Assembly: GCA_029262155.1 (NCBI GenBank)
Contig: JAJCZW010000150.1
Location: 1 to 47,800, forward strand
DNA: 47,800 bases
From: Gemmatimonadota bacterium
Lineage (GTDB): Bacteria; Gemmatimonadota; Gemmatimonadetes; Gemmatimonadales; GWC2-71-9
Direction of reading: 5' to 3'
Shown here piece by piece: positions 1 to 47,800 of this stretch (within the stretch, counting starts at the first letter, position 1; each line of letters opens with the position of its first letter). Below the pieces are notes generated by a model that saw nothing but the letters and a program-made list of their open reading frames with translations, made no database searches and was not told the origin of the DNA. The translations under genes and the position numbers were made by a program.

Positions 1-364
1 CCGATGTGATTTCGATTTCGGGGTACATCGGGAGGAAGGTCTCGGCCTTGATCGCAAACTGGGCAAAGAAGTCTTGGGGATCCCGGTAGTATCCCCCAAA
101 CCAATTTGACCAGGTCACACTTTGGACTCCCTCCACGGCACGGAGCCGGTTCGCATGCGCTTCGGGAAGGAGGAAGGTGATCCCGCTCGCGTTCGATGTG
201 ATGAGCCGAGCTTCACTACCAACCTTGGCCGCGTTATCGAGTGTCGTGATCATCGAGCGGAGCGTCCCAAACAGGAAGAACGCCACTACCACGCTCCCCG
301 TCGTAAGCAGGGTCCGCTTCTTATTGCGAACCAGATTGGCCCACACCAAACGTCCGACCGTCAT
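1..364 (-). CDS. ABC transporter permease, FtsX/MacB type (5' part only)
   Basis: Only the first 121 or so codons lie in the window; the gene runs off the left edge. The product starts with a positively charged stretch and one membrane helix (about residues 16-36), then enters a periplasmic region, as in LolC/MacB/FtsX-type permeases. Its ATG shares four bases (ATGA, 361-364) with the stop of the ATPase gene upstream, so translation is probably coupled. With that ATPase and the HlyD adaptor it should form a MacAB-like or lipoprotein-release-like pump. The substrate cannot be inferred. The family call rests on the N-terminal layout and the operon context. Confidence 0.8.
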   Translation of the reverse strand, partial: MTVGRLVWANLVRNKKRTLLTTGSVVVAFFLFGTLRSMITTLDNAAKVGSEARLITSNASGITFLLPEAHANRLRAVEGVQSVTWSNWFGGYYRDPQDFFAQFAIKAETFLPMYPEIEITS

Positions 365-1056
365 CGTGACAGGACTCCTTTATCGATGTGCATCACCGCG
401 TGCGCACGCTCTGCCGCGTGCGCATCATGAGTGACCATCAGCACGGTCTTACCATGTTCCCGAGACAGACTTTCCAGCAGATCCAGAACTTCGTTCCCCG
501 ACGCAGCATCCAGGTCACCGGTTGGCTCGTCGCCCAGAATAATGGTGGGATCGCTCACCACAGCGCGCGCGATGCCCACACGCTGTTGCTGTCCGCCGGA
601 AAGCTGTTGGGGAAAGTGTTCTGATCGATCGGTCAACCCGACCAACTCAAGGGCAGTACGGACATGGTCGCGACGTTGTTTCTTGGTGAGCGACGTCAGC
701 AGCAGGGGGAGTTCAATGTTTTGCGCGGCGGTGAGGACCGGAAGCAAGTTGTAGAACTGGAAGATGAAGCCGATGTGGGTCGAGCGCCACGCCGCGAGCT
801 GCTTGGCGTTCATGCGCGTGATCTCCTGACCGTCCACCACAACCCGACCCGCCGTGGGTGTGTCGAGGCCAGCGAGGATATTGAGTAGCGTCGTCTTCCC
901 GCTTCCAGAAGGGCCCATCAAGGCGAGGAAGTCCCCCGTCCGAATCTCGAGATTGATATCCTCGAACACCCGGATCACTTCCGTTCCCCGGGTGTAGGAC
1001 TTGGTGAGGTCGCTGATTTCGACCAAGGGGTGGCCGTTGTCAGTGGGTGATGACAC
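361..1056 (-). CDS. ABC transporter ATP-binding protein, MacB/LolD family
   Basis: 231-residue nucleotide-binding subunit, a normal size for the LolD/MacB group. Walker A (GPSGSGKTT), signature (LSGGQQQRV), Walker B with its catalytic Glu (GDEPTG) and the switch histidine (VTHD) are all present, so it should be an active ATPase. The start is a GTG about ten bases after a GGAG element. It overlaps the end of the HlyD gene by 17 bases, and its stop overlaps the permease ATG. It would power the downstream permease. The exported substrate is unknown. Confidence 0.93.
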
Positions 1057-2266
1057 TAACTTTGTCTCCTTCCTTGAGGCTTGCCGGCGGTTCGAGAATC
1101 ACCCTCTCGCCTCCGGACAATCCCGATCGCACCTCTCGTTGATCGCCCGACACCGGACCAGCATCGATCACTGCCCGGGATACCACTCCGTCGCGAACCA
1201 CCCAGACGATAGTTGCATTGGCGTCCGCCCGCACCGCCTTCGCCGGGACGAGGATGCGCGATGGGGCATCGGTCGCCACGTTCGCAGGAGTCAGAAACTC
1301 GACGCGTGCACCCATCTCGGGAAGAATGCGATCATCCCGTTCAAGAATGGCCACCTTGACCTGGACGGTGGCCCGCTGTCGGTCGGCCGTAGGGACAATC
1401 TGCCGGACCGTGCCTTCAAAGCGGAGGGCGGGATAGGCGTCGAGTATGATTCGGGTCTGTTGGTCGGAACGTATCTGCGCGATATAGGCCTCGTTCACAT
1501 CGACCTCGACCTCGAGGGTCTTAAGGTTGGCCATGGTAACCACCGCTCCCCTCGTGAGCCCTCCACCGGTCGCGACTGGTGCCACGACTTCCCCCACCTC
1601 GGCGTCTTTCCGAAGAACGGTCCCGTCAAACGGGGCCCGGATGAAGGTGTTGTCGAGGTTGGCCTTCGCCAAGGCGATCGACGCGATCGCGGCATGGATC
1701 TGGGCGGTTTGGACCCCGATCCGCGCGTCAGCGCCGGCCAGTTGGGCCTGGAGATCCTCCACCGCACGGGCAGACTCTAGGTTGCGATCGAACAAATCTT
1801 GAGCACGGACAAGATCGCGTTGAAGTTGGTCTCGCGACGCTTGCGCCTCAAGCAAGGCAGCCTCCGCACGAAGACTATCCGCAGTTGCCTGGGCGACAGC
1901 GGCGACATAGTCGGCGTTTTCCAACCGGGCAAGGATCTGACCTCGCCTGACCTGACTCCCCTCCTCGACTGAGAGCATGGCAAGCCGGCCTGAGATGCGG
2001 GATGATACCGAGGCACGAGTGCGGGCCACGACATACCCGTTGGCAGTGATTCCTGCCGAGCCCGCCGCCCCACCAACGACCTCGACCCGACCGACCTCCA
2101 CCTCTATTCCGCTGCGACCCCTCATCACGACGACGACGATCGCCACAAAGACCACCGCCAACCCAGCCAATATCAGCGGAACCCGGAGGGCCCTGCCGGG
2201 ACTCGGTGTTGGGGAACGACTCCGGTTGATTCTGAGCTTACTTAGATCTGGTTTCGGGGTGGTCAC
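1040..2266 (-). CDS. HlyD/RND-type periplasmic adaptor subunit
   Basis: About 408 residues. A short cytoplasmic N-terminus is followed by a single membrane anchor (residues 29-48), a split biotinyl/lipoyl-like domain, an alpha-helical hairpin (about 130-200) and beta-barrel and membrane-proximal domains. This is the normal membrane-fusion-protein order. I chose the GTG at 2266 because a strong purine-rich ribosome site (GAGGGGGG) sits just upstream and ten bases separate it from the preceding stop. A longer frame to 2335 exists but would overlap the upstream gene. It should bridge the inner-membrane ABC complex and an outer-membrane channel. No TolC gene is seen in this operon within the window. 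Confidence 0.9.
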   Translation of the reverse strand: MTTPKPDLSKLRINRSRSPTPSPGRALRVPLILAGLAVVFVAIVVVVMRGRSGIEVEVGRVEVVGGAAGSAGITANGYVVARTRASVSSRISGRLAMLSVEEGSQVRRGQILARLENADYVAAVAQATADSLRAEAALLEAQASRDQLQRDLVRAQDLFDRNLESARAVEDLQAQLAGADARIGVQTAQIHAAIASIALAKANLDNTFIRAPFDGTVLRKDAEVGEVVAPVATGGGLTRGAVVTMANLKTLEVEVDVNEAYIAQIRSDQQTRIILDAYPALRFEGTVRQIVPTADRQRATVQVKVAILERDDRILPEMGARVEFLTPANVATDAPSRILVPAKAVRADANATIVWVVRDGVVSRAVIDAGPVSGDQREVRSGLSGGERVILEPPASLKEGDKVSVITH

Positions 2267-2276
2267 AGTCCCCCCT

Positions 2277-2537
2277 CTAACGATCCCCACGCTTGAGTGC
2301 CTTGACCCCACTCGCGGTACCGATGCCAGCCCCAATACCGAAGAGCGCCGACATCCCGGTGGTAATGACAGGCAGAATCGCGAGTGGCCAGGTGACGATC
2401 GCGGCGAGCATCCCGGCGATCACCGGTGCGACCGGCGACCGAATCGCGTCCACAAACCGAAGTCGACCTGTCACAAATCGACGAGCGATCATGAATCCGC
2501 CAACCGATATTCCGACGATGAGTAAGAGTCCTAACAT
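2277..2537 (-). CDS. Small membrane protein of unknown function, first gene of the efflux operon
   Basis: 86 residues with two hydrophobic helices (about residues 2-18 and 36-75, the second long enough to be a hairpin), a basic loop between them and a basic tail. A good ribosome site (GGGAGGT) lies three bases before the ATG. It is the promoter-proximal gene ahead of the adaptor, ATPase and permease, so it may be an accessory or assembly factor of that pump. I do not recognise the family. Confidence 0.7.
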   Translation of the reverse strand: MLGLLLIVGISVGGFMIARRFVTGRLRFVDAIRSPVAPVIAGMLAAIVTWPLAILPVITTGMSALFGIGAGIGTASGVKALKRGDR

Positions 2538-2587
2538 GTAACCTCCCGAGCGAAACGGAGCCGATCAATTCGGATCCGCGTTTCATT

Positions 2588-2620
2588 ACGAAACATACAC
2601 CGTTTTGTTTCGTTTGTCGA
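2588..2620 (-). promoter_or_regulatory. Sigma-70-like promoter overlapped by an inverted-repeat operator
   Basis: On the minus strand TCGACA (2615-2620) and TATGTT (2592-2597) are separated by exactly 17 bases. A perfect inverted repeat, ACGAAAC at 2588-2594 and GTTTCGT at 2607-2613 with a 12-base gap, covers the -10 and most of the spacer. This is a typical position for a repressor operator, and the sequence resembles sites of TetR-family efflux regulators. Transcription would begin near 2585, upstream of the ATG at 2537. No regulator gene lies nearby. Confidence 0.6.
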
Positions 2621-2641
2621 GTGATCGTAGCCCCCCGGACG

Positions 2642-3637
2642 TCACCATCGGAGGACGCAACTACCCCAGAGGAAGCCAGACCCGAAAGCGGTCAGCACCA
2701 AGAGATCACCGGGAGTCAGTCGCCCGGAACGCACACACTCGTCGAGCGCAATCGGAATGGTCCCAGCGGTCGTGTTCCCAAACTTCTGAATATTGTTATA
2801 GACCTGATCGTCCTGGAGACCGAGCCGTCGCTGGACCATTTCACTGATGCGGAGGTTCGCCTGGTGGGGAATCAGGAGATCGATGTCCGTCGTCGTAAGG
2901 CCTTGGGCGGTGAGCACCGCTTCTACCGATTCTGGCATCCGCTGCACCGCGTGCCGGAAGACCTCCCGTCCGTCCATCGAGAGAAAGTACTTCCCTGCCT
3001 CCAAAGCCTGTTGCGTCACTGGAGGATGATAGATCGCTCCAGGACCATCCACCCAAAGTTTTTCAGCATTCTGCCCATCGGCATGGAGATCGAACCCAAG
3101 AATCCCTCTCCCCGCTTCCTCGTTGGCGCCGAGGATAACGGCACCCGCTCCATCGGCAAAGATGACGGCGGTATTCCGTCCCGCGGTACTGACATCCAAG
3201 CGAGTGGACTGAATCTCCTGCCCGACGACCAGGATCCGGCGGTACATCCCGCATCGAATCCAAGCGTCAGCCACCGAGAGGGCAAAGACGAACCCGCTGC
3301 ATTGGGTGCGCACGTCGATGGCGGGGATCGTTCCCGCATCAAGCAACCGTTGGAGATAGACCCCATTTCCAGGGCAGAAGTGATCCGGCGTTGAAGTGGC
3401 GTAGACAATAGCATCGAGGTCAGTGGCGTGCAGCCCCGCGAGCGCAAGCGCTTCCGTTGCAGCTTTCGCCGCCAGCTCGGCCCCGACGTCGCCCTCGGTC
3501 ACCCAATACCGCTGTTCGATCCCGGTGCGAGTTCTGATCCATTCGTCCGACGTATCCATCGAGCGCTCCAACTCGGCGTTGGTTACGCAGCGATCGGGGA
3601 GATATCGGCCGGTTCCAAGAACAATAGAGGTGGGCAT
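2642..3637 (-). CDS. fabH: Beta-ketoacyl-ACP synthase III (FabH-like)
   Basis: 331 residues, the usual FabH length. The Cys-His-Asn triad is intact: Cys in TQCSGF (about residue 113), His in IPHQAN (258) and Asn in FGNTTAG (288). The enzyme would condense acetyl-CoA or another acyl-CoA with malonyl-ACP to begin fatty-acid synthesis, in the cytoplasm. The ATG at 3637 follows a GGGAAGG element; a TTG nine codons upstream is a weaker alternative. No other fab gene is nearby, so it may be a second FabH with a special primer preference or a FabH-like enzyme of secondary metabolism. Housekeeping FabH is still the simplest reading. Confidence 0.9.
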   Translation of the reverse strand: MPTSIVLGTGRYLPDRCVTNAELERSMDTSDEWIRTRTGIEQRYWVTEGDVGAELAAKAATEALALAGLHATDLDAIVYATSTPDHFCPGNGVYLQRLLDAGTIPAIDVRTQCSGFVFALSVADAWIRCGMYRRILVVGQEIQSTRLDVSTAGRNTAVIFADGAGAVILGANEEAGRGILGFDLHADGQNAEKLWVDGPGAIYHPPVTQQALEAGKYFLSMDGREVFRHAVQRMPESVEAVLTAQGLTTTDIDLLIPHQANLRISEMVQRRLGLQDDQVYNNIQKFGNTTAGTIPIALDECVRSGRLTPGDLLVLTAFGSGFLWGSCVLRW

Positions 3638-3701
3638 GCCCTTCCCATCAAATGGAAGAACCAAGTTTCTTCATCCGAGGTGAACGAACAATACTATGGG
3701 C

Positions 3702-4319
3702 TCACCGCGGTCCTGGCGAGGACGAACCTCGTTGCCATTCCACCGTGTTCCAGAGCATCCGTGCGATGATGTGGCCGACGATCGCTCCGACGACCACATC
3801 GCTGATGAAGTGGGCGCGCCCTGCAACCCGGGTCCACGCCGTACCCGCGGCCAGCAGATACCATACGACGCCGCTCCGGGGAAAGGCCAGTGCCAAGATG
3901 GTCGCTCCAGCGAAGGCGACGCTGGCATGACTGCTGGGTAACCCCAATCCTGATCCGTGCCAGAACCCCTCGACAAATGGCCGGAAGACGTATGCCCCAT
4001 CGGTCAGGCCGGGCCGTTCGCGCCGAAGAAGAATCTTGAGCAGTTCGGCCACCAACCCACCTAACGCAGGGCTTGCAATCAACCGCGATGCCGTACGTCG
4101 ATTGGCCTTCTCACGCCCCGGCGTGTGGACGAGACTGAGCCCGAGCGCGAGAGCCATCCATAGTGGGAGGTACCCCATGCTGCGGAGCATTCGTCCGCCA
4201 TCGTGCTCCAGCACGCCCGCCACGCCGAGGTGGCGGTAGCCCCATCGGTCGAGAAGGTGGGCGAGCAGGACCAGGATGAAAAAGACCGACACCCTTCGCC
4301 ACAACGATCGCTTCACCAT
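3702..4319 (-). CDS. PAP2-family membrane phosphatase
   Basis: About 205 residues with several membrane helices. The three PAP2 motifs are recognisable: K-x6-RP (in KILLRRERP), PSSHAS (PSGH-like) and R-x5-H-x3-D (in RVAGRAHFISD). Family members remove phosphate from lipid phosphates such as undecaprenyl pyrophosphate or phosphatidic acid on the outer face of the inner membrane. I prefer the ATG at 4319 because a basic N-terminus followed by a hydrophobic helix starts there. A GTG at 4358 is open and sits directly after a hairpin. The substrate is not predictable from sequence. Confidence 0.85.
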   Translation of the reverse strand: MVKRSLWRRVSVFFILVLLAHLLDRWGYRHLGVAGVLEHDGGRMLRSMGYLPLWMALALGLSLVHTPGREKANRRTASRLIASPALGGLVAELLKILLRRERPGLTDGAYVFRPFVEGFWHGSGLGLPSSHASVAFAGATILALAFPRSGVVWYLLAAGTAWTRVAGRAHFISDVVVGAIVGHIIARMLWNTVEWQRGSSSPGPR

Positions 4320-4364
4320 ACTGGCAAGATGGTGTCGGGGGGCCACGACGCCAACCACAGACGA

Positions 4365-4396
4365 ACAGATCCTGGGGGGAACCCCCCAGGATCTGT
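4365..4396 (-). terminator. Strong hairpin, probable terminator of the sigma/efflux operon
   Basis: Two perfectly complementary 15-base arms (4365-4379 and 4382-4396) are separated by only two bases. The arm core is a run of six G paired with six C. It lies 20 bases beyond the stop of the permease gene and just before the PAP2 gene on the same strand. There is only a weak T-rich stretch after it, so it may act partly by stabilising the transcript end. Confidence 0.6.
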
Positions 4397-4415
4397 GTCC
4401 GATCGACTCCCAGCG

Positions 4416-5630
4416 CTACTCGTAGCGGAGCGCGTCGATGGTGTTCAGGTTTGAGGCTCGCCGAGCTGGCCAGAGGCCGAAAAAGAGGCCGACCGCTGCA
4501 CTGAAAGCAAAGGCCACGATGACCGCGTTCGGGCTAACGACACTATTCCAACCAAACCGGGAGGACATCACGATCGAAGCAGCCCAGCCGAGGATGATAC
4601 CGAGGATTCCGCCGCCCAGGGTCAACACGATTGCTTCGACGAGGAACTGCATCATGATATTGAGACGGGTTGCACCGAGCGCCTTCCTGATCCCGATTTC
4701 GCGGGTACGCTCGGTGACCGACACCAGCATGATATTCATGATCCCAATACCACCAACGATTAAACTCACGGCGGCGATACTCGCCAGGAGGACACCAAAC
4801 GTCTGCGTCGTCTCCTGCTGGGTGGCAAGAATCTCAACCTGATTTCTGATTTGGAAATCGTTGTTTGCCCCGGGGCGAATCTTGTGTTCCCGACGGAGGA
4901 TGCCTTCGACATCGACCATCCCTTGTTCGAGCGAGACCCCTTCACGAACCTGAAGGCTGACGGAACGGAGTCGATCGCTCCCGAAGATGCGAAACTCTGC
5001 TGTCTTGAGCGGAATGAGAATCTGCTCATCGGGGTTGTTGTAGCTTCCCTGGGAACCCTTCTCAACCAGCACGCCTATGATTTCAAACGAGATACCCCGG
5101 ATCTGGATCAATTGCCCGATCATCGCCGCCCCGTTGGCGTCGAACATCGTCGCAACACCCGATCCGATGACGGCATATCGTTGGCGCGCCTCATTGTCAC
5201 CGGTGGTGAACATCCGTCCGAACTGTACGTGATGATTCTTGACCTCACCGTAGTTGGGTGTGGTCCCGATCACATTCACGTTGGCGTTCTTGTTGCCAAA
5301 CTTGATCTGTTGCGAGCGTTGCATTTCCGGCACAACCGCGCTGAGCAACGTGGCGTCCCGCGCTAATGCTTTGGCATCATCCGTTGTGAGGCTCACCCGA
5401 TCGGCGGAGGCGCGACCGCCGAAGAACGATTGTCCGGGAAACACGCTGAGGAGGTTGGCGCCCAACGCATCAATCCGTTCCTCCACCGCTTGTTGCGCAC
5501 CGGTTCCTAACGCGACCACGGTGATCACGGCACCAACGCCGATGATGACACCGAGCATCGTGAGGATGGCGCGAAGCTTGTTCGCTTGAATGCTGGCAAA
5601 CGCGACCTTTATAATCTCTCCGATGATCAT
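4416..5630 (-). CDS. ABC transporter permease, MacB/FtsX family
   Basis: 404 residues with the MacB-type layout: one N-terminal helix (about 20-42), a large periplasmic MacB-PCD-like domain (about 50-270) and three C-terminal helices in the FtsX domain. The GIGIMNIMLVSV and TREIGIRKALGA stretches are typical of the family. There is no fused ATPase, so the separate ATPase at 7138-7893 is its partner. The ATG overlaps the adaptor stop by four bases (5627-5630). It is the last gene of the sigma-led operon. It should transmit ATP-driven movement to the TolC channel. Confidence 0.93.
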   Translation of the reverse strand: MIIGEIIKVAFASIQANKLRAILTMLGVIIGVGAVITVVALGTGAQQAVEERIDALGANLLSVFPGQSFFGGRASADRVSLTTDDAKALARDATLLSAVVPEMQRSQQIKFGNKNANVNVIGTTPNYGEVKNHHVQFGRMFTTGDNEARQRYAVIGSGVATMFDANGAAMIGQLIQIRGISFEIIGVLVEKGSQGSYNNPDEQILIPLKTAEFRIFGSDRLRSVSLQVREGVSLEQGMVDVEGILRREHKIRPGANNDFQIRNQVEILATQQETTQTFGVLLASIAAVSLIVGGIGIMNIMLVSVTERTREIGIRKALGATRLNIMMQFLVEAIVLTLGGGILGIILGWAASIVMSSRFGWNSVVSPNAVIVAFAFSAAVGLFFGLWPARRASNLNTIDALRYE

Positions 5631-7141
5631 CGTCCCGTACCAGCCTTTCGTTGCATCCCAGGTACCGACCCACCACCGGTCATCCGATTGACCCGCTCAC
5701 GGAACTGCTCTTGGGCCTGCACGAGGCTGGCGCTCGGGAGGACCAACACGGAATCCGTCTCTTCGAGGCCGCGCACGACTTCACTGTAGTCCAAGTCGGT
5801 CAAACCAGTTCGCACGTGCGCCAGCGCCGGTCGACCCTGCCGCAGCACAAACACGATGTAGTCTCCCCCAAACTCAAAATCGGTTCCCCCCACCCGAGAA
5901 CGCCGACCCGCACCACCACCGCCACCTCTTCGACCTCCACCAAAGCTCCCCTGAAGACTCCGAAGGACTGCCTGTTCTTTCTCGGTCAACTGCCCCCCGC
6001 GAAATCGTTTCTGCATCAACTCCCGAACCGACGCGGCCGTTACCCCCTCCGGAAGTGGAATCGACCGTCCGTCTGGTGTGGTAAAGGTATTCCCCGCCGG
6101 CGGAGTGGCTGCAGCCGCTGGAAGGGGTCCTTCGGCTCCATCGACGGGTTGGCGCCGCTGGCTGTCGCGTACCGAATCTGCCGCGGCAAGCTGGGCTTGC
6201 AGCTCATCCTCCGACATCCCGATGACTTGCGCCGCGGAGGCAATGTCCCGTTGGGTACGCAAGGCGGCGTTCGGCACCGCGAGGACGCCTTGCCGCTCAC
6301 CGACGTGGATCTCAACCTCCGAGTTCATCCCTGGTTTGAGCAGGCCGTCGCGATTCTGAATCCGGACAATCACCGGAAACATCGTGACGTTCTGTTGGGT
6401 TTCCGCGAGGGGTTCAATCTTGAGGACTTCCCCATTGAAAGGCTGGTTGGGAAAGGCATCCACCCGCACCGTTGCTTCCAGCCCCGCCCGGAGCTTACCG
6501 ATATCGGTTTCGTCGACCAGGGTACGCACCTGGACGAGGTTGAGATCGGCCATTTGTAGCAGGACGGTCCCACCCCCAACATCCGAAGTCGGAGAGGAGA
6601 TCACCTGGCCCCGCTCGACGCTCTTGGAGATCACTGTTCCATTGATCGGTGCCAGGACATCGGTATCCGCCAAAGCGATGCGCGCATTCTCCACCGCCAC
6701 CTCTGCCCGAACGACATCCGCCCTGGCGTTGGCCAGCGCCAGGATCGCGTTCTCATGCTCTTCCTGCGTAATCGATTGCGTCGCGAAGAGTTCATCGGCG
6801 CGTTTCGATCGCGACTCCGATGTTTCAAGTGAGGCATGGGCAACCGTGAGGGTGGCCGCGGCTTCGTTGAATCGATTCCTTGGGGTTCGCTGGTCGACTC
6901 GGACCATGAGGGCGCCTCGTTGGACGATCTGGCCGGTCTCCACGAGCATCTCCAGAATCTCTCCTGACGCCTTCGACTTGACCTCGACCACGGTATCGGG
7001 CTGAATCTGCCCGGCGGCCCGGGCCGATACGACGATATCGCGAAGTTCGACTGGGACGGCTTGATACACTTGCACCGGCGCAGGTTCGCTGCAGGCCATC
7101 ACCGTGAGGGCGGCCGTGGTACATAGCACGAGAGTTTTCAC
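5627..7141 (-). CDS. MacA-type periplasmic adaptor lipoprotein with a large insertion
   Basis: 504 residues, longer than the usual 370-400 for MacA-like adaptors. A lipobox-like VMAC (Cys17) suggests membrane attachment by lipid. Lipoyl, helical hairpin (about 90-160) and barrel domains follow. Residues 297-424 form an insertion of low-complexity, Ala/Pro/Gly/Arg-rich sequence. It includes SEDELQ and LTEKEQ helices and a glycine-arginine tract, before the membrane-proximal strand resumes at about 425. Four-base overlaps join it to both neighbours. It should link the MacB-type permease to the TolC protein of the same operon. Confidence 0.92.
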
Positions 7142-7893
7142 GCGGTCTTCTCCGTCGGATGGTCGCTTTCCACTAGGCCGTCCTTCAAATGGACTTGGCG
7201 TCGGGTATGGGCCGCGATATCGTGTTCGTGGGTAACGAGAATGATGGTTTGTCCTTCACCATGGAGCTGCTCAAACAGATCGAGAATTTCGGCACTGGTG
7301 ACCGAATCCAGGTTCCCCGTCGGTTCGTCGGCCAGGAGAATGCTCGGCGAGTTGACGAGAGCACGGGCGATCGCCACCCGCTGTCGCTGGCCTCCCGACA
7401 ACTCGTTCGGACGATGCTCCATTCGATCACCGAGCCCGACACGCTCCAAAGCCGACTGAGCGGACCGACGCCGTTCCTTGGTTCCCAATCCGGCATAGAC
7501 CATCGGCAACTCCACGTTTTGGAGTGCGGTGGCGCGGGGCAACAGGTTGAACGTTTGGAACACAAACCCGATCTCACGGTTTCGAATCCGCGCCAAGGCA
7601 TTGTCATCCAACTCCGACACCCGATGCCCATTCAGCCAGTACTCGCCATTGGTTGGCGTATCGAGACATCCGATCATGTTCATGAGCGTCGATTTCCCTG
7701 ACCCGGATGGCCCCATGATGGCGACGAACTCGTTCCGTTGGATCGTCAGGTCCACGCCCTGAAGGGCCCGTACGGTCTCGGATCCCATCTGGTAGTCACG
7801 ACTCAGGTTGCGGATCACGATAACGGCATCGTGGGGGACGTCCGGTGGCAGCATGGCCATCCGTTCGGCGGTCGTGGAGAGTGCGGCACTCAT
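7138..7893 (-). CDS. ABC transporter ATP-binding protein, MacB/LolD family
   Basis: 251 residues. Walker A (GPSGSGKST), signature (LSGGQRQRV), Walker B ([11 protein letters not shown]) and switch His (VTHEHD) are complete, so it should be an active ATPase. It has a short N-terminal extension before the nucleotide-binding fold. The ATG overlaps the TolC stop (7890-7893) and its stop overlaps the adaptor start, each by ATGA. It is the energy subunit for the permease at 4416-5630. Confidence 0.94.
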
Positions 7894-9218
7894 AAGGGCC
7901 TCCCAATCAGAGCTTCGATTTGTGCTTTGGCACGCAGGTAGTCAAATCGGGCGTTCACAGCATCCACCTCGGCCTGATTCAATGCCTCCTGGGACGTGAG
8001 GACATCGACAATTGTGGCTGCGCCCAAGCGATAGCGTTCCTGTTGCACTCGCGAATCTTCCTGAGCAGCCACCACACTGGTTTGCGTAATTTGAATCCCC
8101 AGTCGAGCCGATTGAAGTTGCGCGAGTTGCGTCGTCAGGTCGGCCTCGACCTGCCGTTGTGACTCACGCGCCGTCGCGTCGGCGTTGTCATAGGCCACCG
8201 ATTGATTGGCAACCGTCTGCTCCCGTTGGAACCGGTTGAAGATGGGCCAGCTCACATTGAGAGCGAGGCTTCGTCCCCGGAAAAACTGATAGTCTGTGGT
8301 GCTTGAGGAGGTGAACGATCCGGTTCCCTGAAGTGTCAGCGTAGGCCAATACGACGATTTGGAGGCCTTGAGGCTGGCCCGAGCCGCTTCACGATTTGCT
8401 TCGGCCGTCAACACGACGGGGGCCTGTGCCAGCGCTTCGTCCCGTAGGGTCGTGGTGTCGATCGTGGCGAATACCCGATAAAAGACTGAGTCATCTGCCG
8501 CCCCGACTTGACCTCGTACCCCAATGAGTCGGGCGAGGTTGGCTCGGGCTGTGGCCAATTGGGTTTGCGCCGTCAGCAACTGGAGCCGAGCGTTGCCGAG
8601 CGTCACGGCGGACCGGAGCGTATCGGATCGGGTGGCGGCACCGGCTCGCAAACGAGCGATCGAGGTATTCAACTGCTCTTCCGCCCGGCGCACGGCCGCC
8701 TCGCGGACCGTCTGAAGCTGGAGGGCGGAGAGGGCATCGAAGAATTGATTGGTTGTAGTCAAGGCCTGCTGGAATCGGGCACCGGTATAGCCTGCGTCGG
8801 CAGCCAGCGCGTTGGCCCGTGCCGATCGTGAATCGTTGGATCGCCGGAACCCATCGAACACTTCCCAACTCGAGGAAATCGACGATCGGAGGCTCGTCGT
8901 GGTTCGATTTCCGTTAATCACCTGTCCACTAGAGGGGTCGACCCTGCTGGTTCCTTCGGAGAAATTGTTGTCGCCGGTCCCCGACAGCGTCAAGGAAGGA
9001 AGCCAGGCGCCTTTGGCAGATCGGACCCTCGCTTCGGCACTTCGCACCGAGCCGTAGGCCTGGATCACACGTGGCTGCACCTGCTCCGCCATCTCGATCG
9101 CCTGGTGGAGCGTGACTGTGCGCACCTGTTGCGCTGCCGTGGGGTGAACGCTGAGCAGCAGGAGTCCCACCGCCCCACAAAGCAACCGAACACCAAGGGC
9201 GTTGTTACCGTGTCCCAC
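7890..9218 (-). CDS. TolC-family outer-membrane efflux protein
   Basis: 442 residues. A signal peptide (hydrophobic [13 protein letters not shown], then AAQQ) precedes two outer-membrane efflux repeats rich in long amphipathic helices with Ala, Gln and Ser, as in TolC. It would form the trimeric outer-membrane channel of the pump encoded downstream. I chose the GTG at 9218 because a GGGGG element lies five bases before it and the signal peptide then starts at once. The open frame reaches 9275, but that would overlap the Spy-like gene by 71 bases. Confidence 0.92.
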
Positions 9219-9621
9219 GATTCCCCCGATCCCTACGTTGTGACCGTTGTCGGTATTCTCGTTCCTGTCGTTCAATCATCGTGTCATAGGCCTGCTGTTG
9301 ATCCGGGGTTAACTGGCCTCGGATATCGTTTCGGATTTGGAGCCGGATGGCATCGAACGCCGGCCGGATCTCACGCCACATCGAGTCCGTCATCGGTTGG
9401 AACCGAGTCAAGATGGCTTGGATGCTGTCCTGCTGGATCGGACTCAATTGCAACTCGGTGGTGAGCCTGCCAAGGTGTCCACCACCTCCGCCTCCGCGTC
9501 GACCCTCTCGTCGGGGCGGGGATGAGTCGTCCTTCATGGATACGGCCACGCCGCCCGCCAAGCCACCGACGAGAAAGGCGGAAATCAGCAACGCGGTCGC
9601 ACTCCATCGAGCCCGGGTCAT
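9205..9621 (-). CDS. Membrane-anchored Spy/CpxP/CnrX-like periplasmic protein
   Basis: 138 residues. One N-terminal helix (about 8-28) probably acts as an uncleaved anchor. A Gly/Arg-rich linker (36-48) and a helical periplasmic domain follow. The domain has two LTxxQ-like motifs, LSPIQ (59-63) and LTPDQ (104-108), as in Spy, CpxP and the metal sensor CnrX. Only one histidine is present (residue 49), so a CnrX-like metal site is not evident. Sitting between an anti-sigma-like gene and a pump, it is a candidate sensor that controls release of the sigma factor. That role is inferred. Confidence 0.75.
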   Translation of the reverse strand: MTRARWSATALLISAFLVGGLAGGVAVSMKDDSSPPRREGRRGGGGGGHLGRLTTELQLSPIQQDSIQAILTRFQPMTDSMWREIRPAFDAIRLQIRNDIRGQLTPDQQQAYDTMIERQEREYRQRSQRRDRGNRGTR

Positions 9622-9953
9622 CGTCCCTCCACGACCGCAGCGATCAACAGATCACCCGCGGTCTGCTCTCCCGCGACGATCACTTGGGCCGAAACCGAGG
9701 CCGGTGCCGCAGGCTCAACCGTCCGGCGACCACCCAACGCGACCCATCCCAGAACCGCAGCCGCCACGCCAGCGGCAACCAAGCCCGGGCGTGACCATCG
9801 TGAGAGCGATTCCCAAGGCGACTCCACCAGCGCGTCACGCAATGCTCTGCGGAGGCGCACGATGAACGCGGCGGAGTCGGGGCCAGTCAGATGTTCTCGC
9901 AAGAGCCGGCCGAGCGTCTCGTCGGGACGAGACTCAAAAGGAGATTCGCTCAT
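9618..9953 (-). CDS. Short single-pass membrane protein, probable anti-sigma factor
   Basis: 111 residues: a charged cytoplasmic segment (1-55), one membrane helix (about 56-74) and a small periplasmic tail. No zinc-binding His-Cys-Cys motif of the ZAS type is present. ATGA overlaps join it to the sigma gene upstream (9950-9953) and the Spy-like gene downstream (9618-9621). Short one-helix anti-sigma factors such as CnrY have this topology. The assignment rests on position and topology; no conserved anti-sigma motif was found. Confidence 0.7.
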   Translation of the reverse strand: MSESPFESRPDETLGRLLREHLTGPDSAAFIVRLRRALRDALVESPWESLSRWSRPGLVAAGVAAAVLGWVALGGRRTVEPAAPASVSAQVIVAGEQTAGDLLIAAVVEGR

Positions 9954-10528
9954 GTCGCCTCCATGAAAGGAGCCAAAGTCTGTCGCAATGCCCTTCGGGC
10001 ATGAAAGACGTACGATCGCACTGTTCCCTCAGGTACCCCAAGAATGTCGGCAATCTCTGCATGGCTATACCCTTCGACATCGAACAAGACCACTGCCACG
10101 CGTTGTTTCTCCGGCAGGTCGGCGAGGCCCTGATCGAGTCGGGCTCGAAGCAGGGCATGATCCGTTGCCTGGTCGGGTCGGACTTCGGACGATTCGGCTC
10201 TCGCCGGAATCTCCTCGGTACGTCGAACCTGACGCCGTCGAAGGGCATCTAAGGCGGCGTTCGACACGATCCGCATCAGCCACGGTCGAAAGGGCCGCTG
10301 GGGATCGAATCGCGCGATGGCTCGCCAGGCCGCCAGCATGCCATCCTGCACGACGTCGTCTGCGTCTTCCTGATTCCGCACCACCGCTATCGCAACCCGA
10401 CGGGCAACCAACGCATGTCGCTCCACGAGGCGCCCAAATGCCTCAGCATCGCCGGCAACGGCCGCTTGAGCATCCAGCGCTTCGTCCACATCGAGAGTAC
10501 GCGGCGGGGTGTGAGAATGTTGAGTCAT
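9950..10528 (-). CDS. RNA polymerase ECF sigma factor
   Basis: 192 residues. Region 2 (about 28-95) carries the DADDVVQDGMLAAWR and PWLMRIVSNAALDALR stretches. Region 4 (about 128-182) carries the LPEKQRVAVVLFDVEGYSH and VPEGTVRSYVFHARR helix-turn-helix. The ATG follows an AGAGGGG ribosome site. It opens the operon that continues through an anti-sigma-like protein, a Spy-like protein, TolC, ATPase, adaptor and permease. It probably drives its own operon and an envelope regulon. I could not identify a convincing ECF promoter in the 61 bases upstream. Confidence 0.93.
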   Translation of the reverse strand: MTQHSHTPPRTLDVDEALDAQAAVAGDAEAFGRLVERHALVARRVAIAVVRNQEDADDVVQDGMLAAWRAIARFDPQRPFRPWLMRIVSNAALDALRRRQVRRTEEIPARAESSEVRPDQATDHALLRARLDQGLADLPEKQRVAVVLFDVEGYSHAEIADILGVPEGTVRSYVFHARRALRQTLAPFMEAT

Positions 10529-10589
10529 GGCCCCTCTGGCGGGCGCCGGGGGGTGGGATACAACCAGACCAGCGGAATCGATGGCGGAG

Positions 10590-11174
10590 TCACACCCCGC
10601 TCAGGCCAAGCACCGTTTCGTGGGGTACGAGCGCATCGCGAACCATCTCGACCAGTTCGTCCAGGGGGACGTCAAGCTCGTCCGCCCCAATCCGCACATC
10701 TTCCCGGTTCACGCCCCGAGCGAACGCCTTGTCCTTCAACTTCTTCTTGACGCTTGACACCTTCACATCCGCCAAGCTTTTCGATGGACGCACGAGGGCA
10801 CACGCGGTGAGGAACCCACTTAACTCATCGACGGCAAACAGGGCTCGTGCCAGAGGCGTATCGCGGGGAACTCCGGTGTAGTTGGCGTGCCCCAGAACCG
10901 CCCGACACCACGGCTCGGGAAACCCCAGGGATCGGAGATGCCGGACCCCTTCCGCGGGGTGCCCCTGATCAGCGGCATGGTCCGCATTGGGATAGCGCTC
11001 GTAATCGTAGTCGTGCACCAATCCAACCATACCCCACGCCTCGGGGTCTTCTCCATAACGCACCGCCATCGCACGCATCGCGATTTCGACCGCCAGCATA
11101 TGGCGTCGCAGTGACTCCGATGTGGTGAACTCATGCACGAGCGCCAGCACTCTCTCGCGAGTCCACTCGCTCAT
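10590..11174 (-). CDS. HD-domain metal-dependent hydrolase
   Basis: 194 residues of the HD superfamily. The first His is in RRHMLAVE, the HD doublet is in LVHDYDYE, then a His in QGHPAEG and another in LGHAN, the usual metal ligands of one-domain HD proteins. Family members are phosphohydrolases acting on nucleotides or similar compounds; the substrate is unknown. The ATG overlaps the stop of the DUF6941-like gene by ATGA (11171-11174). It is the last gene of the cyclophilin operon and lies 61 bases before the sigma gene, so read-through into that operon is possible. Confidence 0.85.
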   Translation of the reverse strand: MSEWTRERVLALVHEFTTSESLRRHMLAVEIAMRAMAVRYGEDPEAWGMVGLVHDYDYERYPNADHAADQGHPAEGVRHLRSLGFPEPWCRAVLGHANYTGVPRDTPLARALFAVDELSGFLTACALVRPSKSLADVKVSSVKKKLKDKAFARGVNREDVRIGADELDVPLDELVEMVRDALVPHETVLGLSGV

Positions 11175-11611
11175 CGTTCTTCCCTCGTGGTCGGGCTCGC
11201 GTCCGTTCCCTTCTGTTCCAAAATCGACGCCGAAAGTGGGACCCGTTTGGCTTCAGCCTCACCCAGGTCGATCTGGAAGTGATACAGTCCTGCGCGCGGC
11301 AGGGGGACATCAAAGACCAAGACGGCCCCAGCCTCAATTTCGGTAACCCCAGCCGGAGGCTCGCCAAACTGCACGGTCCCATCCCCTCCAAGGAGTTCCT
11401 CTCCATCGTCAGCGAGAAACCGGATACGAATGTGATGTTGGCCAATCTCGGTCCGCCGGCCACTCACCCGCAGTACGAGGTGTGTCTTGGTATGCAAGGT
11501 GGGAAATTGTTCTACCCACACGTGCTGGAACATCCCTAACACTGAGAGTTTCCCGTGTTGGTCGATCAGGGCATAGTCAGCGAGAACCGCGAAATCGATT
11601 TGCAGAATCAA
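11171..11611 (-). CDS. DUF6941-like protein of unknown function
   Basis: About 146 residues. The N-terminal pattern ([20 protein letters not shown]) and the beta-rich body ending with [13 protein letters not shown] resemble the DUF6941 family, whose function is unknown to me. The real start is probably the TTG at 11611, which shares TTGA with the cyclophilin stop and has a GGTGAG element upstream. The open frame continues to 11824 but only as a shadow of cyclophilin. It has no signal peptide or membrane helix, so it is probably cytoplasmic. Confidence 0.75.
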
Positions 11612-12054
11612 CTCACCGTGATGAAAATGATCTCGTCGTGCTGCTGAATTGCGTGCACGACATCCAATCCGTCGGTCACCTGGCCAAACACGGTGTGCAC
11701 CCCATCCAGGTGGCGTTGGGGGCCGTGGCAGATAAAGAATTGGCTGCCGCCGGTATCCTTGCCGGCATGGGCCATCGAGAGACTCCCCTCCACATGGGTA
11801 TGGGTATTCCGGTCGGTCTCGCATTTGATCTTGTACCCGGGGCCACCGGTGCCGACCCGAGAGTTTTTCGGGTCCCGCGACAGGGGATCACCTCCCTGAA
11901 TCATGAAATTGGGAATCACGCGATGAAACCGCGTCCCATTGTAAAACTCTTCGCGGGCGAGTTTGAGGAAATTCTCAACGGTTTCTGGCACCTCGTCATC
12001 ATACAATTCGACGACCATTGTGCCGTGCGTGGTCTCGATTCGGGCCGTACTCAT
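11608..12054 (-). CDS. Peptidyl-prolyl cis-trans isomerase, cyclophilin type
   Basis: 148 residues, a compact cytoplasmic cyclophilin without signal peptide. Active-site landmarks are present: [14 protein letters not shown] with the catalytic Arg, GSQFFI, and the [12 protein letters not shown] stretch; the Trp of human cyclophilin is His here, as in many bacterial forms. It catalyses proline isomerisation during protein folding. I chose the ATG at 12054 with an AGGGG site before it; an ATG seven codons earlier is weaker. It starts an operon with a DUF6941-like gene and an HD hydrolase. Confidence 0.93.
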
Positions 12055-12072
12055 CGTTGCCCCTGATCCTTT

Positions 12073-12101
12073 CAAGAAAGAAGAGCGTCTCCAACACGCT
12101 C
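12073..12101 (-). terminator. Intrinsic terminator after the endonuclease III gene
   Basis: On the minus strand GAGCGT and ACGCTC form a six-base stem around a seven-base loop (12083-12101), followed directly by TTCTTTCTTG. It lies about 60 bases downstream of the nth stop and 20 bases before the cyclophilin ATG. It separates the two operons or partially attenuates read-through between them. Confidence 0.6.
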
Positions 12102-12158
12102 GGTCAATTCGAGATCAATCAGTAGAAGTCTACGCCCGAAACGATGCCATCCCAAGGC

Positions 12159-12833
12159 CTATACCGTAGAGGAAGGACAGTCAGGGCTGAGTGGACAGTC
12201 GGCGCAACGGGGTCGACGGGCGATACACACCGCCCTGCCGTGGCTAATGAGAAGGTGGGAGATAAGGGTCCAATCCTTCTTGGGGATGAGCACCATGAGG
12301 TCCCGTTCGACTTTGACCGGGTCGGTAGCGGTGGTGAGTCCAAGCAACCGACTGATCCGTCCGACGTGGGTATCGACCGTAATGCCGGCATTGATACCAA
12401 ACGCGTTCCCGAGGACAACATTGGCCGTCTTGCGGCCGACACCAGGCAAGACCTGGAGTTCCTCCATGCTCTGTGGCACCTGACCCCCATGCTGCTCGAC
12501 CAGCGCGCGCGCCATTCCGATGAGATTCTTCGCCTTCATCCGGAAGAATCCGGTCGATCGAATCAAGGATTCCAATTCGGCAATGTCAGCGTCCGCAAGG
12601 TCACCGGCGGTTGGATACCGAGCGAAGAGTGCCGGGGTGGTCAGGTTCACGCGGACATCGGTACACTGGGCACTGAGGATGGTCGCGACAAGGAGTTGGT
12701 AGGGGGTCCGGTGTTCGAGGGCACAGTCGGCGTCGGGATAGGCACGCTTCAACCGGCGGAGTATCGCTCGGGCCCTCGCAACGACGTCTTTCGACGGTGC
12801 CTTGGATGCCTTTCGTCGACGGGAACCTGCCAT
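12159..12833 (-). CDS. nth: Endonuclease III (DNA glycosylase/AP lyase)
   Basis: 224 residues. The helix-hairpin-helix motif with its catalytic Lys ([13 protein letters not shown]), the catalytic Asp (VDTHVGR) and the C-terminal iron-sulfur motif C-x6-C-x2-C-x5-C are all present. The enzyme removes oxidised pyrimidines and cuts at abasic sites in base-excision repair. A basic N-terminal tail of about 20 residues precedes the core. The ATG shares one base with the stop of the PolX-type gene (12833), linking two repair-type genes in one operon. Confidence 0.96.
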
Positions 12834-14563
12834 CAGCGGTGTCTGCGGCTCCGAGCGAACTCCAGGAACCCATCCACACTGCGGGTGTTCAAGATATCCG
12901 CTGAACCCAGACCACCCTTCCGAGCCATGGCGACGCCATACTCCATGTGGGCCAAGCCTGCCGGGCTGTGGGCATCCGCACCGATGCTGATCATCACACC
13001 CATCTCCCGCGCCTGCCCGAGCAACCGCCAATCAAGATCGAGACGATGCGGATCGGCATTGATTTCAATAGCCACTCCCACCTCGGCGGCCCGGACGAAG
13101 ATCGCCTCAAAATCCAGAGGATAGGGATCGCGGGACAACAGGAGACGGCCACTCGGATGCCCGAGAATCGTGACGTAGGGGCTGTCGAGGGCGGCGAGCA
13201 CCCGCGCGGTCATCCCATCGCGATCCAGGCCGAAGCGGCTGTGGACCGACGCGATAACGAAGTCGAACCTCGCGAGGACATCTTCCTCATAATCCAGCCG
13301 ACCGTCAGGAAGGATATCCGCCTCAATGCCCTTCAAAATGCGGAAGGTTCCTAACCTCGTATTGGCATCGTCGATTTCATCCCACTGCCTCGGAAGATCT
13401 TCGACTCGAATGCCGCCAGCGTAGGCCGCACTCTGTGAGTGATCGGTAATGCCCAGGTAACGATAGTTGGCGTCGCGACAGGCGAGGGCCAACTCCTCTG
13501 CAGTTGTCGTCCCATCGGAGTAGCGGGTATGACAGTGCAGGAGCCCCACGACGTCCGCTCCCCCCACCAGCGGCGGGACGCCTTCGGCATACCGCTTCGT
13601 TTCCCCATTGCCTTCCCGCAGTTCAGGGGGAATGCACGGAAGATGTAACTGCTGGTAGACGGTGGGCTCATCCGGAGTGGGGACAAAGGCACTCCCGCGC
13701 CAGAGGGCGCCCCCACGCAACGTCAATCCGTGGATGTCCGCGAGCGTGACGAGCTCCGCGATGTGACCCTCACTCCCGGTCGCCTGGATCAGCACCACCC
13801 CCACGTTCGCCGCCGTGGTCACAATCACCCGCGCCGTGGCGCCACCGGCCACCCGTACGGTGGCCACCCGCTCGTCATGTTCCGCGATTTCACTGATGCC
13901 CGGCACAGCACCGAGGGCCACAAAAACATCACTGGGTGGCACTTCGGCCACCACGACGATCACCAATTCACGCACAACTTCCATCCAGCGCCGGACCTCA
14001 CCGGCGGCCATGACATCCACCACGCCGGACACCGCTCGCAACGCCTCAATAATGCGATCGGCCTCGTCGCGAGCATGATGACAGAGCCTGTATTCGCTGG
14101 CCCGACGAAGATAGGCAATTCCCTTGAGGATGTTCTCGCAGGTCTTGGGGCCAAACCCGGGGAGTTCGGCGAGGCGACCACTCTTTGCGGCGGCTTCCAA
14201 CTCGGGAATGGAATCGATATCCAACCGATCATGGATTTGCCGAATCTTGGCGATGCCGAGTCCCGAAATCGCGAGCATCTCAACCAACCCTGGCGCCACC
14301 TGTCCGCGGAGGTCATCGAGAACCGCCGATCGCCCGGTCTCGGCTAGGTCATTCACTATTTTGAGTATGGCCGGTCCGATGCCGCGGGTCGACGCTAACG
14401 TCCCATCGGAGAGAGCTGCCGTGAGTTCGCCGTGGAGCCCACTGACCGTGCGGGCTGCCGTCTGGAACGCACGTACCCGAAACGGATTCTCCCCAACGAG
14501 TTGCATCATCGAGGCGATCTGATCGAGCGCCTGGGCGACTGCGGCTTTGTCTGCTCGCATCAC
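12833..14563 (-). CDS. PolX/PHP-family protein with a degenerate polymerase centre
   Basis: 576 residues in the order of bacterial PolX: an N-terminal 8-kDa-like domain, helix-hairpin-helix motifs (about 58-65, 98-105, 133-140), palm and thumb (about 180-320) and a C-terminal PHP domain (335-576). The palm residues expected as DxD are ELV at 199-201, and the third Asp position holds Arg (about 245). The GS dipeptide is GE, so nucleotide transfer is unlikely. PHP metal ligands are all visible (HCH 343-345, D350, H375, E414, H441, H469, D530, H532), so nuclease activity may remain. The start is a GTG overlapping the upstream stop; an ATG one codon later is equally possible. Confidence 0.9.
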
Positions 14564-15228
14564 GGTTCGGCTCCCAGCACCTTGGTTCGCGTGTTGTGCA
14601 CCCGCCAGATGAGGGCCAGCAGTTCCTCCATGCCTGTCACGCCAAACAAACCTGCGTCATGCCCCCCCGGAAGAGTCGAATCGAAGAGAGGTGTCCCATC
14701 GAGCCGGGCCAGGTCCGTGGGGACACTCCCCTCAACCTCAACCACGGTAATCCCACGACGACCGGGATGAAATCCGAACACCGCCACCGCATGGATACGC
14801 TCCGATCGGGGCAGAATGAAGGCACCATCCATCGGCTCTGCCGGTCGTCCCTCGACCGGCGTACCCCAGACTCGCTGGGGTGGGAGACGGAGATAATACG
14901 TCGCCAGACCTCCCTCCCAAGGTGGTGATGCCGCAGAGGACAACGCCACACGCAATCCATCCTCGTCGAGGGTGTAGTCATGCGTCCCATCGATCCAATA
15001 GAGATACGCGGCGTGGACCAATGCGACAAATGGATCGATCGCGTCACCCAGTCCTTCTTCCGGTCGAATCGCATGAAGGAGTTCTACCGTGGACTGTGCC
15101 AACAAGAAGGCATCCCGGTCGCGAGGGTCCACCTCTGCCTCGGCCAAGCTCACGCGAAGGGTCGGGAACCGCTCGGTCAGGAATTCGCCGAAAAGGTGAT
15201 GAAACGGTGTGCTGCGGGGTTCATCCAT
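14560..15228 (-). CDS. Conserved hypothetical protein
   Basis: 222 residues with no signal peptide, membrane helix or motif I recognise. The composition is acidic and soluble, with a helical first half and a beta-rich second half containing GGLATYYLRLPPQRVWG. It overlaps the alpha/beta hydrolase upstream by eight bases and the PolX-type gene downstream by three or four, so it is firmly inside the hydrolase-PolX-nth operon. Coding is supported by these tight junctions and by codon use like its neighbours. No function is proposed. Confidence 0.75.
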   Translation of the reverse strand: MDEPRSTPFHHLFGEFLTERFPTLRVSLAEAEVDPRDRDAFLLAQSTVELLHAIRPEEGLGDAIDPFVALVHAAYLYWIDGTHDYTLDEDGLRVALSSAASPPWEGGLATYYLRLPPQRVWGTPVEGRPAEPMDGAFILPRSERIHAVAVFGFHPGRRGITVVEVEGSVPTDLARLDGTPLFDSTLPGGHDAGLFGVTGMEELLALIWRVHNTRTKVLGAEP

Positions 15229-16051
15229 GCGGGAGGAACCGATGCAATGCCTCGAAGAACGGCTGCGGGGCCTCCAGATACGGAACGTGGCCGCAGGCCG
15301 GTATGGGGACGAATTCAGCTCCTATTCCGTCCGCCAATGTTCGGGATGCGTCAATCGGAATCGGATCGTCCTCGCCGTGGAGCACAATCCCAGGCACGGT
15401 CACCTCTGCCAAACGTGGCCGGAGATCAAAATCACCGAGACTCGTCCAAACCTCCTGCTGGGTTCGGCCGGTGACGCGAAACGGGGTCAGATCGGCCGCG
15501 AGAGATGGGTCATGAAAATACCCAGCGACAGTTAGGGCAAACGACCGTTGTTGATAGCGCTCCGGATCGGTGTCGCGAAGTCCGCTGGCCTGCAATGCAT
15601 TCCGGGCTTCGACGATTGAGGCCGCTCGGCTGCGCGCCGCAAACCGTTCTTCGAAGGCCACGCGAGCAGCTCGCCAGGAAGGCGCGGGGGATACCAGGGC
15701 CAGACGCTCCACCTTGTCAGGGTGTTCGAGCGCGTAGAGCAACGCAAGGAGACCACCCCACGAGTACCCGGCAAGCGTCAAACGCTCCAATCCCCAGATC
15801 ACCCGGAGATCCTCGAGGTCGGCGACCTGCTCCCGCCAACCGACCGGTGTCTCCCTGGGAACAGCCGAGCGTCCGCCACCCCGTTGGTCGTAGTAGATGA
15901 GGGTGCGGTTGATCGCCAAGGCGTCGAACCCCGGCAGGAGATAGTCGTGGTGAGCGCCAGGTCCACCGTGGAGCACGACTGTTTCTGGGCCGGTGCCGAT
16001 TCGACGCTCAAAGAGTCGGACGGTCGCGAGATCGCGCCATCTTGTCATCAC
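15221..16051 (-). CDS. Alpha/beta hydrolase, proline iminopeptidase-like
   Basis: 276 residues. HGGPG (oxyanion hole, about 28-32), the nucleophile elbow GYSWGG with its Ser (about 96), an Asp in HGEDDPIPID and a late His in CGHVPYLE give a complete triad. The HGGPG motif is typical of proline iminopeptidase-like enzymes, but the same fold covers esterases and lactonases. No signal peptide is present, so the enzyme is cytoplasmic. The start is GTG at 16051 or ATG at 16048, with no strong ribosome site. It is the first gene of the operon leading to PolX and nth. Confidence 0.9.
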   Translation of the reverse strand: MMTRWRDLATVRLFERRIGTGPETVVLHGGPGAHHDYLLPGFDALAINRTLIYYDQRGGGRSAVPRETPVGWREQVADLEDLRVIWGLERLTLAGYSWGGLLALLYALEHPDKVERLALVSPAPSWRAARVAFEERFAARSRAASIVEARNALQASGLRDTDPERYQQRSFALTVAGYFHDPSLAADLTPFRVTGRTQQEVWTSLGDFDLRPRLAEVTVPGIVLHGEDDPIPIDASRTLADGIGAEFVPIPACGHVPYLEAPQPFFEALHRFLPHG

Positions 16052-16334
16052 GGTGAGTTCATGCTCGCTAGGCTAATGATTGCAAGGGTGTCGCCTGATC
16101 GTATAATAAACCGGGGCGGAGACATCTGATGATCAACCAGCGACAGACGGCCAGTCGAGGAGCGTGCGCAGAACCGGATGGTGCGTAGCTGGCGGCCGAA
16201 TGCCTTGCACGGTCTGGTGGAGGTGGGCACCCCGGCGCGCGAGATGCCCTTGGGACACTGGAACGAGAATCTGGGGTGACGCCCGATCTACGGACGGCGA
16301 TGCAACGGTTCCCGGATGAGTCGAGACCGATTCG
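16052..16334. other. Gap of about 280 bases without a convincing gene
   Basis: No frame here looks like an intact gene. A minus-strand frame without a clear start is open for about 70 codons down to 16134 and ends in a sequence with HHPVLRTLLDWPSVAG, which could be the tail of a decayed gene. A plus-strand frame overlapping it is also open for about 48 codons. A consensus plus-strand promoter sits at 16080-16107. I cannot decide between a gene relic, a small RNA and plain spacer. Confidence 0.35.
16080..16107 (+). promoter_or_regulatory. Sigma-70-like promoter with no obvious gene
   Basis: TTGCAA (16080-16085) and a perfect TATAAT (16102-16107) are spaced by 16 bases on the plus strand. Transcription would start near 16114, run into the gene-free gap and then antisense to the glyoxalase-fold gene. 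On the minus strand the same bases do not give a good promoter for the hydrolase gene. Confidence 0.4.
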
Positions 16335-16736
16335 CTACGGGGCGGTCGAGATCGTCAGTTTAAATCCGTCAGGGTCTGTCACCGCGAACCCGCGTCCACC
16401 CCACGGAAAATCTTCCGGTTCTCCATCCAATGTCACGCCCGCCGCTTTAGCGCGGGCGGCCAGCGCGTCTACATCAACATCCTTTTGAATCTCGAGCCAG
16501 AGTCGTATGCCAACGCCTTTGACCCGATCCATCCCCTTGGCACCGTCGTCCTGACTCAAGCCAAGTTTTGCGTCGCCGGCTTGGAACATGATCCCGAGTA
16601 GCTTGCCGTCCTCCTCCCACCGGTGCTCGATGCTGAAACCGAGTCCTTCGTAGAAGCTGATACTCTTCGAAAGATCATTTACCGTAAGGCCAGGCATGAT
16701 CTTCTGGGCGTTGAGTGTGTCTTCGGTCGTCGTCAT
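16335..16736 (-). CDS. Glyoxalase/bleomycin-resistance (VOC) family protein
   Basis: 133 residues, one VOC module with two beta-alpha-beta-beta-beta units. Typical features are the opening LTVNDLSKSISFYEGLGF and the ending GGRGFAVTDPDGFKLTI. The metal-ligand positions of true glyoxalase I are not all obvious, so it may bind rather than convert a small molecule, or be a dioxygenase-like member. GGAGAG lies four bases before the ATG. It stands alone, with 100 bases separating it from the GAF gene upstream on the same strand. Confidence 0.88.
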   Translation of the reverse strand: MTTTEDTLNAQKIMPGLTVNDLSKSISFYEGLGFSIEHRWEEDGKLLGIMFQAGDAKLGLSQDDGAKGMDRVKGVGIRLWLEIQKDVDVDALAARAKAAGVTLDGEPEDFPWGGRGFAVTDPDGFKLTISTAP

Positions 16737-16836
16737 GGTCTCTCCGGGAAATTAGTAATCCTATGGAGATACTGCACCGGAGGTAGACACGCAACCAGAT
16801 GACCAACCGTTACACTTTCCCCTTCCGGGCTAGCGC

Positions 16837-17292
16837 CTACAGCAGAATCGCCAACGCATCTGCCACCTTCCGCACCGCCCCTACCTCCTCCGCCGCAAAC
16901 GGACCGGTCTGATCACTATCCACATCGATCTGTCCCAAAATCAGCGGACCCCGGCGAATCAGTACCACCAGTTCCGATTTCGTCTCCAGGTTGCACGCCA
17001 AGTAGTTCCCGATCGCCTGGACATCCCCCACATTCTGATCCTCGCCGGTAGCGACTGCGGTGCCACACACTCCCTTCCCAACCGGAATCCGGGTGTGATC
17101 GGTCACTCTCCCGGCGAACGCCGCCAGCACCAGCTCCTCACCTTGCAACATGTAGAGGTAGACCGATGTGTACGGTGTCCCGGCGGCTTGAATCCTGTCG
17201 GCCGCGAGTTGCAGCAGCTCCGCTCGACTGGTGTCGTGTGTGAAGGCTCCTCGGAGCGCTGCAACTAGGCGATCGGCGTCGAGCACAGGCAC
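16837..17292 (-). CDS. GAF-domain protein, free methionine-R-sulfoxide reductase-like
   Basis: 151 residues, one GAF domain. The stretch RIPVGKGVCGTAVATG followed by YLACNLETKSELVV and a DVDSD near the end follows the layout of MsrC/YebR, which reduces free methionine-R-sulfoxide. Two of the three conserved Cys are present (about residues 76 and 99). The position before TRIP, usually the first Cys, is not Cys here, and the usual HIACD is YLACN. Activity is therefore uncertain. It starts two bases after the M28 peptidase stop, so the two are co-transcribed. Confidence 0.82.
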   Translation of the reverse strand: MPVLDADRLVAALRGAFTHDTSRAELLQLAADRIQAAGTPYTSVYLYMLQGEELVLAAFAGRVTDHTRIPVGKGVCGTAVATGEDQNVGDVQAIGNYLACNLETKSELVVLIRRGPLILGQIDVDSDQTGPFAAEEVGAVRKVADALAILL

Positions 17293-17294
17293 GG

Positions 17295-18563
17295 CTACTC
17301 TCCTCGCTTCCCAAAGGTCACGCGGGTTGTCTTCTCCACCCCGTCGCGGCGGTAGGCCAAGTCCACCGTCTCTTGCGGTTTGTAGGCTCGGAGCGCCACC
17401 GTCATCGCCATCAGGTCGGGCACGTCATGCTCGCCGATCCGCACAATGACGTCACCCTTTTGCAGCCCGGCCTTCTCGGCCGGACTCCCCGACCGGACAC
17501 CGGTAATCCGGACACCACCCGGGTTGTCGGTCATGTCGGGGATGCTGCCCAGATAGGCGCCATACCCGGAGGAACTCGAACCGGAGGATGCCACCGGCTG
17601 TGGCGGTGGGAGATCGATCACCGCGAGACGGTTGGGTCGGTCGGCGATGGTGCGGGCGATGGCACTCGCGTAGTCGGCCACACGGACCAGGCCGTCGATA
17701 TTGATCTTCTCCCAATCGTCGGACGGGCGATGGTAGTCCTCGTGGAGATCGGTGAAGAGATGTAACACAGGGATATGCTCTGCATAAAACGATGCGTGGT
17801 CAGATGGACCGTACCCATCGCCTTGGGCGTGAAGATCGAACCCAAAGGAGAGGTTCACCGAATCCACGATCGCCCGAAGCGCCTTCGCCGTCTCGACCCC
17901 GTAGACGATCAACCGATCATCACGCAATCGACCTACCATATCGAGATTGATCATGGTCACCGCCTGGGTCAGTGGGAGCACCGGCGATTTGACGTACATC
18001 CCCGAACCCAGGACACCCTCTTCTTCACCACTAAAGGCGATAAACAGCACCGACCGGGCCGGACGCTGTTCAACCAACCGTCGGGCGATCTCGAACAGGG
18101 CGACAGTCCCCGAAGCGTTGTCATCGGCCCCATTGTGGATCGCCTTCGATTCGGGGTCGAGGCTGCCGCCAGCTTCCCCATGTCCCAGATGATCATAATG
18201 GGCGCCAACGATGACGTACTGTTCTCGTAGGGCCGGATCGGTTCCTTCGATCCAACCCAACACATTCCGACCGATCGCCCCACCGAGCCCGGTCCCGTGA
18301 GCAGCGGGCGCAGAACGAGACACCTGGAACTCAGCGAAACGGTGACCCTGAACCGGCGCCAGACCTAAGGCTTCGAAACGTCGGGCGATATAGGCCGCAG
18401 CGGAGTCCGCGCCCGCCGAGCCGAGCAAACGACCTTCCAACTGATCGGAGGCGAGGTACCGCATGTCGTCCCGAACGGTGGCGGATTGAGCGAATGACTC
18501 CCGACCCATGAAGACAGCGGGCGCCAGGAGAAGGATGACACGGGTGAGTGACTGGACGTTCAT
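17295..18563 (-). CDS. Exported M28-family zinc aminopeptidase with C-terminal PDZ domain
   Basis: 422 residues. Signal peptide about 1-25 (cut after SFAQ), then the M28 catalytic domain. The zinc ligands are visible: His in GAHYDHLG, Asp in NGADDNASG, Glu pair in SGEEEG, Asp in INLDMVGR and His in DYHRPSDD. A Ser/Gly-rich linker leads to a PDZ domain (about 330-420). It should release N-terminal amino acids from peptides in the periplasm or outside. I chose the ATG at 18563 because an AGGTAGG element and the signal peptide fit; a longer frame reaches 18602. The promoter is at 18611-18639. Confidence 0.93.
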   Translation of the reverse strand: MNVQSLTRVILLLAPAVFMGRESFAQSATVRDDMRYLASDQLEGRLLGSAGADSAAAYIARRFEALGLAPVQGHRFAEFQVSRSAPAAHGTGLGGAIGRNVLGWIEGTDPALREQYVIVGAHYDHLGHGEAGGSLDPESKAIHNGADDNASGTVALFEIARRLVEQRPARSVLFIAFSGEEEGVLGSGMYVKSPVLPLTQAVTMINLDMVGRLRDDRLIVYGVETAKALRAIVDSVNLSFGFDLHAQGDGYGPSDHASFYAEHIPVLHLFTDLHEDYHRPSDDWEKINIDGLVRVADYASAIARTIADRPNRLAVIDLPPPQPVASSGSSSSGYGAYLGSIPDMTDNPGGVRITGVRSGSPAEKAGLQKGDVIVRIGEHDVPDLMAMTVALRAYKPQETVDLAYRRDGVEKTTRVTFGKRGE

Positions 18564-18610
18564 GAGAGCACCTACCTGAATACGGTGAGCGAAGCGATCC
18601 AACTCCCCGG

Positions 18611-18639
18611 ATTCTACACTGACCAGCGACTCCAGTCAG
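18611..18639 (-). promoter_or_regulatory. Sigma-70-like promoter for the M28/GAF genes
   Basis: On the minus strand CTGACT (18634-18639) and TAGAAT (18611-18616) are 17 bases apart. The predicted start of transcription is about 40 bases before the M28 ATG at 18563, a sensible leader length. Confidence 0.5.
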
Positions 18640-18774
18640 CGTCCCCGTCGGAATCCTCGGTTGCCCCACCGCTGGCTTATCTTCCTTCGTGAAGTTGCAA
18701 TCTTTGATACCGCCGGCTGCGGCCGGCCGAGGTAGGGGTTTCTTCTCGACCAGACGGGTACGAAGGACACGGAT

Positions 18775-19470
18775 ATGCCGGACACCCCCATAGATGAACG
18801 GAGATTCACCGAACGCGAGGTCCGGGAGATCCTGAAACGGGCCGTAGAAAAGGTCCCATCACGCGCTCTGACGAATTCCGAAGGGCTTTCGCTCGCGGCG
18901 CTCCAGGCGATCGGGGAAGAGGTAGGCATCGATCCGGCTCGGATTGAGGGTGCGGCCCGATCCCTTGTCCATGGCAGTGGGCGCGACACAAACACGCTTC
19001 TTGGGGCTCCGAGGATCCTCCATGTTGAAAGGAAGGTCGCTGGGACGTTGACTCCAGACGACACCGCCGACATCCTCTCGCGGATCCGTCGGATCATGGG
19101 CCGTCGAGGCGAGGCGAACGAGATCCACGGAACGCTGGAGTGGACCGCCACGGGGGAGTCCGGCGAACGATCCGTCACACTTTCCTCACGCGACGGTACA
19201 ACCACTATTCAGAGTTCCGCCAACTTGACCAGCGCAGCCCTCGGCATCTACCTCCCAGCGGGGATGATGGGATTTATCGCTTCGTTTGCCGGTCTCGCCA
19301 AGTTCATCAAGAGCGGCACCGAGTTTGGACTTGTGCTGGCCCTGGTCACCCTGCCGGTCCTCTGGCCAGTTCTCCGGTCGATTTTCCGCAGAATTTCGAG
19401 ATCCGAAGCGGCCAAAGCGCAACAGATGGTCGAGGAGTTGGCCAACCTGATCGAGAGACGCGGTAGATGA
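18775..19470 (+). CDS. Two-helix membrane protein of unknown function, first gene of the ECF transporter operon
   Basis: 231 residues. The soluble N-terminal part (1-145) opens with RRFTEREVREILKRAVEK, a helical motif I have the impression recurs in this type of genome. Two membrane helices (about 155-175 and 182-202) and a charged tail follow. An AAGGA element lies eight bases before the ATG. Its stop overlaps the start of the S-component gene by ATGA (19467-19470), so it belongs to the transporter operon and may regulate or assist the transporter. No catalytic motif is visible and the family is unknown to me. Confidence 0.75.
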   Translation: MPDTPIDERRFTEREVREILKRAVEKVPSRALTNSEGLSLAALQAIGEEVGIDPARIEGAARSLVHGSGRDTNTLLGAPRILHVERKVAGTLTPDDTADILSRIRRIMGRRGEANEIHGTLEWTATGESGERSVTLSSRDGTTTIQSSANLTSAALGIYLPAGMMGFIASFAGLAKFIKSGTEFGLVLALVTLPVLWPVLRSIFRRISRSEAAKAQQMVEELANLIERRGR

Positions 19471-20081
19471 CTATGGGCAGCGCCCACTCCGTTCGGCCCG
19501 CCGGCCTAACTCCTCGACATCTCGCCCTCATTCCAGCAACTGTCGCGATCAACCTGGTCATCGGAAGATTGGTAGCCGAAATCGGCCTCCCGGTTTATCT
19601 CGACACCGTGGGAACGATGCTCGCTTCGGCGTTGGGAGGGCTTGGAGTCGGCATCGCAACCGGCCTCCTGAGCCAGCTTCTCGCCGGGCTCCTTTCTGGG
19701 TATCAATGGCTCGCGTTCGCCCCCATTCAGATCATCATTGCCGTTGCGGCCTGGGCTGCAGCACGACATGCCGGATTTCGCCATCTTCGAATGGCGGTGT
19801 TGTGGGGTATCGCCACTGGTATCGCTGCCGGTCTCCTTTCGGCAGTTATCTCCTATCTCCTCTTTAAGGGTGTAACTGCGACTGGCGTCACCGCGCTCGT
19901 ATCGGTATTCCAGGGATTTGGACTGTCTCTCGACCGCGCAGTACTCGGCGCAAGCCTCAGCACGGACCTCGCCGATAAGGCCTTGTCTTTTGCCCTCGTG
20001 GGTTGGCTTCTCCGGTCACTCCCACGCCGGATGCGAGCGCGCTTTCCACTTGCGACTCGCGCGGTCGGCATCTCCTCATGA
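19467..20081 (+). CDS. ECF transporter S component (substrate-binding membrane protein)
   Basis: 204 residues, strongly hydrophobic, with about six membrane helices. The N-terminal INLVIGRLVAEIGLPVYLDT and GTMLASALGGLGVGIATG stretches are typical of S components, which bind a vitamin or cofactor precursor. The overall pattern reminds me of putative S components of unknown specificity such as the CD3073 group. It overlaps its upstream neighbour and the T component by ATGA. No riboswitch was recognised upstream, so the substrate cannot be named. Confidence 0.82.
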   Translation: MTMGSAHSVRPAGLTPRHLALIPATVAINLVIGRLVAEIGLPVYLDTVGTMLASALGGLGVGIATGLLSQLLAGLLSGYQWLAFAPIQIIIAVAAWAAARHAGFRHLRMAVLWGIATGIAAGLLSAVISYLLFKGVTATGVTALVSVFQGFGLSLDRAVLGASLSTDLADKALSFALVGWLLRSLPRRMRARFPLATRAVGISS

Positions 20082-20827
20082 CGCAGGCTGGGCTGCTACA
20101 TCACGCTCACCCGTACACCGTCCCCACTCTCACCCTCACCACCGCCCTCCTTGCCATCCTGCTGCCGGCACCTTTTGGATCAGTGTTCCTCTATGCTGGG
20201 GTGATCGGAGTCGTCCTGCTCGGCGGGGCTCCCTTGGCGGCGCTTCACGCTCTCTGGATCGCCGCACCACTCTGGTTCTTCCTCATCCTCATCCTGGCCG
20301 TTCAAGGTGACCCCGGCCCGGACCCCTTCGCGTTGCTCGGCCTGACGTTCAGTCGAGCAGGGCTCCGCGCTGGCATCGCGCAAGGAGCCCGGCTCGGCGC
20401 CATCATCACCATGACCCTCGCGATGGTGCAAACCCTCACCCCATCTCGCCTGCTTGATTCTGTCGCAGCCGGGGGTGGCCGCCGGCGGTACCTCACGGCC
20501 TTTCTCGCGGTCTCGACGCTCCATACGATCCACCGGTTTCGGCAGCGTGCCAGCGCCATCGTGGCGGCCCAGCGATCCCGCGGCCTTCGGCTCCGGGGGT
20601 CCCCCGTGACGCGCGTGCGTGCGCTGGGCCCCCTCATCGGCCCCCTGCTGCTCGCAGCGTTGATTGAGGTCGACGACCGGGCGGTGGCTCTGGAGACTCG
20701 TGGCGCCACCTCATCCCGCGTGCGGACACCGCTCGATCCACCGCACGACTCTCTGGCCGACCGGTGGATCAGACTCCTCGCCCTCCTCAGCGTCGTTCTG
20801 CTGTTCTTCTGGCGGATCTTCCGATGA
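20078..20827 (+). CDS. ECF transporter transmembrane (T) component
   Basis: 249 residues, with four or five membrane helices in the first half and near the C-terminus. The two coupling-helix motifs of EcfT are recognisable as SRG (167-169, in AQRSRGLR) and TRG (207-209, in LETRGAT), variants of the usual ARG. It would connect the S component to the two ATPases. The ATG at 20078 shares ATGA with the S-gene stop, and its stop overlaps the first ATPase gene. Confidence 0.88.
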   Translation: MTQAGLLHHAHPYTVPTLTLTTALLAILLPAPFGSVFLYAGVIGVVLLGGAPLAALHALWIAAPLWFFLILILAVQGDPGPDPFALLGLTFSRAGLRAGIAQGARLGAIITMTLAMVQTLTPSRLLDSVAAGGGRRRYLTAFLAVSTLHTIHRFRQRASAIVAAQRSRGLRLRGSPVTRVRALGPLIGPLLLAALIEVDDRAVALETRGATSSRVRTPLDPPHDSLADRWIRLLALLSVVLLFFWRIFR

Positions 20828-21660
20828 AGACCATCTGTTTCGACGCGGTTACCTATCGCTACCCTGATGCGCCAGCACCAGCCATTCGCGGAATAACATT
20901 TGATCTTGAGCCGGGTGAACTGTCCTGGTTCTTTGGTGCGTCCGGTGCCGGGGCCAGCACGATCCTCGCCCTGATCGCCGGGGTGGCCCCTCGCCACCTT
21001 GGGGGCGTCGTCGCCGGACGGATTCGAACCTTAGGGGTCGACCCCGCATCCTCCGATCACACTCACGGGCGCACCGCTTTCCTCCTCCCTGAACCAAGAG
21101 TCCAACTCTCAGGGGTGGCAGCCAACGTGTGGGAAGAGGTCGCCTATACTCCCGCGAATCTCGGATGGGCTCCCAGCCGCATTCGTCAGCAGGTGGACGA
21201 CGTGCTGGTTCGGATGGACCTCGTTGCGCTGACCTATCGTGACCCTGCCACCCTCAGTGGTGGAGAGACGCAACGTGTGGTCCTCGCCGCTTTGGCAGCG
21301 ACCCAACCCGATCTCTGGCTTCTCGACGAGCCCACCACCGCACTCGATGGCGCAGGCCGCGCACAGCTCGCCTCCCTTCTACGATACGAAGCCCAGCGGG
21401 GGGCAGCAGTCATTATAGCCAGCGAGGACGCCGACCTCTTCTGTACCCTAGCCGACCGTTGTCTCCTGCTGCACCGCGGACGGGTCCTTGCCGACGGACC
21501 CCCAAAGAGCATTCTCCAGAGCGAGCAAGTGTGGGAATGTGGAGCCGGAAGCACCTCGGTCGCCACGCTGGCCCGGGAGGTCCGCTACCATCCCCCGCAC
21601 ACCCGACCCAACACCACCCCGGTGACCGAAGCCGAGGCACTCGCAGTGTGGCGTCGATGA
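20824..21660 (+). CDS. ECF transporter ATPase subunit with degenerate Walker A and H-loop
   Basis: 278 residues with the ABC ATPase fold. The P-loop reads GASGAGAST (38-46): Ala44 replaces the ATP-binding Lys (codon GCC). The Q-loop Gln is replaced (LPEPRVQ, about 88-94) and the switch His is Glu201 (ASED). By contrast the signature LSGGE (144-148) and Walker B LLDEP (166-170) are intact. The frame is open and the rest is well conserved, so it is not a decayed gene. It probably pairs with the ATPase encoded next, giving its signature motif to the partner's ATP site. ATGA overlaps join it to both neighbours. Confidence 0.88.
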   Translation: MKTICFDAVTYRYPDAPAPAIRGITFDLEPGELSWFFGASGAGASTILALIAGVAPRHLGGVVAGRIRTLGVDPASSDHTHGRTAFLLPEPRVQLSGVAANVWEEVAYTPANLGWAPSRIRQQVDDVLVRMDLVALTYRDPATLSGGETQRVVLAALAATQPDLWLLDEPTTALDGAGRAQLASLLRYEAQRGAAVIIASEDADLFCTLADRCLLLHRGRVLADGPPKSILQSEQVWECGAGSTSVATLAREVRYHPPHTRPNTTPVTEAEALAVWRR

Positions 21661-22469
21661 CCAATGCGGCGCTCGCCTTCCGGAATGTGTCCTTCGGGTA
21701 CACCCGACACACCCCGCTGTTACAGGATCTTTCGTTCACGATTGCGGCAGGAGAAGCTGTCGGACTGATCGGACCGAACGGGGCCGGTAAAACGACCATC
21801 ACACGTCTTGCGATGGCCCTGCTCCAGCCTTCGCAGGGAGTCGTTACCACGGTGGGTCAAGAGACCCGGGACCGGGTACCTGAGCAATTTGCAAAGGACG
21901 TGGGATATCTCTTCCAGCATCCTGAGTCGCAGCTCTTCGCTCGAACGGTCGTGGCGGAGGTCGGCTTTGGGCTCCGGCAGCTCGGTATCCCCGAGCAAGA
22001 GTGTGCCGCCAGGATCCAGTCCATCTTGGAGCTGGTGGGGCTCGACGATGTCGCCTCCGAGCACCCCTATGACTTGCCAGTCCCACTGCGACGCATGGTG
22101 GCGTTCGCAACGGCTCTCGTGTCGAAACCGACCCTACTGATTCTCGACGAACCATCGGCGGGACTCGACCGCCATCTCCGTGGCGTGGTCCATCGGGTTC
22201 TCCGAGACCACGTCGGTGGTGGAGGAAGTATTCTCGCCGTCACCCACGACCCTCTCTTTGCCGCCGAGGTGCTCCATCGGGTCCTTCCGCTGAGGTCGGG
22301 GCATCTCAGTTCGTCGCAGCCGATTGCGTCATTGTGGGCCGATCAAGCGACCCTTCAGATGACGCACCCGCTGGCGGGAATCGTCCGGGAACTGGCTTTG
22401 GATCCGCCGGATTGGCGGCTCCCCACCCTGGCGACCGCCGTCGAGCAGTTTGTGCACAGATCTTGCTAA
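21657..22469 (+). CDS. ECF transporter ATPase subunit with degenerate signature motif
   Basis: 270 residues. Walker A (GPNGAGKTT, Lys45), the Q-loop (FQHPESQLF, Gln87), Walker B (LLILDEPSAGLD, Glu165) and the switch His (VTHD, His197) are intact. The signature that should read LSGGQ is LPVPL (140-144). Its own ATP-binding half is therefore complete, but it cannot serve the partner's half normally. With the preceding subunit it should make a dimer with one working ATP site. The ATG at 21657 overlaps the previous stop by ATGA. Confidence 0.9.
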   Translation: MTNAALAFRNVSFGYTRHTPLLQDLSFTIAAGEAVGLIGPNGAGKTTITRLAMALLQPSQGVVTTVGQETRDRVPEQFAKDVGYLFQHPESQLFARTVVAEVGFGLRQLGIPEQECAARIQSILELVGLDDVASEHPYDLPVPLRRMVAFATALVSKPTLLILDEPSAGLDRHLRGVVHRVLRDHVGGGGSILAVTHDPLFAAEVLHRVLPLRSGHLSSSQPIASLWADQATLQMTHPLAGIVRELALDPPDWRLPTLATAVEQFVHRSC

Positions 22470-22479
22470 GTTACAGCCT

Positions 22480-23919
22480 ATGGGAATGACACCGCTTGCC
22501 GTCGCGGATTTGGCCCTCTTGGTCCATCTAGTCCGCCATGATGTCGATAACAAGGTCGCACAGAGAACGGTTGCCAATCGGCTATGCGCGTATCTCGCCG
22601 ACAGTGGGCTCGCGGTAGAAGCGCAAGTTGGGGCGCTCTGGGTCAATGGCGAGATCATCCATCCGGATACACCCGGCGCCACGGCACTCACCGACTCCAT
22701 GTTGGTGCACGATGTTGGGCGATTAGAGTTCCCACCCAACACGACAGCCGCCACCGTTCTCTCCCTTGCCGATTCGCTCGGCGTCCCTCCAGGCACATAC
22801 TCGACCTTTAGCGCCTTGCTGCACACCTTGGATCCAGTCGTACAGCAGGCCATTCGGATTGAATCGAGTGCAGCAGGAATCGTCGTGCACGAACCGGAGG
22901 ATAAACCACTACTCCAAACTCCGAGAGACGTCTCCACCGCAGATGCCGAGATGCTGGGTGGTGTAATCCTCCCAGACACGAACCTCCCGGAATTCAGGAA
23001 ACCGCTTGAAGAGCTTGTTGAGCGGGGTCGCCTGGCAACCTCCACAGAGAACTGGGATGAGGCCCTCACGATCGGGCTCGGCATCGTCGATCTCTTGGTA
23101 GCGGCCCCGACCCAACCGTTCCGTCAGAGCTGCCGACTGGCCCTTCGACGCCTTATCACGGGACCGGCACTTGATGCCGTGGCGCGGGCCACCGGAGTGG
23201 GGTCCCATCGGCGTGAGGCGACCACACTTCTTCGGCATGTCGGCGGAGACGCCACAGAGGTGTTGATGGACCTGTTGGTCCAGACCGAGGGTATGACTGA
23301 ACGGCGGGGATACTACAGTGCACTGACCAGCATGACCGAAAACGCCGGAATCATCATCCACCATCTCCACCACGACACCTGGTATGTGGTACGAAACGCA
23401 GCCGATTTGTGTGGAGACATGGACCTGGTCGAAGCGATTCCGGAGCTGGCCCGACGGGCACACCACGAGGACGAGCGGGTTCGCCGGGCGATTGCTGGGG
23501 CTTTGGCCAAACTCGGGACCTCCGGTGCGATGGAGCCCATACGCAATATACTGCGCGACGCCTCGGCCTCGGTGAGACTCGAAGCGCTCATGCACCTCGA
23601 TGGACGACGCCGGGGGCGGGCCCTGGCCATGATTCTGGCCGCCCTCCTCGAACGCGAAGAGCATCCGGATGTTCGTCGGGAGATGTTGCGGGCGCTCGGC
23701 CGTATTGGCACCACCGATGCGGTGCAAGCCATCCTCCGGGCGGCCCAACCGGAGGCGAAACTCTTCCGGGGACGACAGCGCGGAGAGCGACTCGCAGCGA
23801 TTGAGGCCCTCACCCTCGCAGGAGGGGCCGCTGCCCCCGCCCTGCGCGGGCTCCTCGACGATAGTGACTCGAAGGTCCGGAAGGCAGTCGAGCACGCCCT
23901 AACAGTTGTCTCAGACTAA
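22480..23919 (+). CDS. Cytoplasmic HEAT-repeat protein
   Basis: 479 residues, no signal peptide or membrane helix. The first third is of unknown fold (about 1-190). The rest is alpha-helical and contains several HEAT-like repeats, clearest from about 310 to 475 (RRAIAGALAKLG, REMLRALGRIG, ERLAAIEALTLAGG, KVRKAVEHAL). HEAT arrays bind partner proteins. It starts ten bases after the ECF ATPase stop, so it may be co-transcribed, but a link to transport is not shown. The ribosome site is weak; the ATG at 22486 is an alternative start. Confidence 0.82.
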   Translation: MGMTPLAVADLALLVHLVRHDVDNKVAQRTVANRLCAYLADSGLAVEAQVGALWVNGEIIHPDTPGATALTDSMLVHDVGRLEFPPNTTAATVLSLADSLGVPPGTYSTFSALLHTLDPVVQQAIRIESSAAGIVVHEPEDKPLLQTPRDVSTADAEMLGGVILPDTNLPEFRKPLEELVERGRLATSTENWDEALTIGLGIVDLLVAAPTQPFRQSCRLALRRLITGPALDAVARATGVGSHRREATTLLRHVGGDATEVLMDLLVQTEGMTERRGYYSALTSMTENAGIIIHHLHHDTWYVVRNAADLCGDMDLVEAIPELARRAHHEDERVRRAIAGALAKLGTSGAMEPIRNILRDASASVRLEALMHLDGRRRGRALAMILAALLEREEHPDVRREMLRALGRIGTTDAVQAILRAAQPEAKLFRGRQRGERLAAIEALTLAGGAAAPALRGLLDDSDSKVRKAVEHALTVVSD

Positions 23920-23926
23920 CGGCACA

Positions 23927-24997
23927 CTATCTCGGAATAAAATCATGTGTGGACGTGACCCGCCGAGCAAAGGCAGCGAAGAGCCGCGCGGTGAGGACGA
24001 GGTCTTCCAGGGCTACCATTTCATTCGGGCTATGCATGTACCGGTTCGGCACCGAGACGAGCCCCGTCGGAATGCCCGCCGACGACGTGAAGATCGCGTC
24101 GGCGTCGGTGCCCGTCGCCCGTGGGGCCGCTTGGATCGTATAGGGAATCGATTCTGACTCCGCCACCTCGATCAGCAGGTCGAACACCGGGCCATTCACC
24201 GCCGCCCCGCGACTCAGCACAGGGCCACCACCAAGTGCGATCTTGGCTTGCCGTTTCTTGGCCCCACCCGGATGATCCGACGCATGGGTCACATCCACCA
24301 CCAGCGCGACGGACGGGACCATCCCCGTTGCCGAGGTCCGCGCTCCCCCGCCGGTGTAGCTGATTTCCTCTTGGGTGGTCGCCACCGCCGTTACAGCCGC
24401 CGTCGGAGGATCGGTCGTCAAGAGCCGAAGGGCTTCCAGCACCACAAAAGCCCCTATCCGGTTATCGAGGCAACGGCTCACCAATCGACCGTTGGGGAAA
24501 TCGATCGCACCACCTGCAAGAACCGCCGGATCACCGACCCGGATGAGTGTGAGCGCCTCCTCCCGTGACGAGGCACCGATATCGATCCAAAGATCTTTGG
24601 GTTTGGACACCTTCGTCCTATCATCCGGTTCCATCTGGTGGATCGCTTTTTTCCCGATGACCCCGGGGACCAACCCCTCCCGACCCAGAATCGTGACTCG
24701 CTGCCCAACGAAAACCTGACTATCCCACCCGCCGATCGGATCGAACATGGCAAACCCGTCGTCGTCCACATGGATAATCATGAGCCCGATCTCATCCACA
24801 TGACCCGCAAACATGACATGGGGTCCCATCGTCGGGTTTCCCAGGGTCGCGAAGCTGTTCCCACTGACGTCCACCCGAACGTCGGCTCCCACCTGTTCGG
24901 CCTCCGTGCGCCACACTCTGGCTGGCATCGTCTCAAACCCTGAAGGACCAGGGGCATCGAGGAGGGCCTTGAGGAAAGTGACCGCTCGTTGTTCCAT
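23927..24997 (-). CDS. M42-family metallo-aminopeptidase (glutamyl aminopeptidase-like)
   Basis: 356 residues, usual M42 length. Metal and catalytic positions are visible: His and Asp in AGHVDEIG, Asp in RCLDNRIG, Glu-Glu in TQEEISYTGG, Asp in VVDVTHASD and a late His in YMHSPNEM. Members form large dodecameric tetrahedral shells that degrade peptides in the cytoplasm. The chosen ATG has a GGAG element eight bases upstream. A promoter lies at 25027-25054. It converges on the HEAT-repeat gene with only seven bases between stops. Confidence 0.93.
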   Translation of the reverse strand: MEQRAVTFLKALLDAPGPSGFETMPARVWRTEAEQVGADVRVDVSGNSFATLGNPTMGPHVMFAGHVDEIGLMIIHVDDDGFAMFDPIGGWDSQVFVGQRVTILGREGLVPGVIGKKAIHQMEPDDRTKVSKPKDLWIDIGASSREEALTLIRVGDPAVLAGGAIDFPNGRLVSRCLDNRIGAFVVLEALRLLTTDPPTAAVTAVATTQEEISYTGGGARTSATGMVPSVALVVDVTHASDHPGGAKKRQAKIALGGGPVLSRGAAVNGPVFDLLIEVAESESIPYTIQAAPRATGTDADAIFTSSAGIPTGLVSVPNRYMHSPNEMVALEDLVLTARLFAAFARRVTSTHDFIPR

Positions 24998-25026
24998 GCA
25001 GAACACTCCGGGTGAAGACACCGTAG

Positions 25027-25054
25027 GTAATATGACAGTCGGGAGACGTGCCAA
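25027..25054 (-). promoter_or_regulatory. Sigma-70-like promoter for the M42 peptidase gene
   Basis: TTGGCA (25049-25054) and TATTAC (25027-25032) on the minus strand are 16 bases apart. Transcription would begin near 25020, giving a leader of about 23 bases before the ATG at 24997. Confidence 0.5.
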
Positions 25055-25095
25055 GTGTATCCATACACCGGGCCCTGAGGCAACAGAGGAGAATT

Positions 25096-25773
25096 ATGAC
25101 CAGAGCGTGGAAGTCGATCGTTGGGATGGTGCTTATCGGCAGCGTCGCGTGCGGCGGAAGCGACCCCGGGAGTCCTCTCGTCGCGGCATTGCTTACCCAG
25201 GCCGCACCGAGCGGAAACAACCAATCCGGGTTCGCGAATCAACCGTTGCCGAGCCCTCTTCGGGCTCGTCTACTAATCAACGGCCACCCGGAGAGTGGCC
25301 GCACAATCGTATGGACCGTTAGCAGTGGCAGTGGGAGAGTGACCCCAGCGTCGTCCCTCACCGACGTCGATGGCATCACGTTCGCAACCTGGACACTGGG
25401 CGCGACAGCCGGAAACCAAACCGTCCGGGCCTCGCTCTTGGAGGACCCGACTGTCGCCGTGTCGTTTACGGCAACGTCCCTCGACGCTACTCTTTCAGCG
25501 ACGGTCTCGGTCCGCAACAACCAGTTCGTTCCGGCCACGACGGTGGTGCAGGCAGGTGGTATCGTGACCTTCACTTGGAACGAAGGAAGCATCGATCACA
25601 ACGTGCTTCCGGTGCCCCCCCAAACCGTTCCCCAAAGTCCCGCTTCACCACAGACCTTCGATGCACCCTCCAGCTATGATCAGATCTTCCCGGTCGGGGG
25701 AACCTTTGACTACTTCTGTTCGGTTCACGGGAGCCCGGGAGCGGGAATGGCAGGGACGGTAATCGTCGAATGA
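25096..25773 (+). CDS. Lipoprotein with Ig-like domain and C-terminal cupredoxin domain
   Basis: 225 residues. A signal peptide ends in a lipobox (SVAC, about residue 19). An Ig-like/Big_1-type domain follows (about 35-125, with GRTIVWTVSSGSG and DGITFATWTLG). The last 95 residues form a cupredoxin-like beta sandwich. Probable type-1 copper ligands are His in IDHNVL, Cys and His in YFCSVHG, and Met in GAGMAG. Such a protein could carry electrons or bind copper at the cell surface. AGAGGAG lies five bases before the ATG. It is joined by ATGA to the propeller lipoprotein gene. Confidence 0.85.
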   Translation: MTRAWKSIVGMVLIGSVACGGSDPGSPLVAALLTQAAPSGNNQSGFANQPLPSPLRARLLINGHPESGRTIVWTVSSGSGRVTPASSLTDVDGITFATWTLGATAGNQTVRASLLEDPTVAVSFTATSLDATLSATVSVRNNQFVPATTVVQAGGIVTFTWNEGSIDHNVLPVPPQTVPQSPASPQTFDAPSSYDQIFPVGGTFDYFCSVHGSPGAGMAGTVIVE

Positions 25774-26711
25774 CGTCGGCCCCCCCGACCGTCGGTAAGC
25801 CCCGAACCCGCTTCCACGCGATCACAGTACTCCTCCTGGCGGGATCGTTCGCGTGCTCTCCGTCGGACGAGGAGAGCACGCAACCCCAGGCAGGGTGGCC
25901 TCTTCTCGATTCCGCCTCGGCGTTCGTCCTGGCCGTTGACGGCCTTGATGGTCCCGAATCGGTGCGCTACGACCCCGAGCTGGACATCTATTTCGTCTCG
26001 AATTTTAATGGGGACGGAAGTGCACGGGATGGAAACGGGTTCATCAGTCAGATCACCGGGTCCGGTGATCTCCGCTCGGGTCGGTTTGCGATTGGCACGA
26101 CCCGACAGCCACTGCACGCCCCACGCGGTATGACCATCGTTGGCGATACTTTATGGGTCGTTGACCTCGAATCCCTGCATGGATTCGACCGGCATACCGG
26201 CGCCCAGATCCGGTACATCGACCTGAGCGCGTTGGGGCCAGGATTTCTGAACGATGTCGCCGTGAGTCCGGATGGCGCCCTCTACATCACCGACACCGGT
26301 CGCTCAAGGATCTACAAGGTGCTGGGGGACGACGCGTCGATCGCCATTGCGGGGCCAGGACTCCTTGCACCCAATGGCATCGCGTGGGATGCACCCTCCC
26401 ACCGCTTTGTCATCGCACCGTGGGAAGGGGACAGCCTCCTGGCCTGGGATCCAGATTCCCTTGCCGTGTCCGTCATCGGACCGAGCCCGGGAGGCCTTCG
26501 AGACGGAATCGAATTCGTGGGTTCCCGATTGCTGGTCGTGAGCCAGGTTGATTCAGCGGTTCAGCTTCTGGCCGACGGTCAGATTTCCGATCTTATCCTC
26601 CTCCGAGGAGAAGGAGCTGATCTGGGTGTGGATTCGAAGCGAAACCGGATCGCCATTCCGTTTCTGTCCCGGAACCGAGTGGAGATCTGGCAGTTGCCAA
26701 CCGAGTGGTGA
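25770..26711 (+). CDS. Beta-propeller lipoprotein, SMP-30/NHL-like
   Basis: 313 residues. An N-terminal signal with a lipobox (SFAC, about residue 29) is followed by a propeller made of repeated blades: GPESVRYDPE, APRGMTIVGDTLWVVD, FLNDVAVSPDGALYITDTGRSRIY, APNGIAWD, GLRDGIEFVG. These are typical of the gluconolactonase/SMP-30-like or NHL group. It may bind or hydrolyse a small ligand in the envelope, but catalytic metal ligands are not certain. The start overlaps the cupredoxin lipoprotein stop by ATGA, implying joint production. Confidence 0.85.
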   Translation: MTSAPPTVGKPRTRFHAITVLLLAGSFACSPSDEESTQPQAGWPLLDSASAFVLAVDGLDGPESVRYDPELDIYFVSNFNGDGSARDGNGFISQITGSGDLRSGRFAIGTTRQPLHAPRGMTIVGDTLWVVDLESLHGFDRHTGAQIRYIDLSALGPGFLNDVAVSPDGALYITDTGRSRIYKVLGDDASIAIAGPGLLAPNGIAWDAPSHRFVIAPWEGDSLLAWDPDSLAVSVIGPSPGGLRDGIEFVGSRLLVVSQVDSAVQLLADGQISDLILLRGEGADLGVDSKRNRIAIPFLSRNRVEIWQLPTEW

Positions 26712-26723
26712 CGTCGCGACCGG

Positions 26724-27107
26724 TCAACGTGGGGTGGGGTATGGTCCACCGGCAGGTTCGTTGGATTGGGACAGGAGTCGTTCCGTAAAGTCCTGTCGTT
26801 CCTGGAGTTCGGTGACATCCTGCCGGAGGGAGTACAGCTCGTCCAGGATCTCCGATGGTACCTGATGGATATCGTCAGGATCGTCGAGGCTCCACCTTGA
26901 AATCCGGCGACCATCGACATCGCGAAAGCCTCCACTCGCTACCATGATGACATCGTAGAGGTACCAAATCCCCATCCCACCCATGGTGACGAGCTGAAGC
27001 AACCCGGTTCCTATCTTGCCTGCATAGAATCGGTGAGCACCGAACACACCCAAGGAGAGTGCGAGGACAAAGGCAACACCACGGGATCGATCAGATGAAG
27101 AAGCCAT
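26724..27107 (-). CDS. TM2-domain membrane protein
   Basis: 127 residues. The TM2 module (about 8-60) has two membrane helices linked by the typical GVFGAHRFYAGKIGTGLLQL and the following GIWYLYDVI. The C-terminal 60 residues are soluble and helical (SLRQDVTELQERQDF), probably a short coiled coil. TM2 proteins have no generally agreed function in bacteria. The gene is alone and converges on the propeller gene with 12 bases between them. Confidence 0.88.
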   Translation of the reverse strand: MASSSDRSRGVAFVLALSLGVFGAHRFYAGKIGTGLLQLVTMGGMGIWYLYDVIMVASGGFRDVDGRRISRWSLDDPDDIHQVPSEILDELYSLRQDVTELQERQDFTERLLSQSNEPAGGPYPTPR

Positions 27108-27212
27108 GGGCCAAACCTATGCCGATTTCGGTCGACTGGATAGGTCTGGAAACCAAAGAAATACCGCTCTCGTACAGGAGTGAGTCCTTTCCCATCATCG
27201 GCGGAGCATGTT

Positions 27213-27959
27213 GTGATCCTATCTCTCATCATTACCGCGACCCTGGCGGCGTCCGCTGGGGCACCGACCCTCGATCATCCAACCTTCCAGACCGGAGCTG
27301 AGGTCGTGCAGGCCATGCATGACCGGTACGCCGGGAAGTGGTATCGGACGTTCACGTTCGTGCAAACCACCACCTTTCCCAACGGTTCGACCCAGACTTG
27401 GTATGAAGCCATGGAGTTTCCCGGCAAGCTTCGGATTGACATCGCCCCACTTGAGGACCGTAACAGTTTGATCTTTCGAAACGACACCCTCTTCCGCCTG
27501 ACTGGCGGTACCGTGGCCAACACGATTCCACGGGTCCACCCCCTGTTGCTCCTCGGTTTTGATGTCTATTTCCTCCCGGTCGAAGAGACCCTCGCCAAGT
27601 TGACTGCCATGGGAGTGGACCTTACGCAGGTGCACAGTACGACCTGGCAGGGCAGACCCACCATTGTGGTTGGGGCCGCGACCGGCGACTCGACCAGCCA
27701 CCAGTTTTGGATCGACGAAGAACGACTGGTCTTTGTGCGTCTCCTGGAACCGATGCCGGGCAATCGGGGAATGGCAGATACTCAGTTCAACCGGTATGAA
27801 CCACTCGGCAAAGGATGGATTGCGCCGGAAGTACGCTTCTTCCAAGGCGGCCAGCCAACGATCACCGAGGAGTATCGGGAGATGAAGATTGGAATGGCCT
27901 TTGAGTCAACCCTTTTTGTGCCGACCCCCTGGACGCCAGCGGGCTGGATCACACCGTAA
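27213..27959 (+). CDS. Exported LolA-like protein of unknown function
   Basis: About 248 residues with an N-terminal signal sequence (VILSLIITATLAASAGA). The beta-rich body (EFPGKLRIDIAPLEDRNSLI, GRPTIVVGA, HQFWIDEERLVFVRLLE) resembles the LolA/LolB half-barrel fold used for lipid or lipoprotein binding. The likely start is the GTG at 27213, six bases after GGCGGAG; a frame from 27180 is also open. There is no LolB or LolCDE beside it, so a role in lipoprotein sorting is only one possibility. Confidence 0.72.
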   Translation: MILSLIITATLAASAGAPTLDHPTFQTGAEVVQAMHDRYAGKWYRTFTFVQTTTFPNGSTQTWYEAMEFPGKLRIDIAPLEDRNSLIFRNDTLFRLTGGTVANTIPRVHPLLLLGFDVYFLPVEETLAKLTAMGVDLTQVHSTTWQGRPTIVVGAATGDSTSHQFWIDEERLVFVRLLEPMPGNRGMADTQFNRYEPLGKGWIAPEVRFFQGGQPTITEEYREMKIGMAFESTLFVPTPWTPAGWITP

Positions 27960-27990
27960 GGGTCGCCATCTGTCCCGGGGGGGGGGAGGG

Positions 27991-29217
27991 TCAGAAAGAG
28001 ACCGCCGTATTGAGCTGAAGACGGTGGAGAGATGGGCTTGGCTGCCCTGCCGGCGATCGGATCTGCGTGACGAGATGGTCTTTGGCCGACATCGTCACCC
28101 CGCGAGCCGCGCGCACTTCAATCTGTAGCATGAGCCCCTGGACATTGGTCCCTCCGGACCGACCGAAATCACTATAGCTGAGCGCTGAGACAGTCGATTC
28201 TTTCTCCGCCCTGGCGAATGCCGCCGCGAGACGGATATCACCGCTTCGGCGCAGCTCGCCCCAACTCGCCCCAACCCATATGGCATCGTTGTCTCGGACC
28301 GCCTCAGTATTGTGAGCCACATCGACGAAGATACCAAACGGTCGTGACGCCCCACGCGGACGCATGACGAACTCCGCTGCCCCCCGGAGTATCGTGAACC
28401 CATTCAGGAACCCGATGATGGGGTTGCTGGCCGTCGGCTTGAAGGGGACACCACCGTCAACCACAGATCCGTCCTGCAAACGAACCCCGTTGCTGATAAC
28501 CAACTGGTCGTTGCTGTTACCTGCCTGTGCAATCAGATCCGGCCTCCTGTAATGCATGACACCCCCGGCGAGGGTGAGGGTGGTGCGGGAGGAGTCTAAC
28601 CCGAGGGTGACCACACCCTGTCCACCGAACATCCAGGCATCCGGCCCCGAACCTACTTCATCCAGGACCCACTGATCGGCATGGAGATCGATTCGACGCA
28701 AGAGGCCCTGCCCCGCCCGAAGCACACCTACGGCTTCGTGAAATCCCTCCACCGTGACATCGCCATCGAGGACCAGTTCCGACCCCATTCCGGCGGAGGG
28801 TTTGAAGTGTTGGGGAGAGAACTTGCCCCCGGTGAAACTTAGGATCGGTCGGTTCGACCCAAGAAAGGACGCTGGGGCGAACTGGACATACGCCCGGTTG
28901 ATGGAAACCGATTTCCCATCGAATAGCCCGTCAAAACTCTGGTTGGTCGAGGTGATATTGTCGGCATTCCCTGAGGCAACCCTAAAACCCACCCGCCAAT
29001 CCGGATTGATCTGGCTCGTAAGCCCAAGCCGAAATCGAAATCGGAAACGGGTCCGTGTCGGTGCCGCCTCCTGAAAGAACGCCTCGTGACGGATCCGGAT
29101 ATCACCGCTGAATCTGATCCGCTCCCACCAATCCAACGAGGCATCCTGAGCGAATGCGTGCGATGGAACAATACCGCCAAGTAGAACAGCGATGAGGCAT
29201 CGGGTTATCGCTCTCAC
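27991..29217 (-). CDS. Putative outer-membrane porin-like barrel protein
   Basis: About 408 residues. A signal peptide (ITRCLIAVLLGGIVPSHAFAQ) is followed by long alternating strands rich in Arg, Phe and Gly (TRFRFRFRLGLTSQ), and the chain ends in Phe, as barrel proteins do. The GNADNITSTNQSFDG and NRAYVQFAP stretches resemble the putative-porin group. I chose the GTG at 29217 because GGAGGG lies about four bases upstream; an ATG at 29241 is an alternative. It probably admits small solutes; its specificity is unknown. Confidence 0.8.
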   Translation of the reverse strand: MRAITRCLIAVLLGGIVPSHAFAQDASLDWWERIRFSGDIRIRHEAFFQEAAPTRTRFRFRFRLGLTSQINPDWRVGFRVASGNADNITSTNQSFDGLFDGKSVSINRAYVQFAPASFLGSNRPILSFTGGKFSPQHFKPSAGMGSELVLDGDVTVEGFHEAVGVLRAGQGLLRRIDLHADQWVLDEVGSGPDAWMFGGQGVVTLGLDSSRTTLTLAGGVMHYRRPDLIAQAGNSNDQLVISNGVRLQDGSVVDGGVPFKPTASNPIIGFLNGFTILRGAAEFVMRPRGASRPFGIFVDVAHNTEAVRDNDAIWVGASWGELRRSGDIRLAAAFARAEKESTVSALSYSDFGRSGGTNVQGLMLQIEVRAARGVTMSAKDHLVTQIRSPAGQPSPSLHRLQLNTAVSF

Positions 29218-29311
29218 AAACCCTCCGGTTGGGGATGACATCGTGCGACAAACTCAAGAAAAGGGAGTGACGTCACAGGACAGGCCGCGGAATGTCACGG
29301 CCTTGTAACGG

Positions 29312-30211
29312 GTGCCGGGACTTGCCATCGCGTCGGAGACGCCCACCTTTCAAAACGTGCCCCAAATTACTCCCCTGCCCTTGCGCCCCGTCACGCTGCT
29401 CGGCATCCCCTATGATGGGGGCGCCTCAGGCCTGCGGGGGGCCGCCGACGCGCCAGATGCAATCCGTGAGATGTTGGTCGACCCGTCAGGGAACACCTGG
29501 TGCCTGGATGGGTTTGACATCACGACCCAACTCGACGATCGGGGGAACCTGGCCATCCACTCGCGGTTGGGCGGATGGTCGGCCATCACCACGATCTATG
29601 AACAACTTGGTCCCTATCTCTCTCGTTCTGGCAGCCCGCTCGTCGTGCTTGGTGGAGATCATTCTATCTCTCTCCCAATGCTCCGTGCGGTACGACCACT
29701 TCACCCAACCCTGCAACTCCTCCACCTCGATGCCCACCCCGATTGTTACCCAGAGTTTAACGGGGATCGTTTCTCGCACGCCTGTCCTATGGCGCGCATA
29801 GCAGAAGAAGGCCTGGCCGATCAGATCGTTCAGATCGGAATCCGAAGCATGACCGAACCCCAACGAGCGGTGGCGCATCTCCACGGTATCGCATCGTTTG
29901 CACCTGACGATTGGGAGGCCGGACTCGCCGCGCTCGCGCCCGGCCCAGTCTACCTCTCGCTTGACATGGATGTCATCGACCCCGGCGTGGCACCGGCGGT
30001 GGCGCACCCCGAACCGGGTGGCCTGACGGTGCGGGAGGTCCTGACGATTCTCGGTCGTTTGCGAGGGCGCCTCATCGTCGCCGATCTCGTGGAGTACATC
30101 CCGTCTCTCGATCACGACGGCATGACGGCACGCGTGGCCGTCCGATGTCTGAAAGAGATCGTGGCGATGCTAGCCCAACCGCCGGAATCTCACTCACCGC
30201 TCTCCTCGTAG
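29312..30211 (+). CDS. Arginase/agmatinase-family ureohydrolase
   Basis: 299 residues. The binuclear manganese site is complete: His in GGDHS, Asp/His/Asp in LDAHPDCYP and Asp pair in SLDMDVIDP. The overall order matches agmatinase (SpeB) or related guanidino-hydrolases, and the substrate choice cannot be read with certainty. It is cytoplasmic. The start is a GTG with a weak site; a GTG 15 codons later is possible. The next gene, for an exported amidohydrolase, starts seven bases after the stop. Confidence 0.88.
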   Translation: MPGLAIASETPTFQNVPQITPLPLRPVTLLGIPYDGGASGLRGAADAPDAIREMLVDPSGNTWCLDGFDITTQLDDRGNLAIHSRLGGWSAITTIYEQLGPYLSRSGSPLVVLGGDHSISLPMLRAVRPLHPTLQLLHLDAHPDCYPEFNGDRFSHACPMARIAEEGLADQIVQIGIRSMTEPQRAVAHLHGIASFAPDDWEAGLAALAPGPVYLSLDMDVIDPGVAPAVAHPEPGGLTVREVLTILGRLRGRLIVADLVEYIPSLDHDGMTARVAVRCLKEIVAMLAQPPESHSPLSS

Positions 30212-30218
30212 GGGTCGT

Positions 30219-31352
30219 ATGCCCATATCCCGGCCACTCGGATCGTCCCCAACCCTGCGACGATTCGGACCATCCGCCAGCATCGTTGCCCTCACCCTGG
30301 TTGTTGGATTGCCCCGGGCCTGCGCCCAGATGACGGTCGAAGAGTATACCCCACGCTCAACACTCAAGGTGCCCACCCACGAGATCTCTCGGGCGCGCTA
30401 TCCGTTCATCGACGTTCACAACCATCAACGCCTGAACCTCGATAGCCAAGCTGTCGCACAGCTAGTCAGCGATATGGATGCCCTCAACATGGGCCTTATG
30501 GTGAACCTGAGTGGCCGTTCCGGAGCCGACCTGCGCCAGGGGATCGCATCCCTTCGAGACCGCTACCCGACGCGGTTTCTGCTCTTCGCCAATGTCGACT
30601 TCTCGAAGATCGATGAACCCGATTTCGGCACCCGTGCCGCCATCCAACTCGAAGCGGACGTGCGAGCCGGCGCGCAGGGACTCAAGATTTTCAAGAATCT
30701 TGGTCTCACCCTTCGCGACAAGAGCGGGACACGGGTCCCCACAGATGACCCCCGGCTCGACCCCATCTGGGACAAGGCCGGTGCTTTGGGGATTCCCGTC
30801 TTGATTCATACCGGAGAACCGGCCTCATTTTTCGAGCCGCATGACAAGTTCAACGAGCGCTGGCTGGAGCTTAAACAGATCCCGAGCCGTGCTCGCCCAC
30901 CCAACCGGTACCCCTCGTGGGAACAGATCATGGGGGAACAGCATCACGTGTTTGAAAAGCACCCGGAGACCAACTTCATTGCCGCTCATCTCGACTGGAT
31001 GGGTGGTGATCTCGACCGACTGGGACAGCTCCTCGACCGGTTACCGAATGTGTATACCGAAATCGGAGCGGTCCTCGCCGAACTCGGACGGCAGCCCCGT
31101 CATGCCCGGGCCTGGTTCATCCGACACCAGGATCGGGTGTTGTTTGGAAAGGACTCCTGGGCCCCTGAGGAGTATCCGGTCTACTTCCGGGTCCTTGAGA
31201 CCGAAGACGAATACTTCGACTACTATCGGAAACGGCACGCCTTCTGGAAGATGTACGGACTCGGACTCCCCGATACGGTCTTGCGGAAGCTGTACTACGA
31301 AAACGCAATGCGCATCATCCCAGGAATTGACCCGACACCCTTCCCTCAGTAG
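30219..31352 (+). CDS. Exported amidohydrolase-family protein
   Basis: 377 residues. An N-terminal hydrophobic segment (about 22-36, ending ACAQ) suggests export. The TIM-barrel of the amidohydrolase-2 group carries metal-type residues: DVHNH, the Lys in LKIFKNLG, His in IHTGEP, His in AAHLDWMGGD and Asp in FGKDS. Members include decarboxylases and lactone or amide hydrolases. AGGGG precedes the ATG. Seven bases after the arginase-family gene, it is probably co-transcribed with it, but a shared pathway is not evident. Confidence 0.87.
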   Translation: MPISRPLGSSPTLRRFGPSASIVALTLVVGLPRACAQMTVEEYTPRSTLKVPTHEISRARYPFIDVHNHQRLNLDSQAVAQLVSDMDALNMGLMVNLSGRSGADLRQGIASLRDRYPTRFLLFANVDFSKIDEPDFGTRAAIQLEADVRAGAQGLKIFKNLGLTLRDKSGTRVPTDDPRLDPIWDKAGALGIPVLIHTGEPASFFEPHDKFNERWLELKQIPSRARPPNRYPSWEQIMGEQHHVFEKHPETNFIAAHLDWMGGDLDRLGQLLDRLPNVYTEIGAVLAELGRQPRHARAWFIRHQDRVLFGKDSWAPEEYPVYFRVLETEDEYFDYYRKRHAFWKMYGLGLPDTVLRKLYYENAMRIIPGIDPTPFPQ

Positions 31353-31358
31353 CTCTCG

Positions 31359-32090
31359 CTACCAGGGGAGATCCAAGCTGGTACATAGGAACCGCATCAG
31401 CGGCTTGGCGCTGGCATAGTCCTCGATGACGCGGTCCACAAAGTCGGCGGCCAAGAGAGATTGGGGACGGAGTTTCTTAATAGCGATGAAATCGGTCCGA
31501 CGGAGATCCACGATCAGCGGATGATCGACCGGAATACCGGCGGGGGCTCGTTTCAGACTGTCGCCGGTCAGGGCAAAGCCGGCATCGACAAAGGGAATGT
31601 GATCTCGGGCCTTGATCCACGCCTTGGGGCGCGCCACAATCGCCGCTCGAATCCCGGTCAGGACGTCACGATCGGGGTGCCAGATCCCGGTGCCGAGAAA
31701 GAGGTTTCCGGGCTCAATGTGGAGGTAGAGCCCGGGTGCATGAACATCCTTTCCGGCGGCGTGACGAAATTGAATCCCAACGTTGGTTTTGTAGGGACGT
31801 TTGTCTCGGGAGAATCGGGTATCCCGATACACCCGCATCATCGACCCACCAGACTTCTTCGCGTCGGCTGTGACATGCCGAGAGATCGTCTTGCGTAGGC
31901 GAGGCTTCATGGCCTCGATGAACGCGAGAGCGGGCGTCTGCACCTCCGCCTGGTACCGCTCTTTGTGGCGAGCAAACCACTCGCGATTGTTATGCTCTTG
32001 GAGTTCCTCGAGAAACCGGACCAGGGAGCGCTCGAATCGAAAGGTGTTGGATGACACATGAGCTCCAACGTGGGGAGTATCGGTTGACAT
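31359..32090 (-). CDS. DUF2461-family protein
   Basis: 243 residues matching the DUF2461 pattern: FLEELQEHNNREWFARHKERY near the N-terminus, SGGSMMRVYRDTRFSRDKRPYKTNVGI in the middle and PGLYLHIEPGNLFLGTGIWHP after it. The family is common in bacteria and has no established function. No signal peptide or membrane helix is present. It converges on the amidohydrolase gene with six bases between stops and diverges from the M20 peptidase gene. Confidence 0.92.
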   Translation of the reverse strand: MSTDTPHVGAHVSSNTFRFERSLVRFLEELQEHNNREWFARHKERYQAEVQTPALAFIEAMKPRLRKTISRHVTADAKKSGGSMMRVYRDTRFSRDKRPYKTNVGIQFRHAAGKDVHAPGLYLHIEPGNLFLGTGIWHPDRDVLTGIRAAIVARPKAWIKARDHIPFVDAGFALTGDSLKRAPAGIPVDHPLIVDLRRTDFIAIKKLRPQSLLAADFVDRVIEDYASAKPLMRFLCTSLDLPW

Positions 32091-32098
32091 CGCCTACA

Positions 32099-32112
32099 AT
32101 TCAGTACTGAAT
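32099..32112. repeat. 14-base perfect palindrome between divergent genes
   Basis: ATTCAGTACTGAAT reads the same on both strands. It lies in the 86-base gap between the DUF2461 gene (minus) and the M20 peptidase gene (plus), nine bases before the first start codon. A regulator could bind here and control both directions; this is inferred from position alone. Confidence 0.4.
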
Positions 32113-32176
32113 CGATGTGTTCACTCTGACGAGCGCCTATTCTACATTGTTTCCCTTGGCAGCTGGAGCCTACCCC

Positions 32177-33733
32177 ATGCGTCTTTCGTTCTTCCTTCTC
32201 ATCGTGTCGAGTATCTCGGGTCGCCTGGCCGCCCAGACGATGTCTCCGGCGGACGTTCGCAAGGCGGTACGAGAATATCGCCTGGCGCACGAAGGCGCCA
32301 TCGTCAGACAGTTGGTCGACCTGCTCGCCATCCCCAACAACGCAGCAGACGACATCCGCATACGACAAAACGCCGCTACCCTCCAAGACCTCCTCAGGGC
32401 CCGCGGCTTCTCTGCACGCCTCTTGGAATCGCCTGGCTCTCCACCGGTCGTCTTTGCCGAACAGCAGACGCCGGGCGCTTCTCGCACGATCGTGTTTTAT
32501 GCCCACTATGACGGGCAGCCGGTCGACTCGACCCAATGGTCATCCAACCCGTACCAAGCGGTCCTCCGTTCTCAGGCGCTCTTTGCCGGTGGGACGGAGA
32601 TTCCGCTCCCGGGCCCAACCGAACGGGTCGACCCCGAAAGCCGGCTATACGGACGTTCGGCGAGTGATGACAAGTCACCGATCGTGGCTCTCCTCACCGC
32701 TCTCGATGCGCTGAAGGCGCAGCGCATCCCCCTCTCCGTCAACCTCAAAGTGTTCCTGGAGGGAGAAGAGGAGGCCGGATCGGGGCACCTCCGCCAGATG
32801 TTGGAGACACACCGTGACCGCCTCACCTCCGATGGGTGGATCTTCGCCGATGGCCCGGTTCATCAATCGCGTCGTCCCCAGATCGTCTTCGGCGTCCGTG
32901 GTGTCATGGGACTCGGATTGTCTGTCTTTGGGCCCACCAGACCATTGCACTCGGGGCACTATGGGAATTTTGCTCCGAATCCCAACGTCCTCCTCGTGCA
33001 TCTTCTTGCCTCAATGCGCGATCCCGAAGGTGTGATCACGATCGACGGATTCTACGACGATATCACCCCACTGACGGCAGCCGATCGTAGGGCCTTCGCA
33101 TCAATTCCTTCTGTCGATGACGAACTCCGGGCTGCCCTCGGCATAGGGCAGACCGAAGCGAACAACGCCCCGTTAGCCGAACGACTCACCCTTCCGGCGC
33201 TCAACCTGGATGGACTGGATGGTGGCCCCGCGCGGGCCGGTGCCGCCAACGTGATCCAACCGGTGGCCTATGCCGCGATCGATTTCCGCCTGGTGCCGGG
33301 TCAACAGCCCGATCGGGTACGCGCCCTGGTGGAAGCCCACATTCGAAAGCAGGGGTTCACCATCGTCAGCACCCCGCCCGATTCTCTTACCCGCGCGACC
33401 AACACCCGTTTGGTCCGAGTGACGTGGGGAACAGGCTACCCCGCCGTTCGCACACCACTCGACCTCCCGATCGCCCGAGCGATCACTCGCATCGCCACCG
33501 CGACCCTGGGAGAGCCCGCAATCGAGGTTCCAACCTTGGGTGGCAGCCTTCCCCTCTTTCACTTCGCCGAAGTGCTCGGCGTGCCGCTGATCGTGGTCCC
33601 GATGGTCAATCACGACAACAACCAGCACGGGGCCGACGAGAACCTCCGGATCCAAAACCTGTGGGACGGCATTGAACTCTATGCCGGTCTCCTCGCGGGA
33701 CTTGGCCACGAAATGGGGCTGCCCGTCCCCTAG
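32177..33733 (+). CDS. Exported M20-family metallopeptidase
   Basis: 518 residues. Signal peptide (MRLSFFLLIVSSISG, cut after LAAQ), then the M20 catalytic domain with an inserted dimerisation lid (about 230-400). Metal and catalytic residues: His in YAHYDGQP, Asp in SASDDKSP, Glu pair in LEGEEEAGS, Asp in IFADGP and a late His in MVNHDNNQH. It would cleave dipeptides or acylated amino acids in the periplasm. GGAG lies nine bases before the chosen ATG; the longer frame from 32117 lacks a good site. Confidence 0.92.
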   Translation: MRLSFFLLIVSSISGRLAAQTMSPADVRKAVREYRLAHEGAIVRQLVDLLAIPNNAADDIRIRQNAATLQDLLRARGFSARLLESPGSPPVVFAEQQTPGASRTIVFYAHYDGQPVDSTQWSSNPYQAVLRSQALFAGGTEIPLPGPTERVDPESRLYGRSASDDKSPIVALLTALDALKAQRIPLSVNLKVFLEGEEEAGSGHLRQMLETHRDRLTSDGWIFADGPVHQSRRPQIVFGVRGVMGLGLSVFGPTRPLHSGHYGNFAPNPNVLLVHLLASMRDPEGVITIDGFYDDITPLTAADRRAFASIPSVDDELRAALGIGQTEANNAPLAERLTLPALNLDGLDGGPARAGAANVIQPVAYAAIDFRLVPGQQPDRVRALVEAHIRKQGFTIVSTPPDSLTRATNTRLVRVTWGTGYPAVRTPLDLPIARAITRIATATLGEPAIEVPTLGGSLPLFHFAEVLGVPLIVVPMVNHDNNQHGADENLRIQNLWDGIELYAGLLAGLGHEMGLPVP

Positions 33734-33778
33734 CGGCACCTTCCCCATCCCTCCCACGCAACCCTCCGAGGGGGTGCG

Positions 33779-34372
33779 GTGTCTGATAGCACAAGACGGC
33801 AGAAGGCATCCTTGAGCGGAACGGAGCGAGTGGACCAAACCCGACTGATTGATCGCGTCCTCGCCAGGGATCCCAATGCGGAACGGGAGTTGTACGACCA
33901 GCACGTGGATCGGATTTATCGGCTGGCGTACCGCATGGTGGGAGATGCCGACCTGGCATCCGACTACACCCAGGACACCTTCGTCCGCGCCTTTGACCGC
34001 CTTGCAGGATTTCGCGGAGAAGCGGCGTTCAGTACCTGGCTCACGTCGATTGCGATATCGGTGATCTACAATGGGCAGCGCAAGGTCAAACGTATTCGTA
34101 GTCGGGAGGTCGCTTTGGATACAGTACAGAATGTGGGGACGGAGGACCGATCCAACACCCCGCTCCTGCAGGAGCGATTGCATGATGCGGTGAACGACCT
34201 TCCCGAGGGCTATCGCACGGTGTTCCTCATGCACGACGTCGAGGGCTACACCCATCAAGAGATCGCCTCCGTACTCTCAGTGCGCGAAGGAACTTCGAAG
34301 GCACAGCTCTCGAGAGCGCGTGCCCGACTCCGACTCACCCTGGCTGACCTTGCAGGAGAATGGATTGCATGA
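33779..34372 (+). CDS. RNA polymerase ECF sigma factor
   Basis: 197 residues. Region 2 (about 27-95) contains LYDQHVDRIYRLAYRMVGD, the DLASDYTQDTFVRAF helix and FSTWLTSIAISVI. Region 4 (about 130-190) contains LPEGYRTVFLMHDVEGYTHQEIA and the recognition helix REGTSKAQLSRARARLR. GTG start with a GAGGGGG element seven bases upstream. Its stop overlaps the next gene, a membrane anti-sigma-like protein, by ATGA, and two exported HEAT proteins follow. It probably transcribes its own operon. No promoter was assigned in the 45-base gap. Confidence 0.93.
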   Translation: MSDSTRRQKASLSGTERVDQTRLIDRVLARDPNAERELYDQHVDRIYRLAYRMVGDADLASDYTQDTFVRAFDRLAGFRGEAAFSTWLTSIAISVIYNGQRKVKRIRSREVALDTVQNVGTEDRSNTPLLQERLHDAVNDLPEGYRTVFLMHDVEGYTHQEIASVLSVREGTSKAQLSRARARLRLTLADLAGEWIA

Positions 34373-34998
34373 CCGACCACGACCCCCAGGACGATCCGTT
34401 GACTTCCTTGATCCGAGATGAGTTCCGTCGGCCACCACCGACCCCACGGGACGAGATCTGGGCTGGCATTCGGGCAAAGCGTATCGCACAAGCTGCCCCA
34501 CGCCCGCACGCCACATTCCACCACCGTCCGCTCGTGGTGGCCGGCTGGATCACCGGCATCGCGGCCGCCCTCGTTCTGGGCATCGGGCTCGGCCGGATCA
34601 TGGCGCCTACCACAGCCGTCTCTCCGGTGGCTGGGTCGTCCTCTCCGGAATCCACCGTCGCCCTCTCCGCTGCCACCGTGCAACATCTGAGTGCAGTGGA
34701 AACCTTGCTCACATCGTTCCGCACCGGCCAAGAGGGTGAATCGTTTGCCGCTCTCGCCCGAGACCTGCTGACCACCACGCGACTCTTGCTCGACACCAAG
34801 GCTATGACTGATCGGAAGACACAGGCACTGCTCGAAGACCTGGAATTCGTCCTCGCCCAGATCATTCAGGCACCGACCGATCGGCCCGTGGATCGTGATT
34901 TGATCGCGGACGGCCTTAACCAGCGGGAACTCCTTCCTCGTCTTCGCACGGCCATCCCTGCCGGCGGCACCTCTCTTCGGCTTCTTGGAGAACTCTGA
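34369..34998 (+). CDS. Single-pass membrane protein, probable anti-sigma factor
   Basis: 209 residues. A cytoplasmic N-terminal segment contains RRPPPTPRDEIWAGIRAKR (about 20-38). One membrane helix (about 55-77) and a mainly helical periplasmic domain of about 130 residues follow. No zinc-type His-Cys-Cys motif is present. The ATG shares ATGA with the sigma-factor stop, and the stop shares one base with the HEAT gene. Position and topology indicate it holds the sigma factor at the membrane; direct binding is inferred. Confidence 0.78.
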   Translation: MTDHDPQDDPLTSLIRDEFRRPPPTPRDEIWAGIRAKRIAQAAPRPHATFHHRPLVVAGWITGIAAALVLGIGLGRIMAPTTAVSPVAGSSSPESTVALSAATVQHLSAVETLLTSFRTGQEGESFAALARDLLTTTRLLLDTKAMTDRKTQALLEDLEFVLAQIIQAPTDRPVDRDLIADGLNQRELLPRLRTAIPAGGTSLRLLGEL

Positions 34999-36614
34999 TG
35001 CGTACACTGACGCTTACAGCACTTATCACCACGATGATCGCCGGATCTACCCAGGCGATGCAGATTCGTCATCGTGATGCTCCCCCCTCCCTTCTCGGCC
35101 AGCAGGTACGATCCGCCGTGGCACAGGCTCTCGCCGATGCGCGTGCCAGCCTGGCCGCCGCGGGCCCCTCAATGTTCGGTGTGTCCCAGTCTCTGCAGCG
35201 GCCGGGGCGGGCCCTTCGCCAGCTCCGAGGGAACATGGCCTGGCGTGGCGTTGGGCCCTCACTCCGGATTGGGCCAAGGATATTCGAGCAGAATCCACCA
35301 GTCGCATGGAATCCTCAAGATCCGGCGGATTCTGTCTACCGGGCCGCACGGCAGGCGCTCAACCGGAGTGACTACACCCGCGCCTCGACCCTTTTCGAGC
35401 AGATCCGGAGTCGGTATCCCCGCTCCGGGTATACGCCCGATGCCTTCTACTGGGAGGCGTACGCGAAGTATCGGCTGGGAGGTTCGGGCAACCTCCGACG
35501 GGCGGTCAGCCTCCTGGATGAACAGGCCGACCGACATCCTGATGCAGCAACCCGTGGCGATGGTTCAGCCTTGCTCACGCGCGTACTCGGTGAACTGGCC
35601 CGTCAGGGCGACGAAGACGCATCCCGACGTATCGATGTCGCTGCCCTAGGCGCGGTGGCTCCGACATCGCCACGATCGCCGCGACAACCACGAGTCACCA
35701 CGGGGCGAGCCGATGGATGTCGGGACTCGGACGATGGTGTGCAATCGGCTGCCTTGAATGCGCTCCTCCAGATGGATTCAGAACGAGCCGTCCCGATCCT
35801 CCGCCGCGTACTCGCCCGACGGGACGCCGGGTCGGCCTGCCTGCGACGCCGGGCGGTCTTCATGCTCTCACAACAGGAAACCCCTGAAACCGGCGCGATG
35901 CTCTTGAATGTCGCCAAAACCGATCCCGATCCAGAGGTTCGAAGCCAGGCGGTGTTCTGGCTCTCCGAGGTCGAAGGCGATGCTGCGGTGGAAGCCCTCG
36001 TGAGTATTCTTGGCACCAACACGGATCGCGATCTGCAGGAGCGTGCCGTCTTTGCACTTTCACAACACGAGAGCCCTCGCGCCGACTCCGCCCTCCGAGC
36101 TTATGCCAGCCGCACCGATACACCGAAGGAGACGCGGGAGAAAGCGGTCTTTTGGTTGGGTCAGAGCGAGACCGCGGAAAACGCCACATTTCTCCAGGAC
36201 CTCTTTGGCCGGACTCGCGACGCCAACCTGAAGGAAAGAATTCTCTTCTCTGTCTCCCAAATCGATCGCCCGGAATCCGGACGATGGCTGGTGAGTGTCG
36301 CCAAGAACACCAGCGAATCCACCGAGGTGCGAAAGAAAGCCCTGTTTTGGGCTGGTCAAGCCGACGCCCTCTCAGCCACAGACCTGAGCGGACTCTACGC
36401 GACCATGACGAATCGGGATTTGAAGGAACACCTGATCTTTGTGCTTGCCCAAGCCGACGGGAAAGCGGCACTCGACGAGTTGATCAAGATTGCCCGCACC
36501 GAACGGGACAGTGAGCTGCAGAAGAAGGCAATCTTCTGGCTCTCCCAGTCGGATGACCCTCGCGTGGCTGATGTCCTCGCCGAGTTTCTCGATGTGCAGA
36601 CGAGGAGGCCCTAA
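34998..36614 (+). CDS. Exported TPR-like/HEAT-repeat protein with eight regular repeats
   Basis: 538 residues with a signal peptide (1-20, ending STQA). A region of TPR-like helices (about 108-200, with YTRASTLFEQIRSRYP) and a disordered Pro/Arg segment (220-245) precede a HEAT array from about 250 to 535. Eight copies of a core like VFWLSQ recur near residues 287, 319, 351, 384, 416, 449, 480 and 512, a spacing of about 32. The periplasmic scaffold probably binds a partner protein. The start shares one base with the anti-sigma stop (TGATG). The tight operon suggests it senses or serves the stress controlled by the sigma factor. Confidence 0.85.
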   Translation: MRTLTLTALITTMIAGSTQAMQIRHRDAPPSLLGQQVRSAVAQALADARASLAAAGPSMFGVSQSLQRPGRALRQLRGNMAWRGVGPSLRIGPRIFEQNPPVAWNPQDPADSVYRAARQALNRSDYTRASTLFEQIRSRYPRSGYTPDAFYWEAYAKYRLGGSGNLRRAVSLLDEQADRHPDAATRGDGSALLTRVLGELARQGDEDASRRIDVAALGAVAPTSPRSPRQPRVTTGRADGCRDSDDGVQSAALNALLQMDSERAVPILRRVLARRDAGSACLRRRAVFMLSQQETPETGAMLLNVAKTDPDPEVRSQAVFWLSEVEGDAAVEALVSILGTNTDRDLQERAVFALSQHESPRADSALRAYASRTDTPKETREKAVFWLGQSETAENATFLQDLFGRTRDANLKERILFSVSQIDRPESGRWLVSVAKNTSESTEVRKKALFWAGQADALSATDLSGLYATMTNRDLKEHLIFVLAQADGKAALDELIKIARTERDSELQKKAIFWLSQSDDPRVADVLAEFLDVQTRRP

Positions 36615-37384
36615 TGCCATCGACACACCTCCCCACTGCGTTACTAACGTTCGCCACCATCACCTTGGTCTCGACGCCACAGTTGTCCGCGCAGAGCATC
36701 GAGACGCGGATCACCGCGGTCGGCACCGGGACGGTCCATCTGAGCTATGCAGCCCGGGAAGGGGTTTGCGGGAACGGCCGCAACATCTCCACCCATGATC
36801 GGAGTGATGAGAGGGAATTCGATTGTGAGGCAGGCCCCGTTCGCGTGAGCATCTCCGTCGACGACGGCGTTGTGACCCGGGCCCGGACCTATGTCGGCGG
36901 TCGGTGGCGAACCACTGGCGATCGCGTCACTGATTTGGGAAGCGTCTCGGCTCCTGCCGCAGCTCGCGGCCTGATCGATCTCGCCGAACGGGGAGACGCT
37001 GGAGGTGATGACTTGGTCTTCGCGGCATCGATCGCTGACAGCGTCGTCATCTGGCCTGACCTCCTGAGAATCGCTCGCCGGGCGACCCTTCCCAGCAAGA
37101 CTCGAACAAGTGCGGTCTTTTGGATCAGCCAGTCTGCCGGCGACGCGGCGACCCGAGGACTCGCCGACTTGGCGGGCGACGAGGCCCAGGACCGTGATGT
37201 CCGGGAACATGCTGTCTTTGGCCTCTCACAGCTCCCAGACAACCAAGGGGTCCCGATCCTGCTCCAGGTCGCTCGGTCCAACCGGGACCCGCAAATCCGG
37301 CGGAAGGCGATCTTCTGGTTGGGCCAGTCGGAAGATGCTCGCGCACTGGCCTTCTTCGAAGAAGTTTTGCTGGGGAAAAGCTAA
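36614..37384 (+). CDS. Exported HEAT-repeat protein, smaller partner
   Basis: 256 residues with a signal peptide (1-27, cut after LSAQ). The N-terminal 110 residues are beta-rich, with two Cys (52 and 71) that could form a disulfide. The C-terminal half has three HEAT repeats with the same core as the neighbouring protein (AVFWISQ near 167, AVFGLSQ near 200, AIFWLGQ near 232). Its ATG shares one base with the previous stop (TAATG at 36612-36616). The two probably arose from a shared ancestor and may bind each other or the same target. Confidence 0.83.
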   Translation: MPSTHLPTALLTFATITLVSTPQLSAQSIETRITAVGTGTVHLSYAAREGVCGNGRNISTHDRSDEREFDCEAGPVRVSISVDDGVVTRARTYVGGRWRTTGDRVTDLGSVSAPAAARGLIDLAERGDAGGDDLVFAASIADSVVIWPDLLRIARRATLPSKTRTSAVFWISQSAGDAATRGLADLAGDEAQDRDVREHAVFGLSQLPDNQGVPILLQVARSNRDPQIRRKAIFWLGQSEDARALAFFEEVLLGKS

Positions 37385-37449
37385 GGCGGGGAACCTCCAG
37401 CCAGACGCATAACCTCTGTTATTACAATGCCTTAGCGAAAGAACCCGCA

Positions 37450-37496
37450 CCGGTGGCGGATTGAAACATTCGATCCCGCCACCGGAGGCGTTATTT
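37450..37496 (+). terminator. Hairpin terminator after the HEAT-repeat operon
   Basis: CCGGTGGCGG (37450-37459) and CCGCCACCGG (37476-37485) form a perfect ten-base stem with a 16-base loop, followed six bases later by TTATTTT. It lies 65 bases past the stop of the smaller HEAT gene. The loop is long, so efficiency is uncertain. Confidence 0.5.
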
Positions 37497-37506
37497 TGCG
37501 TCTAGC

Positions 37507-37522
37507 CGTCGGTCGACCGACG
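37507..37522. repeat. 16-base perfect palindrome upstream of the S41 protease gene
   Basis: CGTCGGTCGACCGACG is fully self-complementary. It lies 128 bases before the protease ATG, after the terminator hairpin. It may be an operator or another transcript-end structure; no regulator is adjacent. Confidence 0.35.
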
Positions 37523-37649
37523 TCGGCAGATCCCCTCGCCCAACCAAGGCGTGTTCGAGGAGGGTGGTGCAAACGTCCTCAGAATCCCTGGACGCCACCA
37601 TCTCGTAGGGTGTGATCACGGTACGAACTTGACTGAGTGGAGCAACCGA

Positions 37650-39257
37650 ATGACACGAAAGACCTGGCTGACGATTGGAGCACTCACTCTCTTTCCGCTC
37701 GCGGCTGGAGCCTTCATGCTCCAGAGCACCGCACCCGACGCGCCCCGATCCACCGAGGAGGGTGCTCGGCTTTTTAAGCAGGTGTTGGCCCATATCCGAG
37801 ACAACGCAGTCGACTCCCTGACCGACGCGCAGATCTATGAAAACGCTGCTCGCGGGCTGGTCGAGAGCCTGAACGATCCCTACGCCGATCTGTATTCTCC
37901 TGCGCAATTGGCATCGTTCCAGCGAAACACATTGGGGAATAATTACGGTGGCGTTGGCATGCGGATTGAAGATCAAAAGGGCCTCATCACCGTGGCCCAA
38001 GTCTTCCCCAATACGCCGGGCGAGGGGGCGGGTGTACTCTCCGGCGACCGCATCCTAACGGTCGACACGACGGACGTCACCGGGCTGCCTCTCGACAAGG
38101 TCTCCAGCCTTCTCACCGGGAAGCCAGGCACGAAGGTCACAGTCGCCTTCGGTCGCGAGGGAATCCCCGAGCCGATCATGGCGGAAATCACCCGAGCGGT
38201 GATCCGAGTTCCGGCAGTCCCCTTCGCACTCCACCTGACCCCTGAGATCGGATACGTCTCCCTTCAGCGGTTCAATCAATCGGCGGCCCAGGACATCAAT
38301 GATGCCATCCGGCGTCTTCGCCGCGAAGGGGCAAGTTCATTTGTGCTCGACGTTCGAGGGAATCCGGGGGGCGACCTGGAGCAGGCCCTTCAGATCGGCG
38401 ACCTCTTCCTCCCACCCGGACAGGAGATTGCCCGGGTGCGTCACCGGGGGAAGGATCCGGAGGTCTACCGGGCCAAGCGTCCGTCGATTATCGACAGCCT
38501 TTCGTTTGTCGTGTTGGTCGACGGGTTCTCAGCCTCGGCGTCAGAGATCGTCGCGGGGACGCTCCAAGATCATGACCGGGCCCTCGTCATCGGCACCCCC
38601 TCTTTCGGCAAAGGATTGGTCCAGACCCTCTTCCCCCTGCAGGACGGTTGGGCGATTAAACTGACAACCGGCAAGTGGTACACCCCCAGCGGTCGCTCGA
38701 TTCAGGGAGAGCACAAGCAGTTGGCCGATGGCCGATTCGTCGAATTCGAGCAGGATACGAGCGAGACCGATTTCACCAAACGCCAGCGGCCTGTCTTCAC
38801 ATCCGATGCTGGTCGAACCGTCTACGGTGGCGGTGGTGTGACGCCAGACATGATCATCCGCCAGGACACAACGACAACCGCCGAGCGAGAGTTCCTCCGG
38901 AAGGTCGGGTCAAAGTCGCAGCAGATCTATCTCTCGATTTACGGCGTGGCGCTCGAGCAGAAGGGGAAAACTCCCTACGACTTCACGGTCCGACCCACCT
39001 GGCGCGATGAGTTGTACACTCGCTTCCAAGAGGCTGGCGTCGATGTCGATCGCGCGACCTTCGACGCGGTGCAGCCGATGGTCGATCGGCTCCTGGAACA
39101 GCGGGTTGCCAGCTTGGCATTCGGTGACTCACTCGCGTTCCGTCGATCCGTCCGGTACGACGCCCAGGTCAGGAAGGCGATTGAGATGCTCAGCCGAGGC
39201 TCGTCCCAGCGAGAGTTACTAGCCTTGGCCGGTCGACCCGAGGTGACCAAACAGTAG
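37650..39257 (+). CDS. S41-family C-terminal processing protease with PDZ domain
   Basis: 535 residues. An N-terminal hydrophobic segment (1-22) directs export or anchors it. A helical cap, a PDZ domain (about 95-170) and the S41 catalytic core follow. The nucleophile Ser is in VDGFSASASEIVAG and the catalytic Lys in SFGKGLVQ. A 150-residue C-terminal extension, partly helical, is longer than in CtpA of E. coli relatives. It would trim periplasmic or membrane proteins. GGAG lies eight bases before the chosen ATG. It converges on a lipoprotein gene, with one base between the stops. Confidence 0.93.
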   Translation: MTRKTWLTIGALTLFPLAAGAFMLQSTAPDAPRSTEEGARLFKQVLAHIRDNAVDSLTDAQIYENAARGLVESLNDPYADLYSPAQLASFQRNTLGNNYGGVGMRIEDQKGLITVAQVFPNTPGEGAGVLSGDRILTVDTTDVTGLPLDKVSSLLTGKPGTKVTVAFGREGIPEPIMAEITRAVIRVPAVPFALHLTPEIGYVSLQRFNQSAAQDINDAIRRLRREGASSFVLDVRGNPGGDLEQALQIGDLFLPPGQEIARVRHRGKDPEVYRAKRPSIIDSLSFVVLVDGFSASASEIVAGTLQDHDRALVIGTPSFGKGLVQTLFPLQDGWAIKLTTGKWYTPSGRSIQGEHKQLADGRFVEFEQDTSETDFTKRQRPVFTSDAGRTVYGGGGVTPDMIIRQDTTTTAEREFLRKVGSKSQQIYLSIYGVALEQKGKTPYDFTVRPTWRDELYTRFQEAGVDVDRATFDAVQPMVDRLLEQRVASLAFGDSLAFRRSVRYDAQVRKAIEMLSRGSSQRELLALAGRPEVTKQ

Positions 39258-39258
39258 C

Positions 39259-39864
39259 CTACGGCCTCCGCCGACCATGGATGCGATACACCTCCGTCCA
39301 GTTGGTGTCGGACAGTTGCCGCTCCATCTTCCATTCGAAGGTGGAATCGGTCATCGCAAAGAATGTAATCCGAGACACTGGACCACTCCCCTTCGACTCC
39401 ATGACCAAACTGGAGTCGACCGCATGGGCAGTAAACTCCGCGATGGTCGGTCCCAAATTATTCGTCCACGCAAGCTCCCACCGCGCCTCTTTCGGATTAT
39501 AGATTCGCAGGTTGGTCCCGAACTGACGTTGAGCTGAGTCGGGAACCTCCACCGAAAGCGCCGGCGCAATCCAGTCGTCCTGGATGGCCCAACCATCCAG
39601 CGCGTAGTACCAATGCCACTCGGCACCCTGACCCTGGGTCCATTCACCGTCCGTCCCGAGTGTTTCATCCGCAATATCCCATGATCCCACGAGCCGCCCG
39701 AACTGTGCCGTCTCAGGTGGGGCCTTGGGGTTGGGTGAGGTTGCCCGGAAGCTCGGCGAGGGAAGCTGCTGCGGCTCACTCGCTGGAGCTTCCGGGGATC
39801 CGCATGCTGCGAGGGATGCAACGGCAACCGCAGATAGCAACCCCGCCGCAGGGAAAAACGCCAT
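39259..39864 (-). CDS. Lipoprotein, DUF1579-like
   Basis: 201 residues. A signal peptide ends in a clear lipobox (SLAAC, Cys21), followed by a Pro/Ser-rich linker (22-52). The beta-rich domain (RLVGSWDIADETLGTDGEW, EWHWYYALDGWAIQDDW) resembles DUF1579-type lipocalin-like proteins, whose function is unknown. GGAGA precedes the ATG. The gene diverges from the surface-repeat gene across about 220 bases. Confidence 0.8.
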   Translation of the reverse strand: MAFFPAAGLLSAVAVASLAACGSPEAPASEPQQLPSPSFRATSPNPKAPPETAQFGRLVGSWDIADETLGTDGEWTQGQGAEWHWYYALDGWAIQDDWIAPALSVEVPDSAQRQFGTNLRIYNPKEARWELAWTNNLGPTIAEFTAHAVDSSLVMESKGSGPVSRITFFAMTDSTFEWKMERQLSDTNWTEVYRIHGRRRP

Positions 39865-40087
39865 TTTGTCTCCAAGTTTAGACTAGATGTGCCAATGGAT
39901 GGACACTCGAGATTAGGTCACGGAAGGCTGTCCGTCCAATGGGGCGGGGTGAAACGCTGTCGGTGGGGACCAGCCGTGATGCCGGCCCATCAGACCCTGC
40001 CGGTGTGGATCTTGCTCCACCGCCGTGTGGGACTGCAGTCATTCGATGCGTCTTCTAATCAAGACTTACCCTCAGACAGGAGTTTCT

Positions 40088-40618
40088 GTGCGCCTCTCGA
40101 TCGCTGTCAGTACCGCCCTCCTCGGGCTCATCGCGTCTTCTCAGTCGGTGCAAGCTCAGGAGAAGCACCCATTTCAGATCAGCCTGATTACTCCAGCGCA
40201 AATTGTCAAAGCAGAGGATGCCATCGGGGGAATTCGGTTGAACTTGATCTACGGACGCAACGCCTACTTCGAAGGTCTCGATGTTGGACTCATTAATCAC
40301 ACCACCTCAGGGACATCCAAAGGGCTCCAGATCGGCATCGTGGGTCTGGTCGAACACGATTTTGTCGGCGTGCAGAACAACTTTGTCAACGTGGTGGAAG
40401 GAAAGTTCGAAGGGTTCCAGTATGGGCTCTACAATGGGACGGAGACCGGCGGGGGATTCCAACTTGGGCTGGTGAATACTGCCCAGAACTTCAAGGGACT
40501 CCAGATTGGTCTTGTCAACTACGCTCGGCAGTTACACGGTCTGCAGATCGGGCTGGTCAACGTCATCAGTCAGGACGGAGCCTTTCCCGTCTTCCCGATT
40601 GTGAACTGGTCGTTCTAA
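40088..40618 (+). CDS. Surface-repeat outer-membrane protein, LA_2272-like
   Basis: 176 residues with a signal peptide (ending QAQ). The mature part is made of repeats of 15-20 residues with a core like GLQIGLVN: GLDVGLIN, GLQIGIVG, GVQNNFVN, GFQYGLYN, GFQLGLVN, GLQIGLVN, GLQIGLVN. This resembles the LA_2272-type surface repeat family and should form beta strands at or in the outer membrane. The GTG start follows CAGGAG by five bases; the longer frame from 40025 has no site. The chain ends in Phe. Confidence 0.8.
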   Translation: MRLSIAVSTALLGLIASSQSVQAQEKHPFQISLITPAQIVKAEDAIGGIRLNLIYGRNAYFEGLDVGLINHTTSGTSKGLQIGIVGLVEHDFVGVQNNFVNVVEGKFEGFQYGLYNGTETGGGFQLGLVNTAQNFKGLQIGLVNYARQLHGLQIGLVNVISQDGAFPVFPIVNWSF

Positions 40619-40626
40619 CGCCGGAC

Positions 40627-40665
40627 CCGGTCGGTAGGGAGCTGGGTAACGCTCCCACCGATCGG
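40627..40665. terminator. Bidirectional hairpin terminator between convergent genes
   Basis: Arms 40627-40642 and 40651-40665 pair over 15 positions with one bulged A (40636) and one G-U pair, around an eight-base loop. It fills most of the 57-base gap between the surface-repeat gene (plus) and the DUF4175 gene (minus). No long T run follows in either direction. Confidence 0.6.
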
Positions 40666-40675
40666 CACCTCACAC

Positions 40676-43600
40676 TTACGGGCGAGGCGGATTTTTTCGG
40701 GCGAGCGATCGATAGTACTCCGCGACCGCATCACGGAAGCCAGCCGGGACTCGGTCGGCACCCGTCGCGACCGGACCGGCGGTTTCACCATAGACAGTCC
40801 TCCGAAGAACAAATTCGAAGTTCTTGAGCGCCTCCAACGCTGAGGCTTGTAACCGTACCACTGCCTCAGGGTCGCGATAGGCATTGGGCGACTCAAGCGC
40901 TCGGAGACCCTCGATCACCCGGTTGAGATCGGCTGGGTCGATCCCTTCCGCTTCCAACGCGCGTCGGACAGAATCGATCGCCGAACGCTGGGCCCCAAAC
41001 TCTCTCCCAAACTGACGAGCTTGTTCGGGAGTGATCAGCCCAGGCCGTCCACGTCCGTCGGCATTGGGCTGCCCCGGCCCACCGGGCTGACCTCCACGGG
41101 CATTGCCCTGCCCCCCATTTGGTGTGCCATTGCCAGCCCTACCTCCCTGCCCTGGCTGCCCCTGCGAACCTTGGCCAGGCTGTCCCTGACCCTCACGCGC
41201 CCCTGCCCCCCCCCCCTCCTGGTTCTTTCCGGGCTGACCATCTCTCGCCGTCGATTGTCCTTGGGCTTGTTCGGTTCGATCCTGCAGCGACTGTAGCGCG
41301 CGGCGGACGTCGCCGGTGCGGTCGAGTGCCCGGCCGATGCGTCGTTCATCCGGTTCCGCGACCGACCCTGCCGCTTGGGCGAGTTTGTCGCGGACATCTT
41401 CGAGGTTCGACGCGATCTGATTCTCGAACGCGTTGGCGTATTCCGCCGATGCCCCTCGGAGCAATCCTTTGGAGAACCGAATCTTGTCGGCGATTCGGTT
41501 GTCCCGAACCGCTCCGGCAGCTTCTGCGACCCGACGCGCTGCCTCACCTTGATCCCGTCGTGCGTCTCGGCCGAGCCGGTCGAGTGTACCCTCTAACGCA
41601 TTGACGGCCGAGGCGAGGGAGTCTTTTCGCTCCATCAGTTGAGCCACCTGTTGGGGATCAGCCGCTTCTTGCTGGCGCAATCGCTCTACATCCTTGGCAA
41701 TACCTTCTTGCCGATTGAGCAGTTGATCCACTTGGTCGGTCGCGCCCCGCATCTCCTGTTGAAGGCGCTCGGTTCGTCCATTCTCCAACCGTCGTGTGGC
41801 TTCACGTATGCGCTCCAATGCCCGCTCACCGGCAGCCTGCCCACCATCACCACCACTGGCGGCGGCTCGACGCATATCGCGGGCGGCTTCTTGGAGCTGC
41901 CGGACGGACTGATTGAGTTCGTCTGAACGTTGCTCTCGCGCCAGGCGTTCGAGTTGTCGCGCCAGCTCCTCCGCCTGTTCTGCCAGCTGTCGTTGTGCAT
42001 CTCGTGATGCCGATCCACTACCGCCGCGCTGTCCCTGTGCCCCGCCACCGCCACCGCCACCCTGCTGCGTGCTCTGCTGAAGCTGCTGGGCGCCACGTTG
42101 CAAGCGCTCGTTTTCCTGTTGCTGCCGGGCGGCCAGTTGACGGAGCCGTTCAGCGGCTTCGTCCTCTTGGGCCTGACGTTGCTCCCGTTCTCCTCGTTCA
42201 ACCGTCTCGTACTGGTTCCTGAGCTTGTCGGTCTCCAACTCGAAGAGATCGGCGAGTTCTTCGGCATTCGCCTGGCCCCCACCGCCACCACCACCGCCGC
42301 CACCTTGACTCACTTGGACTTCCCTGAATGCCGCTTCCGCCCGTTGCAAATGTTGTAGCGCCTTCTGCTCCGGTGGCAACGCGTCATCTGGTTTGCGAAC
42401 CCCGAGCTGCTCTTCAGCCGCCTTCATTTGCGGAAGGGCAGCCTTGAGTTCCGACGCGACGATCTGGTACACGGAGTCGGCCCCTACCGAGATGCGATCG
42501 CTCAACCTGCTGGCGAGGTTCGTGACCTGCTCCTTCAAGCGGCCTTGGGACAGGGCAAGGGTCGCCAGGTCCTCGTGAAGTTGTTTTTCGGTGGCGGTTG
42601 TCCGATCACGCTGTACCTTGAAGGTGCCGGCCACGATCTGGCGTTGCCGCTCGGAGAATCCTTCGGGGGACGCACCACCTTGATTACCACCCTGCTGCTC
42701 GGCTTGGCGATACTCCAACCCGAACGGTCGGACCTGCATGAAGTAGATGTCACTGGTCACCGTCCGACCGGCGCCGGAGGGGCCCTCCTCACTGGCGGTG
42801 GCGTAGTAGGAGATGAGATCGCCGGGGGCAAGCTCAAACTCTTCCAAGAAGAAGGTGTAACCGCCACTGACTTCCGCGCGTCGTGCTGCGGTTGACGGAT
42901 GGAGCACAACCGTATCTTCGGCTTCTCCGTTGACCCGATACACCAGGGTGAGCGATCGAATCGCGTAATCATCTCGGGCGACCGCCTCCGCAAAGACTTC
43001 TTCCACCGCCGTGACCCGGATATCTCGCCCGGGGGTCTTGAAAGAGATCGTCGGGCGGTGATCGTCGAGCGGATCGATCCGGTACTCGAGGGAGGCCGGA
43101 ACCCAGACGCCGTTAGCGGCGAGGAGTTCGATGCGGTAGTGCTCGGCTGCAGTCACGGCGAACGTGCCCTCGAGGGTGGTAGAGTCGGCCGGTGTGAGGG
43201 CAATCGTATCCTTCGTCCCCAGGAGAATCCGCCCTTCCCCAACGACCATCGTGGGTGTGGCAATCAGCGTAACCTTGGTGCCGAGTGGTGCGGCAATATC
43301 GCCACCGCGCTCGATCCGTTCGGTGCCGAGCCCGGTGTAGGTCGGATATCGCAGGAGGAGATCGATGTTGTCGACATAGGGAAGATCGGTCACCCCGATA
43401 TGGAAGACCGGTGAACTGACGCCACCGGCTTCGACCAGATACTCCATCGGCTCCTGAAGGTCAAAGAGACGAAATCCGTACCCCGCGGAATCGGTGGGCT
43501 CCATCGCGACGCGATCCCAATCCTGCCGATCGATCGGGCGGAAGAGGAGGATGACGCGCTCCGACGTGAACCCGCGGAGCATCGCCTCCACATCGAGAGC

Positions 43601-44218
43601 GCCGCCTTTGGGCACCTCGATATCACCTGGCGTGACGAAGACGGCGAACGGCGCTTCGGCCGCGGCATCCGACCACGGAACGAACAGCACTTGGGCCGCT
43701 TGTTTGAGGAGCGGTGGCCCGGCAAGAAAGAGCACCGCAGCCGCGCTTACGGCGAAAGCCAACGCACTCCCAAACCGTCGGAGCGGCGTACGATCGATCG
43801 ACCGACCCTCGTCGAGGTCTTGGGTGCGAGCCACCGCCTGCGCGACAAGACGGTCGACCAGGGCAGGTGCCGTGGCATCTCCTTCGGTACTCTCGATGGC
43901 ACTGATGAGTACTTCGTGCAAATCGGGCTCATGTTCCTCGATATAAAGCGCGACCCGGGCATCGGACGTTCTTCGAAGGAGTGGGAGTGCCACCGCCCAA
44001 ACGAGTAACGCGACGACGGCCACGTAGGCCACGATACGGGCGGCGAGGATGGCACCGGGAGCGAAGTGGGCCTGATCCAAACCGAACCCGGCCACAAGCA
44101 CCGCGGCCACCGTGCCAGCGGTCAGCAACAAGAGTCCGCGCAAGACGAGTCGCAGGCGCCAGCGACGGCGAACCGTCGCAATGATGGAACGGAGATCTTC
44201 GTGGCGCGTCCAGGTCAT
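40676..44218 (-). CDS. Large DUF4175-family membrane protein
   Basis: 1180 residues. Two membrane helices near the N-terminus (about 23-45 and 58-78) and a third (about 148-172) are followed by a beta-rich periplasmic region (about 190-500) with Ig-like strands. A long helical, Gln/Glu/Arg-rich coiled-coil region (about 520-960) has glycine runs, then a Gly/Gln/Pro-rich low-complexity tail (about 990-1075) and a helical end. DUF4175 has no established function. The ATG follows GAGGAGAG. It is the last gene of the MoxR-DUF58-BatA cluster, so it probably acts with that chaperone/vWA system. A run of 11 G lies in the tail (41206-41216). Confidence 0.88.
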   Translation of the reverse strand: MTWTRHEDLRSIIATVRRRWRLRLVLRGLLLLTAGTVAAVLVAGFGLDQAHFAPGAILAARIVAYVAVVALLVWAVALPLLRRTSDARVALYIEEHEPDLHEVLISAIESTEGDATAPALVDRLVAQAVARTQDLDEGRSIDRTPLRRFGSALAFAVSAAAVLFLAGPPLLKQAAQVLFVPWSDAAAEAPFAVFVTPGDIEVPKGGALDVEAMLRGFTSERVILLFRPIDRQDWDRVAMEPTDSAGYGFRLFDLQEPMEYLVEAGGVSSPVFHIGVTDLPYVDNIDLLLRYPTYTGLGTERIERGGDIAAPLGTKVTLIATPTMVVGEGRILLGTKDTIALTPADSTTLEGTFAVTAAEHYRIELLAANGVWVPASLEYRIDPLDDHRPTISFKTPGRDIRVTAVEEVFAEAVARDDYAIRSLTLVYRVNGEAEDTVVLHPSTAARRAEVSGGYTFFLEEFELAPGDLISYYATASEEGPSGAGRTVTSDIYFMQVRPFGLEYRQAEQQGGNQGGASPEGFSERQRQIVAGTFKVQRDRTTATEKQLHEDLATLALSQGRLKEQVTNLASRLSDRISVGADSVYQIVASELKAALPQMKAAEEQLGVRKPDDALPPEQKALQHLQRAEAAFREVQVSQGGGGGGGGGGQANAEELADLFELETDKLRNQYETVERGEREQRQAQEDEAAERLRQLAARQQQENERLQRGAQQLQQSTQQGGGGGGGAQGQRGGSGSASRDAQRQLAEQAEELARQLERLAREQRSDELNQSVRQLQEAARDMRRAAASGGDGGQAAGERALERIREATRRLENGRTERLQQEMRGATDQVDQLLNRQEGIAKDVERLRQQEAADPQQVAQLMERKDSLASAVNALEGTLDRLGRDARRDQGEAARRVAEAAGAVRDNRIADKIRFSKGLLRGASAEYANAFENQIASNLEDVRDKLAQAAGSVAEPDERRIGRALDRTGDVRRALQSLQDRTEQAQGQSTARDGQPGKNQEGGGAGAREGQGQPGQGSQGQPGQGGRAGNGTPNGGQGNARGGQPGGPGQPNADGRGRPGLITPEQARQFGREFGAQRSAIDSVRRALEAEGIDPADLNRVIEGLRALESPNAYRDPEAVVRLQASALEALKNFEFVLRRTVYGETAGPVATGADRVPAGFRDAVAEYYRSLARKNPPRP

Positions 44219-44233
44219 GTTGCTCTCCTCATC

Positions 44234-46273
44234 TTATCCTGCGGGGACATCTCGGACGATACCCGAGAGCCTGTTTCCAACGAACGTCTCCACGACAACC
44301 AAGACGGCCACGGCGACAATGAGATACCACCAGAGCCGTTGTTTCCCTTCCTGTTCTGTGGCGGTCGCCAGGGTTGCGACCGGTACTGCTCCACTATTCG
44401 CTCCCCCAACCGCAATTGCAAGCTCGGCGGGGTCCAGAGGAGTGAGATTGGACTCCTCGACGTCGACATTAGCGGCGTAGGCCGCCAACTCACGTCCGCC
44501 CACACCCGGTTCCAGGACGTGATAGAACCCTGGCTCCTCGAATCGGATCATATCCTGCCCTGTCTCGCGACGGAGCCGCCGGCCAGCGGGGGCGGTGACG
44601 ACGACCGATTGGCCTGAGTCGCCTACCGCCAACCGTGTGACTTCTCCCACACCCCATGCGGCCGGCAGGGCATGATATCCCGACGCATAGACCACTAACT
44701 CATGGACGTAGGGAAGGAAGGCCGGTTGCACGGGGAGGTCGCTCCAGACATTCCCCAGACTCGACGCCAAGGCCAATACTGTTCCCTTCCCAACCGACCG
44801 TTCCACCAATGCCGGACGTCCATCATCGAACCGGGCAAGCACTCGCCCTTCCGCATCAGGAAGGAGGTTTCGATACCGAAAAAACCGCGCGCTCGAGAAA
44901 TCGCCTGTTTCCGGACCACGAAAGAGTTCGAAGACGGGGTGGGTCCGGTCGATACTGACCATGCGCCCGCCACGATCGGTAGAGCGGTCGATGACGTCAC
45001 CGAGTTGAGCGGGTCGGAGCGAGGCGGGCCAGGCATCCCGAGGAGTATTGACCCCGGCGATGAGAATAAGTCCGGCTCCGGCCCGCACCCGTTCCTCCAG
45101 GGTTCGTGCGGCCACACCACGCAGAGGTGCATTGTGGAGAATGACGACATCGGGCCCGCTGAGTTCAGCCCGGCCCAGGCGATTCGCATTCGATTCCACC
45201 AGCCGCACGGCTGGTCGGCCGGGAATCGTCAACGCCCGATTCAAGAAGAGGTCAGGGTCTCCCGCACTGGTCGACGGGGTTCCCCCTAAGACGATACCCA
45301 GCGGATTCTCCCGGCGGAGGGAGAAGTAGGACACATTGTTCCGCTCGAGTGAATCGGTCGATTCAATCCGGACCATCCCACGGGTAACGGTCCCGGTCAC
45401 GGTGACCGCAGGGAAGGTCACTAACAGTGGGGTACCGGATTGGAGGGTGACCGATTGAGTGTTCAGGACCCGGTTATTGACGGTGAGGGAGACCCGAACC
45501 GATCCGACCGCACTGTCGCGCGCGAGCAGGCGTGCGCCCACAATGACGTCGGAACCATCACCCTCTCTCCGGAGTTCCACCGAGGCGATGAGTCGGTCGG
45601 GTGACGACGCCTCCCCCACACTGAGCGGTTGGAAGACCGTTCCCGACGGGAGGGCGATCTCTTCGATCTCGGGCCACGCCGCTCGCTGGAAATCGCTGAT
45701 CAGGGTGAGGGTACGACGGGGCATTTCGCTCGTCGCAAGATGATCCTGAGCCACCTTCAGGGCCGGTGCGAATCGGGTGCCCTTGGCGCCTGGGCGGATG
45801 GTATCCAACACCGGAAGCACCGATCGCGGAGGGCTCCCCGGACGGACCGGCACCGCTGCCTCGGTGTCGAAGAGAATCAGCGTCGCTCGGTCGGCGGGAT
45901 CGAGCCCAGCCAGGGCCTCTCGGGCGAGGGCGACGGCCCGGTCCCAGCGACCGCCATACTCCATGCTATAGGATCGATCGAGGAGGATGACCACCTCTTG
46001 AGAGCCCCCACTCAGCGTGGCGGCGGCGACCGGTCGTCGGAGGAACGGGCGGGCAAAAGCAAGGGCGAGCAAGATCAACACCGCTGCCCGGATCAAGAAG
46101 AGTGGCAGGTGATGCAGTTGCTGCCGACGCACCTCGCGGTAGGGGATGCGACGCAGAAACATCAGTGATGGGAACCGTATCGCCCCCTTCTGCTCACGAT
46201 GCCGGAGGTGAATCCAAATCGGGATCGCCAGACCCGCGAGACCGGCAAAAAAGGCCGGAACGAGAAAACCCAT
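44234..46273 (-). CDS. BatA-type membrane protein with von Willebrand factor A domain
   Basis: 679 residues. The N-terminal BatA domain has helices near 5-20 and 58-76 with IPIWIHLRHREQKGAIRFPSL. A vWA domain (about 92-230) has the MIDAS motif DRSYS. A beta-rich region, a glutamine-amidotransferase-like segment (about 340-560) and a C-terminal membrane helix (about 645-665) follow. Metal-dependent vWA domains bind partner proteins. The start shares one base with the DUF58 stop (46273). With MoxR and DUF58 it belongs to a known type of membrane-associated AAA/vWA cluster. Confidence 0.9.
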   Translation of the reverse strand: MGFLVPAFFAGLAGLAIPIWIHLRHREQKGAIRFPSLMFLRRIPYREVRRQQLHHLPLFLIRAAVLILLALAFARPFLRRPVAAATLSGGSQEVVILLDRSYSMEYGGRWDRAVALAREALAGLDPADRATLILFDTEAAVPVRPGSPPRSVLPVLDTIRPGAKGTRFAPALKVAQDHLATSEMPRRTLTLISDFQRAAWPEIEEIALPSGTVFQPLSVGEASSPDRLIASVELRREGDGSDVIVGARLLARDSAVGSVRVSLTVNNRVLNTQSVTLQSGTPLLVTFPAVTVTGTVTRGMVRIESTDSLERNNVSYFSLRRENPLGIVLGGTPSTSAGDPDLFLNRALTIPGRPAVRLVESNANRLGRAELSGPDVVILHNAPLRGVAARTLEERVRAGAGLILIAGVNTPRDAWPASLRPAQLGDVIDRSTDRGGRMVSIDRTHPVFELFRGPETGDFSSARFFRYRNLLPDAEGRVLARFDDGRPALVERSVGKGTVLALASSLGNVWSDLPVQPAFLPYVHELVVYASGYHALPAAWGVGEVTRLAVGDSGQSVVVTAPAGRRLRRETGQDMIRFEEPGFYHVLEPGVGGRELAAYAANVDVEESNLTPLDPAELAIAVGGANSGAVPVATLATATEQEGKQRLWWYLIVAVAVLVVVETFVGNRLSGIVRDVPAG

Positions 46274-47190
46274 CAGCGCACCCTCACCATCGCCTGCCGC
46301 ATCGACAGGTATTCGAACAGGGCATGGTCCAAAGGCTGGTCGGTCGCGAACAGCGCGTAATCCACCCCTTGGGCGCCCATCCGCTTTGCGAGCGTGGCCT
46401 GATGCTCTTGAAGCATGCTGCGGTAGTCGCCCCGAAGATCTTCCGGCACGAGAGGGAGGCGCTCCCCACTCTCGAGATCTTCGAATGTCGCGGCCGCGTC
46501 GTAGGGGAAGTCTCGCTCTGCCGGATCGAGGATATGGAAGGCAAGGATATCGCTCCCGGTGGCTCGGAGGCGAGTGATCCCATCGATGATAGCATCAGGG
46601 GCATCATAGAAGTCGGAGATGATCACCAGGACGCTCCGACGGCGGACCCGATCGGCCATCGCCGCCAACGGCGCCCCTGGACACCCCCCACTCCCCACAC
46701 CCATCCGATCGAGGGCATGCAGGATGCGCATCAGGTGGCGAGTCGACGGGGGAATCACTTCCCGCACCCGATCATCGAACGTCAGGAGGCCGATACGGTC
46801 TCGCTGGCGACCACTAAACCACGCGAGCGACGCGGCCAGGAACCGGGCGTAATCGAGTTTTGACACCCCGCCGCTGGTGAACCCCATCGATGGGGAGATG
46901 TCGAGCATCAGGGTGACACTGGCATGGGTCTCGGCTTCGAACTCCTTTAGGTAGAATCGATCGGTCCGAGCGAACACCCGCCAATCGATCCGGCGAATAT
47001 CATCGCCCGGGTTGTAGGCCCGATGCTCGGCAAATTCCATCGACAGACCCAGATGGGGTGACCGATGCAACCCGTGGAGGAACCCCTCCACCACGGTCCG
47101 GGCGAGCAACTCGAGGTTGCCGATGGTCGCCAAAACCGTAGGGTCAAGGAAACGGGTGCCCGCGGTGGGGTCATGTCGGACGGTAGCCAC
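46273..47190 (-). CDS. DUF58-family protein
   Basis: 305 residues. The DUF58 hallmark is clear: FAEHRAYNPGDDIRRIDWRVFARTDRFYLKEFE (about 53-85), followed by a vWA-like fold with DISPS (97-101) and VIISDFYDAP. It is soluble and probably associates with the BatA-type protein. DUF58 genes nearly always accompany MoxR ATPases. It starts three bases after the MoxR stop and ends in a TGATG overlap with the BatA gene. Confidence 0.92.
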   Translation of the reverse strand: MATVRHDPTAGTRFLDPTVLATIGNLELLARTVVEGFLHGLHRSPHLGLSMEFAEHRAYNPGDDIRRIDWRVFARTDRFYLKEFEAETHASVTLMLDISPSMGFTSGGVSKLDYARFLAASLAWFSGRQRDRIGLLTFDDRVREVIPPSTRHLMRILHALDRMGVGSGGCPGAPLAAMADRVRRRSVLVIISDFYDAPDAIIDGITRLRATGSDILAFHILDPAERDFPYDAAATFEDLESGERLPLVPEDLRGDYRSMLQEHQATLAKRMGAQGVDYALFATDQPLDHALFEYLSMRQAMVRVR

Positions 47191-47193
47191 CTA

Positions 47194-47800
47194 CTACATC
47201 CCGCTCTTGGGCACCGCGACGTGGGCCAACAGCTTCTCCACGATCGTATCGGTCGTGACCCGCTCCGACTGAGCGTGAAAGTTGAGAAGGATGCGATGGC
47301 GGAGCACCGGGCCCGCCAAGGCACGGATATCTTCGAAACTGACATGGTACCGACCCTGGATCAGGGCCCGGGCCTTGCCACCGAGAATGAGTCCTTGTGC
47401 CGCACGGACACTGGCGCCGTAGAGCACCCACTTGTTGATGAAATCGGGAGCACCTTCGCCCGGCCGGGAGGTTCGGGCCAATGTCACCGCATAGCGAGTC
47501 ACCGCATCGGCGACCGGCACCCGCCGAACCAGTTGCTGGAAGGCGAGAATGTCGGCCCCGGAGATGGCATGCCGGAAGGTTGGATTTTGGATCATCGTCG
47601 TCGACCGGACGACCTCCAACTCCTCCTCTTCGGGGAGATAGTCCATGACGATCTCGAACATGAAGCGATCCAACTGGGCTTCCGGAAGCGGATACGTTCC
47701 TTCGAGTTCGATTGGATTTTGGGTCGCAAACACATAGAACGGCGGGTCCAACGGATACGTCTTCCCTTGCACCGTCACCCGATGCTCCTGCATCGCCTCT
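47194..47800 (-). CDS. MoxR-family AAA+ ATPase (C-terminal part)
   Basis: The last 201 or so codons; the start lies beyond the right edge. Present are EAMQEHRVTV, sensor 1 FATQNPIELEGTYPLPEAQLDRF with its Arg-finger region, and the C-terminal lid with sensor 2 (GASVRAAQGLI). Walker A and B fall outside the window. MoxR ATPases act as chaperones that mature or activate protein complexes, often together with vWA proteins as encoded here. It is the first visible gene of the MoxR-DUF58-BatA-DUF4175 cluster. Confidence 0.93.
   Translation of the reverse strand, partial: EAMQEHRVTVQGKTYPLDPPFYVFATQNPIELEGTYPLPEAQLDRFMFEIVMDYLPEEEELEVVRSTTMIQNPTFRHAISGADILAFQQLVRRVPVADAVTRYAVTLARTSRPGEGAPDFINKWVLYGASVRAAQGLILGGKARALIQGRYHVSFEDIRALAGPVLRHRILLNFHAQSERVTTDTIVEKLLAHVAVPKSGM

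Follow-up and report, generated by a model that had tools for sequence, protein, structure and literature searches.

How might an importer be powered if each of its two ATPases lacks motifs that the other has kept? The window (by which we mean the whole stretch of DNA that was analyzed, 47,800 nucleotides) contains such a pair in an ECF importer operon, S-T-A1-A2, at 19467-22469 on the + strand. We propose that these genes encode a dedicated ECF importer whose motor would be an obligate heterodimer of A1 and A2, in which one ATP site would match the consensus and the other would be degenerate, and we put the probability of this at roughly 85%. The proposal rests on sequence anatomy, conservation, gene order, gene fusions, and selection. 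From these we infer the geometry of the heterodimer at its sites, hydrolysis at one site, the nucleotide state of the other, and the coupling to transport.

An ECF operon with two unequal ATPases

The genes of the operon, and the gene behind it, are:

19467..20081, + strand: S component (substrate-binding membrane subunit; NF045596, PF12822), which precedes T-A1-A2 in relatives too
20078..20827, + strand: T component (EcfT/CbiQ-like; PF02361), start overlapping the stop of S by ATGA
20824..21660, + strand: ATPase A1 (PF00005), Walker A, Q-loop, and H-loop degenerate, signature intact, start overlapping the stop of T (ATGA)
21657..22469, + strand: ATPase A2 (PF00005), Walker A, Q-loop, Walker B, and H-loop intact, signature degenerate, start overlapping the stop of A1 (ATGA)
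22480..23919, + strand: HEAT-repeat protein (PF13646, E = 1.7e-22), ten bases after A2

There are thus ATGA overlaps at three junctions (S/T, T/A1, and A1/A2), and both ATPase genes are open frames. The operon appears to encode an ECF-type ABC importer, as it combines a T component of the CbiQ/EcfT family, a membrane S component, and two ATPases of the EcfA/CbiO group. The match of T to PF02361 (CbiQ) has E = 3.7e-15 and 56.6 bits, above the gathering cut-off of 25. Both ATPases exceed the cut-off of PF00005 (E = 5.4e-20 for A1 and 1.9e-27 for A2), and their top NCBIfam matches are TIGR04520 (ECF_ATPase_1) for A1 and TIGR04521 (ECF_ATPase_2) for A2, each under its equivalog cut-off. A membrane S component takes the place of a soluble binding protein, and it adjoins T in relatives as well. 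Its best curated family is NF045596, the CD3073-family S component (E = 2.7e-24), and since it scores 85.8 bits against a curated cut-off of 180, it is a relative of that family rather than a member; its match to PF12822 (E = 0.001) is also under the cut-off. We searched for literature on CD3073 and found nothing. Finally, the Q-helix motif (an acidic residue, Gln, and a hydrophobic residue after the Q-loop; PMC6828968) is PESQLF in A2, while A1 has the Gln (VQL) and lacks the acidic residue at its usual place.

The catalytic motifs were read from the sequence and, for the Q-loop and switch position of A1, from alignment as well:

20935..20961, + strand: A1 Walker A, GASGAGAST, with Ala (GCC, 20953-20955) for Lys
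21073..21105, + strand: A1 Q-loop, TAFLLPEPRVQ (LLPEP), with Pro (21088-21090) for Gln
21253..21267, + strand: A1 signature, LSGGE, intact; A1's half of the putative complete site
21313..21330, + strand: A1 Walker B, LWLLDE (LLDEP), intact
21424..21426, + strand: A1 switch position (ASED), with Glu for His
21771..21797, + strand: A2 Walker A, GPNGAGKTT, intact
21915..21917, + strand: A2 Q-loop Gln (FQHPE), intact
22074..22088, + strand: A2 signature position, LPVPL (DLPVPLRRM) instead of LSGGQ
22134..22151, + strand: A2 Walker B, LLILDE (LILDEP), intact
22245..22247, + strand: A2 switch His (CAC; VTHD), intact

A preliminary description of this DNA had listed the same features, and every detail was right: A1 is without the Walker A Lys, the Q-loop Gln, and the switch His and keeps LSGGE and Walker B, whereas A2 keeps Walker A, the Q-loop, Walker B, and the His and has LPVPL for LSGGQ. 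It had argued from this that one composite site (site 1) is complete and that the other (site 2) is non-consensus on both faces. The motifs agree with that prediction, and the residue pattern is conserved in 106 operons (see below). One composite site thus departs from the consensus on both of its faces, and the other conforms to it on both.

In our proposal, A2 would contribute its Walker A, Q-loop, Walker B Glu, and switch His to the consensus site, which the LSGGE of A1 would close and which would be the sole site of ATP hydrolysis. The P-loop of A1, with no Lys, His, or Q-loop Gln to support it, would lie opposite LPVPL of A2, and no hydrolysis would be expected there. In each cycle, hydrolysis of a single ATP would make the dimer open and close and would thereby drive the toppling and release of the S component.

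The asymmetry recurs in relatives

Other ABC proteins in the same genome do not share these defects. We read 19 other ABC domains individually; none of them has lost the Walker A Lys or the switch His, and their signatures are LSxG or the one-letter variant YSHG. The defects of A1 and A2 are therefore beyond what chance would give. Nor do we think that they are assembly or sequencing errors, even though the draft genome consists of 259 contigs. Another 41 genomes of the order have substitutions at the same positions, and these stay in frame, with Ala, Thr, Cys, or Ser where the Lys would be, so we consider errors extremely improbable, as the preliminary description had expected.

Within the order, 43 of 288 genomes have a close match to A1, and when we searched the phylum for the S family, 45 of 395 genomes had it. 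The named relatives carry the labels Gemmatimonadetes, Gemmatimonadales, and Gemmatimonadaceae. In the Gemmatimonadota operons that we retrieved, the genes run S-T-A1-A2, and the HEAT gene follows in most of them. All 42 operons of the order that lack the A1 Lys (including the window's) have the identical pair of defects, and we rejected the idea that the pair is an oddity of one genome. In families f1 and f3, the Lys of A1 is replaced by Ala, Thr, Cys, or Ser, its Q-loop Gln is replaced by Pro, Ala, or Ser, and its His is lost, while A2 has lost LSGG throughout; the Walker B Glu of A1 has also become Asp in f3. In family f2 and one genome of family f5, A1 has kept the Lys and lost the Q-loop Gln, and A2 is degenerate too.

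To look more widely, we collected relatives mainly by their S subunit, without regard to the ATPases. In a scan with an alignment of S subunits, using one genome per species, we confirmed 576 relatives of S and obtained 80 loci, spread over many phyla; most of these loci have the gene order S-T-A1-A2. With the Gemmatimonadota, we tabulated 120 rows, some of them duplicated between collections, which left 106 non-redundant operons. In A2, the Walker A Lys, the Q-loop Gln, the Walker B Glu, and the His are each present in 106 of 106, and LSGG is absent from every one. In A1, the Ser and the last Gly of the signature are invariant (106/106), while the Lys is lost in 42/106, the Q-loop Gln in 59/106, the catalytic Glu in 11/106, and the His in 83 of the 105 that could be scored. 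Among the relatives found, there was no operon in which a degenerate A1 was paired with a non-degenerate A2 signature. The preliminary description had asked whether loss of Lys and His in one chain would go along with loss of LSGGQ in the other, which it does across species, and whether homologues exist with both chains intact, of which we found none: every homologous operon that we found has an A2 without LSGG.

It appears, then, that loss of the A2 signature is common to the whole S-T-A1-A2 subfamily and that the asymmetry is not peculiar to the window's genome. The second site varies more. In about 20 operons, A1 retains the Lys, the Glu, and the His, and the only defect in site 2 is the A2 signature; site 2 might retain some activity in these. 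The A2 signature in Enterobacterales is mostly LHAGQ, which retains the last Gly and the Gln. Decay goes furthest in Gemmatimonadales, where the loss is nearly complete, and in Dyadobacter, where A1 is shortened.

Loss of the A1 Lys appears to be a later step, within Gemmatimonadales. On a quick tree (unrooted and with long branches, so that counts of changes are only a guide), loss of the Lys needs one change, which marks the 42 Gemmatimonadales rows, and losses of the Q-loop Gln, the Glu, and the His need 5, 4, and 7. The tree leaves out rows L112, L148, L170, L178, and L183, as well as L048, a row at a contig edge. Because two of these have Leu (Corynebacterium, L183) and Arg (Ardenticatenales, L170) in place of the Lys, it was probably replaced more than once. 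The distribution suggests that the A2 signature was lost first, then the His and Q-loop Gln of A1, and then the Lys. Since the tree is unrooted, this order takes intact motifs, the usual state of ABC proteins, as the starting point.

Some individual operons are also worth describing. In Corynebacterium senegalense (L183:8202-9452), the Walker A of A1 is GDSGSGLSLL, with Leu for Lys, and the degenerate A2 signature is LSARD. A plasmid of Haladaptatus halobius (L191:7413-9158) has an asymmetric operon with fused ECF ATPases and no A2 signature, and the Walker B of its A1 is LQQP, with Gln for both acidic residues (Asp-Glu). In Dyadobacter bucti (L178:8296-9447), one frame of 384 residues encodes a shortened A1 joined to a full-length A2; this A1 starts at the P-loop, so it has no N-terminal strands, and it has no switch His and has DN at Walker B, with LSGGE kept. 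Complete E. coli genomes contain nothing that closely matches the DNA of the Citrobacter operon, although records labeled E. coli in a plasmid collection carry a relative of S.

A proposed heterodimer with one complete site

Neither homodimer would have a complete ATP site, because an A1 homodimer has no Lys and an A2 homodimer has no signature. Only the A1/A2 heterodimer should be able to build a complete site, and it should build only one. A1 and A2 are also fused in one frame in genus g34 of the Gemmatimonadota (8 of 9 genomes), in family f2, in Chloroflexota, Synergistota, and Haladaptatus, and in others. We modeled the fused chain of L109 with AlphaFold (from 14 fused sequences; pLDDT 89, pTM 0.88). 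Among solved structures, the model is most similar to DppD of ATP-bound DppABCD, a chain with two NBDs (TM-score 0.75, rmsd 4.5). The model fits a head-to-tail NBD dimer, from which we infer the geometry of the sites.

Some ECF transporters do use an ATPase homodimer (PMC6828968), so A1 and A2 could in principle belong to separate homodimeric transporters, which the preliminary description had named as a reason to abandon its reading. Given the natural fusions, the overlapping genes, the conserved order S-T-A1-A2, and the lack of a complete site in either homodimer, we think that this is very unlikely.

As controls, we read canonical pairs of ECF ATPases (L193-L198) from some of the genomes in which the asymmetric operon or its S subunit occurs, and both chains are intact in these pairs. 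A plasmid ECF operon from Klebsiella (L192:3190-5750), which adjoins an allantoinase gene, has an intact A1 and a mildly altered A2 signature (LSRGE).

Having lost several catalytic residues, A1 might instead be decaying to a pseudogene, with the importer either dead or driven by another ATPase. We doubt this strongly. A1 is under purifying selection: its dN/dS is 0.14-0.22 (six close pairs), similar to those of T and A2. Its frame is intact in about 100 operons, and the Ser and last Gly of its signature do not vary. That the pattern recurs in about 100 relatives from many phyla makes it look like a feature of the design rather than damage to a gene.

What the degenerate site might do

If site 2 does not hydrolyze ATP, then why is it there? 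Its pocket would still have the shape to take a nucleotide, with the A-loop Tyr, the glycines of the P-loop, the Ser/Thr for Mg2+, and the Walker B Asp. In the clade that lacks the Lys, the A-loop Tyr is kept in 41 of 42 A1 proteins (the other has Trp), and the Ser/Thr, the Walker B Asp, and the D-loop Asp are each kept in 42 of 42. The P-loop glycines are kept too. Most likely the degenerate site is a hinge or a scaffold, perhaps with an unhydrolyzed nucleotide held in it.

Alternatively, the site could be an empty leftover, with A1 kept just to supply LSGGE and to partner T structurally and with a P-loop that no longer binds nucleotide. The motor would still run on one site, and the two readings differ solely in the state of the second. 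Loss of the Lys, His, and Q-loop Gln from A1 in the window's clade would fit with this, as would the A-loop aromatic residue of A1, which is often missing outside that clade, and the Dyadobacter A1, which is shortened so that it begins at the P-loop and is fused to A2. On the other hand, what A1 of the Lys-less clade retains exceeds the apparent needs of a scaffold. An empty site seems to us a serious possibility, at somewhat less than even odds. Because the Lys-less A1 keeps the A-loop Tyr, the glycines, the Ser/Thr, and both Asp, we favor a hinge that holds a nucleotide over a mere scaffold.

Neighboring genes and the substrate

At 22 of the 80 loci from the scan, the DNA that we fetched includes a relative of nucleoside hydrolase, PfkB sugar kinase, or nucleoside phosphorylase. 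In Actinomycetota, such genes are often directly upstream of S, and the operon of Haladaptatus halobius has nucleoside hydrolase genes on both sides. So nucleosides are a reasonable guess for the substrate of the operons with these neighbors. This guess is limited to loci in other phyla: the sampled loci in Gemmatimonadota have a divergent M28-PDZ peptidase upstream, an M42 aminopeptidase downstream, and a HEAT-repeat protein, whose gene is a conserved downstream neighbor in many Gemmatimonadales loci (among them L118, L104, and L070, besides the operon in the window). In Enterococcus and Inconstantimicrobium (L187 and L181), a related S gene adjoins a nucleoside hydrolase and has no T or A genes nearby; it is probably served by the shared ECF module, the ATPases of which are intact in those genomes. 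We considered the name QrtTUVW, which belongs to a predicted transporter of queuosine precursors (PMC6593275), for this family and dropped it: nothing links QrtTUVW to the S-T-A1-A2 sequences.

Comparison with known systems

Like canonical group II ECF transporters (EcfA/EcfA'/EcfT, such as ECF-FolT2 and ECF-CbrT of Lactobacillus delbrueckii), the importer in the window would have an S component, one T component, and two different homologous ATPases. The canonical pairs that we read have all of the motifs in both ATPases, and in the window's operon site 2 is degenerate. In the canonical module of L. delbrueckii, mutating the Walker B Glu of either ATPase abolishes both ATPase activity and folate transport (PMC10368641). 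This implies that one active site is not necessarily enough for an ECF module, and because both catalytic Glu are needed there, the S-T-A1-A2 subfamily must have departed from that scheme if our proposal is correct. We think it likely that this is a widespread ECF subfamily, found in Bacteria and at least one haloarchaeon, with a single hydrolyzing site, graded decay of the second, and one ATP sufficing per cycle. If so, then one ATP would be enough for toppling and release, unlike in L. delbrueckii.

In exporters such as TAP, CFTR, MRP1, and Pdr5, much work has been done on degenerate ATP sites. A naturally one-site ECF motor would make it possible to test how many ATP are needed to expel and reload the S component, and also what a degenerate site is for. 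The members of the S-T-A1-A2 family form a natural series: at one end only the A2 signature is missing, and at the other nearly all of the catalytic residues of site 2 are gone. A review of type I exporters, in which the term ECF is absent, considers it unclear why degenerate sites persist (PMC7756269). In the open-access literature that we searched, which mostly does not include subscription journals, no paper describes an ECF transporter with a degenerate site; this does not by itself establish that the design is new. The preliminary description, which knew of no ECF-type vitamin importer built this way, holds up to that extent; “vitamin” is unproven, and gene neighbors in other phyla suggest nucleosides. 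In short, this would be an ECF importer that follows a known logic, that of ABC proteins with one degenerate site, for which we found no ECF precedent in the open-access literature searched.

The preliminary description had compared that logic to TAP, CFTR, and TM287/288. These proteins, along with TmrAB and MRP1, do combine one consensus and one degenerate composite site within a heterodimer or a full transporter. However, they have exporter-type folds, and fewer of their motifs are broken: two or three are broken in ABCG5/G8, CFTR, and TM287/288, as compared to all in Pdr5 (PMC6533308). The one-site logic stands, and the nearest functional parallel is Pdr5/Cdr1 (fungal PDR proteins of the ABCG type) rather than CFTR or TM287/288. 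Like the window's operon, Pdr5/Cdr1 combine an NBD in which Walker A and further motifs are broken with an NBD without a signature (PMC6533308, PMC7756269), and all or nearly all of the motifs of one site are altered. The Walker A Lys of Pdr5 is replaced by Cys (PMC7756269, PMC6533308), and the same Cys is found in 9 of the relatives studied here. Pdr5 exports drugs and is a single polypeptide (NBD-TMD-NBD-TMD), whereas the ECF importer has separate genes for S, T, A1, and A2. Pdr5 has also lost the Walker B Glu, which most A1 proteins retain (those of family f3 have Asp). As the single polypeptide that defines PDR/ABCG proteins is absent here, the likeness to Pdr5 is one of logic only.
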